Of a DNA stretch of 64,000 nucleotides, positions 1-64,000 are shown piece by piece. Numbering within the stretch: position 1 is the stretch's first letter; each line of letters begins with the position of its first letter. Source of the stretch: Vicinamibacterales bacterium (GTDB lineage Bacteria; Acidobacteriota; Vicinamibacteria; Vicinamibacterales; 2-12-FULL-66-21). The stretch is from the NCBI GenBank assembly GCA_035699745.1, contig DASSPH010000047.1:1-64000 (forward strand), given 5' to 3'. Below the pieces are notes generated by a model that ran no database searches, was not told the DNA's origin, and worked only from the letters and a program-made list of their open reading frames with translations. A program made the position numbers and the translations under genes.

Positions 1-27
1 CGGAACAAAACTCATCTCTCTGTTCCG
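1..27. other. Short inverted repeat at window edge
   Basis: CGGAACA at 1-7 is the exact reverse complement of TGTTCCG at 21-27, giving a 7-bp stem with a 13-nt loop. A second palindrome, GCCCTTAAGGGC, lies near 54-65. Either could belong to a gene to the left of the window; no function can be assigned. Confidence 0.3.
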
Positions 28-87
28 AGTAACTCGATATGCTAGACATGCTGCGCCCTTAAGGGCGGTTAGTCAAGTATATTGTTA

Positions 88-335
88 CCGCCGGTAGCCA
101 GTAGCCGGTAGGCCGGTAGCCGGTAGCCAGTAGCCGGTAGCCGGTTGCCGGTTGCCGGTAGCCAGTAGGCAGTAGTCAGTAGCCGGTTGCCAGGTAGCCA
201 GTAGCCAGTAGTCAGTAGCCGGTAGCCGGTAGCCGGTAGCCGGTAACTGGTAACCGGTAACTGGTAACTGGTAACTGGTAACTGGTAACTGGTAACTGGT
301 AACTGGTCACCGGTCACCGGTCACCGGTCACCGGT
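88..335. repeat. Intergenic heptanucleotide tandem array
   Basis: About 250 bp of tandem 7-mers. Variants of CCGGTAG/CCAGTAG occupy the left part, a run of CTGGTAA copies the middle (about 243-306), and GTCACCG copies the right end. The period stays 7 while the unit drifts, which resembles the short tandemly repeated repetitive (STRR) heptamers known from cyanobacterial genomes. The complementary strand stays open and reads as a repetitive peptide containing QLPVTSY, which I treat as a by-product. This array fills the 375 bases before the first gene. Confidence 0.9.
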
Positions 336-375
336 TCTGAGCCTCCCGCGGGGGGGTTTACGCCTTTCCTGCGGG

Positions 376-951
376 ATGCTCTCTGCGCCGCAACTGCTGG
401 TCGCTTTTCGCGCTGCCTGCGCGCCGGCGCTGTTCGTGCTCGCGTGCTTCCGCTTTTCCGGAGGGGTGCTGGCGGCGATCGTCGTCGCCGCCGTGATCTC
501 CGACGTCCTCGACGGGATGGTGGCTCGCCGGACCGGAACGGCCACGGACGCGCTGCGCCACGCCGACACCATCGTCGATACCATCTTCTTCGTCGGCGCC
601 GCCATCGCGCTCAGGGTCGCGGTGCCTCACGCCTACGAAGGATTGTGGCTGCCGCTCGTGGCCCTGATCGTCGTGCACGTCTCGCGATCCACCTACGAGC
701 TGACGAAATACGGCCGCCTGGCGGCGTATCACATGTGGTCGTCGAAGGCGCTCGGTCTTCTCCTCGTGGCGGCGCTGGCCACGGCGTTTCTCACGGGCCG
801 CCCGACGCCGCTGCTCGGCGCCGGCCTCTGGTTCGGCGTGATCAACGAGCTGGAAGGGTTCCTCGCCTCAGTGCTGTTGCCGGTGTGGCGCTGCGACGTG
901 CCGACGATCTTCCACGCGCGGGTGATTCACGCCAGTTCGACGCGCGAGTAG
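376..951 (+). CDS. CDP-alcohol phosphatidyltransferase-like membrane protein
   Basis: 191 residues with about five to six hydrophobic segments. The CDP-alcohol phosphotransferase signature is visible: D43, D46, G47, A50, R51, D64 and D68 have the right spacing, but the conserved glycine four residues before D64 is Leu60. The family exchanges CMP of a CDP-activated lipid or alcohol for another alcohol in the inner membrane; the substrate cannot be told here. The start is the ATG at 376. The 3' end overlaps the convergent phosphoesterase gene by 25 bp. The Gly-to-Leu change leaves activity uncertain. Confidence 0.72.
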   Translation: MLSAPQLLVAFRAACAPALFVLACFRFSGGVLAAIVVAAVISDVLDGMVARRTGTATDALRHADTIVDTIFFVGAAIALRVAVPHAYEGLWLPLVALIVVHVSRSTYELTKYGRLAAYHMWSSKALGLLLVAALATAFLTGRPTPLLGAGLWFGVINELEGFLASVLLPVWRCDVPTIFHARVIHASSTRE

Positions 952-1673
952 GCCGCCAGGATCGCCGCGGCCGATGGTGTGGACAGCACGTTTGCCGCGG
1001 CAAACTGCTCCGCCTGGGGATAGCTCGTGCCGCGGATGCGCTCCGCGGCGCGCGCCAGATCGTACGTGGTACGTTTCAGCTCCACCCCGCGATCCAGCAG
1101 CAGCCAGTACGCGCCGGGCTCACCGAACGGCATGCCGACGCTGCCGGCGTTCACCACCCTCGTCGTGCCGATCGTCCGATCGAATTGCATGTGGGTGTGA
1201 CCGCACACGACCAGCGGCGCGCCTGCCGGATCGAACAGGAACCTCAGCCGCTCAGCGGGCGTCTCGGAGGTGAAGATGTCGGTGTCGTTCCGCGGCGTGG
1301 CGTGGCAGAACAGCACGTCGCCGATACCGTCGGCGTTCAGGCGCAGCGTGGACGGCCAGGACGCCAGACTGTCGGCGTGCCGCGGCGACAACACCTGCGC
1401 GGTCCACCGCAGCGGTTCGCGGAACTGGGCCGGAACCGCGTCGCTTTCCCGCCCGCGCATCCGCTCCAGCACCTCACGATCGCCGTTGCCGTGGATGCAC
1501 TGAACCGGAATGTCGAGCGTCAGCAGCCGATCGAGGCACTCCCCCGGCATCGGCCCGGGAAGCACGTCTCCGCCGACGACGACCCGGTCGACGCCGGTGC
1601 CGCGGACCTCTTCGAGCACCGCCTCGAGCGCAGGCAGGTTGCCGTGGATGTCGTAGAGGGCGGCGATTTTCAG
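927..1673 (-). CDS. Metallophosphoesterase, YfcE/MJ0936-like
   Basis: About 248 residues of the calcineurin-like phosphoesterase fold. Metal-binding motifs run in order: DIHGN near the N-terminus, GGDVLPGP, GNGDRE and, near the C-terminus, CGHTHMQF followed by NAGSVG. The family hydrolyses phosphomonoesters or diesters in the cytosol using two metal ions. The protein must begin at about LKIAALYDIHG, where no ATG, GTG or TTG is available. The likely start is a CTG whose last bases overlap the TGA stop of the upstream DUF3500 gene (sequence CTGA), so translation is probably coupled. Substrate unknown. Confidence 0.8.
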   Translation of the reverse strand: MKIAALYDIHGNLPALEAVLEEVRGTGVDRVVVGGDVLPGPMPGECLDRLLTLDIPVQCIHGNGDREVLERMRGRESDAVPAQFREPLRWTAQVLSPRHADSLASWPSTLRLNADGIGDVLFCHATPRNDTDIFTSETPAERLRFLFDPAGAPLVVCGHTHMQFDRTIGTTRVVNAGSVGMPFGEPGAYWLLLDRGVELKRTTYDLARAAERIRGTSYPQAEQFAAANVLSTPSAAAILAAYSRVELA

Positions 1674-2704
1674 TGCGGCAGCGCTTTCACGTGTTCGCGC
1701 AGCAGATCGCGGCCGAAGTCGCCGTTGAAGTCGCGCCACACGGAATGAATGTGGTTGCCATCGTTCTGCGTGTTGTCGTACTCGATCAGGAACGTGGGTC
1801 CCTGCACGCGGTAATAGTGCTTCTGGCCGCGTTCGGTGCTGCCGGCCCAGGCGAACGCGATGGTGTCGAGCCCGGCCTTCTTGAGCCGCGCCATCCGCTC
1901 GGCGGCGACGTCGGGCGCCATCTTGCCGACGTAGACGTCGATCAACTTCGTCAGCGCTTCGCGCTGCGTCTTGTTCATCGCCGACATCTTCAGCCCCTCG
2001 GGCGTCAGCGGGTCGACCGACGGCTTCACCATGGTGAGGATGTCGGTCGGCGCGTTCGGCTGGACGACCGCCGTCGAGCGCTGAGTCGCGTCGAGTTGAT
2101 CGAGCAGCGCACGCGCGGCGTCCTCCTCGTCGCCGAGGACGCGCAGACCTTTCTGCGGCCCCTGGCGCACTTCGGCGGGGTTCGAGCCGAAGAACGCCGG
2201 CGAACTGGCCGTCATGCTGCCGCCGACGACGTCGAAGCGGACCGACAGATGGTGCCCCTCGAGCCGCCATCCCCACGCCTGCTTGTCGCCCGGGGTGCCG
2301 AACACCGTCACCCAGTACATCTCGTGGTCGCGCGGGAAGCGCCGCTGCGGTCCTTCGATCTCGACCAGCACTTTCTCGAGCGCCATGATCGCGGTCGCGG
2401 TCAGGTAGCCGCGGGCGCTCAGCCCGGTCTTGATCAGCGCGTGCGCCAGCCCCCGCTGCGGCTCGCTCATCTCCTTGAAGTTGACCCCCTTGCGGGGGAA
2501 CTGCTCGTTCGGGACGAAGTGCCAGTGCAGGCGCTCCTCCGAATCGAAAGCGAAGGCGGCCCGCTCGCGCTGCTCGGCGCTGAGCGCGTCGAGCCACTTC
2601 TGCGCCGCCGAAGACATGGCCCCCGCCGAGCGCGAGGACGCCAGCGTGGCGCCGCCGATGCTCGCGAGGATGACGACTGCTGCCGCGACGATCAGCTTCT
2701 TCAT
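1670..2704 (-). CDS. DUF3500 family protein (copy 1)
   Basis: 344 residues with an N-terminal hydrophobic signal or anchor (residues about 4-22), then a DUF3500 domain recognisable from the segments GLSARGY, VFGTP..WGW..EGHH, and the C-terminal YYRVQGPTFLIEYD and HIHSVWRD. The family's function is unknown; its conserved His and Asp residues would suit a metal-dependent role, but that is inference. It is translationally coupled on both sides: the ATGA overlap at 2701-2704 with the upstream methyltransferase and the overlap with the downstream phosphoesterase. A second copy lies at 29828-31039. Confidence 0.8.
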   Translation of the reverse strand: MKKLIVAAAVVILASIGGATLASSRSAGAMSSAAQKWLDALSAEQRERAAFAFDSEERLHWHFVPNEQFPRKGVNFKEMSEPQRGLAHALIKTGLSARGYLTATAIMALEKVLVEIEGPQRRFPRDHEMYWVTVFGTPGDKQAWGWRLEGHHLSVRFDVVGGSMTASSPAFFGSNPAEVRQGPQKGLRVLGDEEDAARALLDQLDATQRSTAVVQPNAPTDILTMVKPSVDPLTPEGLKMSAMNKTQREALTKLIDVYVGKMAPDVAAERMARLKKAGLDTIAFAWAGSTERGQKHYYRVQGPTFLIEYDNTQNDGNHIHSVWRDFNGDFGRDLLREHVKALPH

Positions 2705-3468
2705 GGCGCGAATCCTATCAGATAGGTCAGCCTGCCGTTGCCTTTTGCGAACGGGACCTGCCCCGCCTCCCAGCGCATCGGCGCCGAGCCCTCGCACAAT
2801 GCCTGAAGCTCGGCCACGGTGTAGGCCCGCAACTGCGACACGACGCCGTCCCACAACACCGTGAAGGGCACGAGCGGGAGGATGTACGTCCAGAAGAACC
2901 GCGGCCACGTGAACGGCCGCATGAACGGGGTCGCCAGCAGCACGAAGATCGGCGACAGCAGCACGGGCAGGGAGCGCAGCGAACGCTCCGAAATCTCCAT
3001 GATCGCAATCGGCTGCCGCGCGGCGGCGGCGGCATGCAGCACGTCGCGGGCGTCGGCGGGGCGCAGGTGATGAAAGGCGTTGAACATCGTGCGCAGGCCG
3101 CCGAGGTGCGGCGGCACGCGCCGTGCGTCGACCGGGGTGCGCTCGTACGACACCAGCCCGCCCGACGCCGCCGCGATCTTCTCGAACGCCGCGAGGTTCG
3201 GGTAGAGATCGGTGAGCGTGGCGTGGACCTTCCGCCCGTTCGCGGCGAGAGCGGTGACGACGCCGAGCAGCGGTCCCGACCCGCCCGAGCACAGATCGAC
3301 GATCTCGCTCGTGCGCCCCCCGTCGAGCGCACGGCGCACCAGCGGCGTCATCGCCCGATCCAGCCGGAAGCGCTCCTGGATGAACTGCAGGTAATCGGTG
3401 GCCAGATCGCGAACGATCGCGGGAAACCACGGCTGGTCCTCGAGCTCCAGCAGGTGCAGCCGCCGCAT
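2701..3468 (-). CDS. Predicted class I SAM-dependent methyltransferase
   Basis: 255 residues. The SAM-binding loop is seen as VDLCSGGSGPLLG (about residues 57-69), followed by an acidic residue in LTDLYPN and a later FNAFHHL segment, as in Rossmann-like methyltransferases. A hydrophobic stretch at about residues 160-200 suggests membrane association. The substrate is not evident. The ATG at 3468 is one base from the stop of the lactate permease gene and the stop overlaps the DUF3500 start, so the four leftward genes probably form one operon. Confidence 0.6.
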   Translation of the reverse strand: MRRLHLLELEDQPWFPAIVRDLATDYLQFIQERFRLDRAMTPLVRRALDGGRTSEIVDLCSGGSGPLLGVVTALAANGRKVHATLTDLYPNLAAFEKIAAASGGLVSYERTPVDARRVPPHLGGLRTMFNAFHHLRPADARDVLHAAAAARQPIAIMEISERSLRSLPVLLSPIFVLLATPFMRPFTWPRFFWTYILPLVPFTVLWDGVVSQLRAYTVAELQALCEGSAPMRWEAGQVPFAKGNGRLTYLIGFAP

Positions 3469-3469
3469 C

Positions 3470-5146
<1,677 letters not shown>

Positions 5147-5154
5147 CGCGCACC

Positions 5155-5160
5155 ATGATA
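5155..5160 (-). promoter_or_regulatory. Candidate -10 box for leaderless lldP mRNA
   Basis: TATCAT on the minus strand ends 8 nt before the TTG start at 5146. No Shine-Dalgarno sequence fits, so transcription would start at or near the start codon. Confidence 0.45.
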
Positions 5161-5161
5161 T

Positions 5162-5203
5162 GCGGAAGGCGGTAAGCGGTGAGCGGCAGGCGGTGCGCGG
5201 CAA
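5162..5203. repeat. Heptanucleotide array between lldP and lldD
   Basis: Six consecutive 7-mers of the form GCGGNNN (GCGGAAG, GCGGTAA, GCGGTGA, GCGGCAG, GCGGTGC, GCGGCAA) fill the divergent promoter region. The same period of 7 occurs at 88-335 and in part at 32093-32177. Confidence 0.8.
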
Positions 5204-5218
5204 GCCGCCGACAGCGGT

Positions 5219-5224
5219 TAGAAT
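5219..5224 (+). promoter_or_regulatory. Candidate -10 box for leaderless lldD mRNA
   Basis: TAGAAT lies 8 nt before the GTG at 5233, with no Shine-Dalgarno motif between. This supports the chosen start. Confidence 0.45.
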
Positions 5225-5232
5225 CGGACCTC

Positions 5233-6387
5233 GTGGCGCGACAATTCGTGAACGTCGAGGATCTCCGTCAGGCGGCCAGGCGGCGGCTGCCGCGATCGGT
5301 GTTCGATTACATCGACGGCGGCGCGGACGGCGAGGTGACACTGCGCGAGAACGTGCGCGCGTTCGAGGACATCGCCTTCCGGCCGCGCTGTGCGGTGGAG
5401 ACGCCGCCGCCCGATCTGAAGACCACCGTCCTCGGCCTGCCGATCTCGATGCCGATCATTCTCGCGCCGGTCGGCAGCAGCCGCATGTTCTGGCCGCGCG
5501 GTGAAGAAGTCGCCGCCGCCGTCGCCGGCGCCGCCGGGACGATCTATTGCCTGTCCACCCTCTCGGGCTGCCGGCTCGAGGACGTGAAGAAATCGACGCC
5601 GGGCCCGGCCTGGTACCAGTTATACCTGTGCGGCGGACGCGAGGTGGCCTCCGCGACGGTGCAGCGCGCGCGTGACGTCGGCTATGCCGCGCTGATCCTC
5701 ACCATCGACACCGCGGTCGCCGGAATGCGCGAGCGCGACCTGCGCAACGGCGCCAAGGAGCTGCTGACGCGCCGCGTCGGTCCGATGCTGCCGTACGTGG
5801 GCCAGTTCCTCAGCCGCCCCGGGTGGCTGCTGCAGTTCTTCCGCGACGGCGGCCTGATGAAGTTCCCCAACGTGATGCTCGCCGACGGCCCGATGCCGTA
5901 CGCCGACGTCGGCCTCGCGCTCGAGCAGTCCACGGTCACCTGGAGCGACCTGGCCTGGATCCGCGAGATCTGGAAAGGGCCGATCGTGATCAAGGGCGTG
6001 CACACCGGCGATGATGCGCGGCGCGCCGTCGACGAAGGAGCGGCGGCGGTGGTGGTCTCCAATCACGGCGGCCGCCAGCTCGATGGCGTGCGCGCGACGA
6101 TCCAGGTCCTGCCGGAAGTGATCGACGCGGTCGGCGGGCGGACCGAGGTGCTGCTCGACAGCGGCATTCGCCGCGGCGGAGACGTGGCCAAGGCGCTGTG
6201 CCTGGGCGCGCGCGCCGTCCTCGTCGGCCGCGCGTACGCCTACGGACTCGGCGCCGCAGGCGCGCCCGGCGTGAGCCGCGCGCTCGAGATCCTCCGCGCC
6301 GATCTGACCCGGACGATGAAGCTGCTCGGCGTCCGGTCGGTCGCGGAGCTGAATCACTCGCTCGTCGAGGTCAGCTGCCGGCGCTGA
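5233..6387 (+). CDS. lldD: FMN-dependent alpha-hydroxy acid (L-lactate) dehydrogenase
   Basis: 384 residues, the normal length for this TIM-barrel flavoenzyme family. Visible motifs are FDYIDGGADGE near the N-terminus, APVGSSRMFWPRGE, PAWYQLY, LTIDTAVAGMRERDLRN, the active-site segment SNHGGRQLDG with the catalytic base His278, and the phosphate-binding DSGIRRGGDVAKAL and GRAYAYGLG. It oxidises a 2-hydroxy acid, probably L-lactate to pyruvate, passing electrons to the respiratory chain or oxygen. The GTG at 5233 is chosen because the conserved region begins at once and a TAGAAT box precedes it. Glycolate or mandelate are alternative substrates. Confidence 0.88.
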   Translation: MARQFVNVEDLRQAARRRLPRSVFDYIDGGADGEVTLRENVRAFEDIAFRPRCAVETPPPDLKTTVLGLPISMPIILAPVGSSRMFWPRGEEVAAAVAGAAGTIYCLSTLSGCRLEDVKKSTPGPAWYQLYLCGGREVASATVQRARDVGYAALILTIDTAVAGMRERDLRNGAKELLTRRVGPMLPYVGQFLSRPGWLLQFFRDGGLMKFPNVMLADGPMPYADVGLALEQSTVTWSDLAWIREIWKGPIVIKGVHTGDDARRAVDEGAAAVVVSNHGGRQLDGVRATIQVLPEVIDAVGGRTEVLLDSGIRRGGDVAKALCLGARAVLVGRAYAYGLGAAGAPGVSRALEILRADLTRTMKLLGVRSVAELNHSLVEVSCRR

Positions 6388-6435
6388 ACGCCTCCACGGT
6401 TGCGCGGTGGTCCGGCAGGGCGCTTTCCCCGTCCG

Positions 6436-7092
6436 TCATGGTCCGCTCACCGCCGTTCGGTGCCGATCCGCCCACCAGCTCCACGCCGTGAACAGCACGC
6501 CCCCCGCGATCGCCACAGCGGTGAGCGCGCCGACCGACGGCGGCGCCGACGACGAGAGCGCGTCGCCCGCGAAGATCAGCAGCAGCGTCGCGGCGAGAAT
6601 CGCAAATCCCCATCGGCCCACCGCGTCGCGCGCGCGCGTGCCACGGACGTACATCCAGACGCCGACGGCGTAGAGTCCCAGCTCGACGGCGATCGTGGCC
6701 GGGATGGAGTTCCACAACCCGAGGCCGATCCTGGGCCCGCCTGGATACAGCGGGAGATCCGGCCGGTGCATGAGCGCATCCAGGAACCAGTGACTGACCA
6801 CCACCAGCGCGACGAGCGCCATCGCGCGCCGATCGCGGCGGACGAACAGCCAGCCCGCGGCAACACCCCACACCGGCAGGAGCAGCAGCGAATGTGAATA
6901 CGGGTAGCTGGCGAAGTCGAGCGGCGTGAATGCGGTGTTGCCGGGATCGATGCGCACCTGCTCGGCGCCGAGGGCGAGCAGGAACGGCCACAGGATGTCG
7001 GCGAGCTGCGCCGCGCCGAACAGGACGCCGAGAGACACGCCGGGAGCGGCGCGCTTCGCGGCGAGGCCGACGGCGTAGTGTCCGAGGAACAC
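6436..7092 (-). CDS. YdjM-like membrane-bound metal-dependent hydrolase family protein
   Basis: 218 residues with about six membrane helices. Conserved polar residues of the YdjM/DUF457 family are visible: H5 in LGHYAVGL, the Asp/Trp segment LADILWPF, YSHSLL, and SHWFLDALMHRPD. These histidines and aspartates are thought to bind metal, but the reaction is not established. It starts at a GTG (7092) with TATCAT six bases upstream. It is convergent with the lactate dehydrogenase and divergent from the kinase gene. Confidence 0.75.
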   Translation of the reverse strand: MFLGHYAVGLAAKRAAPGVSLGVLFGAAQLADILWPFLLALGAEQVRIDPGNTAFTPLDFASYPYSHSLLLLPVWGVAAGWLFVRRDRRAMALVALVVVSHWFLDALMHRPDLPLYPGGPRIGLGLWNSIPATIAVELGLYAVGVWMYVRGTRARDAVGRWGFAILAATLLLIFAGDALSSSAPPSVGALTAVAIAGGVLFTAWSWWADRHRTAVSGP

Positions 7093-7098
7093 GCCGCG

Positions 7099-7104
7099 AT
7101 GATA
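7099..7104 (-). promoter_or_regulatory. Candidate -10 box for leaderless YdjM-like gene
   Basis: TATCAT on the minus strand lies 6 nt before the GTG at 7092; no Shine-Dalgarno sequence is present. Confidence 0.45.
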
Positions 7105-7115
7105 CCGGATGTGGC

Positions 7116-7144
7116 TTGTGTTCCCATCGCCGCCACCGGATAAT
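7116..7144 (+). promoter_or_regulatory. Sigma70-like promoter of the Ser/Thr kinase gene
   Basis: TTGTGT at 7116-7121 and GATAAT at 7139-7144 are separated by 17 bp, close to the sigma70 consensus. The predicted transcription start is about 10 nt before the ATG at 7161. Confidence 0.5.
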
Positions 7145-7160
7145 TAGTCTGAAGCTCCCC

Positions 7161-10100
7161 ATGCAATGTACTGCCTGCGGCGCCACGAGCGGCCCGAGTG
7201 CGACCGCGTGCGCCAGGTGCGGCATACCGTTCGATCCGGGCGCGACGGGTGTCGCGGCGATCTCTCCCCGTGGTGTCGCCGACGCCGACGCCACGCGCCT
7301 GATCGATTCGGACGCGACGCGGCTTGGTTCGCTGCCGGCGATGCCCGGCACGGCAACGCTCGGCGCGATTCCCTCCGCGGACGACCTCACGATCGCGCAT
7401 ACGCCGACGAGGGGGAGCACTCGGATCGATGCCGACGTGACCATGGCGCATACGCCGGGCGGGGCGCCGGCGTCCGCGACGGGCCCGCTGGCGGTCGGCG
7501 CCGCGTTCGGCGGCCGGTATCACATCATCAGGATGCTCGGCATGGGCGGCATGGGCGCCGTCTACCAGGCGTGGGACGCGGAGCTCGAGGTCGCGCTCGC
7601 GCTCAAGGTCGTGCGGCCCGCCGCCGCCGACGATCCCGAGGCGGCGGCCGAGATCGAACGCCGCTTCAAGCAGGAACTGCTCCTCGCCCGGCTGGTGACG
7701 CATCCCAACGTCGTGCGCATCCACGATCTGGGCGAGGTCGACGGCATCAAGTACATCACGATGCCGTACATCCACGGCACCGACCTGGCCGGCATCCTCG
7801 CTGAAAAAGGAAAGCTGCCGGTTCGCGAGAGCCTGCTCATCGCGCGGCAGATTGCGGCCGGCCTCCGCGCCGCGCACGAAGCCGGCGTCGTCCATCGCGA
7901 TCTGAAGCCGGCCAACATCATGATCGACGCCGAGGGCCACGCGTTGATCACCGACTTCGGCATCGCGCGCACCAGTACCGGGGCCGGCGGGCCGTCCGGC
8001 CCGGTCCGTCCGGCCGGCCTGCCCGGACGGTTGACCGACGGCCACACCGTCGCGGGCACCATCGTCGGATCGATCGAGTACATGGCGCCGGAGCAGGCGC
8101 GCGGCGAGGCGGTCGACCAGCGGGCGGACGTGTACGCCTGGGGGCTGATGCTCTATCGCATGCTCGTCGGCAGGCAGGCCGCGGCGACCGGCGCCGAGAT
8201 GCTGGCCAGCCTGCGGGCGCGGATGGAGGCCGAGCCGGCCAAGCTGCGCACGATCGACCGGACGATTCCCGAGGCGGTCGAAGCGCTGGTGTCGAAGTGC
8301 CTGCAGCCGGACCCGGCGGCCCGATTCGCCACGTCCGCCGATCTCGTGACGGCGCTGAACCGTCTCGACGAGAACGGCGTCCCGATCCCGCTGCCGGTAC
8401 AGTTGCTGAAATCGGCGCGGTTCTGGGCCGCGGCCGCCATCGCCGCGATCGCGATCGTCACGACCACCTGGGTGATCGCCGATCGGCCCGAGCCGCCGAC
8501 GCCCGATCCGATCGCCGTCCTGGTGGCGAACTTCACCAACAAGACCGGCGAGCCGGTGTTCGACGGCTTGATCGAGCCGGCCGTCACGGTCGGCATCGAA
8601 GGCGCCTCCTTCATCACGGCGTATCCCCGCCCGGCCGCGGAGCGCGTCGGACGCCGGATCAACGCCGGCACGCGGCTCGACGAATCGACGTCGCGCCTGG
8701 TCGCGATCAGCGAAGGCATCAAGGTCGTCCTGCTCGGATCGGTCGAGAAGCGCGGATCCGGCTACACCTTGTCGATGCAGGGGGTGGATCCGACGTCCCG
8801 GAAGGTGCTCTTCACCAGCAAGGCCGACGCGCGGGACCGCGACGCGGTGTTGAAGGCGAGCGGCACGCTGGCCGCGCGCGTCCGCGAAGCGCTCGGCGAC
8901 ACGCGGACGGCGGATCCGCGAGAGACGTTGTCCACCGCCTCGCTCGATGCGGTCAGCGCCTACACGCGCGCGCAGGAGCTGTCGAGCGCCGGCAAGGATC
9001 AGGAAGCGATCGAGTTCTTCCGGAAGGCCACCAGCATCGATCCCTCCTTCGGACGCGCCTACGGCGGCATGGCGATGAGCGCGACGCGGCTCGGGCGCAA
9101 GGACGAGGCGGCCAAGCTGTGGCAGGAAGCCCTGAAGCACGTCAGCGTGATGTCGGAGCGCGAGCAGTACCGCCTGCTCGGCGCCTACTACATGCTCGTG
9201 ACCCGCAACATCGAGACCGCGCGCGACACCTACGAAAAGCTGGTGAAGCAATACCCCGCCGACGGCGCCGGCCACAACAATCTCGCCGTCTCCTACTTCG
9301 CCGCCCGGCAGTTCGACAAGGCGATGAACGAAGGCCGGCTCGCGCGGAAGATCTACCCGACCAACGCGCTGTACCGCTCCAATTACGCGCTCTACTCGAT
9401 GTACGCCGGCAACTTCGCCGCGGCAGCCGAGGAAGCGTCGGGGCTGATCGCCGACGGGCTGGCGAGCTACGACACGTACCTGCCCCTCGCCATCAGCGCA
9501 ATCGCGAACGGTCAGCCGGATGCCGCGCGTGACGCCTATCAGCGGATGGCTGCCGCCGACGCGACGGGGGCGTCGCTCGCCGCGACCGGGCTCGCCGATC
9601 TGGCGCTCGCGGAAGGGCGCGCCGCCGACGCGATCGCGATCCTGCAGGCCGGGATCAAAGCCGATCAGGCGCAGCAGAATCTGGCCGGCATCACCGCCAA
9701 GGAGACCGCGCTGGCCGACGCCTACGGCATGCAGGGGAACATCAAGGCCGCCGTCGCCGCGTCAGGCCGCGCGCTCAAGCTCGATCGCACCGAAATTCAG
9801 GTGCTGCCCGCCGTGCGCTGGCTGATTGCCGCCAACCAGCTCAACGAGGCGGAGCGGCTCGGGGCGGCGCTCGAACAGAACCTGGAACCACGCGTCCGCG
9901 CCTACGGGCGCATCGTCGCGGCGCAGGTCGCGCTGGCGCGCGGCAAGCGGGTCGAGGCCGTCGATGCGATGCGCGAGGCGCTGAAGCTCGCGGATCTCTG
10001 GCTGGTGCGGTTTCATCTCGGCCAGGCCTACCTGGCGGCCGGAGCCCCGGCCGAAGCGTTCTCCGAATTCGAGACGTGCATCAAGCGCCGCGGCGAGGGC

Positions 10101-10298
10101 TACGCGGTCTTTCTCGACGACGTCCCGACGGCGCGCGCCGTGGCTCCGGTGAACTACTGGATGGGACGGGCGCGCGAGGGGATGGGGCTGACCGCGCAGG
10201 CGCTCACCGAGTACCGCGCCTACGTGGCGGGCCGCGCCAAGGATTCTCCCGAACCGCTGCTGAAGGACGCCATCGCCAGGATGGCGAAGCTCGAGTAG
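7161..10298 (+). CDS. Transmembrane Ser/Thr protein kinase with zinc ribbon and TPR domain
   Basis: 1045 residues. Residues 1-25 hold a CxxC...CxxC zinc ribbon (CTACG, CARCG). A Thr-rich linker follows with repeated DATRL and AHTP motifs. The kinase domain (about 115-400) has the glycine loop LGMGGMGAVY, Lys in ALKVV, HRDLKPANIM, DFGIAR and APEQARG, so it should be active. A single membrane helix at about 416-438 separates it from a large C-terminal region rich in TPR-like helical repeats. Such proteins sense a signal or scaffold partners through the TPR part and phosphorylate cytosolic targets. It is transcribed alone, with its own promoter. Confidence 0.9.
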   Translation: MQCTACGATSGPSATACARCGIPFDPGATGVAAISPRGVADADATRLIDSDATRLGSLPAMPGTATLGAIPSADDLTIAHTPTRGSTRIDADVTMAHTPGGAPASATGPLAVGAAFGGRYHIIRMLGMGGMGAVYQAWDAELEVALALKVVRPAAADDPEAAAEIERRFKQELLLARLVTHPNVVRIHDLGEVDGIKYITMPYIHGTDLAGILAEKGKLPVRESLLIARQIAAGLRAAHEAGVVHRDLKPANIMIDAEGHALITDFGIARTSTGAGGPSGPVRPAGLPGRLTDGHTVAGTIVGSIEYMAPEQARGEAVDQRADVYAWGLMLYRMLVGRQAAATGAEMLASLRARMEAEPAKLRTIDRTIPEAVEALVSKCLQPDPAARFATSADLVTALNRLDENGVPIPLPVQLLKSARFWAAAAIAAIAIVTTTWVIADRPEPPTPDPIAVLVANFTNKTGEPVFDGLIEPAVTVGIEGASFITAYPRPAAERVGRRINAGTRLDESTSRLVAISEGIKVVLLGSVEKRGSGYTLSMQGVDPTSRKVLFTSKADARDRDAVLKASGTLAARVREALGDTRTADPRETLSTASLDAVSAYTRAQELSSAGKDQEAIEFFRKATSIDPSFGRAYGGMAMSATRLGRKDEAAKLWQEALKHVSVMSEREQYRLLGAYYMLVTRNIETARDTYEKLVKQYPADGAGHNNLAVSYFAARQFDKAMNEGRLARKIYPTNALYRSNYALYSMYAGNFAAAAEEASGLIADGLASYDTYLPLAISAIANGQPDAARDAYQRMAAADATGASLAATGLADLALAEGRAADAIAILQAGIKADQAQQNLAGITAKETALADAYGMQGNIKAAVAASGRALKLDRTEIQVLPAVRWLIAANQLNEAERLGAALEQNLEPRVRAYGRIVAAQVALARGKRVEAVDAMREALKLADLWLVRFHLGQAYLAAGAPAEAFSEFETCIKRRGEGYAVFLDDVPTARAVAPVNYWMGRAREGMGLTAQALTEYRAYVAGRAKDSPEPLLKDAIARMAKLE

Positions 10299-10301
10299 CT
10301 C

Positions 10302-10356
10302 GCGCCGGCCGGTGACCGATGGCCGCTGACGCGGTCCATCGGCCATCGGCCGGCGC
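10302..10356. terminator. Long hairpin between convergent genes
   Basis: The arm at 10302-10322 pairs with 10336-10356 over 21 positions, with two G-U-compatible mismatches. An inner CCGC/GCGG pair (10323-10326 with 10331-10334) extends the stem. It fills the gap between the kinase gene and the convergent HYR protein gene. There is no U tract, so it is a candidate bidirectional terminator or mRNA-end stabiliser rather than a classical intrinsic terminator. Confidence 0.5.
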
Positions 10357-10359
10357 TCG

Positions 10360-13300
10360 TTACTGCTGATCGTGCGGGACGCGCACGATCACGTTGGACG
10401 TCACGGTCCGGCCGAGTGCGTCCGTCGCGGTCAGCACGATGGTGTAGAACCGCCCATCCGCGTCGTTGCCGTTCCGGTACGCTTCCAGCCTGACCACGAA
10501 CGAGAAGTTCCCGGTGGCGTCGACCGACACGGTGCCGGACGGCTGGACTTTCTTGTACTCGTCCTGCACGCGGTAGCTGACGCTGGTCACGTTGAACCCG
10601 GTGACTCGTCCGCTGACCGTCACCGGCACGAGGACCTTGTTCGGCGACCACAGCAGCGTGCTGGGCGTCGCGGTCGCGGTCACCGTCAGCGGTGTGGCGT
10701 CGACCGTCACCGTGAAGCTGCCGGACGCGGTGTTGCCGGAGCTGTCCGTCGCCGTGCAGGTGACCGTGGTCACGCCGACGGCGAACGTCAATCCGGACGC
10801 CGGCGCGCAGACCACCGGCACCGATCCGTCGACCACGTCCGTCGCCGTCGCGCTGTAGGTCACGACCGCGCCCGCGGGGGATGTCGCCGCAACGATGATC
10901 GGTGACGGCAGCGACAGGACCGGCGCGGCAGTGTCGGTGACGGCGAAGGTGTAAGTCGCCGTCGCCTTGTTGCCCGAGTCGTCGGTCGCGGTGCACGTGA
11001 TGGTATTCGTGCCCAGCGACAGCTTGGTGCCGCTCGGGGGCGTGCAGGCCACGGTCGGCGTGGTGTCGACGACGTCGGCCGCCGTCACCGAGGACACGGC
11101 GTAGGTCACGATTGCGCCGCCGCTGGCCGGCGTGAGTGCGATCGTGCCCGCCAGGCCGCTGACGTCGATCGTGGGCGGCGTGCTGTCGATGATGCCGATC
11201 GGGAACGTTCCCGTCGTCTCGTTGCCCGCCGCGTCGGCGGCGGTACAGGTGCCCGTCCAGGTGCCGAGCGGAATGAAGGTCGCCGTCCCGTCCACCGGCA
11301 ACGGCACCGTCCCCGACGTGTCGGTCCGCACGCATGACACGGTCGCCGCCCCCTGCGTATCCGTGGCGGTGACGTTGACGGTCACGCTCGCGCCGCCTGG
11401 CGCGTTGCCTTCGACGCTCGCGAGGAAGCCGGTGCCCGACAGATCCAGCGTCGGGTTGGTGGTGTCGATGGCGCCGTCCTGATCGTCGTCCGACTGATCG
11501 ATGGCGCTGGTGTCGGGCTGCGAGCGGACGATGACGCCGGCGCGCCCCGCCAGCTTCGACGCGAACTGCGCGTCGAACTTGCCGACCAGGCGCAGCGTCA
11601 GGAACACGATCTGCTTCGGCCCGACGAAGAACGTCGGCTGCTGCGTCAGCGGATTGACGGTGTCGGGGCCGCCCACGTCCGGCGCCAGCGTCGCCGGATC
11701 GACGACGTTGTTCACGATCACCTGGTTCTCGACCACGATCGCCTGGGTGCCGTCGCAGGTGCGGTTGACGGTGTAGAAGTGCGGCACCGAGACGATCAGC
11801 TGCGCCCCCTGCACGCAGTTCTGCGTCACCGTCGCCGAGCAGATCGGAATCACGCCGTTCACGAAGATCTCGGACGACATGCCGGTGATCGTGTTGGCGC
11901 CCGTCCCCGTGCCGACCGGCCAGGTGACTTCGGCGACCTGGGTCGCGGACGTGATCACGCCCGAGTCGTCACCGGTCAGCGGCGAATACTCGATGCGCGG
12001 GTTCTGCACGCTGCTGTACTCGATGCGCGGGTATTCGATCCGCGGGTACTCGATCCGCGGGTTCCCCACCGCGTCGTACTCGATGCGCGGATACTCGATC
12101 CGGGGATACTCGATCCGCGGATACTCGATGCGCGGGTACTCGATGCGCGGATACTCGATCCGCGGATTCTGCACGCCGGCGACGGGAGTCAGATCGGGAT
12201 TGACCACGCCGGTCGTGTAGTAGCTGAACTGCCGCGACAGGATGTCCGGCTGGTAGTTCTCGACCGACAGGATGTCGGGCAGGAACTCCAGGCTGTCCGG
12301 ATTCTCGATCTCGGCGACGCTCGGATTGGCGTTGAGGATGATCGATCCGGTCTGTGTGCCGCCGATCTCGGCGACCGTGACCAGAATCCGCGGCCGCGGC
12401 TGCGTCGACCGGACGTACACCGTCCGCGTCACGCTCGACGCGCGGGCGATGTCGACCTGGATCTTGCGGCAGTCGGTGCCCGCGACGCAGCCGGTATCCG
12501 GCACGTTGTCCACGTCCGGGCGGAACGAGGCGCGTCCGGTTCCCGACGGCGGCGCATCCGGCGGCTGGTTCGCGACGCTGATCTCGAAGCGGCGATCCTG
12601 CCCGGTGAGGTTCTGGACGAAGATCACATACGCGCGCTCGAGCGCGCCGGTCGGCTTGGACGCGGAGGGGGTCGCCACCACGAGTCCCGGGAGCGTCGTC
12701 GCCGCGTAGATGTTCTGGTAGCGGGAGCGCGGACTGTCGTTCGCCGTCCACACCGTCTGATCGAGCGACGTCTCGAGCGACGGCGTGCACGACGACAGCG
12801 TCTCGATGCCGCTCTCCGCTTCCTGCGTCACCCCGGCCGGGGTGAAGGACGTCGACGGCGGCCCCGCCCACACGTAGCCCTGCACGTCACGGTTGTCGGT
12901 GAACGCCGAATAGAAGATCGAATGGCTCGTCGACGGCGCGGTGTTGCGGATCCAGGCGCCGGGCGTCGTCTCGCTGGGCCGGTAGCGCTGGCTCGCGACG
13001 GCGTGATAGTCGCCGTTGAAGGGCACGGCCCCCTTCTGGAACAGCCGCGCGTTCAGGAAGTTGAACTCGAGCTGACGGCGGACGCCGTTCACCAGCCCGA
13101 ACCGGTAGCGTGAGATGACCTGGGCGGACGAGAATCCAACCGCCGGCGGCCCGTTGGGGCTCGCGATGGGCGCCTGCGCGCCGTAGATGTCCGCCGACTG
13201 GCGATAGATGTAATGCGGATCCGAGCCGGCCGCCGGCGACGGCGCGTCCATCGGGACGCGGTTGCCCGCGGAATCCATCCGGAAATCGGTGATGAAGCGA

Positions 13301-14535
13301 TCGAACGTTCCCGCCTCGTTGTTGCGGGTGTCGATCCAGTCGACCTGGATGCGCCCCCCGGCGACGGCGGCCTGCGGAATGATCTGGTGGCCGCGCCCGG
13401 CGTACGCTTCAACCACCACCGGGCTGCTCCACGTGCGGCCGTCGCGCGAGCTCGATCGCACGATTCGCGCGTCGTCGGGATTGGCGGCGAAGCCGCGCGC
13501 CGACCAGAAGGCATGGAACGCCCGCCCGTCGTGCACGATCGACGGCATCGAACGGGTGCGGAACTGCAGCGACGACGTGTCCTGATCGAAGAAGCCGAAG
13601 CCGGCCGGAGGCGTCCACATTGCCTGCGCCTTGCTCCACGTCTGCCCGCCGTCGGTCGATCGCGCCACGACCATCGAGTTGGGCTCGTTGGTGTCGGCAA
13701 CCTGCCGCCAGATCACGACGATCGTACTGGTCGCGTCGTCGACCGCGATGTCGCTTCCCTGGTTCACGCCGAGGCTCTCGCTCAACTTCTTCGGGGAAGA
13801 CCACGACGTGCCGTAATCCTTCGAGAACGTGTGGTAAATCTGCGAGGAGGAGTTGTTCTCGTTGCCGGGGAACAGCGAGTAGCTGAAATGCACGGTCCCC
13901 TTCGGGATCGTACGCCCGCCGACGTCCATCGATCCGCCCGCCGGATCGAGCACGGCGAGCATCGCCGGCTTGTCGTTGAACCGCCCCGGCGTGCCGTTGC
14001 CGATGATGCGGCGCTCGAAGAACTGGTACGGCTCGCCGTTCTCCTTGTTGCGCTCGAGCAGCACGGCGAGCGACAGCGTCCCGCGCCCGTCGGTCCGGCT
14101 CAGCGTGATGTAGGAGACGAGGCCGAGCCCGGGCACGGTCCGCACCACGGGGTCGGCAGCGCCGATGCCGCTCGGCGCCGCGGGAAATCCCTCGAGCAGC
14201 CGATCCCGCCAGGTGCGCGCTCCGTCGGTCGACATCGACAGGCCGATCCACGAATCACCGAACTTCTCGATGCCGCGGTAGTCGTTATTGGCGCACAGAA
14301 TGACCCAGGGATTCTGCGGCGATACGTCGCACGAACTCTCGTTGCGCTGCTTGTGCTTCGGGTTCCCGGCGAGCGCCGCGTTGGTTCCAGGCGGTGTCGG
14401 ACCGAGCGTGTTGACGCTCCGCCCGGTGGTAAAGAACAATTCCGGCGCAGGCGACTGCGCGCCGCTTGACGCGACGTACAGACCGGCAACGCCGAGGACG
14501 ACGAGCGACCTCCGGACGACTGAATTCCAACTCAC
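10360..14535 (-). CDS. Large secreted protein: BNR/sialidase-like propeller, PRIEY repeats, HYR domains
   Basis: 1391 residues with a signal peptide (about 1-26, ending near SSGAQS). The N-terminal half resembles a sialidase-type propeller, with Asp-box motifs STDGARTW, SKDYGTSW, STDGGQTW and SRDGRTW. Residues 791-850 hold ten copies of the pentapeptide PRIEY in three groups. The C-terminal part, from about 1010 on, has three to four HYR (hyalin-repeat, Ig-like) domains with the ATDxSGN motif. No catalytic sialidase residues could be confirmed, so binding or structural roles are as likely as hydrolysis. It starts at a GTG with GGAGAG just upstream. Confidence 0.8.
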   Translation of the reverse strand: MSWNSVVRRSLVVLGVAGLYVASSGAQSPAPELFFTTGRSVNTLGPTPPGTNAALAGNPKHKQRNESSCDVSPQNPWVILCANNDYRGIEKFGDSWIGLSMSTDGARTWRDRLLEGFPAAPSGIGAADPVVRTVPGLGLVSYITLSRTDGRGTLSLAVLLERNKENGEPYQFFERRIIGNGTPGRFNDKPAMLAVLDPAGGSMDVGGRTIPKGTVHFSYSLFPGNENNSSSQIYHTFSKDYGTSWSSPKKLSESLGVNQGSDIAVDDATSTIVVIWRQVADTNEPNSMVVARSTDGGQTWSKAQAMWTPPAGFGFFDQDTSSLQFRTRSMPSIVHDGRAFHAFWSARGFAANPDDARIVRSSSRDGRTWSSPVVVEAYAGRGHQIIPQAAVAGGRIQVDWIDTRNNEAGTFDRFITDFRMDSAGNRVPMDAPSPAAGSDPHYIYRQSADIYGAQAPIASPNGPPAVGFSSAQVISRYRFGLVNGVRRQLEFNFLNARLFQKGAVPFNGDYHAVASQRYRPSETTPGAWIRNTAPSTSHSIFYSAFTDNRDVQGYVWAGPPSTSFTPAGVTQEAESGIETLSSCTPSLETSLDQTVWTANDSPRSRYQNIYAATTLPGLVVATPSASKPTGALERAYVIFVQNLTGQDRRFEISVANQPPDAPPSGTGRASFRPDVDNVPDTGCVAGTDCRKIQVDIARASSVTRTVYVRSTQPRPRILVTVAEIGGTQTGSIILNANPSVAEIENPDSLEFLPDILSVENYQPDILSRQFSYYTTGVVNPDLTPVAGVQNPRIEYPRIEYPRIEYPRIEYPRIEYPRIEYDAVGNPRIEYPRIEYPRIEYSSVQNPRIEYSPLTGDDSGVITSATQVAEVTWPVGTGTGANTITGMSSEIFVNGVIPICSATVTQNCVQGAQLIVSVPHFYTVNRTCDGTQAIVVENQVIVNNVVDPATLAPDVGGPDTVNPLTQQPTFFVGPKQIVFLTLRLVGKFDAQFASKLAGRAGVIVRSQPDTSAIDQSDDDQDGAIDTTNPTLDLSGTGFLASVEGNAPGGASVTVNVTATDTQGAATVSCVRTDTSGTVPLPVDGTATFIPLGTWTGTCTAADAAGNETTGTFPIGIIDSTPPTIDVSGLAGTIALTPASGGAIVTYAVSSVTAADVVDTTPTVACTPPSGTKLSLGTNTITCTATDDSGNKATATYTFAVTDTAAPVLSLPSPIIVAATSPAGAVVTYSATATDVVDGSVPVVCAPASGLTFAVGVTTVTCTATDSSGNTASGSFTVTVDATPLTVTATATPSTLLWSPNKVLVPVTVSGRVTGFNVTSVSYRVQDEYKKVQPSGTVSVDATGNFSFVVRLEAYRNGNDADGRFYTIVLTATDALGRTVTSNVIVRVPHDQQ
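11986..12165 (-). repeat. 15-bp coding repeats for PRIEY
   Basis: Ten 15-bp units (6+3+1, separated by DAVGN and SSVQN) encode PRIEY inside the secreted BNR/HYR protein. Copies differ at synonymous positions (Tyr TAT/TAC, Arg CGC/CGG) while the peptide is unchanged, so the amino-acid sequence appears to be kept by selection. Confidence 0.9.
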
Positions 14536-14899
14536 ACAACTCTCCAGTCAGGCTGTGGACGAACGAGCCTGAAAGCGCAGCTTTCCGTAGGGAAGGGAAG
14601 GCGACGATATCACCAAACGCCCGCCATGTGGGGCCGAAACTACTCACTTTTCGTACCGCACGCCGTCCCACCGGCTCGGCCGTACCGGCATTCGTCTTGT
14701 AGTGGCCCGAAACGGACGGATGAATGGGCTGAAGAGACCGGCCGCGAGGCCGCTCTGGCTTGCTCGTCCGCGTCGAGCGTCGCGGGCGGGCGGGGGGGAA
14801 GTATGCGCCCGGGCAGACTAATGTTCGCCGTGGCGCGGAGCTTCAAAAACGTAACGCGGTTTCTGCGCGGCAGAGGGTGATCTGGATCTCAACCAGCGA
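14536..14899. other. Gene-free intergenic region, no clear features
   Basis: These 364 bases separate two divergent genes and must hold both promoters. Apart from a GGAGAG Shine-Dalgarno candidate just before the leftward GTG, I see no convincing -35/-10 pair, repeat, RNA or small gene. Confidence 0.5.
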
Positions 14900-16075
14900 G
14901 TGATCCTCGGACGGCAGCGTTCGGGCGGCGGCAGCCCGGAATCCGCGCCGGAAGGCGGCGGCGGCGGTTCCTCGCCCGCGGAGGGCGTGGACCATCGGCG
15001 CGCGGAGGAGCCATGGCTCGAGACGCTGCTGGAGTTCGCGCAGGAGGCGCTCGGGGCGCTCCAGGGGGATCGCCTTCGCACGCTGATCGCCCAGCGGCTG
15101 CCGGCGCTCACCGGCCGGGAGGACGTCTGGGTCGTCGCGCAGATCGGCGCCCACCAGCAGGTCATCCTGCCGCAGCGCCCCGGGCGCGACCCGCGCCGGA
15201 TGATCAGCGACGAGCCGCGTCAATGGGCGACGTTCCCGCTCAAGGCCGACGGACAGACGGTCGGCGTGATGGGCCTCGAAGCGGGTCAGCGCGGCATCAC
15301 CGCCCGCGAGTGGCGGATGCTGACCTCCCTCTCGGGCGTGCTCGGCCGCGCGCTCAAGACGTCGGAAGCGTTCGAGCTGATGCGCGAGGCAACGCTGGTG
15401 GACCCGCTCACCGGCTGCGCGACGCGCGCCGAGGGGCTGCGCCGGTTCGAAGCGGAGTTGCGCCGCGCCGAGCGGTCGAAGACCTCGCTGGCGGTCCTGA
15501 TGATCGACCTCGATCACTTCAAGAGCATCAACGATCGCTACGGGCACAACACGGGGGACGCGGTGCTCTCGGCGGTCGGCGAGACGCTGCTCGGCACGCT
15601 GCGCGCGAGCGACATCCGCAGCCGATGGGGCGGTGAGGAGTTCCTGGTGGTGCTGCCGGAGTCGACCATCGAGCGCGCCTCGAGCGCCGCCGAATCGCTC
15701 CGCCAGCGCATCGCCGCCACGACGGTGCGCGACGGCACCCACACCGTCGGCGTGACGACGAGCATCGGGATAACGATTGCGCGGCCGGGCGAGACCGACA
15801 TCCCCCGGCTGCTGGGGCGGGCCGACGCGGCGCTGTATCAGGCGAAAAGCGACGGGCGCAACCGGGTGATGATCGCGCTCGCCGATCAGAAGACGACGGT
15901 TCCCCCGGCCGCGCCGGCGTCCACCGCTCCGGCGCCGCCGCGGTCGGAGCCGCCGAGCGGCACGGTGCCGGCCCACGCGCGCGAACGGCGTAATCCCTCG
16001 CAGACGGATCGACGGTCCGGCAGCGGGCGCCGGCGGACCGACCTGATCGCGGGTCCCTGGGCGGGCAACGGCTAG
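14900..16075 (+). CDS. Diguanylate cyclase with GAF-like sensor domain
   Basis: 391 residues, apparently cytosolic. A Gly/Ser-rich N-terminus leads to a GAF-like domain (about 40-160). A GGDEF domain follows, with DPLTG, DLDHFKSINDRYGH and the active-site GGEEF at residues 244-248. The product-inhibition site RxxD (RASD, residues 235-238) stands five residues before GGEEF, so the enzyme should make c-di-GMP from two GTP and be feedback-inhibited. The C-terminal 70 residues are Pro/Ala/Arg-rich and disordered. The start is a GTG at 14900. Confidence 0.9.
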   Translation: MILGRQRSGGGSPESAPEGGGGGSSPAEGVDHRRAEEPWLETLLEFAQEALGALQGDRLRTLIAQRLPALTGREDVWVVAQIGAHQQVILPQRPGRDPRRMISDEPRQWATFPLKADGQTVGVMGLEAGQRGITAREWRMLTSLSGVLGRALKTSEAFELMREATLVDPLTGCATRAEGLRRFEAELRRAERSKTSLAVLMIDLDHFKSINDRYGHNTGDAVLSAVGETLLGTLRASDIRSRWGGEEFLVVLPESTIERASSAAESLRQRIAATTVRDGTHTVGVTTSIGITIARPGETDIPRLLGRADAALYQAKSDGRNRVMIALADQKTTVPPAAPASTAPAPPRSEPPSGTVPAHARERRNPSQTDRRSGSGRRRTDLIAGPWAGNG

Positions 16076-16284
16076 CGCGTGGGGTGCGGCCCCTGCCACC
16101 CCTCGCGCACCAGGATCCGCTCGATCTCGCGCCAGCGGCGGTTCAAGTCCGGAGGCGCGCCGAAGCGCTCGACGCTGAGCGTGGCGTTCGGACGGTCCAC
16201 GATCAGCTCGTAGCCCTCCCCTGCCGAATCAGCCCGGACCTCGCACCGGATGCTGCTGCCGTTACGGCGGAAGAAGTAGAACAT
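16072..16284 (-). CDS. Small conserved-looking protein of unknown function
   Basis: 70 residues, no signal or membrane segment. The sequence (MFYFFRRNGSSIRCEVR, then GYELIVDRPNATLSVERF) looks like a small beta-rich fold and codon use is gene-like. It overlaps the convergent diguanylate cyclase stop by four bases. No family was recognised. Confidence 0.5.
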   Translation of the reverse strand: MFYFFRRNGSSIRCEVRADSAGEGYELIVDRPNATLSVERFGAPPDLNRRWREIERILVREGWQGPHPTR

Positions 16285-16372
16285 ACAGCCCGTGTCTCGG
16301 CCGGCCGCCGTGCATGCCTTACCCGGCGGCTGACCACGGCTGCGCGCCGCTGCACGAAGAATCTGCCGGGCG

Positions 16373-19300
16373 CTACGGCGTGATCACCAGCAGCACGACG
16401 CTCGAATTGCTCGCGGCGAGGCCGGCCGCGCCGCCGTAGGATGCCGTCGCGACCCTGACGCCGACCGGCAGCGCGGCGGTCGTGAACGTTGCCGTTCCGC
16501 CGACCACCGGCGCTGTCCCGGCGGCGACGCCGTCGACAAAGAACCTCACCGTTCCGCCGGACGGCGCTCCCGGACTCACCGTCGCGGTAAACGTCACCGG
16601 CTGCCCCAAGGTCCCCGGACTCGGTCCACTGCTCAGCGTCGTCGTCGTGGCCGCCGGTGCCGTTCCGCCGGCGAAGATCGTGATGTGCACCGGCGGTGAG
16701 GTGCTCGGCGCGAGAGCGGCGCTCCCGAGGTAGCGTGCCGACAGCGTGTGCGGTCCTGCCACCACGGGGGTGAACGACAGCGTGGCCAGTCCACCCGAGA
16801 GCGACGCGGATCCGATCAGCACGCCGCCGTCGAAGAATTCCACGGTCCCCGCTGCCGGCGGGCCGCCCGGCAGCGGCACGACCAGCGCGCTGACCACGAC
16901 CGCCGACCCGAGCGCCTGCGGATTCGTCCAGGGCAGGAGCAGCGTGAACGAGGATTCGTTCAGCGGCCGCACGGTGAGCGGCAGCGGCGCCGACGTGCTT
17001 CCCGTGAACGTGCCGGTCCCGGCGTAGCGCGCCGTCACGGTATAGGTGCCGCCGGTCATGCCGCCGTTCGCCCGCAGCGTCGCGACGCCGTTGACGAGCG
17101 GCGCGATGCCGATCACGATGGTGCCATTGAGCAGGAACTCGACCTCCCCGGCCGGCACGGCCGTACCGGCCGCCGGTGCGACCGTGGCGATGATGCTGAG
17201 CGGCTCGAGCGAGCCGATCGTTCCCGCCGATGCCGTCACCGTGGTGATCGTTCCGATGGTCAGCGGCTGAATCGTCAGACTCGTCGACGCCGTATCGCCG
17301 CCGCCGAGCGTGTCCAGGACGCTCAACTGCACGGCGAACGTGCCGGGGCCGAGCGCCGCGATCTGCGCTGCGCTGAGCGAGGGCGTCGGGCCGGCGAGCA
17401 CAATCGTGCCGTTCACCAGCCATTGATACGTGGCGATGCTGTCCCCGCAGGCGGTGTTCGGATCGGAGGAGCCGCGGCCGTCGAAGGTGACGCCGCCGCC
17501 GATCGTGGCGGCATACGGACCGCCGGGGTTGGCTGCCGGCGGATGTCCCGGATGGATCGAGACCGGCTGCGTGCGGCTTGCGGCGATCCCGAGGTCGTCG
17601 GTGACGGTGAGCTGGGCGGCGTAGTTGCCGTAGCCCGCATACGTGTGCTGCGTGAGCACGCCGGTCGAGGCGCTGGTTCCGTCCCCGAAGTCGTAGACGT
17701 AGCTCACGATCGTCCGCGTGCTGCGCGCCGTCGCGGCGGCGGTCGCGTCGAACGTCATCGCGACTCCGCAGGCCGCCGGATTCGGGGCGACCGAGAAGTC
17801 CGCGGTCGGCCGGCGGACGGTCAACGGCGTGTCGGCGTTCGTCGAGAATCCGCTCGCGTCGGTCACGCGAAGCGTGATCGAGAAGGAGCCCGAGCCGAGC
17901 TTCGTCATGATGTCCGACGCCGAGATCGTGGGGGTCGGACCGGACGCCAGGTGAACGCCCCCGGCCGACCACGTGTACTGAACGATCGAGTCCCCGTAGA
18001 TCTCGTCCGGATCGCTGGAGCCGGTGCCGTCGAACGTGACCGGGGCTCCGAGATCCGTCGTGTAGGGTCCGCCCGGATTCGAGATCGGCGCACGGTCCAG
18101 CGGGCGCACCGTGATCGTCACGGCCGCCACGTTGCTGTCGCTGGTGCCGTCGTTCACCTTGAACGTGAAGCTGTCCGGCCCGCTGTAATCCGCCGCGGGC
18201 GTGTAGGTGTAGTTCGGCGCCGAGCCGGACAACACGCCGTGAGCCGGCAGCGTGACGTTGACGTAGGTGAGCGCGTCCCCTTCGGGATCGCTGGCTGCGA
18301 GCGCTATCGGCGTCGGCGTGTCGTGCCGGACGATGACGGACTGATCCTGCGCCGTGGGGGCGCCATTCGGCGCCGTCACATTGATCGTCACCGTCGCGAC
18401 GCTGCCGATGGCCGTGCCGTCGTTGGCGTAGAAGGTGAACGTGTCGGTTCCGGTGAATCCTGCGTTCGGCGTGTAGGTCAGGTTCGGCGCGGCGCCCGTG
18501 AGCCCGCCGTTCAGCGGAGCGTCGCCGATGTAATAGAGGAGCGGGTCGCCGTCGGCGTCGAGCGCGCCGAGCACGATCGGGACCGGCGATCCGCCGTTCG
18601 ACGTGACCGTCTGATCGAGGGCCACGGGCGGATCGTTCACCGGATCGACGGTGATGGAGATCGTCGCGACGTTGCTGTCCAGGCTGCCGTCGTTCACCTT
18701 GAAGGTGAAGCCGTCCGGCCCGTAGTAGTTCGCCGCCGGCGTGTAGATGAAGTCCGGCGCCGCGCCGCTCAGCGTGCCATGCGCGGGCTGCGTCAGCAAG
18801 GTGAACGACAGCGGGTTGTTCTCGGCGTCGAATGTGAGGAGCGAGACGGTGAACCCGATCTCCTCCGGCGTGGCGAGGGTCTGATCGTAAGCGATCGGCG
18901 CGGTGTTCGTCCCGCCGACCGTGATCATCACGCCGGCGACCGCGCTCGACGCGGTGCCGTCGGTGGCGCGCACGTGGAAGACGTCGGTGCCGCTGAATCC
19001 GCTGTTCGGCTGGTACTGGAACGAGGGACCGCTGCCGCTCACGGTGCCGTGGGCCGGCTGCCCGACGATCGTGAAGGCGAGCGGATTGCCGTCCGGGTCG
19101 GAGGCGTCGATGGTGACGTTGGCGATGTCACCCGGGCCGATTGAAACCCGTTGGTGACGCGCGATCGGGCTCCTGTTGGCGATGCCGGCATTGAGTGAGT
19201 ACAGCGTGCCGCCGGGCAGATTCAATGTGGAGCCGTAGAGCAGGTTGTCGCTGCCCTGCTGCACGCCGGCGCTGGGGGTGCCCCCCTCGTCCGCCACGCT

Positions 19301-21493
19301 CCCGAAGACGTGCAGCAGGCTGAAGCCGCCGCTGTCGTAGCGGTACAACGTTCCAAGGCCTTGCACGAATCCGGGCAGATCGCCGCCGAACACCGTGGTC
19401 CCGTAGAAATTGCCGTCGCCCGCGGCGAGCGGAGGCGCGGCCGCCATCGATCCGTCGATGTCGCGATTGAACCGGTGCAGCACGGTCACGTCGCCGGCGG
19501 GCGTCATGCGGAAGAGCGTGCCGAACGTCGCCGTGCCCGGGAACGCGCCCGCCTCTGTCACGCCGAGGAAGTTGCCGTCCGGCAGGAGCGTCAGTCCGCC
19601 GGGATGGCCGCCCTCGGTGTCGTCGAACTGATGGATGAGGGTGAAGTTGCCGTCGCGGTCGATCTTGTAGGCGACGCCGTAGTTCGGGTTGACCCCTCCC
19701 TCGCGCGTCACGCCATAGAAGAACCCGTCGTGCCCGAGGACCAGGCTCGACGGCGTCGGTCCCCAGCCGTCGCTGGTGTTGAACTCGTGCAGCGTCGTCA
19801 CCGCGCCGGCCGGCGTCATCCTGAACACCGTGCCGGGCCCGCTCGGCCCATAGAACGAGGTTCCGTAGAAGTTGCCGTCGGGCCCTTCGACCAGGCCGGC
19901 GAGCGGCACCGCCGGACCGGATCCGGCCGTGAAGGTGTGCAGCGTCGTCAGCGTCCCCGCGAGTGAGATCCTGAACACCGTGCCGGCGCCGAGATCCGCG
20001 GGAGACAGCGCCGGGCCGCCATACCGCGTCGTGCCATACAGGTAGCCGTCGCTCCCCTGCACCAGCTCGCCGGACGGCTGATACCCGTCGGCGAAATTGA
20101 AGCTATGGAGCGTCGTCACCACGCCGTTGGCGACTCTGAAGATGGTGCCGCCGTTGTACTCGCCGCCCGCAACGGTGGTGCCGTATAGATGACCGTCGGA
20201 GGCCAGAATCATCCGATCGTTCGCCGTCGACGGGCCGAGCGACGGAAAATCGATCGCCTTGGATACGGCCGGGGCGCCGCCGCTCACATCCACGCGGTAC
20301 ACGGTGCCGACGCGGTGCGCGCCGCCGTTGAGCGTCGTGCCGAACAGGGAGCCGTCTGCGGCGCGGAACAGGCCGGCGTTGGTCGTCAGCCCCGTGCCGG
20401 GATCGCTGTTGTAGTCGTGGGCGACGGTGAGCGCGCCGGTTGCGGGATCGAGCGAGAACACGACACCCCGGCTGCTGAATGGAATCGGACCGCCGGATTC
20501 GGTGGTCCCGTAGAGCAATCCGTCGGGGCCCTTGACGAGGGGGCCGTTCGGATACGCGCCCTGCCGCGGGGCGCCGGCGTCGAGGACGAAGCTCGCGACG
20601 GTCGCGAACGTGCCGTCGGGGGTGATGCTGAAGACCGAGCCCATGTCCTGCGCGCCGCCGCCTCCGGTCACGCCGTAGAAGATGTCCGCGCCTCCGGCCG
20701 TATCGCGCATCAATCCGCGCGGCTGCGTGCTGCCGGCGGGTCCGGTGAAATCGTGCAGCGTCTCGAACCCGCTGCCGGTCTTGTCGATCCGGAACACGGT
20801 GCCGGCGTCGTTGGCGCCGCCAAACGCCGTCGTGCCGTAGAGGAACCCGTCGCTGCCCTCGACGAGCGTCGAGGCCGGCGTGCTGCCGTTCGCGCCGCTG
20901 AACGTCCACAGGGTTTCCATGTTGCCGCTGCGGTCGATCTTGAAGATGGCGCCGAGTCCCGGGGACGTCGAGGCGGCGGATCCGGTGCCGTAGAAGGCGC
21001 CGTCGCTGCCCTCGACGAGGCCGGCCTGCGGCTGCAGCGGCTGCGGATTGGCGAAGTCGAACGCGAACACGCGCAGCGTGGTCACCGCCGGTGCCGCCGG
21101 ATCCAGCGAGAAGACGGTGCCGTTGCCGAGGGGCAGCCCGCCAACCAGTCCGCCGTGCTGCGTCGTGCCGTAGAGCAGTCCGTCGGCGGGGGAGTATGTC
21201 AGGCCCATCGGCTTCTGTCCGTCGGCGCCGTTGAAGACGTGGAGGAGGTCGAAGGTGTAGCCGCCGCTGCCGTCCGGCGTGAGCATGTAGACGGCTCCCC
21301 TGTCGCCGGCGCCGCCTTGTTCGAGGATGCCGAACAGGCGTCCGTCCGGCGCTTCGGTCAGCGGCGCCAGGCCGGCTCTGACCGGGGCCGCGAACCGGTG
21401 CACGGTGGTTGGGGGGGCGGGCGGTTGCGCGGCGGGGCGCGCGGCCGCCAGGAGGGTCAGGAGGGCGGCGGACAGGACTCGGGCGACTTTCAT
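16373..21493 (-). CDS. Giant secreted protein: GloVer repeats, cadherin-like, PKD and Ig-like domains
   Basis: 1706 residues with a signal peptide (MKVARVLSAALLTLLAAARP). Residues about 40-770 are GloVer (Gloeo_Verruco, TIGR03803-type) repeats marked by LYGTTxxGG, predicted to form propeller blades. Residues about 775-1130 are four tandem cadherin-like units (YTPxxxYxGPDxFTFKVNDG). Residues about 1131-1410 hold PKD-type domains (FDGxGSSDPN). Residues 1410-1706 are bacterial Ig-like (Big_3-type) domains ending GGTAxFTTAALPVG. The role is probably a cell-surface adhesin or binding protein. No sorting motif was recognised at the C-terminus. The ATG at 21493 follows GGAG. Confidence 0.82.
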   Translation of the reverse strand: MKVARVLSAALLTLLAAARPAAQPPAPPTTVHRFAAPVRAGLAPLTEAPDGRLFGILEQGGAGDRGAVYMLTPDGSGGYTFDLLHVFNGADGQKPMGLTYSPADGLLYGTTQHGGLVGGLPLGNGTVFSLDPAAPAVTTLRVFAFDFANPQPLQPQAGLVEGSDGAFYGTGSAASTSPGLGAIFKIDRSGNMETLWTFSGANGSTPASTLVEGSDGFLYGTTAFGGANDAGTVFRIDKTGSGFETLHDFTGPAGSTQPRGLMRDTAGGADIFYGVTGGGGAQDMGSVFSITPDGTFATVASFVLDAGAPRQGAYPNGPLVKGPDGLLYGTTESGGPIPFSSRGVVFSLDPATGALTVAHDYNSDPGTGLTTNAGLFRAADGSLFGTTLNGGAHRVGTVYRVDVSGGAPAVSKAIDFPSLGPSTANDRMILASDGHLYGTTVAGGEYNGGTIFRVANGVVTTLHSFNFADGYQPSGELVQGSDGYLYGTTRYGGPALSPADLGAGTVFRISLAGTLTTLHTFTAGSGPAVPLAGLVEGPDGNFYGTSFYGPSGPGTVFRMTPAGAVTTLHEFNTSDGWGPTPSSLVLGHDGFFYGVTREGGVNPNYGVAYKIDRDGNFTLIHQFDDTEGGHPGGLTLLPDGNFLGVTEAGAFPGTATFGTLFRMTPAGDVTVLHRFNRDIDGSMAAAPPLAAGDGNFYGTTVFGGDLPGFVQGLGTLYRYDSGGFSLLHVFGSVADEGGTPSAGVQQGSDNLLYGSTLNLPGGTLYSLNAGIANRSPIARHQRVSIGPGDIANVTIDASDPDGNPLAFTIVGQPAHGTVSGSGPSFQYQPNSGFSGTDVFHVRATDGTASSAVAGVMITVGGTNTAPIAYDQTLATPEEIGFTVSLLTFDAENNPLSFTLLTQPAHGTLSGAAPDFIYTPAANYYGPDGFTFKVNDGSLDSNVATISITVDPVNDPPVALDQTVTSNGGSPVPIVLGALDADGDPLLYYIGDAPLNGGLTGAAPNLTYTPNAGFTGTDTFTFYANDGTAIGSVATVTINVTAPNGAPTAQDQSVIVRHDTPTPIALAASDPEGDALTYVNVTLPAHGVLSGSAPNYTYTPAADYSGPDSFTFKVNDGTSDSNVAAVTITVRPLDRAPISNPGGPYTTDLGAPVTFDGTGSSDPDEIYGDSIVQYTWSAGGVHLASGPTPTISASDIMTKLGSGSFSITLRVTDASGFSTNADTPLTVRRPTADFSVAPNPAACGVAMTFDATAAATARSTRTIVSYVYDFGDGTSASTGVLTQHTYAGYGNYAAQLTVTDDLGIAASRTQPVSIHPGHPPAANPGGPYAATIGGGVTFDGRGSSDPNTACGDSIATYQWLVNGTIVLAGPTPSLSAAQIAALGPGTFAVQLSVLDTLGGGDTASTSLTIQPLTIGTITTVTASAGTIGSLEPLSIIATVAPAAGTAVPAGEVEFLLNGTIVIGIAPLVNGVATLRANGGMTGGTYTVTARYAGTGTFTGSTSAPLPLTVRPLNESSFTLLLPWTNPQALGSAVVVSALVVPLPGGPPAAGTVEFFDGGVLIGSASLSGGLATLSFTPVVAGPHTLSARYLGSAALAPSTSPPVHITIFAGGTAPAATTTTLSSGPSPGTLGQPVTFTATVSPGAPSGGTVRFFVDGVAAGTAPVVGGTATFTTAALPVGVRVATASYGGAAGLAASNSSVVLLVITP

Positions 21494-21562
21494 GGCGTCT
21501 CCAATGGCCGGGGGTGCCGGTGCCCCCTTACGCGCCACTGGAGCGAAAACGAGCTCAAAAAC

Positions 21563-21701
21563 GGGGACAGTCCCCTTTTCCGCGCAAAAAGCCCCGCCAA
21601 AAACGGCGCTTCGCGGTTTTTGCCAGGAAATCCGCCCGCCGCCGCACGGAAACGGGGACAGTCCCCATTTCGCAGGCGCGCGGAAAAAGGGGACAGTCCC
21701 C
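21563..21701. repeat. Cluster of three GGGGACAGTCCCC palindromes
   Basis: Copies at 21563-21575, 21654-21666 and 21689-21701, all with an A-centred core flanked by A- and T-runs. The first two are 91 bp apart, the same spacing as the pair at 26530-26633. The flanking TTTTCCGC and GCCCCGCCAAAA match that element in inverse orientation. Between them lies an inverted repeat (CAAAAACGGCG / CGGTTTTTG) that could also terminate transcription. The arrangement resembles REP doublets (REPINs). Confidence 0.85.
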
Positions 21702-21703
21702 TT

Positions 21704-23431
21704 TTACCGGCCGATGGCGAACAGGGTGTGGAGGCCGCGGACGTACATCACGCCGCGGGAGAGCGCCGGCGTGGCCATGACCAGCTCGCCCATCGAGTTC
21801 ACCGCGATCTGCGCGAACGTCGATCCCGCCGTGATCACGATGATGTCGCCGTCCTCGTTGGAGAGATAGATCTTGTCATCGGCCGCCACCGGCGACGCGC
21901 TGAAGCCGTTGCCAATCGTCGACAGACGCTGGCGGTAGATCTCCGCGCCGGTCGCGAGATCGTAGGCGTCGAACTGCCCATTGTTGGCGAGAACGTAGAG
22001 GATCCCCTTGTAGGCCAGCGGCGTCGGCATGTACGAGCCGCGATTCACCTTGCTCCACGCCACCGCCTCGCTCTGGGTGATCCCGCTGCCGAGCGTGATA
22101 TTCCCCTTCGCCTCCGGACGGACGGCAAAGATCGGCCGCTCCGGCGCGCGGCCGCTGGCAATCACGAACAGCCCGCCGGCGAAGATCGGCGTCGGCGCCG
22201 TGATCTTCGAGCTGCCCCCGAGCCGCCAGAGCTCCCTGCCCGTGCGCGGATCGTAGCCGCGGATGAAGTTCGACGCATTCGTCACGAGCACCGGTCCGGC
22301 CGCCGTCTCGGCCACCGTGGGCGTGCCCCACGACGGAAGCTCCTCGCGCGCCGTCTTCCAGACCGTCTCGCCGGTCTCCGCCTTCACCGCGATCAGAAAC
22401 GAATCCGCCTGCGTGTCGACCTGCAGGATCACGAGTCCGTTCCAGATGACCGGCGAGCTCGCCGTGCCCCACTCGAACGTGGGGATGTCGTACGCGCCGA
22501 CGTCCATCCGTCCGAGATCGATCGTCCACAGCGGCGCGCCGTTGACATCGTACGCGTGCAGGCCGTGCGATCCGAACGAGGCGACGACGATACGGCCGTC
22601 GGTCGCGGGCGTCGCACTCGCGTACGTGGACTTGATGTGCCGCTTCTCGCGTGGCTCCCCCTCGTGTGCGACGCGCTCCCAGAGCACCTTCCCGGTGACC
22701 CGATCCAGCGCGTAAATCGTCCAGCGCTGTTGCGTGCGATCGTCCGACGCGTCGCCGTCGCCGTAGAGTCCCGGCTTGAACGTGGCATCGGCGCGGGTGC
22801 TCACCGCGCTGGTGACGAAGACGCGATCACCCCAGACGATCGGGCTCGAATGCGCGAGGCCGGGAATCGCGGCTCTCCAGCGGATGTTGAGGCCGGTCGC
22901 CGGGTTCCAGGTGTCAGGCAGGTTCATGCCGTCCGCGATGCCGGACGCCATCGGCCCGCGGAATGCCGGCCAGCTGCCGGCGGCGGGTGCCGGCGATGGC
23001 AGCGGACCGCTGCGCGGCGCCGCCGTCCTCACGATCGTGCGCTCGGGAACCGGGTCCTTCTCACCCGCGCGGCGCCAGCTGCTGCGGTCGAGGATCATCC
23101 GCCGCGGACCGCAGTCGTCGGCGACGAGATCGAGCGTCGTGCGGCCGTCCTGTGAGTGCACGCGATAGCGGCCGGGGTTCTCGCACCCGCCGGGCGCGCC
23201 GGGCGTCAGCAGCTCGATCGCGCCGTCCACCACCTTCCACGTGCCGCGGAACGAGGGCCATCCGGCCCCCTCGAGCGTGAACGTACCGTCAGGCTGGAAC
23301 CGCGCGGCGAAGCCCGCGAACTGCAGCGGATAGTCGGGCATCCGCGGAGGCGCCTGCGCGGCGCCGAGCATCCCCGCGACGGCCACGACGAAAAAAGGGG
23401 ACAGTCCCCTTTTTCCAGCAGGTTTGTGCAT
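21704..23431 (-). CDS. Secreted PQQ-like beta-propeller protein
   Basis: 575 residues. The signal peptide (about 1-24, ending GAAQA) includes residues KRGLSPFF, encoded by a GGGGACAGTCCCC palindrome. A small N-terminal beta domain (about 25-120) precedes an eight-bladed BamB/quinoprotein-like propeller with repeated DxxTGKxLW-type motifs ([31 protein letters not shown]). Catalytic quinoprotein residues were not evident, so it may be a binding scaffold. The ATG at 23431 (MHKPAGKRG) gives the best signal peptide; an upstream TTG at 23449 overlaps the preceding gene. Its TAA stop lies two bases from another palindrome copy. Confidence 0.8.
23397..23409. repeat. GGGGACAGTCCCC palindrome inside a signal-peptide coding region
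   Basis: A solitary copy with flanking A6 and T5 runs lies entirely within codons about 8-11 of the PQQ-propeller gene. It is the only copy in the window fully inside a reading frame. Confidence 0.85.
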
Positions 23432-23445
23432 CAGATGCGATGGTA

Positions 23446-23952
23446 TCAAAGCCGTCCCGCGAACACCTGCAGTTCCTGCGCGTCGTTCGGCACCGTCATC
23501 GTCCTCTCGAACGCAAACCCCAGGCGCTGCAGCAGCCGGATCGACCGGCCATTCGCCGGGCTCACGATCGCGAGCAGGCGCGGCAGCCGAAGTGTCTGGC
23601 GCGCGAAGTCGCGGACGGCGGCAGCCGCTTCATAGGCGAATCCGCGCGACCGATAGTCCGGCAGAAACGCGAAGCCGATGTCCGGATCCGGCAAGACGTC
23701 GCGCTTGAGGATGCCGCAAATCCCGATCGGCGTCGACGTGTCGGACAATTCGACGAGCCATAGGCCGAAGCCGTGCTGCGCGTAGCTCGCCCGCGGCCCC
23801 CGCTCGATGTACGACACGGCGTCCGCGATGCTGCGCACCCCGCGATCGCCGATGTGCTCGATGAAGCCGGGATCGTTGAGGAGCGCGAGGATGAACGGCC
23901 CGTCCTCGGCGGTGAGCTCGCGCAGGCCCAGGCGCGCGGTACGCAGGATCAT
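23446..23952 (-). CDS. GNAT family N-acetyltransferase (RimJ/RimL-like)
   Basis: 168 residues of the Acetyltransf_3 type. It begins with the typical [16 protein letters not shown], has [11 protein letters not shown] on the core beta strands, the acetyl-CoA loop in [13 protein letters not shown], and [16 protein letters not shown] at the end. These enzymes acetylate amines on proteins or small molecules; the substrate is unknown. It is one of six consecutive leftward genes with gaps of about 15 bp or less or ATGA overlaps. Confidence 0.85.
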
Positions 23953-23965
23953 CGCCCGCCGACGG

Positions 23966-24616
23966 TCATGGACGTCGATAGAGACCGGTGTAGACCGCTT
24001 TGCCGCGCACGCGTCCGGCCATCGCGGTCATGACCGCGGCGCGCGTCTGCGACGGCGCCGCGCCCACGGCAGGCACGTCGAGCATGCCGTCGAGCGCGAA
24101 CAGCTCGAACACGTAATGATGCGGCGGGCCGCTGGACGGGGCCGCGGGACCACGATAGACCGGACCCGTTGCGCTGATCTGACGCGAGCCGTCCGGCAAC
24201 ACGGCGCCCTGCGGAACCGCCTCCGCCAGCGACCGCGCGGCGCCGGGAATGTTCCAGACCAGCCAGTGCAGCGTGTCGTCCGTGCCGGCGCCGGTCGCCG
24301 CATCGAGATCGTGGACGACGAGCACGAAGCTCGCGGCGGTCTCGGGCACGTTGCTCCACGCCAGCGGGGGGGAGACCTCCCCTCCCGGCTGTGCGTACTT
24401 CGCAGGGATCGGGCCGCCGTCGGGCCATGCCGCAGAGGTCAACGTCATCACCTGCACGCTGCGTCCGCGCCCTGGGCCGCGCTGCGGCGCGGACGGCGCG
24501 CCGGGCGCGGGCGGCTGCGCCAGGGGCGCCGGCGGCGACTGCGCCGGCAGATCGATCGCGGCCGCCAGCGCCAGCACGGCGATCCCCAGTCCGATGCGAG
24601 AACGGGGGATCCTCAT
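23966..24616 (-). CDS. YbhB/YbcL (PEBP-like) family protein
   Basis: 216 residues with an N-terminal signal or anchor (RIGLGIAVLALAAAIDLPAQ) and a Pro-rich linker with GRGRS. The PEBP fold is shown by IPAKYAQPGGEVSPPLAW, VLVVHDLDA, HWLVWNIP, YRGPAAPSSGPPHHYVFELFALD, including the ligand-pocket Asp and His residues. The bacterial family binds phosphorylated or anionic ligands; no reaction is established. Its ATG at 24616 overlaps the DUF1028 stop (ATGA). Confidence 0.85.
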   Translation of the reverse strand: MRIPRSRIGLGIAVLALAAAIDLPAQSPPAPLAQPPAPGAPSAPQRGPGRGRSVQVMTLTSAAWPDGGPIPAKYAQPGGEVSPPLAWSNVPETAASFVLVVHDLDAATGAGTDDTLHWLVWNIPGAARSLAEAVPQGAVLPDGSRQISATGPVYRGPAAPSSGPPHHYVFELFALDGMLDVPAVGAAPSQTRAAVMTAMAGRVRGKAVYTGLYRRP

Positions 24617-25449
24617 TTGAACGACGCCGGCTGCGCCTTGCGCCACGCGTCGTAGCGCATCCGCAGCGTCTTGACCGGATTCAGGTTCTCACCCGCGCGG
24701 ATCTCATTCGCACCGCGCCCCGGCTGCGCGACGCGCAGGAACATCGCATAGCGGCCGTTGTTGTGCGAGTCGCCGTTGGTGTCCGCCTTTTCCGCCATCA
24801 GAATGTAGGCGACGTGCGCCGTCTTGCCGTCGCAGGGGATGGCGGATGCGGGCTGATCGGCGGACGGCGGTGGACAGGAACAGCGGCTGTCGCCGCCAGC
24901 GGCATCCGCCGCTTCGAGCGCCGCCATGACGCGATCGGTCACGGCGCCGCGCGCGGCGACGAACGCCTTCACGGCGTTCGGCACGGCGTCGCCCGGGCGC
25001 AGGATGTTTCCCTGGATCGAATAGAAGATCTCGGTGCCCGGCACCTGTCCCTGCATGTCCTGCGACACGTAGCCGTTCGTCAGGCCCGAATGTCCCGCGC
25101 TGCGTCCCTGCAGATCGACGATGCCGAACTGCCGGCTCTGAAAGGCCGGATCGCGGCTGAGCATCTCGACGATCGCCTTCGGATCGGTGCCCTTCTGCAG
25201 CTCGGCGAAGACCAGCATCTGATTCTGGTGCGTGCCGTCGACGGCCGCCTGGCAGGCCGCAACACCTTTCCCGGGCACGACGACGGCCTGCACGCCGGGC
25301 AGGAATTGATCGTCGCGATCGACGCACGTCGCAGAGGCGATCACGACGCGGCCGGTGCTCCGATCGACCGCGATCACCGACCACGTCGCGAGCGCCGGAA
25401 CCGGCGCCGCCAGCAGCGCCGCCATCATCAGCACGAGAGCTCTGGGCAT
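24613..25449 (-). CDS. DUF1028 family secreted protein
   Basis: 278 residues with a signal peptide ending near PVPALA. The mature protein starts ATWSVIAVDRSTGRVVIASATC, the conserved N-terminus of DUF1028, which is thought to be Ntn-hydrolase-like. Other family segments are GVAACQAAVDGTHQNQM and a C-terminal AEKADTNGDSHNNGRYAMFLRV. No activity is established. The ATG at 25449 is preferred; a GTG two codons upstream is possible. It sits between the GNAT and PEBP genes in the same operon. Confidence 0.85.
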   Translation of the reverse strand: MPRALVLMMAALLAAPVPALATWSVIAVDRSTGRVVIASATCVDRDDQFLPGVQAVVVPGKGVAACQAAVDGTHQNQMLVFAELQKGTDPKAIVEMLSRDPAFQSRQFGIVDLQGRSAGHSGLTNGYVSQDMQGQVPGTEIFYSIQGNILRPGDAVPNAVKAFVAARGAVTDRVMAALEAADAAGGDSRCSCPPPSADQPASAIPCDGKTAHVAYILMAEKADTNGDSHNNGRYAMFLRVAQPGRGANEIRAGENLNPVKTLRMRYDAWRKAQPASFK

Positions 25450-25455
25450 GGTCAC

Positions 25456-25467
25456 GGGTCAGACCCC
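25456..25467. repeat. GGGTCAGACCCC palindromic repeat at a gene junction
   Basis: A half copy of the same motif that forms the 26-bp palindrome at 34117-34142. On the minus strand it reads GGGGTCTGACCC and contains the TGA stop of the GNAT gene at 25459-26001. Confidence 0.7.
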
Positions 25468-26001
25468 TGGATAGCGCATGGCGTAGCACAGCACGTCGGC
25501 CTGCACGCCGGGCGCGAGGTTCGGGAATTCAGCGTACCCGCGCAGCGTTCCCTCGCAGAGGAAGCCGCACTTCTCCAGCACGCGCGCCGACGCTCGATGG
25601 GCCGGATGGCAGAGCGCGTAGACGCGTTCGACGCCCAGCCGCGCCGCACGCTCGCGCACGGCGGCGAGCGCCTCGGTCGCATAGCCGAAGCCCCATGCGT
25701 CGTACGCGAGCACGTAGCCGGTGGACGCCTGTGTCGGGGTCTCGAAGCCGAGGCCGGTGCCGCCGAGGAGTGTGCCGTCGGCGCGGGATTCGATGAGCAG
25801 GGGACCGGCGGGCCAGCGTTCCCACTCGGCGGCGCAGAAGCCGAGAAAGCCCTCGGTGTCGCTCACCGACCGGTGCGTGGGCCATCCCAGATAGCGCGTG
25901 ACGCGCGGATCGCTGGAATAGCGATCGAAGATCGCCTGCGCGTCGTCCGCCGTGGGCGGGCGGAGGCGCAGGCGGGGCGTTTCGAGGACGTGGGTCGTAA
26001 T
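25459..26001 (-). CDS. GNAT N-acetyltransferase with probable ATT start
   Basis: About 180 residues of the RimJ/RimL type. The conserved N-terminal region (LETPRLRLRPPTADDA) and the block RVTRYLGWPTH lie upstream of the first GTG (25866), so that GTG cannot be the real start. Between the in-frame TAG at 26011-26013 and the conserved region there is no ATG, GTG or TTG; the best candidate is ATT at 26001. A TAGAAT box stands six bases before it, the same layout as other genes here. The rest is a standard GNAT core (ALCHPAHRASARVLEKCGF). A sequencing error at the start is an alternative. Confidence 0.75.
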   Translation of the reverse strand: MTTHVLETPRLRLRPPTADDAQAIFDRYSSDPRVTRYLGWPTHRSVSDTEGFLGFCAAEWERWPAGPLLIESRADGTLLGGTGLGFETPTQASTGYVLAYDAWGFGYATEALAAVRERAARLGVERVYALCHPAHRASARVLEKCGFLCEGTLRGYAEFPNLAPGVQADVLCYAMRYPGV

Positions 26002-26007
26002 CCGGGG

Positions 26008-26013
26008 ATTCTA
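26008..26013 (-). promoter_or_regulatory. Candidate -10 box before the ATT-start GNAT gene
   Basis: TAGAAT on the minus strand ends 6 nt before ATT at 26001. Its first three bases are the TAG stop codon of the upstream gene. Confidence 0.45.
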
Positions 26014-26328
26014 CCCTGCGAGCGCGTCCTCGAGGCTCTCGTAGACGCGCAGTCCGCGCGCGCGCGCGGTCTCGAGCAGGGCGCCGGCGCCCGGCGTGGG
26101 CTCGACGCACAGGACCGCGTCGCAGCGGCCGAGCAGCCGGGTGCCGACCGGGTCGGCGAGATCGTCGAACGCGGCGTCCGCGCTCGCATTCTCGCTGCTG
26201 ACCAGCGGCCAGAACCACTGGCCGAGGACGGGAAGGTGTCCGGCGCGGAAGAGCGACAGCGCCGCCCACTCGATCAGCCGCGGGTCGTCGCCGACGACGA
26301 GGATCATCTGGGTCTCGGTTGCCTGCAT
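26011..26328 (-). CDS. Small Rossmann-like protein, DUF4406/nucleoside deoxyribosyltransferase-like
   Basis: 105 residues. It begins MILVVGDDPRLIEWAALSLFRAGHLPVLGQWFWPL after a short lead, then FDDLADPVGTRLLGRCDAVLCVEPT and ends ARARGLRVYESLEDAL. This order resembles the compact nucleoside 2-deoxyribosyltransferase-like/DUF4406 proteins. The usual active-site glutamate was not identified, so function is uncertain. ATG at 26328 is chosen over upstream starts because the conserved region begins there. Confidence 0.6.
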   Translation of the reverse strand: MQATETQMILVVGDDPRLIEWAALSLFRAGHLPVLGQWFWPLVSSENASADAAFDDLADPVGTRLLGRCDAVLCVEPTPGAGALLETARARGLRVYESLEDALAG

Positions 26329-26648
26329 AGCTACCTGCCAACGGGTGAACAGTTCGGTCCGTGACGCGGGCGATGTGTTCTGCACGCGGCGCTGGGCTGC
26401 AACCGACATTCCCGTCGCGTCGCGCGCGCGAGCGTCCTGTCGAATCAACGAGTTGTGGGGACGCGGGAACGGACGTCCCGCGGCGTCTGACAGGCTGCGT
26501 CACGCCCGGCGCCAAAAACTGTCACAAACGGGGACTGTCCCCATTTCCTGGCGGCGGGTGCGCAGTTTCCTCGAGAATCTGCGCGGTCCGAAATTTTGGC
26601 GGGGCTTTGCGTGCGGAAAAGGGGACTGTCCCCGTTTCCGCGGCGGCG
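26329..26648. other. Gene-free region carrying a palindrome pair
   Basis: About 320 bases between two leftward genes. The main content is the GGGGACTGTCCCC pair at 26530-26633. No gene was found; long open frames crossing it are antisense shadows. Confidence 0.6.
26530..26633. repeat. GGGGACTGTCCCC palindrome pair, 91 bp apart
   Basis: Copies at 26530-26542 and 26621-26633, both T-centred, so in the opposite orientation to the 21563-21701 cluster. The inner flanks (TTTTCCGC, GCCCCGCCAAAA when reverse-complemented) match that cluster, and the 91-bp spacing is identical. It is probably the same mobile or amplified element. Confidence 0.85.
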
Positions 26649-29600
26649 TCAGCGCGGATCCAGCTTCCGCCCGGCGTCCAGCGCGTCCCAGTTCAGGATC
26701 GTGTTGAACACCAGGAAGTAGCTGCCGATCGTCTCGCCGCGCCAGATCGGGTTGTTGGCGAACAGCACCACGTGCCCCTTGCCGACCGGCACATCGACCA
26801 CCACCGGACGCTGCGCGATGTCGGCGCCGCCGTCCAGCAGCCCCGAGACCAGCAGCGCCGTCTGCGCCTCGAACCGCACCGCAACGCGCGGCCGGAACGG
26901 CGGGGGAATCACGTTCGCCGGATTGCGCCGCAGCGCCTCCTCCGTCGGCAGCGCATACTGCCAGGGCTGCACCTGCTGCAGCGGCGGCAGCGGCTTGAGG
27001 TTGCTCCCCTCGCTGGCCGGACGTCCCTGGACGATGTCCGGATCGTCGGGCGTGCCGCGTCCGGTGGGTCGCCCGCCGGGACCGCCGCCCCGTCCGCCGC
27101 CCGCCGCGCCGCCCCCGCCACCCCCCGCGCCGCGCCCGCCGCCGCCGGCCGTCGCGCTCACGCCGAACACGCTGCCGTCATCGCTGTACATCGCCAGGTT
27201 GTCCGGCACGCCGTACACGATCGGGCTCGCATCGTCCGCCACGCGGGTGCGGAGCAGCGATCCGACGACGCGCGTGTTCGCGGCCGCGTTCACCGAGGTC
27301 ACGCCGTACGTGAAGCTGTTGTTGATCGCGAAGTCGGCGCTGCTGTTGGACGCGAGGAACACGCCGCCGTCGGCGATGAACTGCCGCAGGTGCAGCAGCC
27401 CCTGCAGCCCCATGCCGACGCGCGTGTCGTCGGTCTGCGCGAACGCCGCGATGTTCGGCGTCTCGGCGGAGCGCTTGTAGGGAATCGGCGTCCGCCACAT
27501 CGGCATCCCCTCGACCGCCCCCTGATTGCCGCCGGGCCCGAACAGAATCACGTCGTACCTGGCGCGCAGGTTCGGCGTGTCGGCAATCGCCTTCGGATCG
27601 ATGTAGTCGTACGGCACGCCGTAGGTGTCGAGCGCCTGCCGCCACCACCCTTCGGTCTGCGTATTCGTCCAGGTGTGCAGAAGCGCGACCCGCGCCGCGC
27701 GCCCGGCGTGCGTCTTCACCGCCGGCGCCGCCGCCAGGCCGTGGGCGGTCAGACCAAGCTCCTTCGTCACCGTGTCGAGCGCCGCCCGCGCGATCCCTTT
27801 GATCAGAAACGTGCCGCGGTTGAACTTCGTGCCGGCGGACTCGAACGGCTCTTCCGCGATCTGGATGTCGGCATCCTTCAGCCGGTAGCGCAGGGTCACC
27901 AGCGCGTTGTCGGCGTTGTGATTGATCGCGAACACGCCCGGTGCGCCCGGCTCCGTGGACGCGGCGCCGGTCACGCCGCTCGGCGCCTTGACGTCCCCCT
28001 TCACCGGCTCCATCGGCACCGCCAGCACCTTCGCATCGACGACACGGACGGCCTGCACGGCGAAGCCTTCGGGGAAGGTCCACCCGGTGTCGTCGTAGGG
28101 GCGCGTCTGCGCGTCGTTCGGCGCCCAGTACTGGTAGTCGAGCAGCGCGTCCGCGATCCGCGAGTACGGCTGATCCATGCGGACGATGTAGCTGCCGGCC
28201 GGAAACTCGCGGGTGGCCGGCGCTGGAGGCGTGGCCGGCGCGGATTCGGCCGGCGCGCCGCCCCGTCCGCCCCCGGCGCCGCCGCGGCCGCCGCCCCCGC
28301 GTCCGCCGCCCGCGGCCGGCCGCGACGGGAGCGTCACGGTGAACGGCGCGGTCGCGCGGGAGATCTCGACCGCCTGCTTCTGCAGCACGCGCAGCAGTTC
28401 GGCCTGCGATCCGGGGCGCGGATCGTTCGCCGGGAACACGTACGCCGCGGGTCCTTCGACCTTGGCCTTGAGGATCGACCGCTTGCTCTTGTCGTAGAAG
28501 TTGCGCAGGAAGTAGATGCGGTTGCTGGCGAAGTGATTGAGCGAGATCAGCAGCCCCGTCATCTCGTAGTTGTTGTTGTTGCGCAGCGACCAGCGCACGC
28601 GGGAGATCGGCGGATTCTGCCGGAACCACGTCCGCGCCGTTTCCGCCGGCGACAGCGTGCGCTCTTCGGTGTCGCCGCTGCCGCTGTTGCCGAACGTCTC
28701 GTAGAGGCGGCTGATGCCGTTGTGCGTCGCGGCCATGAACATCAGGTAGCCGGGCGACCAGGTGTCGAACGTCCCCCACGCGTACACGCCCGGCATCCCC
28801 ATCCGCGTCATCTCGTTGACGTTGTTCCAGCCGATCAAATGCCACTCGTTGGTGAGAATCGGATCGAGCCAGGCGTTGTAGGGGCCGTTGCCGATGGTGT
28901 TGTCGTAGAGAAACGAGCCGGACTCGTGCAGATCGTGGAGCACCTGCGCCTTCCACTGCAGGTACGTGTTCAGCACGTTCTGCGACAGCTTCAGCGTGAG
29001 CGCCATCGCGTCGCGGTTGTTGTCGTGCGCCACGTACTTGCCCCAGTACAGATTGCTCATCGGGGTCTGATCGGGGTGCTTCTTGCGCCATTCGTAGGCG
29101 TCGACGATCTTGTCGCGGCCGTCGACTTCGACGATCGGCGTGATCAGCGTGATCAGGTGCTCGCGGATGTTGCGGATGTAGGCGCTCTCGTCGACCGCCA
29201 GCCGGTAGGCCAGTTCCATCAGCGCCGTCGGCGCGCCGGCCTCGGTCGAGTGGATCGTGCCGGTGATGTAGTACACCGGCGCCGCCCGCCGCGCGATCTC
29301 GTCCGCGACCTCGTCGTTCATCTGAATCGTGCGCGGGTCGGCGAGCCTGGCGAGGTCCGCCTGGTTGCGCTCCAGCCTCGCCATCAGCGCCTCGGACGCC
29401 ACCGCGACGGCGAGCATCTCGCGGCCCTCCTCGGTGGTGCCGATGGTGTAGACCTTGACGCGGGGCGTCGACTTGGCGAGCAGCCGCATGTACTCGTAGA
29501 CCTCCTTCGAGTACGGCAGCTTGCCTTCCGCGCCGGCGATGTCGCCGAGCACCGCCTTCGGCGTCGGCACCGTCTTCGACGCCGGCAGGTAGTCGACCAG

Positions 29601-29831
29601 CGGCGAGAGGAAGAACGTCTCGGTGGTGTACTCCTTGATCTTCCTGGTGTATGCCTCGTCGATCGGCTGCCCCGCATCGCGTCCCGGCTTTGCCGTCGCG
29701 AGATCCGCGCTGGTCGTCGCCCGCGGGGATTTCCCGTTGGCCGAGCCGTTCCGTGCCGGCGACTGCGCGGCGAGCGGCACGGCGAGACCGATGACGGCGA
29801 GGGACGTCAGGACACGGTGCACGCGGTTCAT
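26649..29831 (-). CDS. Secreted M14-family zinc carboxypeptidase with glutamine-amidotransferase-like C-terminus
   Basis: 1060 residues with a signal peptide ending PLAAQS. The M14 domain (about 60-450) shows zinc ligands H194 and E197 in HSTE, NNRD (271-274) matching the substrate-binding Asn-Arg, and His302 in DLHES. A Gly/Arg-rich linker (about 505-525) leads to a domain resembling class I amidotransferase-like folds ([24 protein letters not shown]), interrupted by a second Gly/Arg-rich stretch. It probably trims peptides outside the inner membrane. Its ATG overlaps the stop of the upstream DUF3500 gene by four bases (29828-29831), so the two are co-translated. Confidence 0.88.
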
Positions 29832-31039
29832 TTGGAATCGATCCCGTACGCGGCGGAATGCTTGTGGCGGGCGTAGTGCTGCCGCAGCAGGTCCTTGCCG
29901 TAGTCGTTGCCGTTCGGCGTGCGGACCACCACGTGAATGTGCTCAGGGTTCGGCGCGGACGGATCCTTCGCCAGGTGGCGCAGGTTGGCCGGCGTCTGGT
30001 GATCGAACTCGATCAACACCACCGGGCTCTGAATCCGGTAGTAGAACACGCTGCCAGGTTCGGTCTTGCCCACCCAGGCGAACGAGGTCTGCGCGATGTG
30101 CCGTTCGATCTCGCTCATCTTCACTCTGGCGTGGCCGTCGTCCATGTTGCCGATGAACAGCGCGACCAGATCGAGCAGCTGCCTGCGCTGGCGGTCGGAG
30201 AGATCCGGCGCGAAGATGCCCGCCTGCGGCACCACGGCATTGTCCTTCCACGCTTCGGTGAGATTGTTGTTGCGCGTCTTGTCGGGCGAGAGCACCGCCT
30301 TGGCGCGCTGTGCCTCGTCGAGCGTCCGCGCGAACGCCAGGCCCTGGTTCTGCTCGTCCTGCAGCACCGCAGTGCCCTTGAACTTGCCCGACGTCGCGAT
30401 CACCGGCTCCGACCCGGCGAAGAACGGCGTCATCACCACCTGGTCGCCGAGCACGAAGTAGTTGACGATCGCGTGGTGGCCGTCGAACTGCCAGCCCCAG
30501 GGCTCGGTGGCCGAGGGCGTGCCCATGACGGTGAGGTGATACTTCCACTCGCCGTACTGCTCGAAATCGTTGTTGTTCAGCTCGCCGAGCGTCTCGTTGA
30601 GCCGCATGATGTCGCGGGTCTGCTTCAACCCGCGCGCGCTGAGCCCGGCGCGGAGCACGGCAATCCCGGCCTCGCGCTGTGCCGGCGACAGCTCCTGGAA
30701 GCCGACCCCCTGCCGCACGTAGAAGTGCTGATTCATCCACTTGCGCCACTCGTCGTCGTCCACGGGGAACGACGTGCGCGCGCGCTGCTCGGCGGAGAGC
30801 GAGGCGAGAAATGCCGCGGCCGCCCTGGTCACGCCCGCGGTGGACACGCCGGTCGACTTGATCGCATACAGGTTCGGCACGATGGTGCCGGCGGTCGTCA
30901 CCCCCCTGAAGGGCTCGGCCAGACCCGCCTTTTCGGCGGCGAGGGATCGCTGCTGCACCGAGTTCTGCGCCCAGGCACCCGCGGTGGCGATGGCGACACC
31001 GGCGAGCCCCGCGGCGGTGAGGCGAGTGAGGTTCGTCAT
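29828..31039 (-). CDS. DUF3500 family secreted protein (copy 2)
   Basis: 403 residues with a signal peptide (ending AGAWAQ). The DUF3500 domain is clear: [68 protein letters not shown], and at the C-terminus [13 protein letters not shown] and [16 protein letters not shown]. Function is unknown. It is longer than copy 1 (344 residues) and is coupled to an M14 carboxypeptidase rather than a methyltransferase. TATCAT lies seven bases before its ATG, so the mRNA may be leaderless. Confidence 0.85.
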
Positions 31040-31046
31040 GGCACGG

Positions 31047-31052
31047 ATGATA
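31047..31052 (-). promoter_or_regulatory. Candidate -10 box for the DUF3500/M14 operon
   Basis: TATCAT on the minus strand ends 7 nt before the ATG at 31039. Confidence 0.45.
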
Positions 31053-31152
31053 CACTGCGCAGCCGGGCGTGAAGGCTCACACGCGAGCGCGGCTGGCGAG
31101 CGCGTGCAGGGGAGTCCGACGGCGAGCCCCTCGGACAAGACCAGGAGGACCG

Positions 31153-32088
31153 ATGGAATACACCCGCCGCGAGCTGGGAAAACTGATGCTGGCCGTGCCG
31201 GCGGCAGGACTGCTGCCGCGGCACGTGTTTGCGCTGCAGGCGAAGCCGAACTCGAAGTGGGCCGGCGTGCAGGTCGGGCTGAACGTGCCGTACAACTTCG
31301 GCAGCCGGACGATGAGCGCCGACGAGACGTTGCAGAAGACGGTGCAGCTCGGCGTGAGCGCCGTGGAGATGCGCTCGCAGCCGATCGAGCTGGCGATGGG
31401 GGCACCCGAGGCCGCGATTGCCGGAGGGCGCGGAGAAGCGGCGAAGGCGGCGGCCGCGCAGCTGCGCGAGTGGCGGCTGAAGGCCGACCCCAGGAAGGCG
31501 GCCGACGTCCGGAAGAAGTACGAGGACGCCGGCGTCAGGATCGAGATCGTGAAGTTCGACGGCATCTACGACTTCACCGACCCGGAAATGGATTACGCCT
31601 TCGCATTCGCCAAAGCGGCGGGGGCCCGCGCCATCTCGTGCGAACTGGAGCTGCCGGGGGCGAAGCGGCTCGGGCAATTCGCGGACAAACACAAGTTCCC
31701 CGTCGGCTTGCACGGTCACACCAAGACCACCGCGGCGATGTACGACGAGGTCTTCTCGGCCGCCAGGTACAACTGGGCGAATGTCGACATCGGCCACTGG
31801 GTCGCCGGCGGCCTGGGCAATCCCGTCGACATCATCCGCAAGCACCACGATCGGATCACCCACATCCACGTGAAGGACCGCAAGAAGCCGACCGACGGGA
31901 AGGACGGTGCCAACGTGCCGTTCGGCGAAGGCGACACGCCGATCAAGGAAGTGCTGCAGCTCATTCGCGACAACAAGTACCCGATCCAGGCGACGATCGA
32001 ATTCGAGTACCCGGTCCCGGCGGGCTCGGACCGGATGGCGGAGATGGCAAAGGCACTTCAGTACTGTAAGGATGCGTTGCTGAAATAG
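31153..32088 (+). CDS. Exported sugar phosphate isomerase/epimerase-like protein
   Basis: 311 residues of the AP-endonuclease-2-type TIM barrel. The N-terminus [19 protein letters not shown] looks like a Tat or Sec signal. Metal-ligand positions of the family are suggested by [38 protein letters not shown] and TIEFEYP. It may isomerise or epimerise a keto-sugar in the periplasm; the substrate is unknown. An AGGAGG sequence at 31143-31148 fixes the ATG at 31153, one of the clearest Shine-Dalgarno sites in the window. Confidence 0.82.
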
Positions 32089-32092
32089 CGTA

Positions 32093-32177
32093 GTGCGCGG
32101 TGCGCGGTGCGCGGTGCGCGGTGCGGCAGTGCGCAGTGCGTCAGTGCGTCAGTGCGTCAGTGCGGCAGTGCGCGTCA
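32093..32177. repeat. Tandem 7-8 bp array between two genes
   Basis: Four GTGCGCG units are followed by GTGCGGCA, GTGCGCA, three GTGCGTCA, GTGCGGCA and a final longer unit. It fills the space between the epimerase-like gene and the hydrolase gene. Confidence 0.85.
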
Positions 32178-32190
32178 GCGAAGTGAGGGA

Positions 32191-32979
32191 GTGACTACAG
32201 TTCTCGATCCGCAACGCCGCCGACTCTGGCCGATCGTCCGGCGCGTGTGGATCACGGCGGGGCTGGCGGTTACGGCGATCTTCGTCCTCTGGTCGGTGCT
32301 GGCGTATCGCGCGACCGGGGATGCGCGGGCGGCGCTGCAGACGGACGGCAGGGTCGCCGTCACGCTCGCCGACGGCTATTGGGCCTTCGATCCCGGGACG
32401 CCGTCCTCCACCGGACTGCTCTTCTTCGCCGGAGCGCTGGTCGATCCCGCCGCCTACGCGCCGCTCGCGCGCACGATTGCGGACGACGGCTTCACCGTCA
32501 TGCTCGTGGCGCTGCCGCGGCGCGGAGTACTCGGGGGGGCCGACGGGCCCGAAGTGTTCGCGAGAGCGCGTGCGGCCGCGGCCGCGCGGCCGCGCGTCAC
32601 CCGGTGGGTCGCGGCCGGGCACTCGCGCGGCGGCGTGGTCGTGGCGGAGCTGGTCCGCGATGGCTTTCCCGGCCTCGCCGGCGCCGTGCTGATCGGCACC
32701 TCCCATCCGCGCGACTTCTCGATCGCCGCGGCATCGATCCCGATCACGCGCATCTACGGCACCCGCGATACCATCGCCGACGTCGAGAAGCTCGCCAGGA
32801 CGCGGGCGAATCTCCCCGCATCCACCCGCATCGTCGCCATCGAGGGCGGCAATCATTCGCAGTTCGGCTACTACGGCTTCCAGCCGGGCGACTGGCCCGC
32901 GACGATCCCGCGCGAGGCGCAGCAGGCGATCACGGAGCGCGCGCTGCTGGAGGCGCTGCGCGCCGCGGCGACTCGCTAG
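32191..32979 (+). CDS. Membrane-anchored alpha/beta hydrolase
   Basis: 262 residues with an N-terminal transmembrane anchor (VWITAGLAVTAIFVLWSVLAY). The hydrolase fold shows the nucleophile elbow GHSRGG, an acid in YGTRDT and the histidine in EGGNHSQFGYYGFQPGD. The substrate is unknown. The GTG at 32191 is chosen because everything before it is repeat array; GAGGGA precedes it. Confidence 0.8.
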   Translation: MTTVLDPQRRRLWPIVRRVWITAGLAVTAIFVLWSVLAYRATGDARAALQTDGRVAVTLADGYWAFDPGTPSSTGLLFFAGALVDPAAYAPLARTIADDGFTVMLVALPRRGVLGGADGPEVFARARAAAAARPRVTRWVAAGHSRGGVVVAELVRDGFPGLAGAVLIGTSHPRDFSIAAASIPITRIYGTRDTIADVEKLARTRANLPASTRIVAIEGGNHSQFGYYGFQPGDWPATIPREAQQAITERALLEALRAAATR

Positions 32980-33033
32980 GCCTCAGCGTTTGCTGCCGCT
33001 GACGCCGCGGACGTGCGCGCCGGATTCCACCGA

Positions 33034-33603
33034 TCAGCGCAGCCGCTCACCGCGCAGGCACGCGTCGAGCAGCCGCTGGAATCTCGCCAGGCGGGTGTCG
33101 TCCCTCTTTGCGCTGATCACGTACCAGCCCACGAGCTTGCGGTAATACGGCGGCTGCGCCTGAAAGAACGCCCAGGCGCGCGGATGCTTCTGCATCATGC
33201 CCGCGTACGGCTCTTCCAGCGTGTCGCGGCGCTGTTCGTAGGCGTAGATGCCCGACTTGTTCGCCTTCCGTTCCGCAAACGCGGCGAGCCCCGCCGCCTG
33301 CATCCGCTTTTCGCGCGTGAGCACCTCGACGCGCGCGATGTTGATCGCGCTCCAGACGCTGCCCTTGCGCCGCGGCGTGAACCGGTTCGTATAGCTGTCC
33401 TCGTCCACCCGATGGCGGACGCCGTCGATCCACCCGACGCACAGCGCTTCGTCGACGGCCTCCGGCCAGGTGATGCTCGTCCGGCCGGAGCCCTTGCGAT
33501 AGAAGCCGACCCACAGTTCGTCCGCCGATCTGTGATTGGCCCGGAACCACTTGCGCAGTTCTGCCGCGGTCTTGAAGAACCGAACGTCAGCGGGTTTTGG
33601 CAC
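33034..33603 (-). CDS. YdeI/OmpD-associated family protein
   Basis: 189 residues matching the YdeI family. It has LRKWFRANHRSADELWVGFYRKGSGR, the signature ITWPEAVDEALCVGWIDGVRHRVDEDSYTNRFTPRRKGSVWSAINI in shorter segments, and PPYYRKLVGWYVISAKRDDTRLARFQRLLDAC at the end. Members are linked to protection against cationic peptides or bacteriocins, but the mechanism is unclear. It starts at a GTG (33603) with TATGAT eight bases upstream. Confidence 0.85.
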   Translation of the reverse strand: MPKPADVRFFKTAAELRKWFRANHRSADELWVGFYRKGSGRTSITWPEAVDEALCVGWIDGVRHRVDEDSYTNRFTPRRKGSVWSAINIARVEVLTREKRMQAAGLAAFAERKANKSGIYAYEQRRDTLEEPYAGMMQKHPRAWAFFQAQPPYYRKLVGWYVISAKRDDTRLARFQRLLDACLRGERLR

Positions 33604-33611
33604 CGCGTCCG

Positions 33612-33617
33612 ATCATA
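33612..33617 (-). promoter_or_regulatory. Candidate -10 box for leaderless YdeI gene
   Basis: TATGAT on the minus strand ends 8 nt before the GTG at 33603. Confidence 0.4.
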
Positions 33618-33668
33618 GCCGCCCGCTCACCCACCCGCGCTGCGCACGGCGCACCCAGCGCCACCCCC

Positions 33669-34022
33669 TCAGCGCTGATGCTCCTGGATTGGCCGCACCT
33701 CGATGCTGCCCAGCCTGGCGGACGGAATCCGTGCCGCGATCTGGATCGCCTCGTTCAGGTCGGCGGCTTCGAGCAGGTAGTAGCCGCCCAACTGCTCCTT
33801 GGTCTCCGCGAACGGCCCGTCGGTCGTCATCACCTTCCCGTTCCGCACCCGGACGGTGGTCGCATTCTGCGTCGGCTGCAGGTCGTTTCCGGCGAGCATG
33901 TGACCGCTCTTCACGATGGCGTCGGTGAACGCGAAATACTCCCTCATCAGCGCGTCCATCTCCCCTTTCGTCATCGCATGGAGCTTCTTCTCTTCGTCGT
34001 AGATCAGGCACAGATACTTCAT
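33669..34022 (-). CDS. YciI family (DGPF-domain) protein
   Basis: 117 residues with the MKYLCLIYDEE start and the DGPFAETKEQLGGYYLLEAADLNEA signature (in shorter parts) of the YCII/DGPF family. Related proteins have a ferredoxin-like fold and often sit next to ECF sigma factors. No sigma factor gene is beside it here, so its role is open. A GGAGGG sequence precedes the ATG. Confidence 0.88.
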   Translation of the reverse strand: MKYLCLIYDEEKKLHAMTKGEMDALMREYFAFTDAIVKSGHMLAGNDLQPTQNATTVRVRNGKVMTTDGPFAETKEQLGGYYLLEAADLNEAIQIAARIPSARLGSIEVRPIQEHQR

Positions 34023-34116
34023 GGCTGCTTGGCCCTCCAGCCATTGGTCGAATGGAGACCCGCAAAATCGACAGCGAGCGCGGACAACGGTTTAGCTTGC
34101 CGCATACGCGCCGGGC

Positions 34117-34142
34117 AGGGGTCAGACCCGGGTCTGACCCCT
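34117..34142. repeat. Perfect 26-bp palindrome before a leaderless gene
   Basis: AGGGGTCAGACCC is followed directly by its exact reverse complement. It abuts the TATAAT box and lies 13 bp before the chosen start codon. It could be a double copy of the GGGTCAGACCC repeat or an operator. Confidence 0.85.
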
Positions 34143-34147
34143 ATAAT
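34142..34147 (+). promoter_or_regulatory. TATAAT -10 box for the sortilin-like gene
   Basis: A consensus TATAAT ends 7 nt before the ATG at 34155 and overlaps the last base of the 26-bp palindrome, so a bound repressor or a hairpin could affect initiation. Confidence 0.5.
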
Positions 34148-34154
34148 GCGCCGC

Positions 34155-36839
34155 ATGAGAGTCCGCGCGTTCGCCGCCTTTCTGATCGCCGCCGGCCTGA
34201 CGTGGCTGCCGCTCGGCGCCCGGCAGCCCACCGCTCTCGAGAACGTCGTCAATGCGCTGACCTTCCGCAACCTCGGCCCGTTCCGGACCGCGGCATGGGT
34301 GACGGAAGTCGCCGTGCCGGAAACGCCCGCACGCGACCATCTCTACACGATGTTCGCGGCCACGCGCAGCGGCGGACTCTGGAAGACGACGAATGCCGGG
34401 ATCACCTGGACGCCGGTCTCGGACAGCGTCGCGGCCGCCGCGGTGGGCGCGGTGGCGATCGCGCCGTCGAACTCGAAGATCGTGTGGATGGGGACCGGCG
34501 ACCAGGCGAACGCGCGATCGTCGTATTCCGGCAAGGGCGTGTTCAAGTCCGAGGATGCGGGGGGGACCTGGCAATTCGCCGGGCTCCCCGACTCGCACCA
34601 CATCGCCCGGATCGTCATTCATCCGGCGAAGCCGGACATCGTCTATGTCGCCGCAATGGGCCACCTGTTCTCGAGGAACGAGGAGCGCGGCGTCTTCCGC
34701 ACCACCGACGGCGGCAAGTCGTGGAAGAGGGTGCTCTATGTGAACGACGGCGTCGGCGCGATCGATCTCGTGATCAACCGCAAGTCGCCGGGCACGCTGT
34801 ATGCCGCGATGTACGAGAAGGACCGGCGTCCGTGGCAGATCGTCGAGAGCGGGCCCGAGAGCGCGATCTACCGGACCGACGACGGCGGGGACAGGTGGAC
34901 CAGGCTGGCCGGCGGACTGCCCGCCGGCAGGATCGGCCGCATCGGGCTGGATCTCTATCAACGCCACCCGTCGATTCTCTACGCGCTGCTCGAGAACCAG
35001 AATCCCAGGGCCGGAGCGGCGGCGCGGGACGTCAGCGCCATCAGTCCGCTCGCCTCGGGGATCATCGGCAACGAGTTGTATCGCACCGACGATGGCGGGA
35101 AATCGTGGCGGAAGGTGACCGACGAGAACGTCGCCGGCGGCAAGGCGCCGTACTCGTTCAACCAGATTCGGATCAACCCCCACGACGATCGGACGGTCAT
35201 CGTGACCAGCGACTCGATGTACATCTCGCGCGACGGCGGAAAGACCTGGAACACCGATTTCTTCAGGGGCGTGTTCGGCGACTTCCGGTCGATGTGGTGG
35301 GATCCCGAGGACGAGGATCGCATCATCCTCGGCAGCGACGGGGGCGTGAACGTGTCGCTCGACGGCGGCAGGACCGGCGACTACTTCCCCAACATGGGAA
35401 TCGGCGAAGTCTACGCCATCGGCGTCGACATGGACGATCCCTACAACGTCTACGGCGGCCTGCAGGATCACGACTCGTGGAAAGGGCCGAGCAACAGTCC
35501 GACGGGGCGGATCACGCTCGAGCACTGGGTGACCGTCGGCCCGGGCGATGGAATGTACAACGCCGTCGATCCCACCGACAGCCGCTGGGTCTACAACACG
35601 CGCGAGCTGAATCAGATGGGGCGGATGGACCAGAAGACCGGCGTGCGCACCAGCATCGCGCCGGCCCGCGCGGCCGGCCAGCCCCGGCTGCGCTTCAACT
35701 GGATTGCCCCGATCGCGCTGTCGCCCCACAACCCGAAGATCGTCTACGCCGGCGCGCAGGTGCTGTTCCGCTCGCTCAGCCAGGGGAACGCGTGGGAGGA
35801 GATCAGTCCGGATCTCACCACCAACGACCCGGACAAGATCGGCCGGAACGTGCCCTATTGCACGATCACCACGATCGCCGAGTCGCCGCTCAAGGCCGGC
35901 GTCATCTGGGTGGGCACCGACGACGGCAAGGTGCAGCTGACACAGAATCACGGCGGCACGTGGACGGACGTGACGCCGGCGCTCACCGCCGCAGGCGCTC
36001 CGCCGGACCGCTGGGTGAGCCGCGTGTTCGCGTCGCCGCACGATCCGTCCACCGCGCTGGTCGCGAAGAACGGGTTCCGCAACGACGACTTCCGTCCGTT
36101 TCTCTACAGGACGACGGACGCCGGCAAGACGTGGACGGCGATCGCGGGCAATCTTCCGAACGCTCCCATCAACGTCGTCGTCCAGGACCGGCGCAGCAAG
36201 GACCTGCTGATCGTCGCCAACGACATCGGCGTCTTCGTGTCGGTCGACGGGGGCGGCGCGTGGACGCGACTGAAGGCGAACCTGCCGACCGTCGCGGTGC
36301 ACGATCTCACGATCCACCCGCGCGAAAACGACCTGGTGCTCGGCACCTACGGCCGCGCGATCTGGGCCGGCGACATCACGCCGCTGCAGGAATTGTCCGC
36401 CGCCACGCTCGACGCGCCGGCGCACCTGTTCGACGTGGAGCCGCGGGCCCGCTACGGCTTCGGGCTGCAGGGCATGAACTATCACCTGTTCGGCGATCGC
36501 TACCTCGAGATCCCGAACGAGCCGGAAGCGCTGACGATCAACTATCACCTGAAGGCAGACGCGCCGGCCCCGGCGAAGATCGCGATCAAGGATCCGGCCG
36601 GCAAGGTGATCCGCGAAATCGAAGGACCGGCCAGGCGCGGGTTGAACCGTGCGCTCGTGCCGCTCGCCGGCAGCGGCGGGCGCGGCGTCGCCGCGGGCGG
36701 GAGCGGCGCGGCCGGCGGACGGGGGCGTGGCGGCCCGCCGGCGCCGCCGCTGGCGGTTGGCGACTACACGGTCAGCGTTGACGTCGCCGGACAGACGTTG
36801 ACGAAGCCGGCGCGGGTTCGCGCGCGGATCGGAAGCTGA
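34155..36839 (+). CDS. Secreted sortilin/VPS10-like BNR propeller protein
   Basis: 894 residues with a signal peptide (MRVRAFAAFLIAAGLTWLPLGA). Many Asp-box motifs, such as SEDAGGTW, TTDGGKSW, TDDGGDRW, SRDGGKTW and TTDAGKTW, build one or two large propellers typical of the VPS10/sortilin-like family common in Acidobacteriota and Bacteroidota. A C-terminal Ig-like part has a Gly/Arg-rich insertion (SGGRGVAAGGSGAAGGRGRGG). It is probably a periplasmic or surface binding protein; hydrolase activity is unproven. ATG at 34155 is preferred to one at 34146, which lies inside the TATAAT region. Confidence 0.85.
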   Translation: MRVRAFAAFLIAAGLTWLPLGARQPTALENVVNALTFRNLGPFRTAAWVTEVAVPETPARDHLYTMFAATRSGGLWKTTNAGITWTPVSDSVAAAAVGAVAIAPSNSKIVWMGTGDQANARSSYSGKGVFKSEDAGGTWQFAGLPDSHHIARIVIHPAKPDIVYVAAMGHLFSRNEERGVFRTTDGGKSWKRVLYVNDGVGAIDLVINRKSPGTLYAAMYEKDRRPWQIVESGPESAIYRTDDGGDRWTRLAGGLPAGRIGRIGLDLYQRHPSILYALLENQNPRAGAAARDVSAISPLASGIIGNELYRTDDGGKSWRKVTDENVAGGKAPYSFNQIRINPHDDRTVIVTSDSMYISRDGGKTWNTDFFRGVFGDFRSMWWDPEDEDRIILGSDGGVNVSLDGGRTGDYFPNMGIGEVYAIGVDMDDPYNVYGGLQDHDSWKGPSNSPTGRITLEHWVTVGPGDGMYNAVDPTDSRWVYNTRELNQMGRMDQKTGVRTSIAPARAAGQPRLRFNWIAPIALSPHNPKIVYAGAQVLFRSLSQGNAWEEISPDLTTNDPDKIGRNVPYCTITTIAESPLKAGVIWVGTDDGKVQLTQNHGGTWTDVTPALTAAGAPPDRWVSRVFASPHDPSTALVAKNGFRNDDFRPFLYRTTDAGKTWTAIAGNLPNAPINVVVQDRRSKDLLIVANDIGVFVSVDGGGAWTRLKANLPTVAVHDLTIHPRENDLVLGTYGRAIWAGDITPLQELSAATLDAPAHLFDVEPRARYGFGLQGMNYHLFGDRYLEIPNEPEALTINYHLKADAPAPAKIAIKDPAGKVIREIEGPARRGLNRALVPLAGSGGRGVAAGGSGAAGGRGRGGPPAPPLAVGDYTVSVDVAGQTLTKPARVRARIGS

Positions 36840-36873
36840 CGGCAGCCGGCGCGGCGAGCGGAGCGCTCGCGGT

Positions 36874-37255
36874 TCACCGCGCCACCCTCTCCCACACGCC
36901 GCCGATCGATCGCGCCTCCGGCGCGACCCGCTGAAGCGCATACCCCGCGGCCGTGCCGGGAGCGCGGGAGCGGCAGATCGAGATTCGACAGCACGTCGCC
37001 CACGTCGAGATCCGAATCCGACGTGAACTGCCGCCGTTTCCACGCCACCCATCCACGAATCAACGAGACGAACGTGAAATAGCCGGCCAGCGCGGCAGCG
37101 CCGTCGCGCAGAGCCATCGACTCGACGCCGATGGAGAGCAGCAGCACGGAAGAGAGAAACGCCGCTCCGGCCGACAGCGCGACCATCAGCACGCAGTTCA
37201 GCCGCGGCCAACTGTGCGTCTCGAGGTGCTCGCGCATCCGCTCGATGCCGGCCAT
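36874..37255 (-). pseudogene. Small two-helix membrane protein with probable frameshift
   Basis: From ATG 37255 a protein begins MAGIERMREHLETHSW and has two membrane helices (VLMVALSAGAAFLSSVLLLSI and AGYFTFVSLIRGW). After DLDVGDVLSNLDLPLP, near 36960, this frame turns Arg-rich and runs into the antisense of the neighbouring gene. Another frame continues sensibly (PGTAAGYALQRVAPEARS) to a TGA at 36874. The total length is a multiple of three plus one. One indel, real or a sequencing error, would explain this. It lies 19 bp downstream of the acyltransferase gene. No family was recognised. Confidence 0.5.
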
Positions 37256-37274
37256 CACGGTTTCTCCGGCTCGC

Positions 37275-38171
37275 TCATCGAACCGCTCCGTACGCGCCGC
37301 GATACTCGTCGGGCAGCAGTTCGGCAATCGAGCGCCCGAGATCATCCATCATCGCGCGGCGATCGCCGCCGTGGCGGGCGCGCAGCGCCGCCGCGTCAAC
37401 CGGGTTGCCGATGCGCGCGACGATCGGGACGTCGTGCAGCGCGTCCTCCCCGATCGGGAACATCACCTCGGTGCCGGTCAGCCCCACCGGCAGGATCTGC
37501 GTGCCGGGCCACTCGAGGTACCGGGCCACCCCGGCAAGGGTCGGCTGCATCCCGCACGTCCGGCTGCGCGTCCCTTCGGCAAACACCAGCAGCGTTTCCC
37601 CACGGCGGATGCGATCCAGCGCAATGTCGATGCACTGCCGGGCGAGGCGCGCGACTTCGCGCGGATGCATGACCGCGTCGTCACTCGAGAGCGCCGTGCT
37701 CTGCGGTGTCTTGATGGTCCCGAAGCAGAGGCTCGAGAACCGGCGCTTGAGACTCGAGTAGACCTTCGGCCCCGCCACCACCGTCAGCCGGTCGGCGACG
37801 TGCGTCGCGCCGGCGCGATGCAGCAGGATCTCGAGCAGGTTGGCGTCCGAGTACGACAGGTGATTGGCGAGCAGCACGGTCGGGCGGCCGGAGACCGACG
37901 CGAGGTGTGCGAGGCCGGCCACGGTCGAACGGGGGTCGAGGATCGCCTCGGCGAGCGCGTGGTGCACGCGGCGCGCGAGCGGGTCGGCCGGGTAGTAGGT
38001 CCAGTCGATGCCGGCCGTCTCGAGCCGCAGGTTCAACGCTTCCAGCGCCGCGGCGCCCGCGGCATCGAGCTCGCGCTCGAGCACGGTGCGCATCCGCGCC
38101 ATGGTCCGCTCGTCACGGCCGCCGAGAAACGTGGTGATGGCGCCGATCAACTCGGCGCGTCCAAGCGGCAT
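37275..38171 (-). CDS. 1-acyl-sn-glycerol-3-phosphate acyltransferase-like (PlsC family)
   Basis: 298 residues. The catalytic HX4D motif is H104-D109 (NHLSYSD) and the glycerophosphate-binding motif is EGTR at 199-202 (FAEGTRSR). The family adds an acyl chain to lysophosphatidate or related lipids at the inner membrane. The 90-residue N-terminal extension before the motif is longer than in core PlsC, so another acyl acceptor is possible. It is co-directional with the frameshifted membrane protein. Confidence 0.85.
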   Translation of the reverse strand: MPLGRAELIGAITTFLGGRDERTMARMRTVLERELDAAGAAALEALNLRLETAGIDWTYYPADPLARRVHHALAEAILDPRSTVAGLAHLASVSGRPTVLLANHLSYSDANLLEILLHRAGATHVADRLTVVAGPKVYSSLKRRFSSLCFGTIKTPQSTALSSDDAVMHPREVARLARQCIDIALDRIRRGETLLVFAEGTRSRTCGMQPTLAGVARYLEWPGTQILPVGLTGTEVMFPIGEDALHDVPIVARIGNPVDAAALRARHGGDRRAMMDDLGRSIAELLPDEYRGAYGAVR

Positions 38172-38246
38172 GGGCTTGCGGTAACAATACGCCAGGTCGT
38201 GCCGGCGATCGTACTCCGCCTCCGGCGCGGGCCCATGCCGCGGCGG

Positions 38247-39158
38247 CTACTTCCGGCTCAGTTCTGCCTCCGCCGCGATGTAGCCGAACGCCGGCCACTG
38301 CTGCGGCGCGCCGTCGACGACCGCCCGCAGCAGCGGAATCGCGGCATCCCTGCGGCCGTGCGCCAGGTGCCAGGCGGCGATGCCGTATCGGGTGGTCACC
38401 GCGTCGAGCCCCGCGGCGCCGGGCGCGAGCAGCGCGTCGGGCGTCAGCTCCCCTTTGAACATCCGCAGCAGCCGGTGGTACGAGGCATTCTCGATGATCT
38501 CCATGTCCGCGGAGATCGGCTGCAGCAGCCTCGCCGCGTCCGCCATGCGCCCCTGGCGCGCCAGCGCGAGATGGTACCAGTAGGTGGTGGCGACCAGCAT
38601 GTCGGGGTTCTTCGACACCGTCATGCACCTCGCGTAGGCATCGGCCGCCCTGGCCCAGTCCCCCGTCAGGTAATGCGCGAGGCCCAGGTGGTAGTAGATG
38701 TTCGATTGCAGCGTACTCGTGGGGATGTTGCGCGCGTTCGGCTGGCCGTCCGGCTCCACCTGGTCCGGCTGTCCGGCGACCAGCGCCGCCGCCCTGGTGA
38801 AGTCCGCGATCGCCTTCGGGAACTCGCGCACCGTAAGGTAGCGGTGACCGCGATGCCGGTACAACCGGGCGTCGTCGGGATGCTTCTCGATGCCTTCGCT
38901 GTAGGTCTCGATCGCCTCGCGGTACCGTCCCAGGTACGCCTGCCGCCGCCCGAGCCAGATCGTCGCATCCGGATCGTCCGGGTTTTTCCCGTGCTCGATC
39001 TCCGCCTTCTTCAGGTTCTCTTCGAGCGTCCTGCGCGTCTCCGCGGGAATCGGCGCCGGGACGAGCGGCTTGCCGAGCAGCGATATCGCTTCGGCTCCCG
39101 GGGGCGGCGACTGCGCCAACACGAACAGAAGACCGGCGATGCACAGACCCTTCAGCAT
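38247..39158 (-). CDS. Secreted TPR protein
   Basis: 303 residues with a signal peptide (MLKGLCIAGLLFVLAQS). At least four TPR-like helical hairpins are visible, including ATIWLGRRQAYLGRYREAIE, ARLYRHRGHRYLTVREFPKA and YYHLGLAHYLTGDWARAADA. It probably mediates protein contacts outside the inner membrane; partner unknown. Confidence 0.78.
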   Translation of the reverse strand: MLKGLCIAGLLFVLAQSPPPGAEAISLLGKPLVPAPIPAETRRTLEENLKKAEIEHGKNPDDPDATIWLGRRQAYLGRYREAIETYSEGIEKHPDDARLYRHRGHRYLTVREFPKAIADFTRAAALVAGQPDQVEPDGQPNARNIPTSTLQSNIYYHLGLAHYLTGDWARAADAYARCMTVSKNPDMLVATTYWYHLALARQGRMADAARLLQPISADMEIIENASYHRLLRMFKGELTPDALLAPGAAGLDAVTTRYGIAAWHLAHGRRDAAIPLLRAVVDGAPQQWPAFGYIAAEAELSRK

Positions 39159-39165
39159 GCGGCTC

Positions 39166-39522
39166 TCATTTCCATTCAGGAGAGTACCCGCGTCGGCGCC
39201 GCTTGTGCTCGACGCGCAGGCTCAACGTGAACAGCGCGATCACTTCGGCCAGGCCCACGAACGCGTAGATCGCGAACCTGGTGAACGCCGGCGGATTCGG
39301 GAAGCACGGCAGCCCGGCATCCAGGCAGGCGAAGACGACCCGCTCGATCTGCATGTGCTCGCGCATGATCAGCGCGAACGCGGATCCGAAGATCACCGCG
39401 GTGCCCACGATGTTGCCGAAGATCGGCTGCTCCTTCCACCAGAAAGGGAACGCCACCAGCACCGCCACCACGGGCGGGACGGTGGCGCCGAGCAGGATCC
39501 AGTTCCAGTTCAGTCCCTCCAC
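39166..39522 (-). CDS. Small integral membrane protein, unknown function
   Basis: About 118 residues with three predicted helices (WNWILLGATVPPVVAVLVAF, IFGNIVGTAVIFGSAFALIM, FTRFAIYAFVGLAEVIALF) and a basic C-terminus. A GTG at 39522 preceded by GAGGA is the likely start; an earlier GTG would extend it by five residues into the terminator flank. It lies just upstream of the TPR gene and may share its transcript. Confidence 0.6.
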   Translation of the reverse strand: MEGLNWNWILLGATVPPVVAVLVAFPFWWKEQPIFGNIVGTAVIFGSAFALIMREHMQIERVVFACLDAGLPCFPNPPAFTRFAIYAFVGLAEVIALFTLSLRVEHKRRRRGYSPEWK

Positions 39523-39541
39523 GACGTCCTCACTATGCACC

Positions 39542-39576
39542 AAAAAAAAGGCCGGGCCCCCGACGGTGCCCGGCCT
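39542..39576 (-). terminator. Intrinsic terminator of the TonB-dependent receptor gene
   Basis: On the minus strand the stem AGGCCGGGC pairs perfectly with GCCCGGCCT around a 10-nt loop, and a run of T residues follows at once (A run at 39542-39549 on the plus strand). It is about 50 bp downstream of the receptor stop codon and is the best intrinsic terminator in the window. Confidence 0.9.
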
Positions 39577-39627
39577 CTGCGTGTCGTTCAGCACGCCCGG
39601 CCTCAGGCCGGGCTCACTGACGCGGCG

Positions 39628-42600
39628 TTACCAGCTGAAGCGGAGTACCAGCTGGCCGATGCGGCCGCCCGGATCGAACGTCGTGTTGATGTCGGTGTAG
39701 GCCGACGTCACGCGGAACGTGTCCGCCGACGTGTTCGGGCTCGGATTGGTGGCGTAGTTGAAGTTGATGTTGTCGAACACGTTCAGCACCTCGAAGCCGA
39801 GTTCGAACGAGGTCTTCGGGCCGAACGGGAACCGCTTGTTCAGCCGCATGTCCCAGCGCGAGAACACCGGGCCCAGGAGCAGCACCTGCTTCGCCGCGCC
39901 GCAATCACCCGCATACAGCGCGATGCAGTTCGCGTCCGAGGCCGGGCCGATGTAGCGGCCGGTGGGCGGCCCGTCGCCGCCGTACCCGGTCGCCGAACCG
40001 GCGTCGGTATTGAACGCGCGGCGCGTGTTGTCGACGATGTCCTGCGGGAAGTTGAACACGGTGATGGTTCCCGCGTCCGACCGCACGGTGCGGATCTTGA
40101 ACGCCTTCTGCAGTTCGTCCTTCGTCATCCCGAACAGCTTGACGCTGCCGAGATCGAACAGCTGGCGCTGCAGCCGGCCGGTGCCGGAGAACTCCCAGTT
40201 GCCGAGGATGGCGTTGAGCGCCGAGTTCATGCCGGTCCCGAAGCGGCGATCGCGGCCGACCGGGATCTGCCAGGTCCACTGCGTCTTGAACGCGTGCGGC
40301 ACCTGGGTGTCCTCGAGGTAGATGCGCTCCTGGCGCAGCGACTGGAGCGACGAGCCCTGACGCTTCGCGAACGTGTAGTTCATGTTGATCAGGAAGCCGC
40401 GCGAGAAGCGGCGCCGCAGATCGACCTGCAGCGAATCGTACTTGGTCCCGGCCAGCGAACGGGTGATCTGCGCCGCGTTGACCGCCGGGTTCATCACGAA
40501 GAAGTTCGCCGGCAGGCCGGCGCTGATCGCGTTGCCGCGGAACGTCGTGTTGGCGTGCAGATCGTTCGCCGCGTCCTGCGGATCGGCCTCGTAGGTGCTG
40601 AGGTGGCCGGTCCACGCCGTGTTCGAGAAGTTCGCCGACGTGTAGCGCGCCGGATCGCCCGCCTGCGACGCGGGCACGCCGCTGAAGTACGCGAGGTAGA
40701 TCGGCAGCGGCGAGGTGCCGGTGCCCGGGCCGAAGTAGCGGAAGGTCGCGCCCCGGCCGGCCGCCACGTTCGCCGCGATGTTCTGCTGCGCCAGCTTGAA
40801 CTCGTTCAGGAACCCGGTCTCGAAGATGTTCTCCTCGGCGTTCCAGTTCTCCGTCGTCCAGGCGTTCTTGTTGCGGTTGCCGACGTAGCGCACTTCGAGC
40901 GCCATGTCGCGCCCGATCGAGCGCTGGAAGCCGGCGGAGAACTGGTGGACGTAGGGAGTCTTGATGTTCGGGTCGAAGATGTTCAGGTTGTTCGCTGCCG
41001 TCGCCAGCAGCGGGTACACCGGCTCGGTCGAGAACGCCGGCGGACCGAGACGGTTCTGCTCGCGGAACAGCAACGGCGCCGTCCCGATCGGGAACCCCGT
41101 CGTGTAGTTGCGACTCGCGACTGTGGTGCCGCCCGGGTTGCCGCCGTAGATGTCGGTGAAGCGCTGCATGCGCTCGAGACCGAAGGTCATCGAGTAGCCG
41201 CCGCGCAGCGTCGCCTGTTCCGGATCGCCGAGCAGCGTCCGCAGCCAGCCGCCCTGCACGTTCGGACGCCACGCCACGCCGGCGTTCGGACCGACGTTGT
41301 TCCAGTCGGTCGGCACGGCATGGCTGCCCGGCTCGAACAGCAGGTACGTCGGCGCGTTCACCGCGCCGGCGGGATTGATGCCGGGCTGGAACAGGTTGCA
41401 CGAGCGTCCCGCCGGTCCGTTGCCGACACCCGACCGGCCGCACAGATCCGCCAGCGTCGACGTCGACCACGTCCTGGTGACCGGGCTGAACGGCAGCTGC
41501 ACGTCGTACCGCACGCCGTAGTTGACGGTGAAGGTCGGCGTCATGCGCCACGAGTCCTGCGCGAAGAGGTCGAACGAGTCCATCCGCGCCACCTGATACA
41601 GGTTGCCGAGATACACGTACTTGTTCGTGTTCGCGTCGAGACGCGCCGTGCCGGTCACGCTGGTGATCCGGCCGGTGAGGATGGCGTAGATGTTCCGCGC
41701 CTCGGTGAGCACGTTGTTCGACGCGCCCGGGAAGTTCGCGGTCGTGAACATCGCGTTCGCCGGATCGAACGTCTGATCGACGCCGAAATCGAGCTGCGGC
41801 ACGAGGTTCTTGCTGTTCTGGCGGTGCTCGGTGCGCTGGTACGAACCGCCCAGCGAGAAGCTGTGCGAGCCGCGCTGCAGGCTGAGCGTGTCTTCGATGT
41901 TGTAGTTCGGCGTGTTGCGCGGCGCCGGGTTGTTGTTGGCGCCGGGGTCCGTGATGGTCGGGAAGTTCAGCAGGAACCCGCCCTGGTAGTCGAACATGTC
42001 GCGGCTGATGTTGCCGAAGAAGTTGTTCGGCGATGTCTGCCAGCCGCCGCGCAGCTCGTTGACCATCTTCGACGACAGCGTCGAACGCATCCACAGCGAG
42101 CCGACGGTGCGCCACGACGTCTGGAAGCCCTGGTTCGGGAACCCGGGGAACGGCGGTTCCGCGTTGTTCAGCAGGTCCGGCTTGCTCAGGAACCGCTGGA
42201 ACAGGTAGCTGCCGCCCAGACGATGGTTGTCCGTCAGGTTGTAGTCGATGCGCGTCGTCGGCGCGTACTGGTTGTTCGACGACGTCGCCTGGTAGACGAA
42301 GTTCTGCAGGTTGGTCTGCCCCGCCGGCGTCGTCACCGATCCGGTGGTCGTCGTGCTCTGGCGGATCTGCCCGAGCAGGTTGAGGATGAACGGATCCGGC
42401 GTCGCGGTCTGGCCGTTCGCCGCCGCGAGCGTGTACAGGTTCACCGTACGGGTCTGCCCGCCCGAGGTGTAGGCGAAGAGGCCGTTCTGCGCATCGGGAT
42501 TCAGGATCGTGCGCGTGCGCGTCGCCGAGCTCGGCTGATACTGATGCTCCATGTTGAAGAAGAAGAACGCCTTGTTGTGCCCGTCGTAGAGACCGGGAAT

Positions 42601-43470
42601 GACGATCGGACCGCCGAGGCGGCCGCCGTAGGTCTGCAGCTTGACCTGGTTCTTCTGGAGCCCGTTGATCCGGTTGAAGTAGTAGTTGGAGTTCAGCCGC
42701 GGGTCGCGGATGGTGTCATAGACGCTGCCGTTGAACTCGTTGGTGCCCGAGCGGGTGGTGAACGCGACCTGCGTCGAGCCGTTGCCGCTGCCCGCGCCGG
42801 GCGTGGCGCCGGTGACGGTGATTTCCTCGATCGCGTCGAGACGCGGCGTGACCATCGAGAAGAACCCGTCGGTGTTCTGGAACTGGTTGCCGGTGCTGAT
42901 GCCGTCGATGGTGATGTTGACGGTGTTGTTCGGGAGGCCGCTGATGACCGCGCCGCGCGGCCCGCCGGCGGTTTCGACGCCGGGCAGGAACGCCAGCGAA
43001 TACAGCGCGTTGCGCGAGACGAGCGGCAGCTGCTTCAGCTGCTCGACCGCCATCGTCGAGGTGACCGCCGACGACTGCGTCTGCACGAGGGTGGACGATG
43101 CCCGTACTTCCACCGTCTCGGTGAGCGCGCCGACATCGAGCTTGACGTCGATGCTGGCCGGCGTCGCCGTGAGAAGACGGATGTTGCTGATGACCGACGT
43201 CTTGAATCCCGAGAGGGAGACGGTGGCGGTATAGGTACCCGGGTCGAGGGACGGGACGCTGAAGGCGCCCGTGGACGAGGACACCGTTTCGTAGGTGACG
43301 CCCGTCGCATCATTCTTGACGACTACCGTTGCGCCGGGAATTACGCCGCCGCCGGTATCGGTAACCACGCCGGACAGCGACGTCGTGCCGCTCCCCTGCG
43401 CGAACGCACTGTTCGAAAACGCACACACCACCAGCGCCAGCACCAGCAGGCGCTGTACAACACGACTCAT
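39628..43470 (-). CDS. TonB-dependent outer-membrane receptor, Oar-like with carboxypeptidase-regulatory domain
   Basis: 1280 residues. It has a signal peptide ending NSAFAQ, then a CarboxypepD_reg/Ig-like domain (SLSGVVTDTGGGVIPGATV), a plug domain (about 110-230), and a long beta-barrel ending in GQLVLRFSW, with the terminal aromatic residue used for outer-membrane assembly. The Oar-like family is large in Acidobacteriota and is thought to import oligosaccharides or peptides using TonB energy. The start ATG has GGAGGAGG upstream. The gene is monocistronic, with its own intrinsic terminator. Confidence 0.92.
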   Translation of the reverse strand: MSRVVQRLLVLALVVCAFSNSAFAQGSGTTSLSGVVTDTGGGVIPGATVVVKNDATGVTYETVSSSTGAFSVPSLDPGTYTATVSLSGFKTSVISNIRLLTATPASIDVKLDVGALTETVEVRASSTLVQTQSSAVTSTMAVEQLKQLPLVSRNALYSLAFLPGVETAGGPRGAVISGLPNNTVNITIDGISTGNQFQNTDGFFSMVTPRLDAIEEITVTGATPGAGSGNGSTQVAFTTRSGTNEFNGSVYDTIRDPRLNSNYYFNRINGLQKNQVKLQTYGGRLGGPIVIPGLYDGHNKAFFFFNMEHQYQPSSATRTRTILNPDAQNGLFAYTSGGQTRTVNLYTLAAANGQTATPDPFILNLLGQIRQSTTTTGSVTTPAGQTNLQNFVYQATSSNNQYAPTTRIDYNLTDNHRLGGSYLFQRFLSKPDLLNNAEPPFPGFPNQGFQTSWRTVGSLWMRSTLSSKMVNELRGGWQTSPNNFFGNISRDMFDYQGGFLLNFPTITDPGANNNPAPRNTPNYNIEDTLSLQRGSHSFSLGGSYQRTEHRQNSKNLVPQLDFGVDQTFDPANAMFTTANFPGASNNVLTEARNIYAILTGRITSVTGTARLDANTNKYVYLGNLYQVARMDSFDLFAQDSWRMTPTFTVNYGVRYDVQLPFSPVTRTWSTSTLADLCGRSGVGNGPAGRSCNLFQPGINPAGAVNAPTYLLFEPGSHAVPTDWNNVGPNAGVAWRPNVQGGWLRTLLGDPEQATLRGGYSMTFGLERMQRFTDIYGGNPGGTTVASRNYTTGFPIGTAPLLFREQNRLGPPAFSTEPVYPLLATAANNLNIFDPNIKTPYVHQFSAGFQRSIGRDMALEVRYVGNRNKNAWTTENWNAEENIFETGFLNEFKLAQQNIAANVAAGRGATFRYFGPGTGTSPLPIYLAYFSGVPASQAGDPARYTSANFSNTAWTGHLSTYEADPQDAANDLHANTTFRGNAISAGLPANFFVMNPAVNAAQITRSLAGTKYDSLQVDLRRRFSRGFLINMNYTFAKRQGSSLQSLRQERIYLEDTQVPHAFKTQWTWQIPVGRDRRFGTGMNSALNAILGNWEFSGTGRLQRQLFDLGSVKLFGMTKDELQKAFKIRTVRSDAGTITVFNFPQDIVDNTRRAFNTDAGSATGYGGDGPPTGRYIGPASDANCIALYAGDCGAAKQVLLLGPVFSRWDMRLNKRFPFGPKTSFELGFEVLNVFDNINFNYATNPSPNTSADTFRVTSAYTDINTTFDPGGRIGQLVLRFSW

Positions 43471-43557
43471 TGATCCTCCTCCCACCGGAAGCGGACGCAC
43501 TTCCGGTGCCCGTCCTAACTGTAGTCGGCCGAGGTGGGAGCGGTCAACGGCGGGTGG

Positions 43558-44700
43558 CTACATCGTCGACTTGGGACTGCAGTTGACGAAGAGGCCGCGG
43601 ACGTCCTTGGGGGACTTGATCGAGGAATAGAAGCTGTCGATGAACGAGCGGACCGTGTCGCGGACGCCGCGCTCGAAGCCGGGAATGCTGTCGGGCAGCG
43701 CGCGCACGATGTCCTTCTTCGCCACGAAGTTGGCGACGTACGGGTCGACGATGCTCTGCGGCCGGCACGGCCCGCGGTACATCCGCTCGGTGACCGACTT
43801 GATCATCAACGCCCGCGCCGGGATGCCGTACGGCGGATTCACCAGCCCGGACACGTCGAAGTCGTACGGAACCGGATGCAGCGACTTGTCCGGCCGCTGC
43901 ACGATCCGGACGTTGTGCAGCGCGTAGATCGAGTAGTCGGTGTTGCCGATCATGTACTGGAAGATCATCATCGGCATCAGCGTGTCGGTGCTGAGGTCGT
44001 CGAATCGCAGGCGCGGCAGTTCGACCACCCGCCCTTCCATGCGGCGGGCGACGCTCGACTCGTCCTCGAGGAACATCCCGGACCGGGTGCCCAGTCCCTT
44101 GCCCGTCGCCGCGTCGACGTAGGTGATCCGCGCGAGCCGGGCGCGGAACGAGTTCGGCGTGATCACGTTGAACACGCGATACGCCAGGTGCTCGCGCAGG
44201 ATGTACTGCTCGTAATCGCGCCCCCCGGCGCACTGGACGACCAGCTTCACCGCGTCCTGCCGCGCGAACAGGGTCCCCTTGACGTCCTTCTTCTCGAACG
44301 CGACGCGCAGCGGGACGTAATCACACGTCCGCGCCATGCGGCGCAGGTGGCCGCGCGCGTTGATCGTCGCCGGGATGCTGGCATCCCCCATGCGCAGCGT
44401 GCCGGGAAAGGCGGTCTTGCTCTCGGGATTGCGATCGCGGTTGATCGCCTTGAAGTCGGCGACGAGCGTCACCTCGAGCGGCTCGTCTGACACGAACAGC
44501 GGATCGGACTCCGCCTCGCGCTTCCGCTCCGCCATCTTTTCCGGCGTCGGCCACGGCTCCACGAGCTTGGCGAGCGGATTCTTCTTCGGAGCCGCCGCCG
44601 GTTTCGCGGCGGTCTGCTGGGCCGAGGCGGTCTCGGTCGACAGCAGCACGAGGAGCACGACGCCGAGGGACCGCCGCCGCAGACGCGAACGTACCAGCAT
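43558..44700 (-). CDS. Secreted protein of unknown function, distantly CotH-like
   Basis: 380 residues with a signal peptide ending TASAQQ and an Ala/Pro/Lys linker. The core has KLVVQCAGGRDYEQYILREHLAYRVF (in part), DAATGKGLGTRSGMFLED, QYMIGNTDYSIYALHNVRIV and HPVPYDFDVSGLVN. The order of a REHLAYR helix, a GLFL-type strand and NTD/DFD segments faintly recalls CotH-type atypical kinases, whose catalytic residues are Asp and Asn. This is a weak inference from pattern only. GGAG precedes the ATG and a TATACT box is at 44728-44733. Confidence 0.6.
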   Translation of the reverse strand: MLVRSRLRRRSLGVVLLVLLSTETASAQQTAAKPAAAPKKNPLAKLVEPWPTPEKMAERKREAESDPLFVSDEPLEVTLVADFKAINRDRNPESKTAFPGTLRMGDASIPATINARGHLRRMARTCDYVPLRVAFEKKDVKGTLFARQDAVKLVVQCAGGRDYEQYILREHLAYRVFNVITPNSFRARLARITYVDAATGKGLGTRSGMFLEDESSVARRMEGRVVELPRLRFDDLSTDTLMPMMIFQYMIGNTDYSIYALHNVRIVQRPDKSLHPVPYDFDVSGLVNPPYGIPARALMIKSVTERMYRGPCRPQSIVDPYVANFVAKKDIVRALPDSIPGFERGVRDTVRSFIDSFYSSIKSPKDVRGLFVNCSPKSTM

Positions 44701-44727
44701 GATGGCTCCTGCGTGTTGTGGGCCTGC

Positions 44728-44733
44728 AGTATA
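44728..44733 (-). promoter_or_regulatory. Candidate -10 box for the CotH-like secreted protein
   Basis: TATACT on the minus strand, 27 nt before the ATG at 44700, leaves room for a leader with the GGAG ribosome-binding site. No clear -35 box was found. Confidence 0.35.
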
Positions 44734-44776
44734 GCGGGATCCCGCGCATTTCGGGGACCAAAACCAACGGCAATCC

Positions 44777-45058
44777 TCAGCCGCCGCTGACCGCAGGCAG
44801 GATGAAGACTTCGGCGTCGGCGCCGACGGGCGTTTCCAGGCCGCCGGCGTCGCGGATGTTCTCGCCGTCGACGAAGATGTTGATGTGCGGCCGCACGCGG
44901 CCGGCCTCGGTGATGACACGGTCGCGGATGCCCGGGCACTCCGCCCAGAGCCGGGCGAGCGCTGCCGACAGCGGACCGGCGGGCGCGTCGACGGGGACCT
45001 CCGAGCGGCCCGCAGCCAGCTCGCGCAGCGCGCCCGGAATCATGAACACGACCGGCAT
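44777..45058 (-). CDS. MoaD/ThiS-like ubiquitin-fold protein
   Basis: 93 residues of the beta-grasp sulfur-carrier type. It has MIPGALRELAAGRSEVPVD at the start, INIFVDGENIRDAGGLETPV in the middle, and ends AEVFILPAVSGG with the C-terminal Gly-Gly that would be adenylated and thiocarboxylated. No molybdopterin or thiamine gene is nearby. It overlaps the upstream BNR-propeller gene by one base (TGATG), so the two are translated together; pairs of this kind suggest a shared but unknown role. Confidence 0.85.
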   Translation of the reverse strand: MPVVFMIPGALRELAAGRSEVPVDAPAGPLSAALARLWAECPGIRDRVITEAGRVRPHINIFVDGENIRDAGGLETPVGADAEVFILPAVSGG

Positions 45059-46176
45059 CAGATCACCGCGGTCTTCACCGCCACCACCGGCGGGAGCCCT
45101 TCGGCGATCGTCATCCAGGTCTCCCCTTCGTCCGCCGATCCGAACAGCTTCCCGCTGCGCGTCCCGAAATACACGCCGGTCCGGCCGAGGGTGTCGACGG
45201 CGAGCGCATCGCGCAGGACGGTTTCGTAGGCGCCCTCCTGCGGCAGCCCGTCGGACAGCGGCTGCCACGACGCGCCGGCGTCGCGGGTGCGATAGACGCG
45301 CAGCTTTCCTTCCGGCGTGCAGCGGAACGCGTCCGATTCGAGCGGCACGATCCACGCGCAGTCCGGGTCGGACGGATGGATCGCCATGGGGAAGCCGAAG
45401 TCGGACGGCACCCCGTTGGCGATGTCGGCCCACGTCTCGCCGCGATCGTCGCTGCGATACAGCCCCCAGTGGTTCTGCAGGAACAGGCGATCGGGCCTGG
45501 ACCGCGACTGCGCGACCTTGTGCACGCACTGGCCGAACTCGGGATGCTTGTCGGGCAGGAAATCGGCGCGGACGCCCTTGTTCGACGCGCGCCAGATCCC
45601 GCCGCCATCGTCCGTGAGATACACCCCGCCGGTGGAAATCGCGACGCCCATACGCGCCGGGCGCTCCGGGTCGAGGAAGATGGTGTGCAGGCAGAGCCCG
45701 CCGCCTCCCGGCTGCCACTTCGCGCGATGCGGATGGTTCCACAGACCGTCGACCAGCGACCACGTCGCGCCGGCGTCGCGCGACGCGAACAACGCCGCCG
45801 GTTCGACGCCGCAGTACAGCGTGTCCGGCTCGCTGTCGCGCCCCGGCACGATCTGCCAGATCCGCGTCAGCGACGCTCCGGTCCCTTCCGGGAACTTGAC
45901 GTTCGCGGTCTCCGGCTCGGTCCAGGTGCGGCCGAAGTCGTCGCTGCAGCGCAGCAGCCCGCCCCAATGCATGCTGTTCGGCCCGGCCCAGATCCGCGCG
46001 CGTCCCGCGCGGCGATCGCAGCCGATCGCGTAGACCTCGTGGCCGGGGAAGTACGGGCCGCCGACGTCCCACGCGCGGCGCGCGGCATCGCTGCGCAGGA
46101 TGAACGCCCCCTTCATGGTCCCGGCGAGCAGCACGATGTCGCCGGCTTTCGCGTCGACGTGACGAACGGCAGGCAT
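45058..46176 (-). CDS. Cytosolic BNR/sialidase-like propeller protein
   Basis: 372 residues without a signal peptide. Asp-box-like motifs SDDFGRTW, SRDAGATW, SDDRGETW, TRDAGASW and SADEGETW mark a six- or seven-bladed propeller. Other repeated segments include GLLRCSDD, GVAISTGGVYLTDDGG and GVYFGTRSGKLFGS. Catalytic sialidase residues are not evident. It is translationally coupled to the MoaD-like gene. Confidence 0.8.
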   Translation of the reverse strand: MPAVRHVDAKAGDIVLLAGTMKGAFILRSDAARRAWDVGGPYFPGHEVYAIGCDRRAGRARIWAGPNSMHWGGLLRCSDDFGRTWTEPETANVKFPEGTGASLTRIWQIVPGRDSEPDTLYCGVEPAALFASRDAGATWSLVDGLWNHPHRAKWQPGGGGLCLHTIFLDPERPARMGVAISTGGVYLTDDGGGIWRASNKGVRADFLPDKHPEFGQCVHKVAQSRSRPDRLFLQNHWGLYRSDDRGETWADIANGVPSDFGFPMAIHPSDPDCAWIVPLESDAFRCTPEGKLRVYRTRDAGASWQPLSDGLPQEGAYETVLRDALAVDTLGRTGVYFGTRSGKLFGSADEGETWMTIAEGLPPVVAVKTAVI

Positions 46177-46187
46177 GGATCGAGTGC

Positions 46188-47096
46188 CTACTTGATCGCG
46201 CCGCGGCCGCGGAGCCAGTTGGCGAGCAGGTTCGACCAGGCGGACAGCGCCGGATCGTTGTTGGCCAGACCGACGCCGTGAGGGCCGCGCTCGAAGATGT
46301 GCATCTCTGCCGGCACGCCGGCCTGCCGCAGCGCGAGGTAGTAATGGACGCTGTTCTCCGCCGGCACGGCCGTGTCCTGGTTGGTCTGGAAGATGAACGT
46401 CGGCGGCGTGTCCTTCGTTACCGCCTTCTCGCCGGAGAGCTTCGACGCGACGTCGGCGTCGGGCGCGTCGCCGAGCAGGTTGCGCTTCGATCCCTGATGC
46501 GTCCAGGACGCCGTCATCGAGATCACCGGGTAGCCCAGCACGGCGAAGTCCGGCCGGCTGCCGGCGCGATCGATCGGATCGGGCGCGTCGGTGGCGCCGG
46601 CGTCGAACAGCGTACTCGCCGTCATCGCGAGATGTCCGCCGGCGGAGAAGCCCATGATGCCGATCCGCGCCGGATCGATCCGCCACTCCGCCGCTTTCGC
46701 CCGGACGGTGCGAATGGCGCGCTGCGCGTCGCCGAGCTGAATCGGATGGTGGTACTTCGGTCCGAGCCGGTACCGCAGGACGAACGCCGCCATGCCGAGC
46801 GAGTTGAGGAAATTGGCGACCTGCCGTCCTTCGTGGTTCGCGGCCAGCCCACCATATCCGCCGCCCGGACAGACGATCATCGCCGGCGTGCCCGGCGCCA
46901 TGGTGCGCGGGAGGTACACGGTGATGGCGGGCACGTCGCTGTCTGCGGCGCCCTGCGCACCCGGCGCGCCGCCGGGCCACAGCGGAAGGAGTTGTCCGTC
47001 CTGAATCGGCATGGGCGGCGGCTGCTGTCCCGCAAAGGCGGCTGCGGGAAGGAGGAGCATCACCACCCACGCGATCAGCCGGCCCGCGTCCCGCAT
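46188..47096 (-). CDS. Secreted alpha/beta-hydrolase esterase (BD-FAE/acetyl esterase-like)
   Basis: 302 residues with a signal peptide ending AAAFAG. The fold has the oxyanion motif VCPGGGYGGLA, the nucleophile in GFSAGGHLA, Asp in QTNQDTAVP and His in GPHGVGLA. Such esterases remove acetyl or feruloyl groups from hemicellulose and related substrates. A GGGAGGAC site precedes the ATG. Its end is 11 bases from the propeller gene start. Confidence 0.85.
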   Translation of the reverse strand: MRDAGRLIAWVVMLLLPAAAFAGQQPPPMPIQDGQLLPLWPGGAPGAQGAADSDVPAITVYLPRTMAPGTPAMIVCPGGGYGGLAANHEGRQVANFLNSLGMAAFVLRYRLGPKYHHPIQLGDAQRAIRTVRAKAAEWRIDPARIGIMGFSAGGHLAMTASTLFDAGATDAPDPIDRAGSRPDFAVLGYPVISMTASWTHQGSKRNLLGDAPDADVASKLSGEKAVTKDTPPTFIFQTNQDTAVPAENSVHYYLALRQAGVPAEMHIFERGPHGVGLANNDPALSAWSNLLANWLRGRGAIK

Positions 47097-47273
47097 CAGC
47101 GTCCTCCCGCGGCCCGCTGCAGCGCCGCGATATCGATCTCGTTCATCGTCCAGGTCCTTTCGGCTCGAGAATGTCGGGCCTACGTTAGCACCGCGCGCGA
47201 CGCCGGCAGCTCGGCCGATCGTTTCGCTGTTTCTTCGGCACGCGGTGTGCTTCGACCGTCCCCAGGAGACCAG

Positions 47274-47492
47274 ATGAAGAATCAGACGGACGACTCGACC
47301 ATCAAACATCCCGACGAGTGGAAGACGGGCGACGATCCGGCGACGCCGTCGCAGCGGTCCTACCTCGAGACTCTGGCGGCGCAGGCGGGCGAACCGGCCG
47401 ACGCGGCCGACGACGAGCTGACGAAGGCCGACGCGTCGAAGCGGATCGACGAGCTGCGCGAAAAGGCGGGGCTGGACCGGGCCGGACGCTAG
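47274..47492 (+). CDS. DUF3072 family small protein
   Basis: 72 residues, acidic, matching DUF3072: TPSQRSYLETLAAQAGEP followed by LTKADASKRIDELREKAG. Function unknown. AGGAG at 47264-47268 places the ATG at 47274. Its stop overlaps the convergent DinB gene by four bases. Confidence 0.7.
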   Translation: MKNQTDDSTIKHPDEWKTGDDPATPSQRSYLETLAAQAGEPADAADDELTKADASKRIDELREKAGLDRAGR

Positions 47493-48043
47493 CGCCGCTC
47501 GCGAAGCCCGCGCGCGTGCTCGCCCGCCAGTTGCCGCGACGGATTCTTGTTGAAGGCGTCCGACTGGCCGCGCGGGATGCTGAGCGACCGCCAGGCGGCG
47601 CCGCGCGCGTGCTTCGCCAGCACCACGATCTGGCCGCAGTGGTAGGCGGTGTGCGCGAGCGCGCGATGGAGAGCCTCGTCGACGCGCATGCCCTGGCCGC
47701 GGATGGTGATCGGGCGATCGAGCTGCGAGTCGTTCAGCTCGGACAGCGCGCCGAGCAGCACCGCCCAGCCTGCCTCCCATTTCGCGAGCAGCTCCGCGCG
47801 CGACACCGGCCGCGGCTCGAACTCCTCGTCGCGGCGGCGCCACGGCTTTTCGCCGTCGCTGGTGAGGAACTCGGTGAAGCGCGACTGCAGATTTCCCGCC
47901 ACGTGCCAGCAGACGGTCGCAATCGAGTTGCCGTCTTCGGCCGGTATGCGGGACAGCTCGGGCTCGTCGAGCTGGGCGATCGCGGCTTCGGCGAGCGCTT
48001 TATAGCGTTCGAACTCGCCGCGAATGGACGCGATGATGGGCAT
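47489..48043 (-). CDS. DinB-like four-helix-bundle protein (DUF1572)
   Basis: 184 residues. The metal-binding His triad of the DinB superfamily is visible: His in ATVCWHVAGNLQSRF and two in ALAHTAYHCGQIVVLAKH. Members include thiol-S-transferases using mycothiol or bacillithiol; the substrate here is not known. GGAGGG precedes the start, and CATAAT further upstream may be its -10 box. Confidence 0.82.
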   Translation of the reverse strand: MPIIASIRGEFERYKALAEAAIAQLDEPELSRIPAEDGNSIATVCWHVAGNLQSRFTEFLTSDGEKPWRRRDEEFEPRPVSRAELLAKWEAGWAVLLGALSELNDSQLDRPITIRGQGMRVDEALHRALAHTAYHCGQIVVLAKHARGAAWRSLSIPRGQSDAFNKNPSRQLAGEHARGLRERR

Positions 48044-48072
48044 CGGTGAACCCTCCGTGAGATTATGACGCC

Positions 48073-49155
48073 GTGACTCCGCAGCGCGTTCTCGTCGTCG
48101 GCCTCGGCAACATGGGACTCAGCCACGCGCGTGCCTACGCCAGGCTCCCCGGCGCCACCATCGCCGGCGTGTGCGCGCGGCGGGTGAAGACGATGCTGCG
48201 GCCGCCCGAGATCGCCGGCGTCCCCGCGTTCACCTCGTTCGACGAGGCGCTCGCGGCGACGAAGCCGGACGTGGTGTCGATCAACACGTTTCCCGACACC
48301 CACGCCGAGTACGCCGTCAAGGCGATGGAGGCCGGCGCGCACGTCTTCGTCGAGAAGCCGCTCGCCGAAACCGTCGCCGAAGCGGAGCGGGTGGTCGAGA
48401 CGGCGGCGCGGACGAAGCGGAAGCTGGTGATCGGCTACATCCTCCGGCATCATCCGTCGTGGCTGCAGTTCATCGAGCTCGCCCGCACGCTCGGCACGCC
48501 GCTGGTGTTCCGCATGAACCTGAATCAGCAGTCGAGCGGCGCGCAGTGGCAGACTCACAAGAACCTGCTCAACAGCCTCTCGCCGATCGTCGACTGCGGC
48601 GTCCATTACGTCGACATCTGGTGTCAGATCACAAGGGCCAATCCGCGCTCGGTCCATGCCGTCGGCGCGCGGCTGACCGACGATCTCCCGGCGGGCATGT
48701 ACAACTACGGCCACCTCCATGTGGTGTTCGACGATGCGTCGGTGGGCTGGTACGAGGCGGGCTGGGGCCCGATGATGAGCGAGACCGCGTTCTTCGTGAA
48801 GGACGTGATCGGCCCGAACGGTTCGGTGTCGATCGTGCTGGCGGAGGGGGTGGTCTCGGTGAAGTCGGACGACATCAACGCGCACACCCAGACCAACCAG
48901 CTGCTGCGCCATCATGCCGAGCTGAAGCAGGACGGCACGTTCGCGCGTGCCGACGAGCGGATCTCGACGGCGGACGAGCCGAGCCACGACGAGCTGTGCG
49001 AGCGGGAACAGCGCTTCCTGCTGAAGGCGATCGCCGAGGACGTCGATCTCACCGCGCACATGCACGACGCCGTGAAGAGCCTGCGGATCGTGCTGGCCGC
49101 GGACGAGTCCGTCCGGACCGGGCGGGTCGTGACCCTGCCGGTGCCAGGTCTGTAG
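48073..49155 (+). CDS. Gfo/Idh/MocA family oxidoreductase
   Basis: 360 residues. The NAD(P)-binding loop GLGNMGLSHARAY is at the N-terminus, EKPLAE carries the catalytic-region Lys-Pro, and DCGVHYVDIW holds the Asp/His pair. Substrates are usually sugars or cyclitols. It starts at a GTG (48073) with GATTAT six bases before it. The last codons (VPGL and TAG stop) fall in the first unit of a 29-30 bp tandem array. Confidence 0.88.
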   Translation: MTPQRVLVVGLGNMGLSHARAYARLPGATIAGVCARRVKTMLRPPEIAGVPAFTSFDEALAATKPDVVSINTFPDTHAEYAVKAMEAGAHVFVEKPLAETVAEAERVVETAARTKRKLVIGYILRHHPSWLQFIELARTLGTPLVFRMNLNQQSSGAQWQTHKNLLNSLSPIVDCGVHYVDIWCQITRANPRSVHAVGARLTDDLPAGMYNYGHLHVVFDDASVGWYEAGWGPMMSETAFFVKDVIGPNGSVSIVLAEGVVSVKSDDINAHTQTNQLLRHHAELKQDGTFARADERISTADEPSHDELCEREQRFLLKAIAEDVDLTAHMHDAVKSLRIVLAADESVRTGRVVTLPVPGL

Positions 49156-49456
49156 ACGGGCGTCCGGCGGTGCCAGGTCTGCGAACGGGCGTCCGGCGGT
49201 GCCAGGTCTGCGAACGGCCGTCCCGGAGGTGCCAAGTCTGCGAACGGGCGTCCCGGAGGTGCCAGGTCTGCGAACGGCCGTCCCGGAGGTGCCAGGTCTG
49301 CGAACGGGCGTCCCGGAGGTGCCAGGTCTGCGAACGGGCGTCCGGAGGTGCCAGGTCTGCGAACGGGCGTCCGGCGGTGCCAGGTCTGCGAACGGCCGTC
49401 TGGAGGTGCCAGGTCTGCGAACGGGCGTCCGGCGGTGCCAGGTCTGCGAACGGGCA
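49141..49456. repeat. Tandem 29-30 bp repeat array, about 10.7 units
   Basis: Direct head-to-tail copies begin GTGCCAGGTCTG, then CGAACGGGCGTCC, with units of 29 or 30 bp starting at 49141, 49170, 49199, 49229, 49259, 49289, 49319, 49348, 49377, 49406 and 49435 (partial). Variation is confined to a few positions (GGGC/GGCC, CCGGCG/CCCGGAG). There are no spacers, so it is not a CRISPR array. It lies between two convergent genes and covers most of the gap to 49509. Confidence 0.95.
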
Positions 49457-49509
49457 CACCCGCGCCGTCACGAGTCGCGAACGGAGACCTGGCCCCGGTA
49501 TGTGCCGGT
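49457..49509. other. Degenerate tail of the tandem array
   Basis: About 50 bases after the array hold a partly matching GAGTCGCGAACGG and an inverted AGACCTGGC, followed at 49513-49525 by an inverted AGACCTGGCACCC inside the end of the next gene. No gene is present. Confidence 0.5.
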
Positions 49510-50190
49510 TTAGAGACCTGGCACCCGGGACGGGGACGGCGACAGATGCGTGTCGTAGCCGAGCGCGACGAGCTCCTCGAACGCGGCCCACACGTCGGCC
49601 GGGATCTCCTGCGGGATCTGGAAACCGCGCGCCGGATAGTCCCGGATCCGCTGCAGATCGCCGACCATGATGCCGATCACCTCCGCTTCGGAGAGCGCGG
49701 CGTTCGAGTAGCGCGCCAGATACTCGTCGAAGGGCACCTGCGGCGAGGTCACGACCACCTGCTTGCCCGGCCACCGCTTCATGAATGTCGCGTAGCTGCG
49801 GCGCTCCATGTACGGCTTCTGCACGAGGATGAAGGACGCCGGATCGAGCCCTCGCCCGCCGAGTAGACGCCGTGTGAACTCGACGTTCTCCCCGGTATTC
49901 ATCGACTGGTTCTCGATGAGAATCCGTTCGGCCGGCACGCCGCGCTCGATCGCGATGCGCGCGAATCGATCCGCCTCGGGCTCGGTCCACAGCCGGCGGG
50001 TGATCGCCCCCTGGCCGCCGGCGAAGATCAGCAGCGGCGCCCAGCCGTCGAGGAACAGCTGCGCGCCGCGATCGGCGACGGCGGTGTCGTAACTGCACAG
50101 CACCAGGATGGCGTCAGCCGGCGCCAGCACGTGATGCATGTGGTGGTAGTCCCAGATCTGTCGCGCCAGCGCGCGCACACGCTCCGTCAT
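49510..50190 (-). CDS. YdcF/SanA-like (DUF218) protein
   Basis: About 226 residues of DUF218. It has ADAILVLCSYDTAVADRGAQLF, LLIFAGGQG, the Glu/Asn segment ILIENQSMNTGENVEFTRRLL (in part) and FILVQKPYMERRSYATF. Members may bind SAM or act in envelope metabolism; function is open. ATG 50190 is preferred because TATGAT lies seven bases before it; ATGs at 50202 and 50199 lie within that box. The last residues VPGL and stop TAA come from an inverted GGTGCCAGGTCT repeat. Confidence 0.8.
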   Translation of the reverse strand: MTERVRALARQIWDYHHMHHVLAPADAILVLCSYDTAVADRGAQLFLDGWAPLLIFAGGQGAITRRLWTEPEADRFARIAIERGVPAERILIENQSMNTGENVEFTRRLLGGRGLDPASFILVQKPYMERRSYATFMKRWPGKQVVVTSPQVPFDEYLARYSNAALSEAEVIGIMVGDLQRIRDYPARGFQIPQEIPADVWAAFEELVALGYDTHLSPSPSRVPGL

Positions 50191-50197
50191 CGTCAGC

Positions 50198-50203
50198 ATC
50201 ATA
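50198..50203 (-). promoter_or_regulatory. Candidate -10 box for leaderless YdcF-like gene
   Basis: TATGAT on the minus strand ends 7 nt before the ATG at 50190. Confidence 0.4.
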
Positions 50204-50219
50204 GCCGCGGGGTTGTCGT

Positions 50220-51800
50220 ATGCTCATCCCCGCCATGAACCAGCAGCCGGCCTTCGCATTCGACAACCTGTGGCGCGGCCGCGTCGATCGACGCGCGTTC
50301 CTGCTCGGCGGCATCGCCGTCGTCGCCGCCGGCGCGCTGCCCCGCGCCCGCGAGCGCGTGCGCTGGGCGTCCGATCCGTTCACCCTCGGCGTGGCGTCAG
50401 GCGATCCGGCCCACGACGGTGTCGTCCTCTGGACGCGCCTGGCGCCGGACCCGCTGAACGGCGGCGGGATCGCCGAACCGGTGGAGGTCACCTGGGAAGT
50501 CGGCGAAGACGCAGGGATGCGGAAGATCCTGCGGCAGGGGCGCGTGACCGCGTCGGCCGCGGCGGCCCACAGCGTCCACGCCGAGGTAGAGGGACTCGAT
50601 CCGGACCGGTGGTACTGGTACCGCTTCCACGCCGCGGACGCGACCAGTCCGATCGGCCGCACGAAGACGCTGCCGAAGAGCGGCGCCGACGTCAATCGCC
50701 TGCGCTTCGCGTTCGCCTCGTGCCAGCACTACGAAACGGGCTTCTTCACGGCCTACCGGCACATGTGCAGCGAGGATCTCGACCTCGTGTTCCACCTCGG
50801 GGACTACATCTACGAAGGCCCGGGCCGTGACAACGTGGTCCGCCGCCATCATGGCCCCGAACTGACGACGCTGCAGCATTATCGGGAGCGCTACGCCCAG
50901 TACCGACTGGATCCGGATCTGCAGGCGGCGCACGCGTCGTTCCCGTGGATCGTCACACCCGACGATCACGAGGTCGACAACAACTACGCCGGGGACATCT
51001 CGGAGAACACCGACCCGCGCGACCTGTTTCTCGCCCGCCGGGCCGCGGCCTACCAGGCCTACTACGAGCACATGCCGCTGCGCCGCCGGTCCGTCCCGGC
51101 CGGACCCGACATCCAGCTGTACCGCCAGTTCACCTACGGGCAGCTCGCTTCCTTTTTCGTGCTCGACACGCGCCAGTACCGCACCGATCAACCGTGCGGC
51201 GACATGACCAAGCCGCCCTGTCCGGGAACGGCGGATCCCGCGGCGACGCTGCTCGGCGCCGCGCAGGAGCGGTGGCTGTTCGAGGCGTTCGACAAATCGC
51301 GGCGGCGATGGAACGTGCTGCCGCAGCAGGTCATGGTGGCGCGCGTCGATCAGTTCCCCGGCCCCGAGGAGCGGATCTCCATGGACCAGTGGTCCGGCTA
51401 CGACGCCGGACGCACGCGGCTGCTCGAGCTGTTCGCGCGGCGGCGCGCGGCCAATCCCATCGTCCTGACCGGCGACATCCACAGCAACTGGGTCAACGAC
51501 CTGCGAGTCGATTTCCGCGACCCGAAGTCGCCGACGGTCGGCACCGAGTTCGTCGGCACCTCGATCACCTCGGGAGGGGACGGGACCGATCTGCCCGAGC
51601 GGCTGATCGCGGTGATGGCGGAGAACCCGTTCGTGAAGTTCTACAACAGCCAGCGCGGTTACGTGTCGTGTTCGGTGACGCCGCAGCGGTGGCACGCCGA
51701 CTACCAGGTGGTCGACTTCGTGACCCGGAAGGAAGGGCCGCGCCGCACGCGCGCCTCGTTCCTCGTCGAGGATGGACGTCCGGGGGCGCAGCGGCTTTAG
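50220..51800 (+). CDS. phoD: PhoD-type alkaline phosphatase/phosphodiesterase
   Basis: 526 residues. A Tat signal (VDRRAFLLGGIAVVAAGALPRA) leads to an N-terminal Ig-like domain (FTLGVASGDPAHDGVVLWTRL) and the PhoD catalytic domain with FASCQHYE, HLGDYIYEG, TPDDHEVDNNYAG, DTRQYR and GDIHSNWVNDL, which bind iron and calcium in known members. It releases phosphate from organic esters in the periplasm. The ATG is at 50220 or 50235. Its TAG stop also begins the -10 box of the next gene. Confidence 0.9.
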   Translation: MLIPAMNQQPAFAFDNLWRGRVDRRAFLLGGIAVVAAGALPRARERVRWASDPFTLGVASGDPAHDGVVLWTRLAPDPLNGGGIAEPVEVTWEVGEDAGMRKILRQGRVTASAAAAHSVHAEVEGLDPDRWYWYRFHAADATSPIGRTKTLPKSGADVNRLRFAFASCQHYETGFFTAYRHMCSEDLDLVFHLGDYIYEGPGRDNVVRRHHGPELTTLQHYRERYAQYRLDPDLQAAHASFPWIVTPDDHEVDNNYAGDISENTDPRDLFLARRAAAYQAYYEHMPLRRRSVPAGPDIQLYRQFTYGQLASFFVLDTRQYRTDQPCGDMTKPPCPGTADPAATLLGAAQERWLFEAFDKSRRRWNVLPQQVMVARVDQFPGPEERISMDQWSGYDAGRTRLLELFARRRAANPIVLTGDIHSNWVNDLRVDFRDPKSPTVGTEFVGTSITSGGDGTDLPERLIAVMAENPFVKFYNSQRGYVSCSVTPQRWHADYQVVDFVTRKEGPRRTRASFLVEDGRPGAQRL

Positions 51801-51803
51801 AAT
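51798..51803 (+). promoter_or_regulatory. Candidate -10 box formed by the phoD stop codon
   Basis: TAGAAT contains the TAG stop of the phosphatase gene and lies 7 nt before the ATG at 51811, leaving no room for a Shine-Dalgarno site. Confidence 0.45.
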
Positions 51804-51810
51804 GGCGCGC

Positions 51811-52740
51811 ATGCGCATGCTGCTCCCCGCCCTGCTCGTCGCCCTCACCGCGATCGTCTCCCCGCAGCCGACTCAGCCGCCGATCATCGGCCGCTGGGAC
51901 ATCACCGTGCAGCGCGCCGACGGCAGCGAGCGCAGCGCCTGGCTCGAGGTGCGTCATTCGGGCGTCAACACGCTGGTCGGGCAGTTCGTCGGCATGTCGG
52001 GCAGCGCGCGTCCGATTGCGAAGGTCGAGTTCACGAACGGCGAGATGCGGTTCGCGATTCCGCCGCAGTGGGAGCGCGTGGACGGCGACGTCGTCGTCAG
52101 CGGGACGCTCAGTGGCGACAGGCTGACCGGGACGATGGCGATTGGCAGCGGGGCGCCGATGAAATGGACCGGCGTGCGGGCGCCGTCGCTGCGGCGCGCG
52201 TCCGCGCCGCGGTGGGACGCGCCGGTTCCGCTGTTCAACGGGCGTGATCTCTCCGGCTGGCACATCGTCGGCGGCAGCAACGAGTGGGAGGCGGCTGAGG
52301 GAGGCGTGCTGCGCAACCGCAAGTCGGGCGGCAATCTCGTCACCGACGCGACGTTCGACGACTTCAAGTTGCACGCGGAGTTCCGCTATCCGGCCGGCGG
52401 GAACAGCGGGATCTACCTGCGCGGGCGTTACGAAGTGCAGATCGCCGACGTGGCCGGTGCGGAGCCGGAGATCGACAGCCTCGGCGCGATCTACGGCTAT
52501 CTCGCTCCCAGCGTCATGGCGGCCAGGAAGCCGGGGGAATGGCAGTCGTTCGACGTGACGCTGATCGGCCGCCACGTGACGGTCGCGCTGAACGGGACGA
52601 CGATCATCGCCGATCGCGAGATTCCGGGGATCACCGGCGCGGCGCTGGACAGTCACGAGGGGAAGCCGGGTCCCCTGCTGCTGCAGGGCGATCACGGCCC
52701 GATCGAGTATCGCAACCTGACGCTCGCGCGCGGGAAATAG
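51811..52740 (+). CDS. DUF1080 (3-keto-disaccharide hydrolase-like) secreted protein
   Basis: About 309 residues with a short signal peptide (MRMLLPALLVALTAIVS). An N-terminal beta domain (about 20-130) precedes a DUF1080 concanavalin-like domain: VPLFNGRDLSGWHIVGGSNEWEA, FDDFKLHAEFRYPAGGNSGIYLRGRYEVQI (in parts) and LLLQGDHGPIEYRNL. Related enzymes cleave 3-keto-glycosides, but activity is untested for most. ATG 51811 fits the TAGAAT spacing; 51802 would lie inside that box. Its TAG stop is formed by the edge of a GGGACTGTCCCC palindrome. Confidence 0.82.
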   Translation: MRMLLPALLVALTAIVSPQPTQPPIIGRWDITVQRADGSERSAWLEVRHSGVNTLVGQFVGMSGSARPIAKVEFTNGEMRFAIPPQWERVDGDVVVSGTLSGDRLTGTMAIGSGAPMKWTGVRAPSLRRASAPRWDAPVPLFNGRDLSGWHIVGGSNEWEAAEGGVLRNRKSGGNLVTDATFDDFKLHAEFRYPAGGNSGIYLRGRYEVQIADVAGAEPEIDSLGAIYGYLAPSVMAARKPGEWQSFDVTLIGRHVTVALNGTTIIADREIPGITGAALDSHEGKPGPLLLQGDHGPIEYRNLTLARGK

Positions 52741-52852
52741 GGACTGTCCCCTTTTCCGGGAAAAATCGCGCGGATTCAGGCGGAAAACGAACGCGACCCG
52801 CGATATTGCGCCGGAAAACGCGCCCGCGCTTCGGGAAAAGGGGACAGTCCCC
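52739..52852. repeat. Inverted pair of GGGGACAGTCCCC palindromes
   Basis: One copy (AGGGACTGTCCCC, 52739-52751) is T-centred and the other (52840-52852) is A-centred, 101 bp apart, so they face each other as in a REPIN. They separate two convergent genes, and the left copy contains the stop codon of the DUF1080 gene. Confidence 0.85.
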
Positions 52853-52869
52853 ATTTCAGCGGGCGCGGA

Positions 52870-53406
52870 TCACGGCGTCCGGTGACGGCCGGGGGCGCCG
52901 GGCGGCTGCGGCGGCTGGTCCGGCGACCACCAGTCGTCGGGCGCCGCCGGGGCGGCCTGCACCGGACCCACGTTCTCCACCCGGATGTCCGCGAAGATGA
53001 AATTCTCCGACGCCACCGGCGAGCCCGCCAGCCGGCGCAGCATCGCCAGCTGCCCGGCGTGCGTCATCGCATCCGCCAGCGGACCCTGCAGGAACTGCTC
53101 GTCGCTGATCGCCGCCGTCAACCCGCGGTCGGCGAAGTCGTCGCGCAGCGCCTGCAGCGTGTCGTGAAAGCGGGCAATCTCCTCCTCGAACGTGGCCAGC
53201 CGCGGCGGCGTGAAGGTTCCGCCGCGCAGCATCGTGCGCGCGTAGCCGATCACCCCGGTCATGTGCCACACCAGCTCGTGCGGCGTCCGCACGTGCCGGC
53301 CGGCACGATACTCGGCGAAATCCGCCGGCGCGCCGCGCAGTGCCTTCTGCGTCCGGTAGGCGAGGGCGGCGAGGAAGTGGCGCAGCAGCGCGCGCGACGC
53401 GTCCAT
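52870..53406 (-). CDS. DinB family protein
   Basis: 178 residues with the helical-bundle pattern and metal ligands in TPHELVWHMTGVIGYAR and ADAMTHAGQLAMLRRLAGSPV. A Pro/Gly-rich tail (QPPQPPGAPG) ends the protein. Function unknown. It is six bases from the end of the upstream membrane protein gene and probably co-transcribed with it. Confidence 0.8.
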   Translation of the reverse strand: MDASRALLRHFLAALAYRTQKALRGAPADFAEYRAGRHVRTPHELVWHMTGVIGYARTMLRGGTFTPPRLATFEEEIARFHDTLQALRDDFADRGLTAAISDEQFLQGPLADAMTHAGQLAMLRRLAGSPVASENFIFADIRVENVGPVQAAPAAPDDWWSPDQPPQPPGAPGRHRTP

Positions 53407-53412
53407 CGGCGG

Positions 53413-53910
53413 CTATCGCAACGAACCGGTGCGGAACGCGCGCCGGGCGCCCGACGCAATCGGAAACCCGATCAGAAACATGTGGACCAGGACGCCGGTG
53501 ACGACCACGATCGCCGCCGGCAGCGGCCGCGGCCCGATCTTCGACAGCGGAATGACGACGAAGTTCATCACGAGATACACGCCAATCCCGTAGAGCGCGC
53601 CGGTGACGGCGGGATGGCTGGTCAGCGCGGGCACCCGCGCCGCGGCGGCGAAGAACACGGCGGTGATGATGAACGCGATCAGGAAATGGAAGCCGAGGCC
53701 GAGCGCGGCGGTCGCCGCGCCCCCCGCGTAGGCGTCGCGGCCGAGGGCGCCGCTCGCCACCGACTGCAGCAGCCGCGCCGGCGTCGTGCCGCTGCGGAAG
53801 TACGAGAACAGGATCGCGTAGGTGATGTCGAGCACGCCGGCGGTCAGCGCGCTCACCACGAACGCACTGCCCCACCGCGCCCGGTTGATTCCCCGTCGAG
53901 TGCCCATCAC
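53413..53910 (-). CDS. Integral membrane protein (YagU/DUF1440-like)
   Basis: 165 residues with four helices. GTLTAGVLDI-like sequence (ALTAGVLDITYAILFSYF) near the N-terminus, a central HFLIAFIITAVFF helix and YGIGVYLVMNFVVIPLS resemble small DUF1440-type proteins. Function unknown. GTG 53910 lies eight bases after TAAGAT; the adjacent ATG at 53907 is the alternative. Confidence 0.6.
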   Translation of the reverse strand: MMGTRRGINRARWGSAFVVSALTAGVLDITYAILFSYFRSGTTPARLLQSVASGALGRDAYAGGAATAALGLGFHFLIAFIITAVFFAAAARVPALTSHPAVTGALYGIGVYLVMNFVVIPLSKIGPRPLPAAIVVVTGVLVHMFLIGFPIASGARRAFRTGSLR

Positions 53911-53918
53911 GAGGCGCT

Positions 53919-53924
53919 ATCTTA
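53919..53924 (-). promoter_or_regulatory. Candidate -10 box for leaderless membrane-protein gene
   Basis: TAAGAT on the minus strand ends 8 nt before the GTG at 53910. Confidence 0.35.
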
Positions 53925-53968
53925 TCCCCGGGCCGCCGCCTTTGCAGAACAGCGGCCCCGACCCGCCG

Positions 53969-54622
53969 TCAGCGGAACTCGACGCGGACGCCGGTGCGGA
54001 CCAGATACTTCGGTCCCACGTTCTGCGTATTCGCCAGCCGCAGCCCGGCGAACGGACGCAGCGTCACCCGCGGCGCGACGCGGATGTCGACCCCGAGCCC
54101 GCCGTCGACGGCCGCCGCGTTCGTGCCGGGGCCGCGGCGGGTCTCGCCGTCCCCGGGCTGCAGCGTGAATCCGGGCGGCGCCTGCGGCGCCACCTTCGGC
54201 CCGCGCTCGGTGCCGCCATGCGTCATGAACCCGCCGCCTCCCCACACGACGGGGCGCACCGGGCCGGACCCGAACGTGTGCGCGACCGACGCGATGACGA
54301 ACGTCGCCGTCCCCTCCCAGCGCTCCGTGTAGGGAACCGGCTCCAGCCGTCCCTGCGCGTCGTGCGCCACCGCGAACAGCCCGAGATCGCGCACGTGGCG
54401 CGTCCGGCTGACTTCGATCTCGACGCCCGTCGCATCAGTCAGGCGCCAGCCGAGCGCGCCTCCGGCGCCGATGCCGGATCCGAGCAGGCTCTCGTCGTCG
54501 GTAATGCGCGTGTAATCGACCGTGCCGGCGACCGAGAATCGGCCGGCCGGCTGCGCGTACGCCGGCGACGAACAGGCCGCCACCACGGCCAGCGCCGCCG
54601 CAATCCCTGCAAATCTCTCCAC
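53969..54622 (-). CDS. Outer-membrane beta-barrel protein (OmpA-like eight-stranded type)
   Basis: About 217 residues with a signal peptide ending SSPAYAQ. The mature part alternates polar and hydrophobic residues (FSVAGTVDYTRI, VGVDIRVAPRVTLRPFAGLRL) and ends YLVRTGVRVEFR, with no Phe at the last position but a barrel-like final strand. The GTG at 54622 with GGAGG five bases upstream is preferred to an ATG four codons earlier. Function unknown. Confidence 0.7.
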   Translation of the reverse strand: MERFAGIAAALAVVAACSSPAYAQPAGRFSVAGTVDYTRITDDESLLGSGIGAGGALGWRLTDATGVEIEVSRTRHVRDLGLFAVAHDAQGRLEPVPYTERWEGTATFVIASVAHTFGSGPVRPVVWGGGGFMTHGGTERGPKVAPQAPPGFTLQPGDGETRRGPGTNAAAVDGGLGVDIRVAPRVTLRPFAGLRLANTQNVGPKYLVRTGVRVEFR

Positions 54623-54668
54623 GTCTGCCTCCATCGCCCTGGAAGGCGTGAATCGCCGCACGCGCGGC

Positions 54669-55085
54669 TCACCTTGGCGGATACGACGCGGACGTCAGGC
54701 GCGTCAGCAGGGCGATCACCAGACCGAAGGCGATGATCGGCGGCCCCTCGAGCGCCGTCCAGTACGCCGGCAGACCGGCGTGCAGGTCGATCGCGATCAG
54801 CATCGCGCCGAAGGCGATGTTCATCACGGCGATGAACCAGACGATCGGCCGGTAGCGCACGGGATCGGTCGAGACCAGCAGCACCAGGACGCCGTGGAAA
54901 CCGTAGAGCGCCGCAATCGAACGGGCGAGGTAATCGACGACCGCGGAGCGCGGGAACTCACCCAGGCCGAGCCGCGCGTGCGTGGACGCCATCCAGTCCA
55001 CCGGCAACAGCATCGCGGGAAACGCCGCAATCGTGAAGACGCCGGCAATGCGAAGAACGACGACGAGCCATCTTTGTGCGTTCAT
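54669..55085 (-). CDS. Small integral membrane protein, unknown
   Basis: 138 residues with four helices. There is a conserved-looking WMASTHARLGLGEFPRS loop and a GFHGVLVLLVSTDPVRYRPI segment. No function known. It lies between the barrel gene and lspA on the same strand. Confidence 0.65.
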   Translation of the reverse strand: MNAQRWLVVVLRIAGVFTIAAFPAMLLPVDWMASTHARLGLGEFPRSAVVDYLARSIAALYGFHGVLVLLVSTDPVRYRPIVWFIAVMNIAFGAMLIAIDLHAGLPAYWTALEGPPIIAFGLVIALLTRLTSASYPPR

Positions 55086-55122
55086 GTCATCGCGAGGCGC
55101 GCTCGTCGTCCGGCCCCGCGAC

Positions 55123-55653
55123 TCAGCGCGGATCAGGGCGCACGCGAATGGAGGGACGCGTGAACTCCGAGATCAGGACGATGGCGACGCCGAGCAGGAT
55201 CGCGACGTCGGCGACGTTGAACACCCCGGTGCGCAGCGGACCGACGCCGACGTTGATGAAGTCGATGACGCTGCCGTGCAGGACGCGGTCGACCCAGTTC
55301 GACACGCCGCCGGCGACGAACAGCGCGAGACCGAAGGCCGCCCACCCGCGCCAGCGAAGCCTGATGCCGTAGGCGACGAGCGCGAGCAGGAGCACGCCGG
55401 TGGCGACGACGAACAACGAGGTACGGACCGTCTCGGGCAGATCCGCCCCGAGGCTCAGGAATCCGCCGGCGTTCTGCACGTAGCCGAGGCGGATGGTATC
55501 GGCGAGCAGCGACCGCGCCGGCCGGCCGGCCAGCGCGGCGGTCGCCACGTGCTTGGTGACACGGTCGCAGCCGACCGTCGCCGCGATCGTGGCGACCAGC
55601 CCGAGCTGGAGCACCAGCGTCCCGATCGCGGGCCGCGCGCCAGGCGGCGGCAC
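55123..55653 (-). CDS. lspA: Lipoprotein signal peptidase II
   Basis: 176 residues with four helices. Family boxes are present: CDRVTKHVA (D30), YVQNAGGFLSLG, GGVSNWVDRVLHGSVIDF with catalytic D122, and FNVADVAILLG with catalytic D149. It cleaves prolipoprotein signal peptides before the lipidated cysteine in the inner membrane. The NAGGF box differs slightly from the common NxGAF. It starts at a GTG directly after the TAA of the Mpo1-like gene. Confidence 0.92.
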   Translation of the reverse strand: MPPPGARPAIGTLVLQLGLVATIAATVGCDRVTKHVATAALAGRPARSLLADTIRLGYVQNAGGFLSLGADLPETVRTSLFVVATGVLLLALVAYGIRLRWRGWAAFGLALFVAGGVSNWVDRVLHGSVIDFINVGVGPLRTGVFNVADVAILLGVAIVLISEFTRPSIRVRPDPR

Positions 55654-55956
55654 TTAGGCGCGTCCCCGCATCTTGGCGATCCACCAGCGCAGGCCGACCA
55701 GGAGAAAACGCCAGTCGTGCAGGAACTCGGGCGGCTTGCCTTCCACCGCGTGGCCGACGAACTGGAAAATCCATCCGAGGACGAACAGCGCCGCCGGCAC
55801 CGGCCACCAGCGCGGCTCGACGAGCGCCACCAGGACGAGCGGCAGCGAGAGCACGATCAGGGGGATCCCGATCGTATGGCAGAAACGGTTGACGGGATGC
55901 TGGTGGCTCAGCGCGTACTGCGAGATCCACTGATCCCAGGTCTTGCCGCCAAGCAT
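55654..55956 (-). CDS. Mpo1-like DUF962 protein
   Basis: 100 residues. HQHPVNRFCHTIGIPL and FVGHAVEGKPPEFLHDW supply the His residues that bind iron in the yeast relative Mpo1, a 2-hydroxy fatty acid dioxygenase. The bacterial substrate is unknown. GGGAGGTGAGG precedes the ATG; it forms a tight pair with lspA. Confidence 0.85.
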   Translation of the reverse strand: MLGGKTWDQWISQYALSHQHPVNRFCHTIGIPLIVLSLPLVLVALVEPRWWPVPAALFVLGWIFQFVGHAVEGKPPEFLHDWRFLLVGLRWWIAKMRGRA

Positions 55957-56002
55957 GCCTCACCTCCCACGACGAGCTTCCGGCCGGGCGCGACGGACGC
56001 GT

Positions 56003-56638
56003 CTAGAAACGGTATCCGATCCCGAGCCGCGTGGAAAGGTTGTGGGTCGTGCACTCCGACGCCGGGCACGGCGGGGCAAAGCTGCGGTGGCGGATGATCG
56101 TGTCCCCCATCTCGAAGCGCGCGACGGTGCGGGCGGTGGGATGAACTTCGACGCCGCCGCCGAAATCGAACGCGAACTCGGTGCGGTACTGATAAGGGGC
56201 GATCAGCATCAGGATGACGGCGCAGCCGGGCCCTTCGCAGGCGGTGCCGCGATCGGCAAGGCGCGTGAAGCCCGGCCGGGCCTTGCCGAACACGCCGAAC
56301 CGGTCGAAGCGGGCGCCGACCTTGACGCCGAACAGCGCGTCGGTGCGCCGCCGCTCGCTGACGACGCGGTAGCTTCCGGCGGCTGTTTCGGTCAAGACCC
56401 CCGCGATGCGATCCTTGGGATAGAACGCGAGCTCCCCTTCGAGGGCGACGTGGCGCGTCAGGTCGAACGTCAGGCGCCCGCCCAGGCCGGCGCGCGCGCC
56501 CGAGACATCGCTCAGCCGCAGCATGCTCAGATTGGCGGCGGCCTCGAGCCGTTCGCCGGGCGTCTGGGCGGAGGCGTGCCGCACGCCGGCGGCGCACGCG
56601 CACAACAGCGCCAGGGCGAAAAGCCGTGTGGTCTTCAT
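56003..56638 (-). CDS. Outer-membrane beta-barrel protein
   Basis: 211 residues with a signal peptide ending HASAQT. It has barrel-like strands (LGGRLTFDLTRHVALEGELAF, LFGVKVGARFDRFGVFGKARPGF, FAFDFGGGVEVHP) and a final RLGIGYRF with the terminal Phe. A CEGPGCAVIL and CPASECTTHN pair of Cys segments could form disulfides. A GGAG site precedes the ATG. It resembles the other barrel at 53969-54622 in size only. Confidence 0.75.
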   Translation of the reverse strand: MKTTRLFALALLCACAAGVRHASAQTPGERLEAAANLSMLRLSDVSGARAGLGGRLTFDLTRHVALEGELAFYPKDRIAGVLTETAAGSYRVVSERRRTDALFGVKVGARFDRFGVFGKARPGFTRLADRGTACEGPGCAVILMLIAPYQYRTEFAFDFGGGVEVHPTARTVARFEMGDTIIRHRSFAPPCPASECTTHNLSTRLGIGYRF

Positions 56639-56773
56639 GGTCGGATCTCCTGCAGGTCTGGCGCACCGACGCGGAGCAAATCCGGTGCCCGCGCGCGCCG
56701 GGAGTGGCCGCGGGCAGCCGGGGCCGGATCCGCCCCGGACGATCCCGATCGCTGGATTTCGCCGTCCAAGAAC

Positions 56774-56779
56774 TAGAAT
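56774..56779 (+). promoter_or_regulatory. Candidate -10 box for leaderless CehA/McbA-like gene
   Basis: TAGAAT ends 6 nt before the ATG at 56786, and no Shine-Dalgarno site is possible. Confidence 0.45.
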
Positions 56780-56785
56780 GCGCGC

Positions 56786-59056
<2,271 letters not shown>

Positions 59057-59897
59057 CCCGGCGCCGGCACGAGCCGGTCGGCGGCGCGCCGATCGCGTGC
59101 GACTGCCTCCATCACCGGACGGGCGAAGTCGAGAAGCCCGCGCGCGGAGAGCAGATGGCTCGGCGCATCCCCCACGAGGCCGCCGCCGTTCCGCGTCCCG
59201 GCGAGATACGTGTCGACGATCCGGGCGAAGAAGCGATCGGGCCAGTTGGCGTGCGCCCCCTGGGCGGACGTGTCGTACTCCTTCATCTCGCGCCAGACGC
59301 GGACGCCGTTCTCGAGCACCGGAACGCGGAAGCGGGCGACGCGCTTGTCCGGCAGGTCGGCCACGTGCTCGACGTAGTGCAGGAAGGTGACCGCGTCATG
59401 GTCCGGCGCGAGCAGCAGAATCTTTCCGTCCAGCTCGACGAACCGCTCCAGCGGCGAGCCGGCGCCGAACGCGAAATCCCACGGCTGCGACGAGAACACG
59501 CGGCCGGCGGCGGCGCCCCAGGCGACCAAGCGCGCCGGATGCGGATTGACCTGCGACCCGGGCCAGGTGCGGAAGAACTCGACCAGGGTGCCGTTGTCGC
59601 GCGCCGAGCGCGCGGTGGCAGGGTCGAACGCCGGCAGCATGCCGAGCACATCCGCCTCCTGCGCGGGCGTGAGATTGCCCCGCCCGACTTCGTCCACATA
59701 CCGCGGACAGCTCGCGTACATGATCAGCGTCCCGTCTGGCGTGATCGCGTCCTTGATCGCGAGGTGGATCTGATCCGGACCGCCGGCCACGTCCCCGACG
59801 GCTCGGACCGACGCGTGCGTCATCACCACGTCGCCGTGCCGCAGCCCGAGCGCACGCAGATCGGCGGCGAGCCGATCGCGGGAGATCATCGCCATGC

Positions 59898-60305
59898 TCA
59901 GATCGTCCGCCGGCAGTTCGGCCGGCAGCGGCACCTGATCCCGGCAACGCCGTCGGTGTTGTAGTCGTAGGTGAGCTCTTCACCCGTGCGGATGTTGCGC
60001 GAGGCACGGATCCAGATGTGCCGCCCGTCGATGTCGACGTAGCAGTTCGGCCGGCAGGCATGATTGATGTACCGCGCCACATTGCCGCCGAACGCGGCGT
60101 CGCGCGCCCAGCGCGCGTCGATGGTGAAGATCCAGATCCGGTGCCGGGGCAGATAGCGCTGCTCGCGGCGCCAGGCCTCGGCCTGCGAGATCAGCTGTCC
60201 CTTGTATTCGACGATGCGGGTGTCTTCGGCGATGGGTTCACCGGCGTAGACACCCCAGCCGGAGATCGCCGAACGCCTGCGGGTCACGCGCGGAAGCCTG
60301 GTCAC
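59898..60305 (-). CDS. SET-domain protein lysine methyltransferase
   Basis: 135 residues, a minimal SET protein. SGWGVYAGEPI (res 15-25) is the SAM-binding start, GGNVARYINHACRPNC (73-88) the pseudoknot with NHxCxPN, and GEELTYDYN (108-116) the catalytic Tyr region. A CxCx3C post-SET cluster (C125, C127, C131) with C88 could bind zinc. Such proteins methylate lysines on protein targets; the bacterial substrate is unknown. Its GTG overlaps the stop of the PAP2 gene by four bases (GTGA). Confidence 0.9.
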   Translation of the reverse strand: MTRLPRVTRRRSAISGWGVYAGEPIAEDTRIVEYKGQLISQAEAWRREQRYLPRHRIWIFTIDARWARDAAFGGNVARYINHACRPNCYVDIDGRHIWIRASRNIRTGEELTYDYNTDGVAGIRCRCRPNCRRTI

Positions 60306-61234
60306 GACTCAAAATGATATGCGACGGCGAATCCCGCGATCATGATCGCGAAGACGCCGACCGCGCCGAGCGCGCGTGCCGGCGCGCGCCGGCGATCGTG
60401 TTCAGGGACCGGTTCGTCCGGCCTCGCGCGCAGGAACAGCACGTAGGCGAGGGACGCCGCCGCGGTGCCGGCAACCACGTCGGCGGCGTAGTGCTGCTTG
60501 GTGAACAGGGTCGACACGCCGATCAATGCGGCCCAGGCGACCGCCGCCGCGCCCACGCCGCGGTGCACGCGCAGACACGCCAGCGCCGAGACGAACGCGT
60601 AGGCGACGTGCAGCGAGGGAAAGCAGTTGTAGGGCGGATCCAGCGAATACAGGATGCGCAGCGTCCACGCGGCGAAGCCCGCGTCGCCGATCGCGTCCGG
60701 CCGCGGGGCGGAGGTCGGATAGACGAGGAAGATCGCGTACGACAGCGCCATCACCAGCAGGTATCCCTGCAGCGCGCGCCGGATGAGCGCGCGATCGCGC
60801 ACGACGAGCAGCGGCAGCACGATTACGAAGACGTAGAGCGAGCCGTAGACCAGCATCCACGCCGGGTGCAGCGGAATCACGCCGTCGAGCGCCAGGGCGG
60901 GCTGATGGGTGGCGCGCTCGCGCGTCAGGATCGAGACGACGAAGTACATCGGCGCCATCGAGACCACCGCGCTCGCGAGCTGCGATCGCCACACCAGGAA
61001 CGTGATCAGCCCGGGCAGCGCCGCGACGACGTAGATGAGCGCGCCGCCCACGCCGGGGCCGTCCTGCAGCACGTCGCCGGCGATGGCGAGGCCGACCGCG
61101 GCGAGGATGATGCCCCACTCGACGCGCCGGCGTGCACGCGCGGCAAGCGTCCCGAGGGCGCGGGCAAGCGACGGACCGGCCAGAACCGGTCCGAGCAGCC
61201 CGATGCCCGCCGCGGCGGCCAGTGGATCGATCAC
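60302..61234 (-). CDS. PAP2/inositol-phosphoceramide-synthase-like membrane phosphatase
   Basis: 310 residues with about eight helices. The PAP2 catalytic motifs are YPTSAPRP (C1-like), CFPSLHVAYAF with S207 and H209, and LFTKQHYAADVVAG with H248 and D252. This variant resembles AUR1-type (PAP2_3) enzymes acting on phospholipid or ceramide head groups. It starts at a GTG and overlaps the SET gene. Substrate unknown. Confidence 0.85.
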   Translation of the reverse strand: MIDPLAAAAGIGLLGPVLAGPSLARALGTLAARARRRVEWGIILAAVGLAIAGDVLQDGPGVGGALIYVVAALPGLITFLVWRSQLASAVVSMAPMYFVVSILTRERATHQPALALDGVIPLHPAWMLVYGSLYVFVIVLPLLVVRDRALIRRALQGYLLVMALSYAIFLVYPTSAPRPDAIGDAGFAAWTLRILYSLDPPYNCFPSLHVAYAFVSALACLRVHRGVGAAAVAWAALIGVSTLFTKQHYAADVVAGTAAASLAYVLFLRARPDEPVPEHDRRRAPARALGAVGVFAIMIAGFAVAYHFES

Positions 61235-61319
61235 GCCGGCGATGCGGCGAGCGGGCGGTGCGCCGGCAGGCGGATGGGGGTCGGCAGCATGTTCCGGGCA
61301 GGGTAGCGTACCCGATCCG

Positions 61320-63767
61320 CTACTCGTCGCGCAGCGCGACCACCGGATCGACGCGCGTGGCGCGGCGCGCCGGAACGTAGCTCGCGACGGCGGCGGTGCC
61401 GATCAAGATCAGCGGCACGGCGGTGAACGTCGCCAGATCCGTCGCGCTGATCCCGAACAGCATGCTTGCCATCACGCGCGTCAATGCCGCCGCGGCGGCC
61501 AGGCCGATGAGGCTGCCGCCGGCCGTCAGCAGCATCCCCTGCTTCAGCACCATCGCCAGGATGCGGCCGCGCTCGGCGCCGAGCGCCATGCGAACGCCGA
61601 TGTCGTGCGCCCCTTGCGCGACCAGGTGCGACATCACGCCGTAGACGCCGACGACGGCCAGGATCAGCGCGAACAGCGCGAAGGCGCCGAGCATGAGCGT
61701 CGAGAACCGCTGGCGCGCCATCGAGGCGGACAGGCGGCTCGTCATGGTCTGCACGTCGAACACCGTGATCGTCGGATCCATTTCCTGGATCTTCCGCACC
61801 ATCGCGCGGCCCACTGCTGCGGGATCGCCGGAGGTGCGGGCGACCTGGTAGCTCGCCCACACGCCCGGGCGGTACAGGACGATCCGCCCGTCCACGTCGA
61901 GGCCGTACTGTTTCACGCTGCCGACGACGCCGACGATCCGGAGCTTCCGCGCCGGATCGAACCAGACGTGCTTGCCGACGGCGTCGCCGGCGGGCCAGAA
62001 GCGCTGCGCGAACTTCTCGTCGATCACCGCCACCTGCTCGGCCGTCGACGGCATGTCGGCGGCCGTGAACACGCGGCCGCTCACGAGCGGAACGCCCATG
62101 GTGCGGAAATACTCCGCCGTGACCGAGCGTTGATCGACCTGCAGTTCCTGCCCGGGCTGCGGCGTCCAGCCCTCGACGTTGATCGATCCCCAGCCGATCG
62201 AGGAGGTGAAGGGCAGCGACGACACCGCGCCGTGCGCGCCGACGCCGGGCACGCCGGCCAGCGCCTCCGCGATCGGCCCGTAGTGCGCGAGCGCCGCGTC
62301 ACGGTTCGGAAACTGCCGCGCGCTCGGGCCGACCCGCATCGAGATGACGCCGTCGGGCTGGAATCCCGGCGAGACCCCCTGCAGCCGGACGAAGCTGCGG
62401 AGCAGCAGCCCGGCAGCGACGAGGAGCACGAGGGAGATCGCCACCTCGGCGACGACGAGCAGGCCGCGCAGGCGCGGCCGCGCGCTCCCGAAGCCGCCTT
62501 CTCCCTGCGCGTTCCTGCCCCCGGCTTTGAGCGACGCGTTGAGATCGACACGGGCAGCGCGGATCGCGGGGACGAGACCGAAGATCAGCCCGGTCGCGAC
62601 CGACACCGCGAGGGTGAACAGCAGCACGGTCCCGTCGAGCACAATCGCGTCGAGCCGCGGAATGTTCCCGGGGTTGACGGCGCGCACGACCTGCAGCGCG
62701 ATCCGGGCAAGCGCGAGACCCGCCGCCCCGCCGAGCAGCGCCAGCAGCAGGCTCTCGGTCAGCAGCTGGCCGACGAGCCTGCGCCAGCTCGCGCCGAGCG
62801 CCGTCCGGACCGCAATCTCCTTCTGGCGCCCCGCGGCGCGCGTGAGCAGCAGGTTCGCCACGTTCGCGCACGCGATCAGCAGCACCAGCGTCACCGATCC
62901 GAGCACCACGAGAATGGCGACGCGCACGTCGCCGACGACCGACTCGATCAGCGGCACGACGTCGATCGTGAACGTGCGATCGCGCTTGTCCTTGTCGCGG
63001 ATCCGCGCCGCAATCGCCGCGACGTCCGCCTTCGCCTGCGCCATGGTGACGCCCGGCTTGACGCGCGCCATGACGTTGAAGTTCTCGTCGCCCCGCCGCG
63101 TGACGGCGTCGGCGCCGAGCGGCAGCGGCAGGAAGACGTCCATCTGCCGGATGCTCGCCACGGTCGGCATGATCTCGCCATTCAGCAGGAACTCCGGGCC
63201 GAGCACGCCCGCCACCTCGAACTGGTTCCTGGCGTCGCCGGCGCCCTGCCCGACGCCGTTCAACGTGATCGCCCTGCCGACGACGTCCGGGTCGCCGCCG
63301 AAGACGCGGTTCCAGAACCCGTAGCTCAGGATGACGACGGGCGGCCGCCCCGGCGCGTCTTCGTCGGGACGCAGCAGCCGGCCGTGCAGCGGCCTGGCGC
63401 CGAGCAGCGTGAACAGGCTGGACGAGGTCTCGAGCGCCTCGACGCGCTGCGCGTCGCCGATGCCGAGCAGCGTCCCGGACCGGCCGCGCGAGATCGACAG
63501 CTCGTCGAACGAACGATTCTCGCTGCGGACGTCGATGTACTGCCCGGGCGACGGCCAGTCCTGTGGAATGTCGACGCCGGGAGAGCGCAGCCAGAGCACC
63601 GCGAGGCGCTCGGGATCGGGGTAGGGCAGCGGCCTGAGCAGCAGCGCGTTGACGACGCTGAAGATGGCGGAGTTGGCGCCGATGCCGATCGCCAGCGACG
63701 CGACGATCACCGCGGTGAGGCCGGCGTTGCGCCTGAGGGTGCGGACGGCGTAGCGGAGGTCGTGCAT
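61320..63767 (-). CDS. MacB/FtsX-type ABC transporter permease (ADOP family)
   Basis: 815 residues. The N-terminal MHDLRYAVRTLRRNAGLTAVIVASLAIGIGAN segment (in part) is the Acidobacterial duplicated orphaned permease signature. A MacB-type periplasmic domain and two FtsX blocks follow, with EIAVRTALGASWRRLVGQLLTES and DIGVRMALGAERGRI as coupling segments. No ATPase gene is next to it, as is usual for this family. It is divergent from an OPT transporter gene. TCTAAT six bases before the ATG suggests a leaderless mRNA. Confidence 0.92.
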   Translation of the reverse strand: MHDLRYAVRTLRRNAGLTAVIVASLAIGIGANSAIFSVVNALLLRPLPYPDPERLAVLWLRSPGVDIPQDWPSPGQYIDVRSENRSFDELSISRGRSGTLLGIGDAQRVEALETSSSLFTLLGARPLHGRLLRPDEDAPGRPPVVILSYGFWNRVFGGDPDVVGRAITLNGVGQGAGDARNQFEVAGVLGPEFLLNGEIMPTVASIRQMDVFLPLPLGADAVTRRGDENFNVMARVKPGVTMAQAKADVAAIAARIRDKDKRDRTFTIDVVPLIESVVGDVRVAILVVLGSVTLVLLIACANVANLLLTRAAGRQKEIAVRTALGASWRRLVGQLLTESLLLALLGGAAGLALARIALQVVRAVNPGNIPRLDAIVLDGTVLLFTLAVSVATGLIFGLVPAIRAARVDLNASLKAGGRNAQGEGGFGSARPRLRGLLVVAEVAISLVLLVAAGLLLRSFVRLQGVSPGFQPDGVISMRVGPSARQFPNRDAALAHYGPIAEALAGVPGVGAHGAVSSLPFTSSIGWGSINVEGWTPQPGQELQVDQRSVTAEYFRTMGVPLVSGRVFTAADMPSTAEQVAVIDEKFAQRFWPAGDAVGKHVWFDPARKLRIVGVVGSVKQYGLDVDGRIVLYRPGVWASYQVARTSGDPAAVGRAMVRKIQEMDPTITVFDVQTMTSRLSASMARQRFSTLMLGAFALFALILAVVGVYGVMSHLVAQGAHDIGVRMALGAERGRILAMVLKQGMLLTAGGSLIGLAAAAALTRVMASMLFGISATDLATFTAVPLILIGTAAVASYVPARRATRVDPVVALRDE

Positions 63768-63773
63768 GATGGC

Positions 63774-63779
63774 ATTAGA
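63774..63779 (-). promoter_or_regulatory. Candidate -10 box for the ABC permease gene
   Basis: TCTAAT on the minus strand ends 6 nt before the ATG at 63767. Confidence 0.35.
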
Positions 63780-63876
63780 CGTCGCGGGACGCCGATGGTT
63801 TACAGCGGGATCGTGCCAGATCGCCGCCAACTGTGGTACCTTCCGGCGCGCGAAACCATCCTGCCGGAGGTAGTGC

Positions 63877-64000
63877 GTGGCCAACGTCAAGACGCCGAAG
63901 ACCGAAGCGGCCGTCAATCCATCGTGGAACTCGACCGCTCCGCTGGGCGAATTCCGGCCGTACGTGCCCGAGAGCGCGAACCTGCCGGAATTCACCTTCA
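63877..64000 (+). CDS. OPT family oligopeptide transporter, N-terminal fragment
   Basis: The window ends after 41 codons. The peptide begins VANVKTPKTEAAVNPSWN and reaches GEFRPYVPESANLPEFTF, which matches the segment just before the first helix of OPT transporters (typical order: FxPYVP, then xxPELTLRA). The start is a GTG with GGAGG six bases upstream (63866-63870). The family imports peptides or metal-peptide complexes by proton symport. The rest lies outside the window. Confidence 0.65.
   Translation, partial: MANVKTPKTEAAVNPSWNSTAPLGEFRPYVPESANLPEFTF

Follow-up and report, generated by a model that had tools for sequence, protein, structure and literature searches.

Organization of the locus

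The gene under study encodes a GNAT acetyltransferase and lies on the minus strand of the window, i.e. the whole stretch of 64,000 nucleotides that was analysed (Table 1). It belongs to a run of tightly packed genes, overlapping or separated by short gaps, that share one strand between 26328 and 21704; because of this close packing on a single strand, co-transcription and translational coupling of the run are possible. The preceding gene has no match in Pfam or NCBIfam, and its homologue in another genome of the same order (G046, locus L039) shares 43% identity with it. Further along the same run (23446-23952, minus strand) there is a second GNAT gene of the Acetyltransf_3 family, which has a normal ATG and is 31% identical to the first. 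An Rfam search gave no match.

Table 1. Features around the start of the GNAT gene.
Feature	Position	Strand	Remarks
Upstream gene, 105 aa, in the frame of the GNAT gene	26011..26328	-	Ends at TAG 26013-26011; ab initio coding onset at 26328
TAGAAT, -10-type box	26008..26013	-	Final T at -7 relative to the ATT; the TAG doubles as the stop of the upstream gene
ATT at the expected start, one base off ATG	25999..26001	-	Sequence and orthologue starts
GNAT acetyltransferase frame, 180 codons from ATT	25459..26001	-	Stop TGA 25461-25459
GTG, first canonical in-frame start	25864..25866	-	Use would cost 45 conserved residues
DUF1028 gene	24613..25455	-	PF06267, E 2.5e-23; begins 3 nt past the GNAT stop, in the GNAT frame

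The minus strand around the start region reads ...GCTCGCAGGGTAGAATCCCCGGATTACGACCCACGTCCTCGAAACG... and the codons in frame after the TAG at 26013-26011 are AAT CCC CGG ATT ACG ACC CAC GTC CTC GAA ACG. As the initial annotation had described, no ATG, GTG or TTG is found in frame between this TAG and the GTG at 25866-25864. Moreover, none of these codons occurs in any of the frames from 26107 to 25931, so that only a substitution could restore a nearby start, and a nearby single-base indel was excluded as the cause of its absence.

Judged from its sequence, the predicted enzyme is an ordinary GNAT of the RimJ/RimL-like type. Counted from the ATT, residues 10-147 match Pfam Acetyltransf_3 (PF13302) with an E value of 1.3e-28 and 100.9 bits (cut-off 25.4), and the match covers the full domain with its acetyl-CoA loop (WGFGYATEA) intact. 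Ab initio scoring of codon usage places the onset of coding exactly at 26001. When the genes called in 2.29 Mb of the genome were ranked by the coding potential lost before their first canonical start, the GNAT gene came 5th of about 1,550, and in those inspected among the genes ranked above it no known domain was cut off; the absence of a start codon is therefore unusual in this genome. Some of the top-ranked open reading frames without an early start have a normal start downstream (e.g. the peptidase M1 of L100), others being recA with an in-frame TAG and a probable selenoprotein, both described below.

Conservation of the N-terminus

When 162 genomes of the same order were searched, close orthologues came from 19 further genomes (58-72% identity, E below 1e-35). 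The initial annotation had proposed that an alignment of homologues would locate the first residue; in 17 of the 19 an ATG or GTG stands shortly before a conserved ET.RL motif, and the ATT occupies that very place. The two remaining orthologues comprise one with a probable CTG (G073) and one with a disrupted 5' end. Over the 17 aligned orthologues, mean identity is 64% for residues 6-45 and 61% for the rest of the protein. Since these upstream residues are conserved, the predicted protein must begin near 26001 and not at the GTG 25866. A shortened GNAT of 135 aa initiated at this GTG, the earliest canonical start of the frame, is consequently very improbable, as it would drop the 45 residues that include this conserved stretch and lie partly within the Acetyltransf_3 domain. 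The claim that the conserved N-terminus extends well upstream of the GTG thus agrees with the domain match, the orthologues and the onset of coding.

The ATT itself is not conserved, the orthologues of the same order having ATG or GTG in its place with the exception of the one in G073. The latter (L015 around 1486-1501, G073:C10) is without ATG, GTG or TTG near the conserved start and has a CTG one base past the TAG of its upstream gene, behind GGGAG. It probably uses this CTG as its start, and relaxed starts may therefore occur in this family.

The branch leading to the window protein is among the shorter ones of the tree (0.21 vs a median of 0.33). A broad scan of genome contigs returned distant relatives alone (32-44% identity). 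A long-dead pseudogene is excluded by the conservation and by this branch length. Given that the frame and the acetyl-CoA loop are intact, that the branch is short and that conservation does not drop at the N-terminus, any loss of the start would have to be either very recent or only apparent.

Leaderless genes in the genome

Zheng et al. 2011 (PMC3160421) reported leaderless genes, in which a TANNNT box precedes the start by about 12 bp, in all three Acidobacteria genomes examined. A census of such boxes was carried out over 2.29 Mb (about 36% of the genome), in which 1,559 genes were called by codon usage, by counting the distance from the end of TANNNT to every sense codon near the onset of coding. 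At 7 nt, 62 boxes were seen before ATG and 26 before GTG, for about 9 and 6 expected respectively. Taking -7 and -8 together, the excess amounts to 97 for ATG and 29 for GTG; over the same 2.29 Mb the values are -0.8 for ATT, -3.3 for ATC, -3.5 for CTG and 1.2 for TTG, and there is no excess above noise before ATA or ACG. Leaderless genes are thus common in this genome and use ATG or GTG. The ACG at 25998 was rejected as a start of the GNAT gene on the same census.

The 7-nt spacing of TAGAAT-N6-ATT is the modal distance of the leaderless boxes, so that a genome-scale test supports the box noted six bases from the ATT in the initial annotation. TAGAAT is among the commonest boxes of the set, and boxes such as ggTAGAATcaacggATG are found elsewhere in the genome. 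At the modal spacing, 28 of 58 boxes are TAG or TAA and read as in-frame stops; a TAG just before such genes is therefore expected. No sigma-70 promoter with a -35 element was found for the GNAT gene, and the leaderless genes of this genome are likewise without a -35 signal. The statistics of the genome hence support a leaderless-type promoter layout for the GNAT gene, as predicted from its sequence.

A functional leaderless mRNA starting at a 5'-terminal AUU, as first proposed for this gene, would have a box geometry exactly as in the leaderless genes of the genome and a reading frame under normal constraint. On the other hand, there is no leaderless excess before ATT in the 2.29 Mb, and in reporter libraries of M. 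smegmatis the leaderless position was active with ATG and GTG only (PMC4633059); non-AUG leaderless starts are also weak in E. coli according to a review (PMC9031893). Leaderless initiation at this AUU is consequently considered unlikely. Were it true, the rule that restricts leaderless ribosomes to ATG and GTG would have to be revised, and such genes would be escaping gene callers.

Ribosome binding and coupling to the upstream gene

The pairing of the region upstream of the GNAT gene with the anti-Shine-Dalgarno sequence was -4.2 kcal/mol, which lies inside the random range (random median -2.5), and the value for infC of the same genome was -11.6 kcal/mol. This infC (L052, G000:C15) appears to start at an ATC behind a full AGGAGGT, in line with the autoregulation by IF3 seen elsewhere.

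The AUU could instead be a weak but real start on a polycistronic mRNA, with ribosomes reinitiating 9 nt past the TAG of the upstream gene and making little enzyme, in amounts sensitive to IF3. The tight packing of the run on one strand, the reality of the upstream gene and its end at 26013-26011 would all suit such coupling, as would the orthologue of G073 with its CTG next to an upstream TAG. Initiation at ATT is also documented in a leadered context, although in the mycobacterial reporters it required a Shine-Dalgarno site (PMC4633059), and sigR of Streptomyces is known to have a GTC start that is repressed by IF3 and preceded by a AGGAGGTG site (PMC5472188). However, the GNAT gene has no Shine-Dalgarno sequence above the random range, where infC and sigR have strong ones, and its -10 box suggests a promoter of its own. 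Reinitiation is therefore held to be a minority reading, with roughly one chance in five. The IF3 link modelled on infC, which had accompanied the leaderless proposal, finds no support for want of a strong Shine-Dalgarno site, and a leaderless ATT with infC-like logic conflicts with the behaviour of the leaderless genes of this genome.

Possible lesions elsewhere in the assembly

In the sole full-length copy of recA in the genome, an in-frame TAG stands in place of a conserved Gln, SQPDNGE*ALEI (L096 8875-8877, G000:C37, minus strand). Since RecA is unlikely to be missing from a living cell, the simplest reading of this TAG is a consensus error, and isolated base errors or lesions therefore exist in the assembly. 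The GNAT start could be a further such error. From the single clear nonsense lesion observed over 2.29 Mb, the base error rate is estimated to be at most a few per 100,000, and roughly 0.1 start-codon errors are expected among the 1,559 genes. A hit on this very codon is thus improbable, which speaks against an error. Genuine ATT starts outside infC are rare as well, and prior rarity favours neither a start error nor a genuine ATT start.

The recA lesion also bears on the idea that the upstream gene and the GNAT gene form a single protein by readthrough of the TAG, for the two share a frame with this TAG as the sole stop between them and recA has an in-frame TAG too. Against this, the upstream homologue in G046 terminates at the corresponding place with no GNAT behind it, TAG is an ordinary stop (487 of 1,559 genes) and no amber suppressor tRNA was present in the 60 loci scanned. 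Such a fusion is hardly credible, and it was discarded on the end of the upstream homologue and the normal usage of TAG.

Two more genes of the same genome are of note. In an HTH_66/DUF433 gene (L065 15212-15910, G000:C5, minus strand), the ATG that comes after a TAGAAT box is out of frame and there is no early in-frame start, which suggests a one-base indel near the start. A redoxin-like gene (L156 12126-12128, G000:C67:112126-112128, minus strand) has a TGA inside HRGTW*PNCRHRF, corresponding to a UxxC motif; given this motif and a selB above cut-off on contig C99, it looks like a selenoprotein gene.

Origin of the ATT codon

Taken together, the census of leaderless boxes and the absence of a Shine-Dalgarno sequence favour an ordinary GNAT gene of the leaderless type, in which the ATG is read as ATT through a recent mutation or a consensus error, an explanation which we judge somewhat better than even. 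The gene would have belonged to the large leaderless class of the genome, its TAGAAT box placing the start of transcription on 26001, where the start codon begins. This codon, formerly ATG (or GTG), would now be ATT through a recent single-base change, either an error of the assembly consensus or an actual allele in which the start is lost or weakened, with no dedicated ATT mechanism. We infer an ancestral ATG at this position and a change that is either recent or erroneous. After the mutated or misread ATG, coupled AUU reinitiation ranks second and the leaderless AUU third. The initial annotation is therefore upheld on where the start lies, on the missing canonical codon and on a -10 box of leaderless type. 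Its leaderless initiation at ATT is not supported, given boxes enriched before ATG and GTG only, the mycobacterial data (PMC4633059) and the recA lesion in the assembly. If a change or an error is indeed at the origin of the ATT, the geometry of leaderless boxes combined with the alignment of orthologues can locate damaged start codons in assemblies.

Comparison with known systems

As an enzyme, the GNAT of the window resembles the RimJ/RimL-like members of Acetyltransf_3 in its complete domain with WGFGYATEA, and the sole oddity of its gene is the start codon. With the ATT or ATC of IF3-regulated infC it shares a non-canonical ATN at the expected start; infC differs by the full AGGAGGT before its ATC, the ATT of the GNAT gene being without such a site or a known link to IF3. 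The GTC of sigR (PMC5472188) is likewise a non-canonical start outside infC, but it stands behind a strong AGGAGGTG site and is conserved across Streptomyces, whereas 17 of the 19 GNAT orthologues have a plausible canonical start. With the TANNNT leaderless class (PMC3160421), the gene has in common its TAGAAT with the last T at -7 and the absence of a Shine-Dalgarno sequence, and it departs from it in reading ATT where the class, here and in mycobacteria, reads ATG or GTG.
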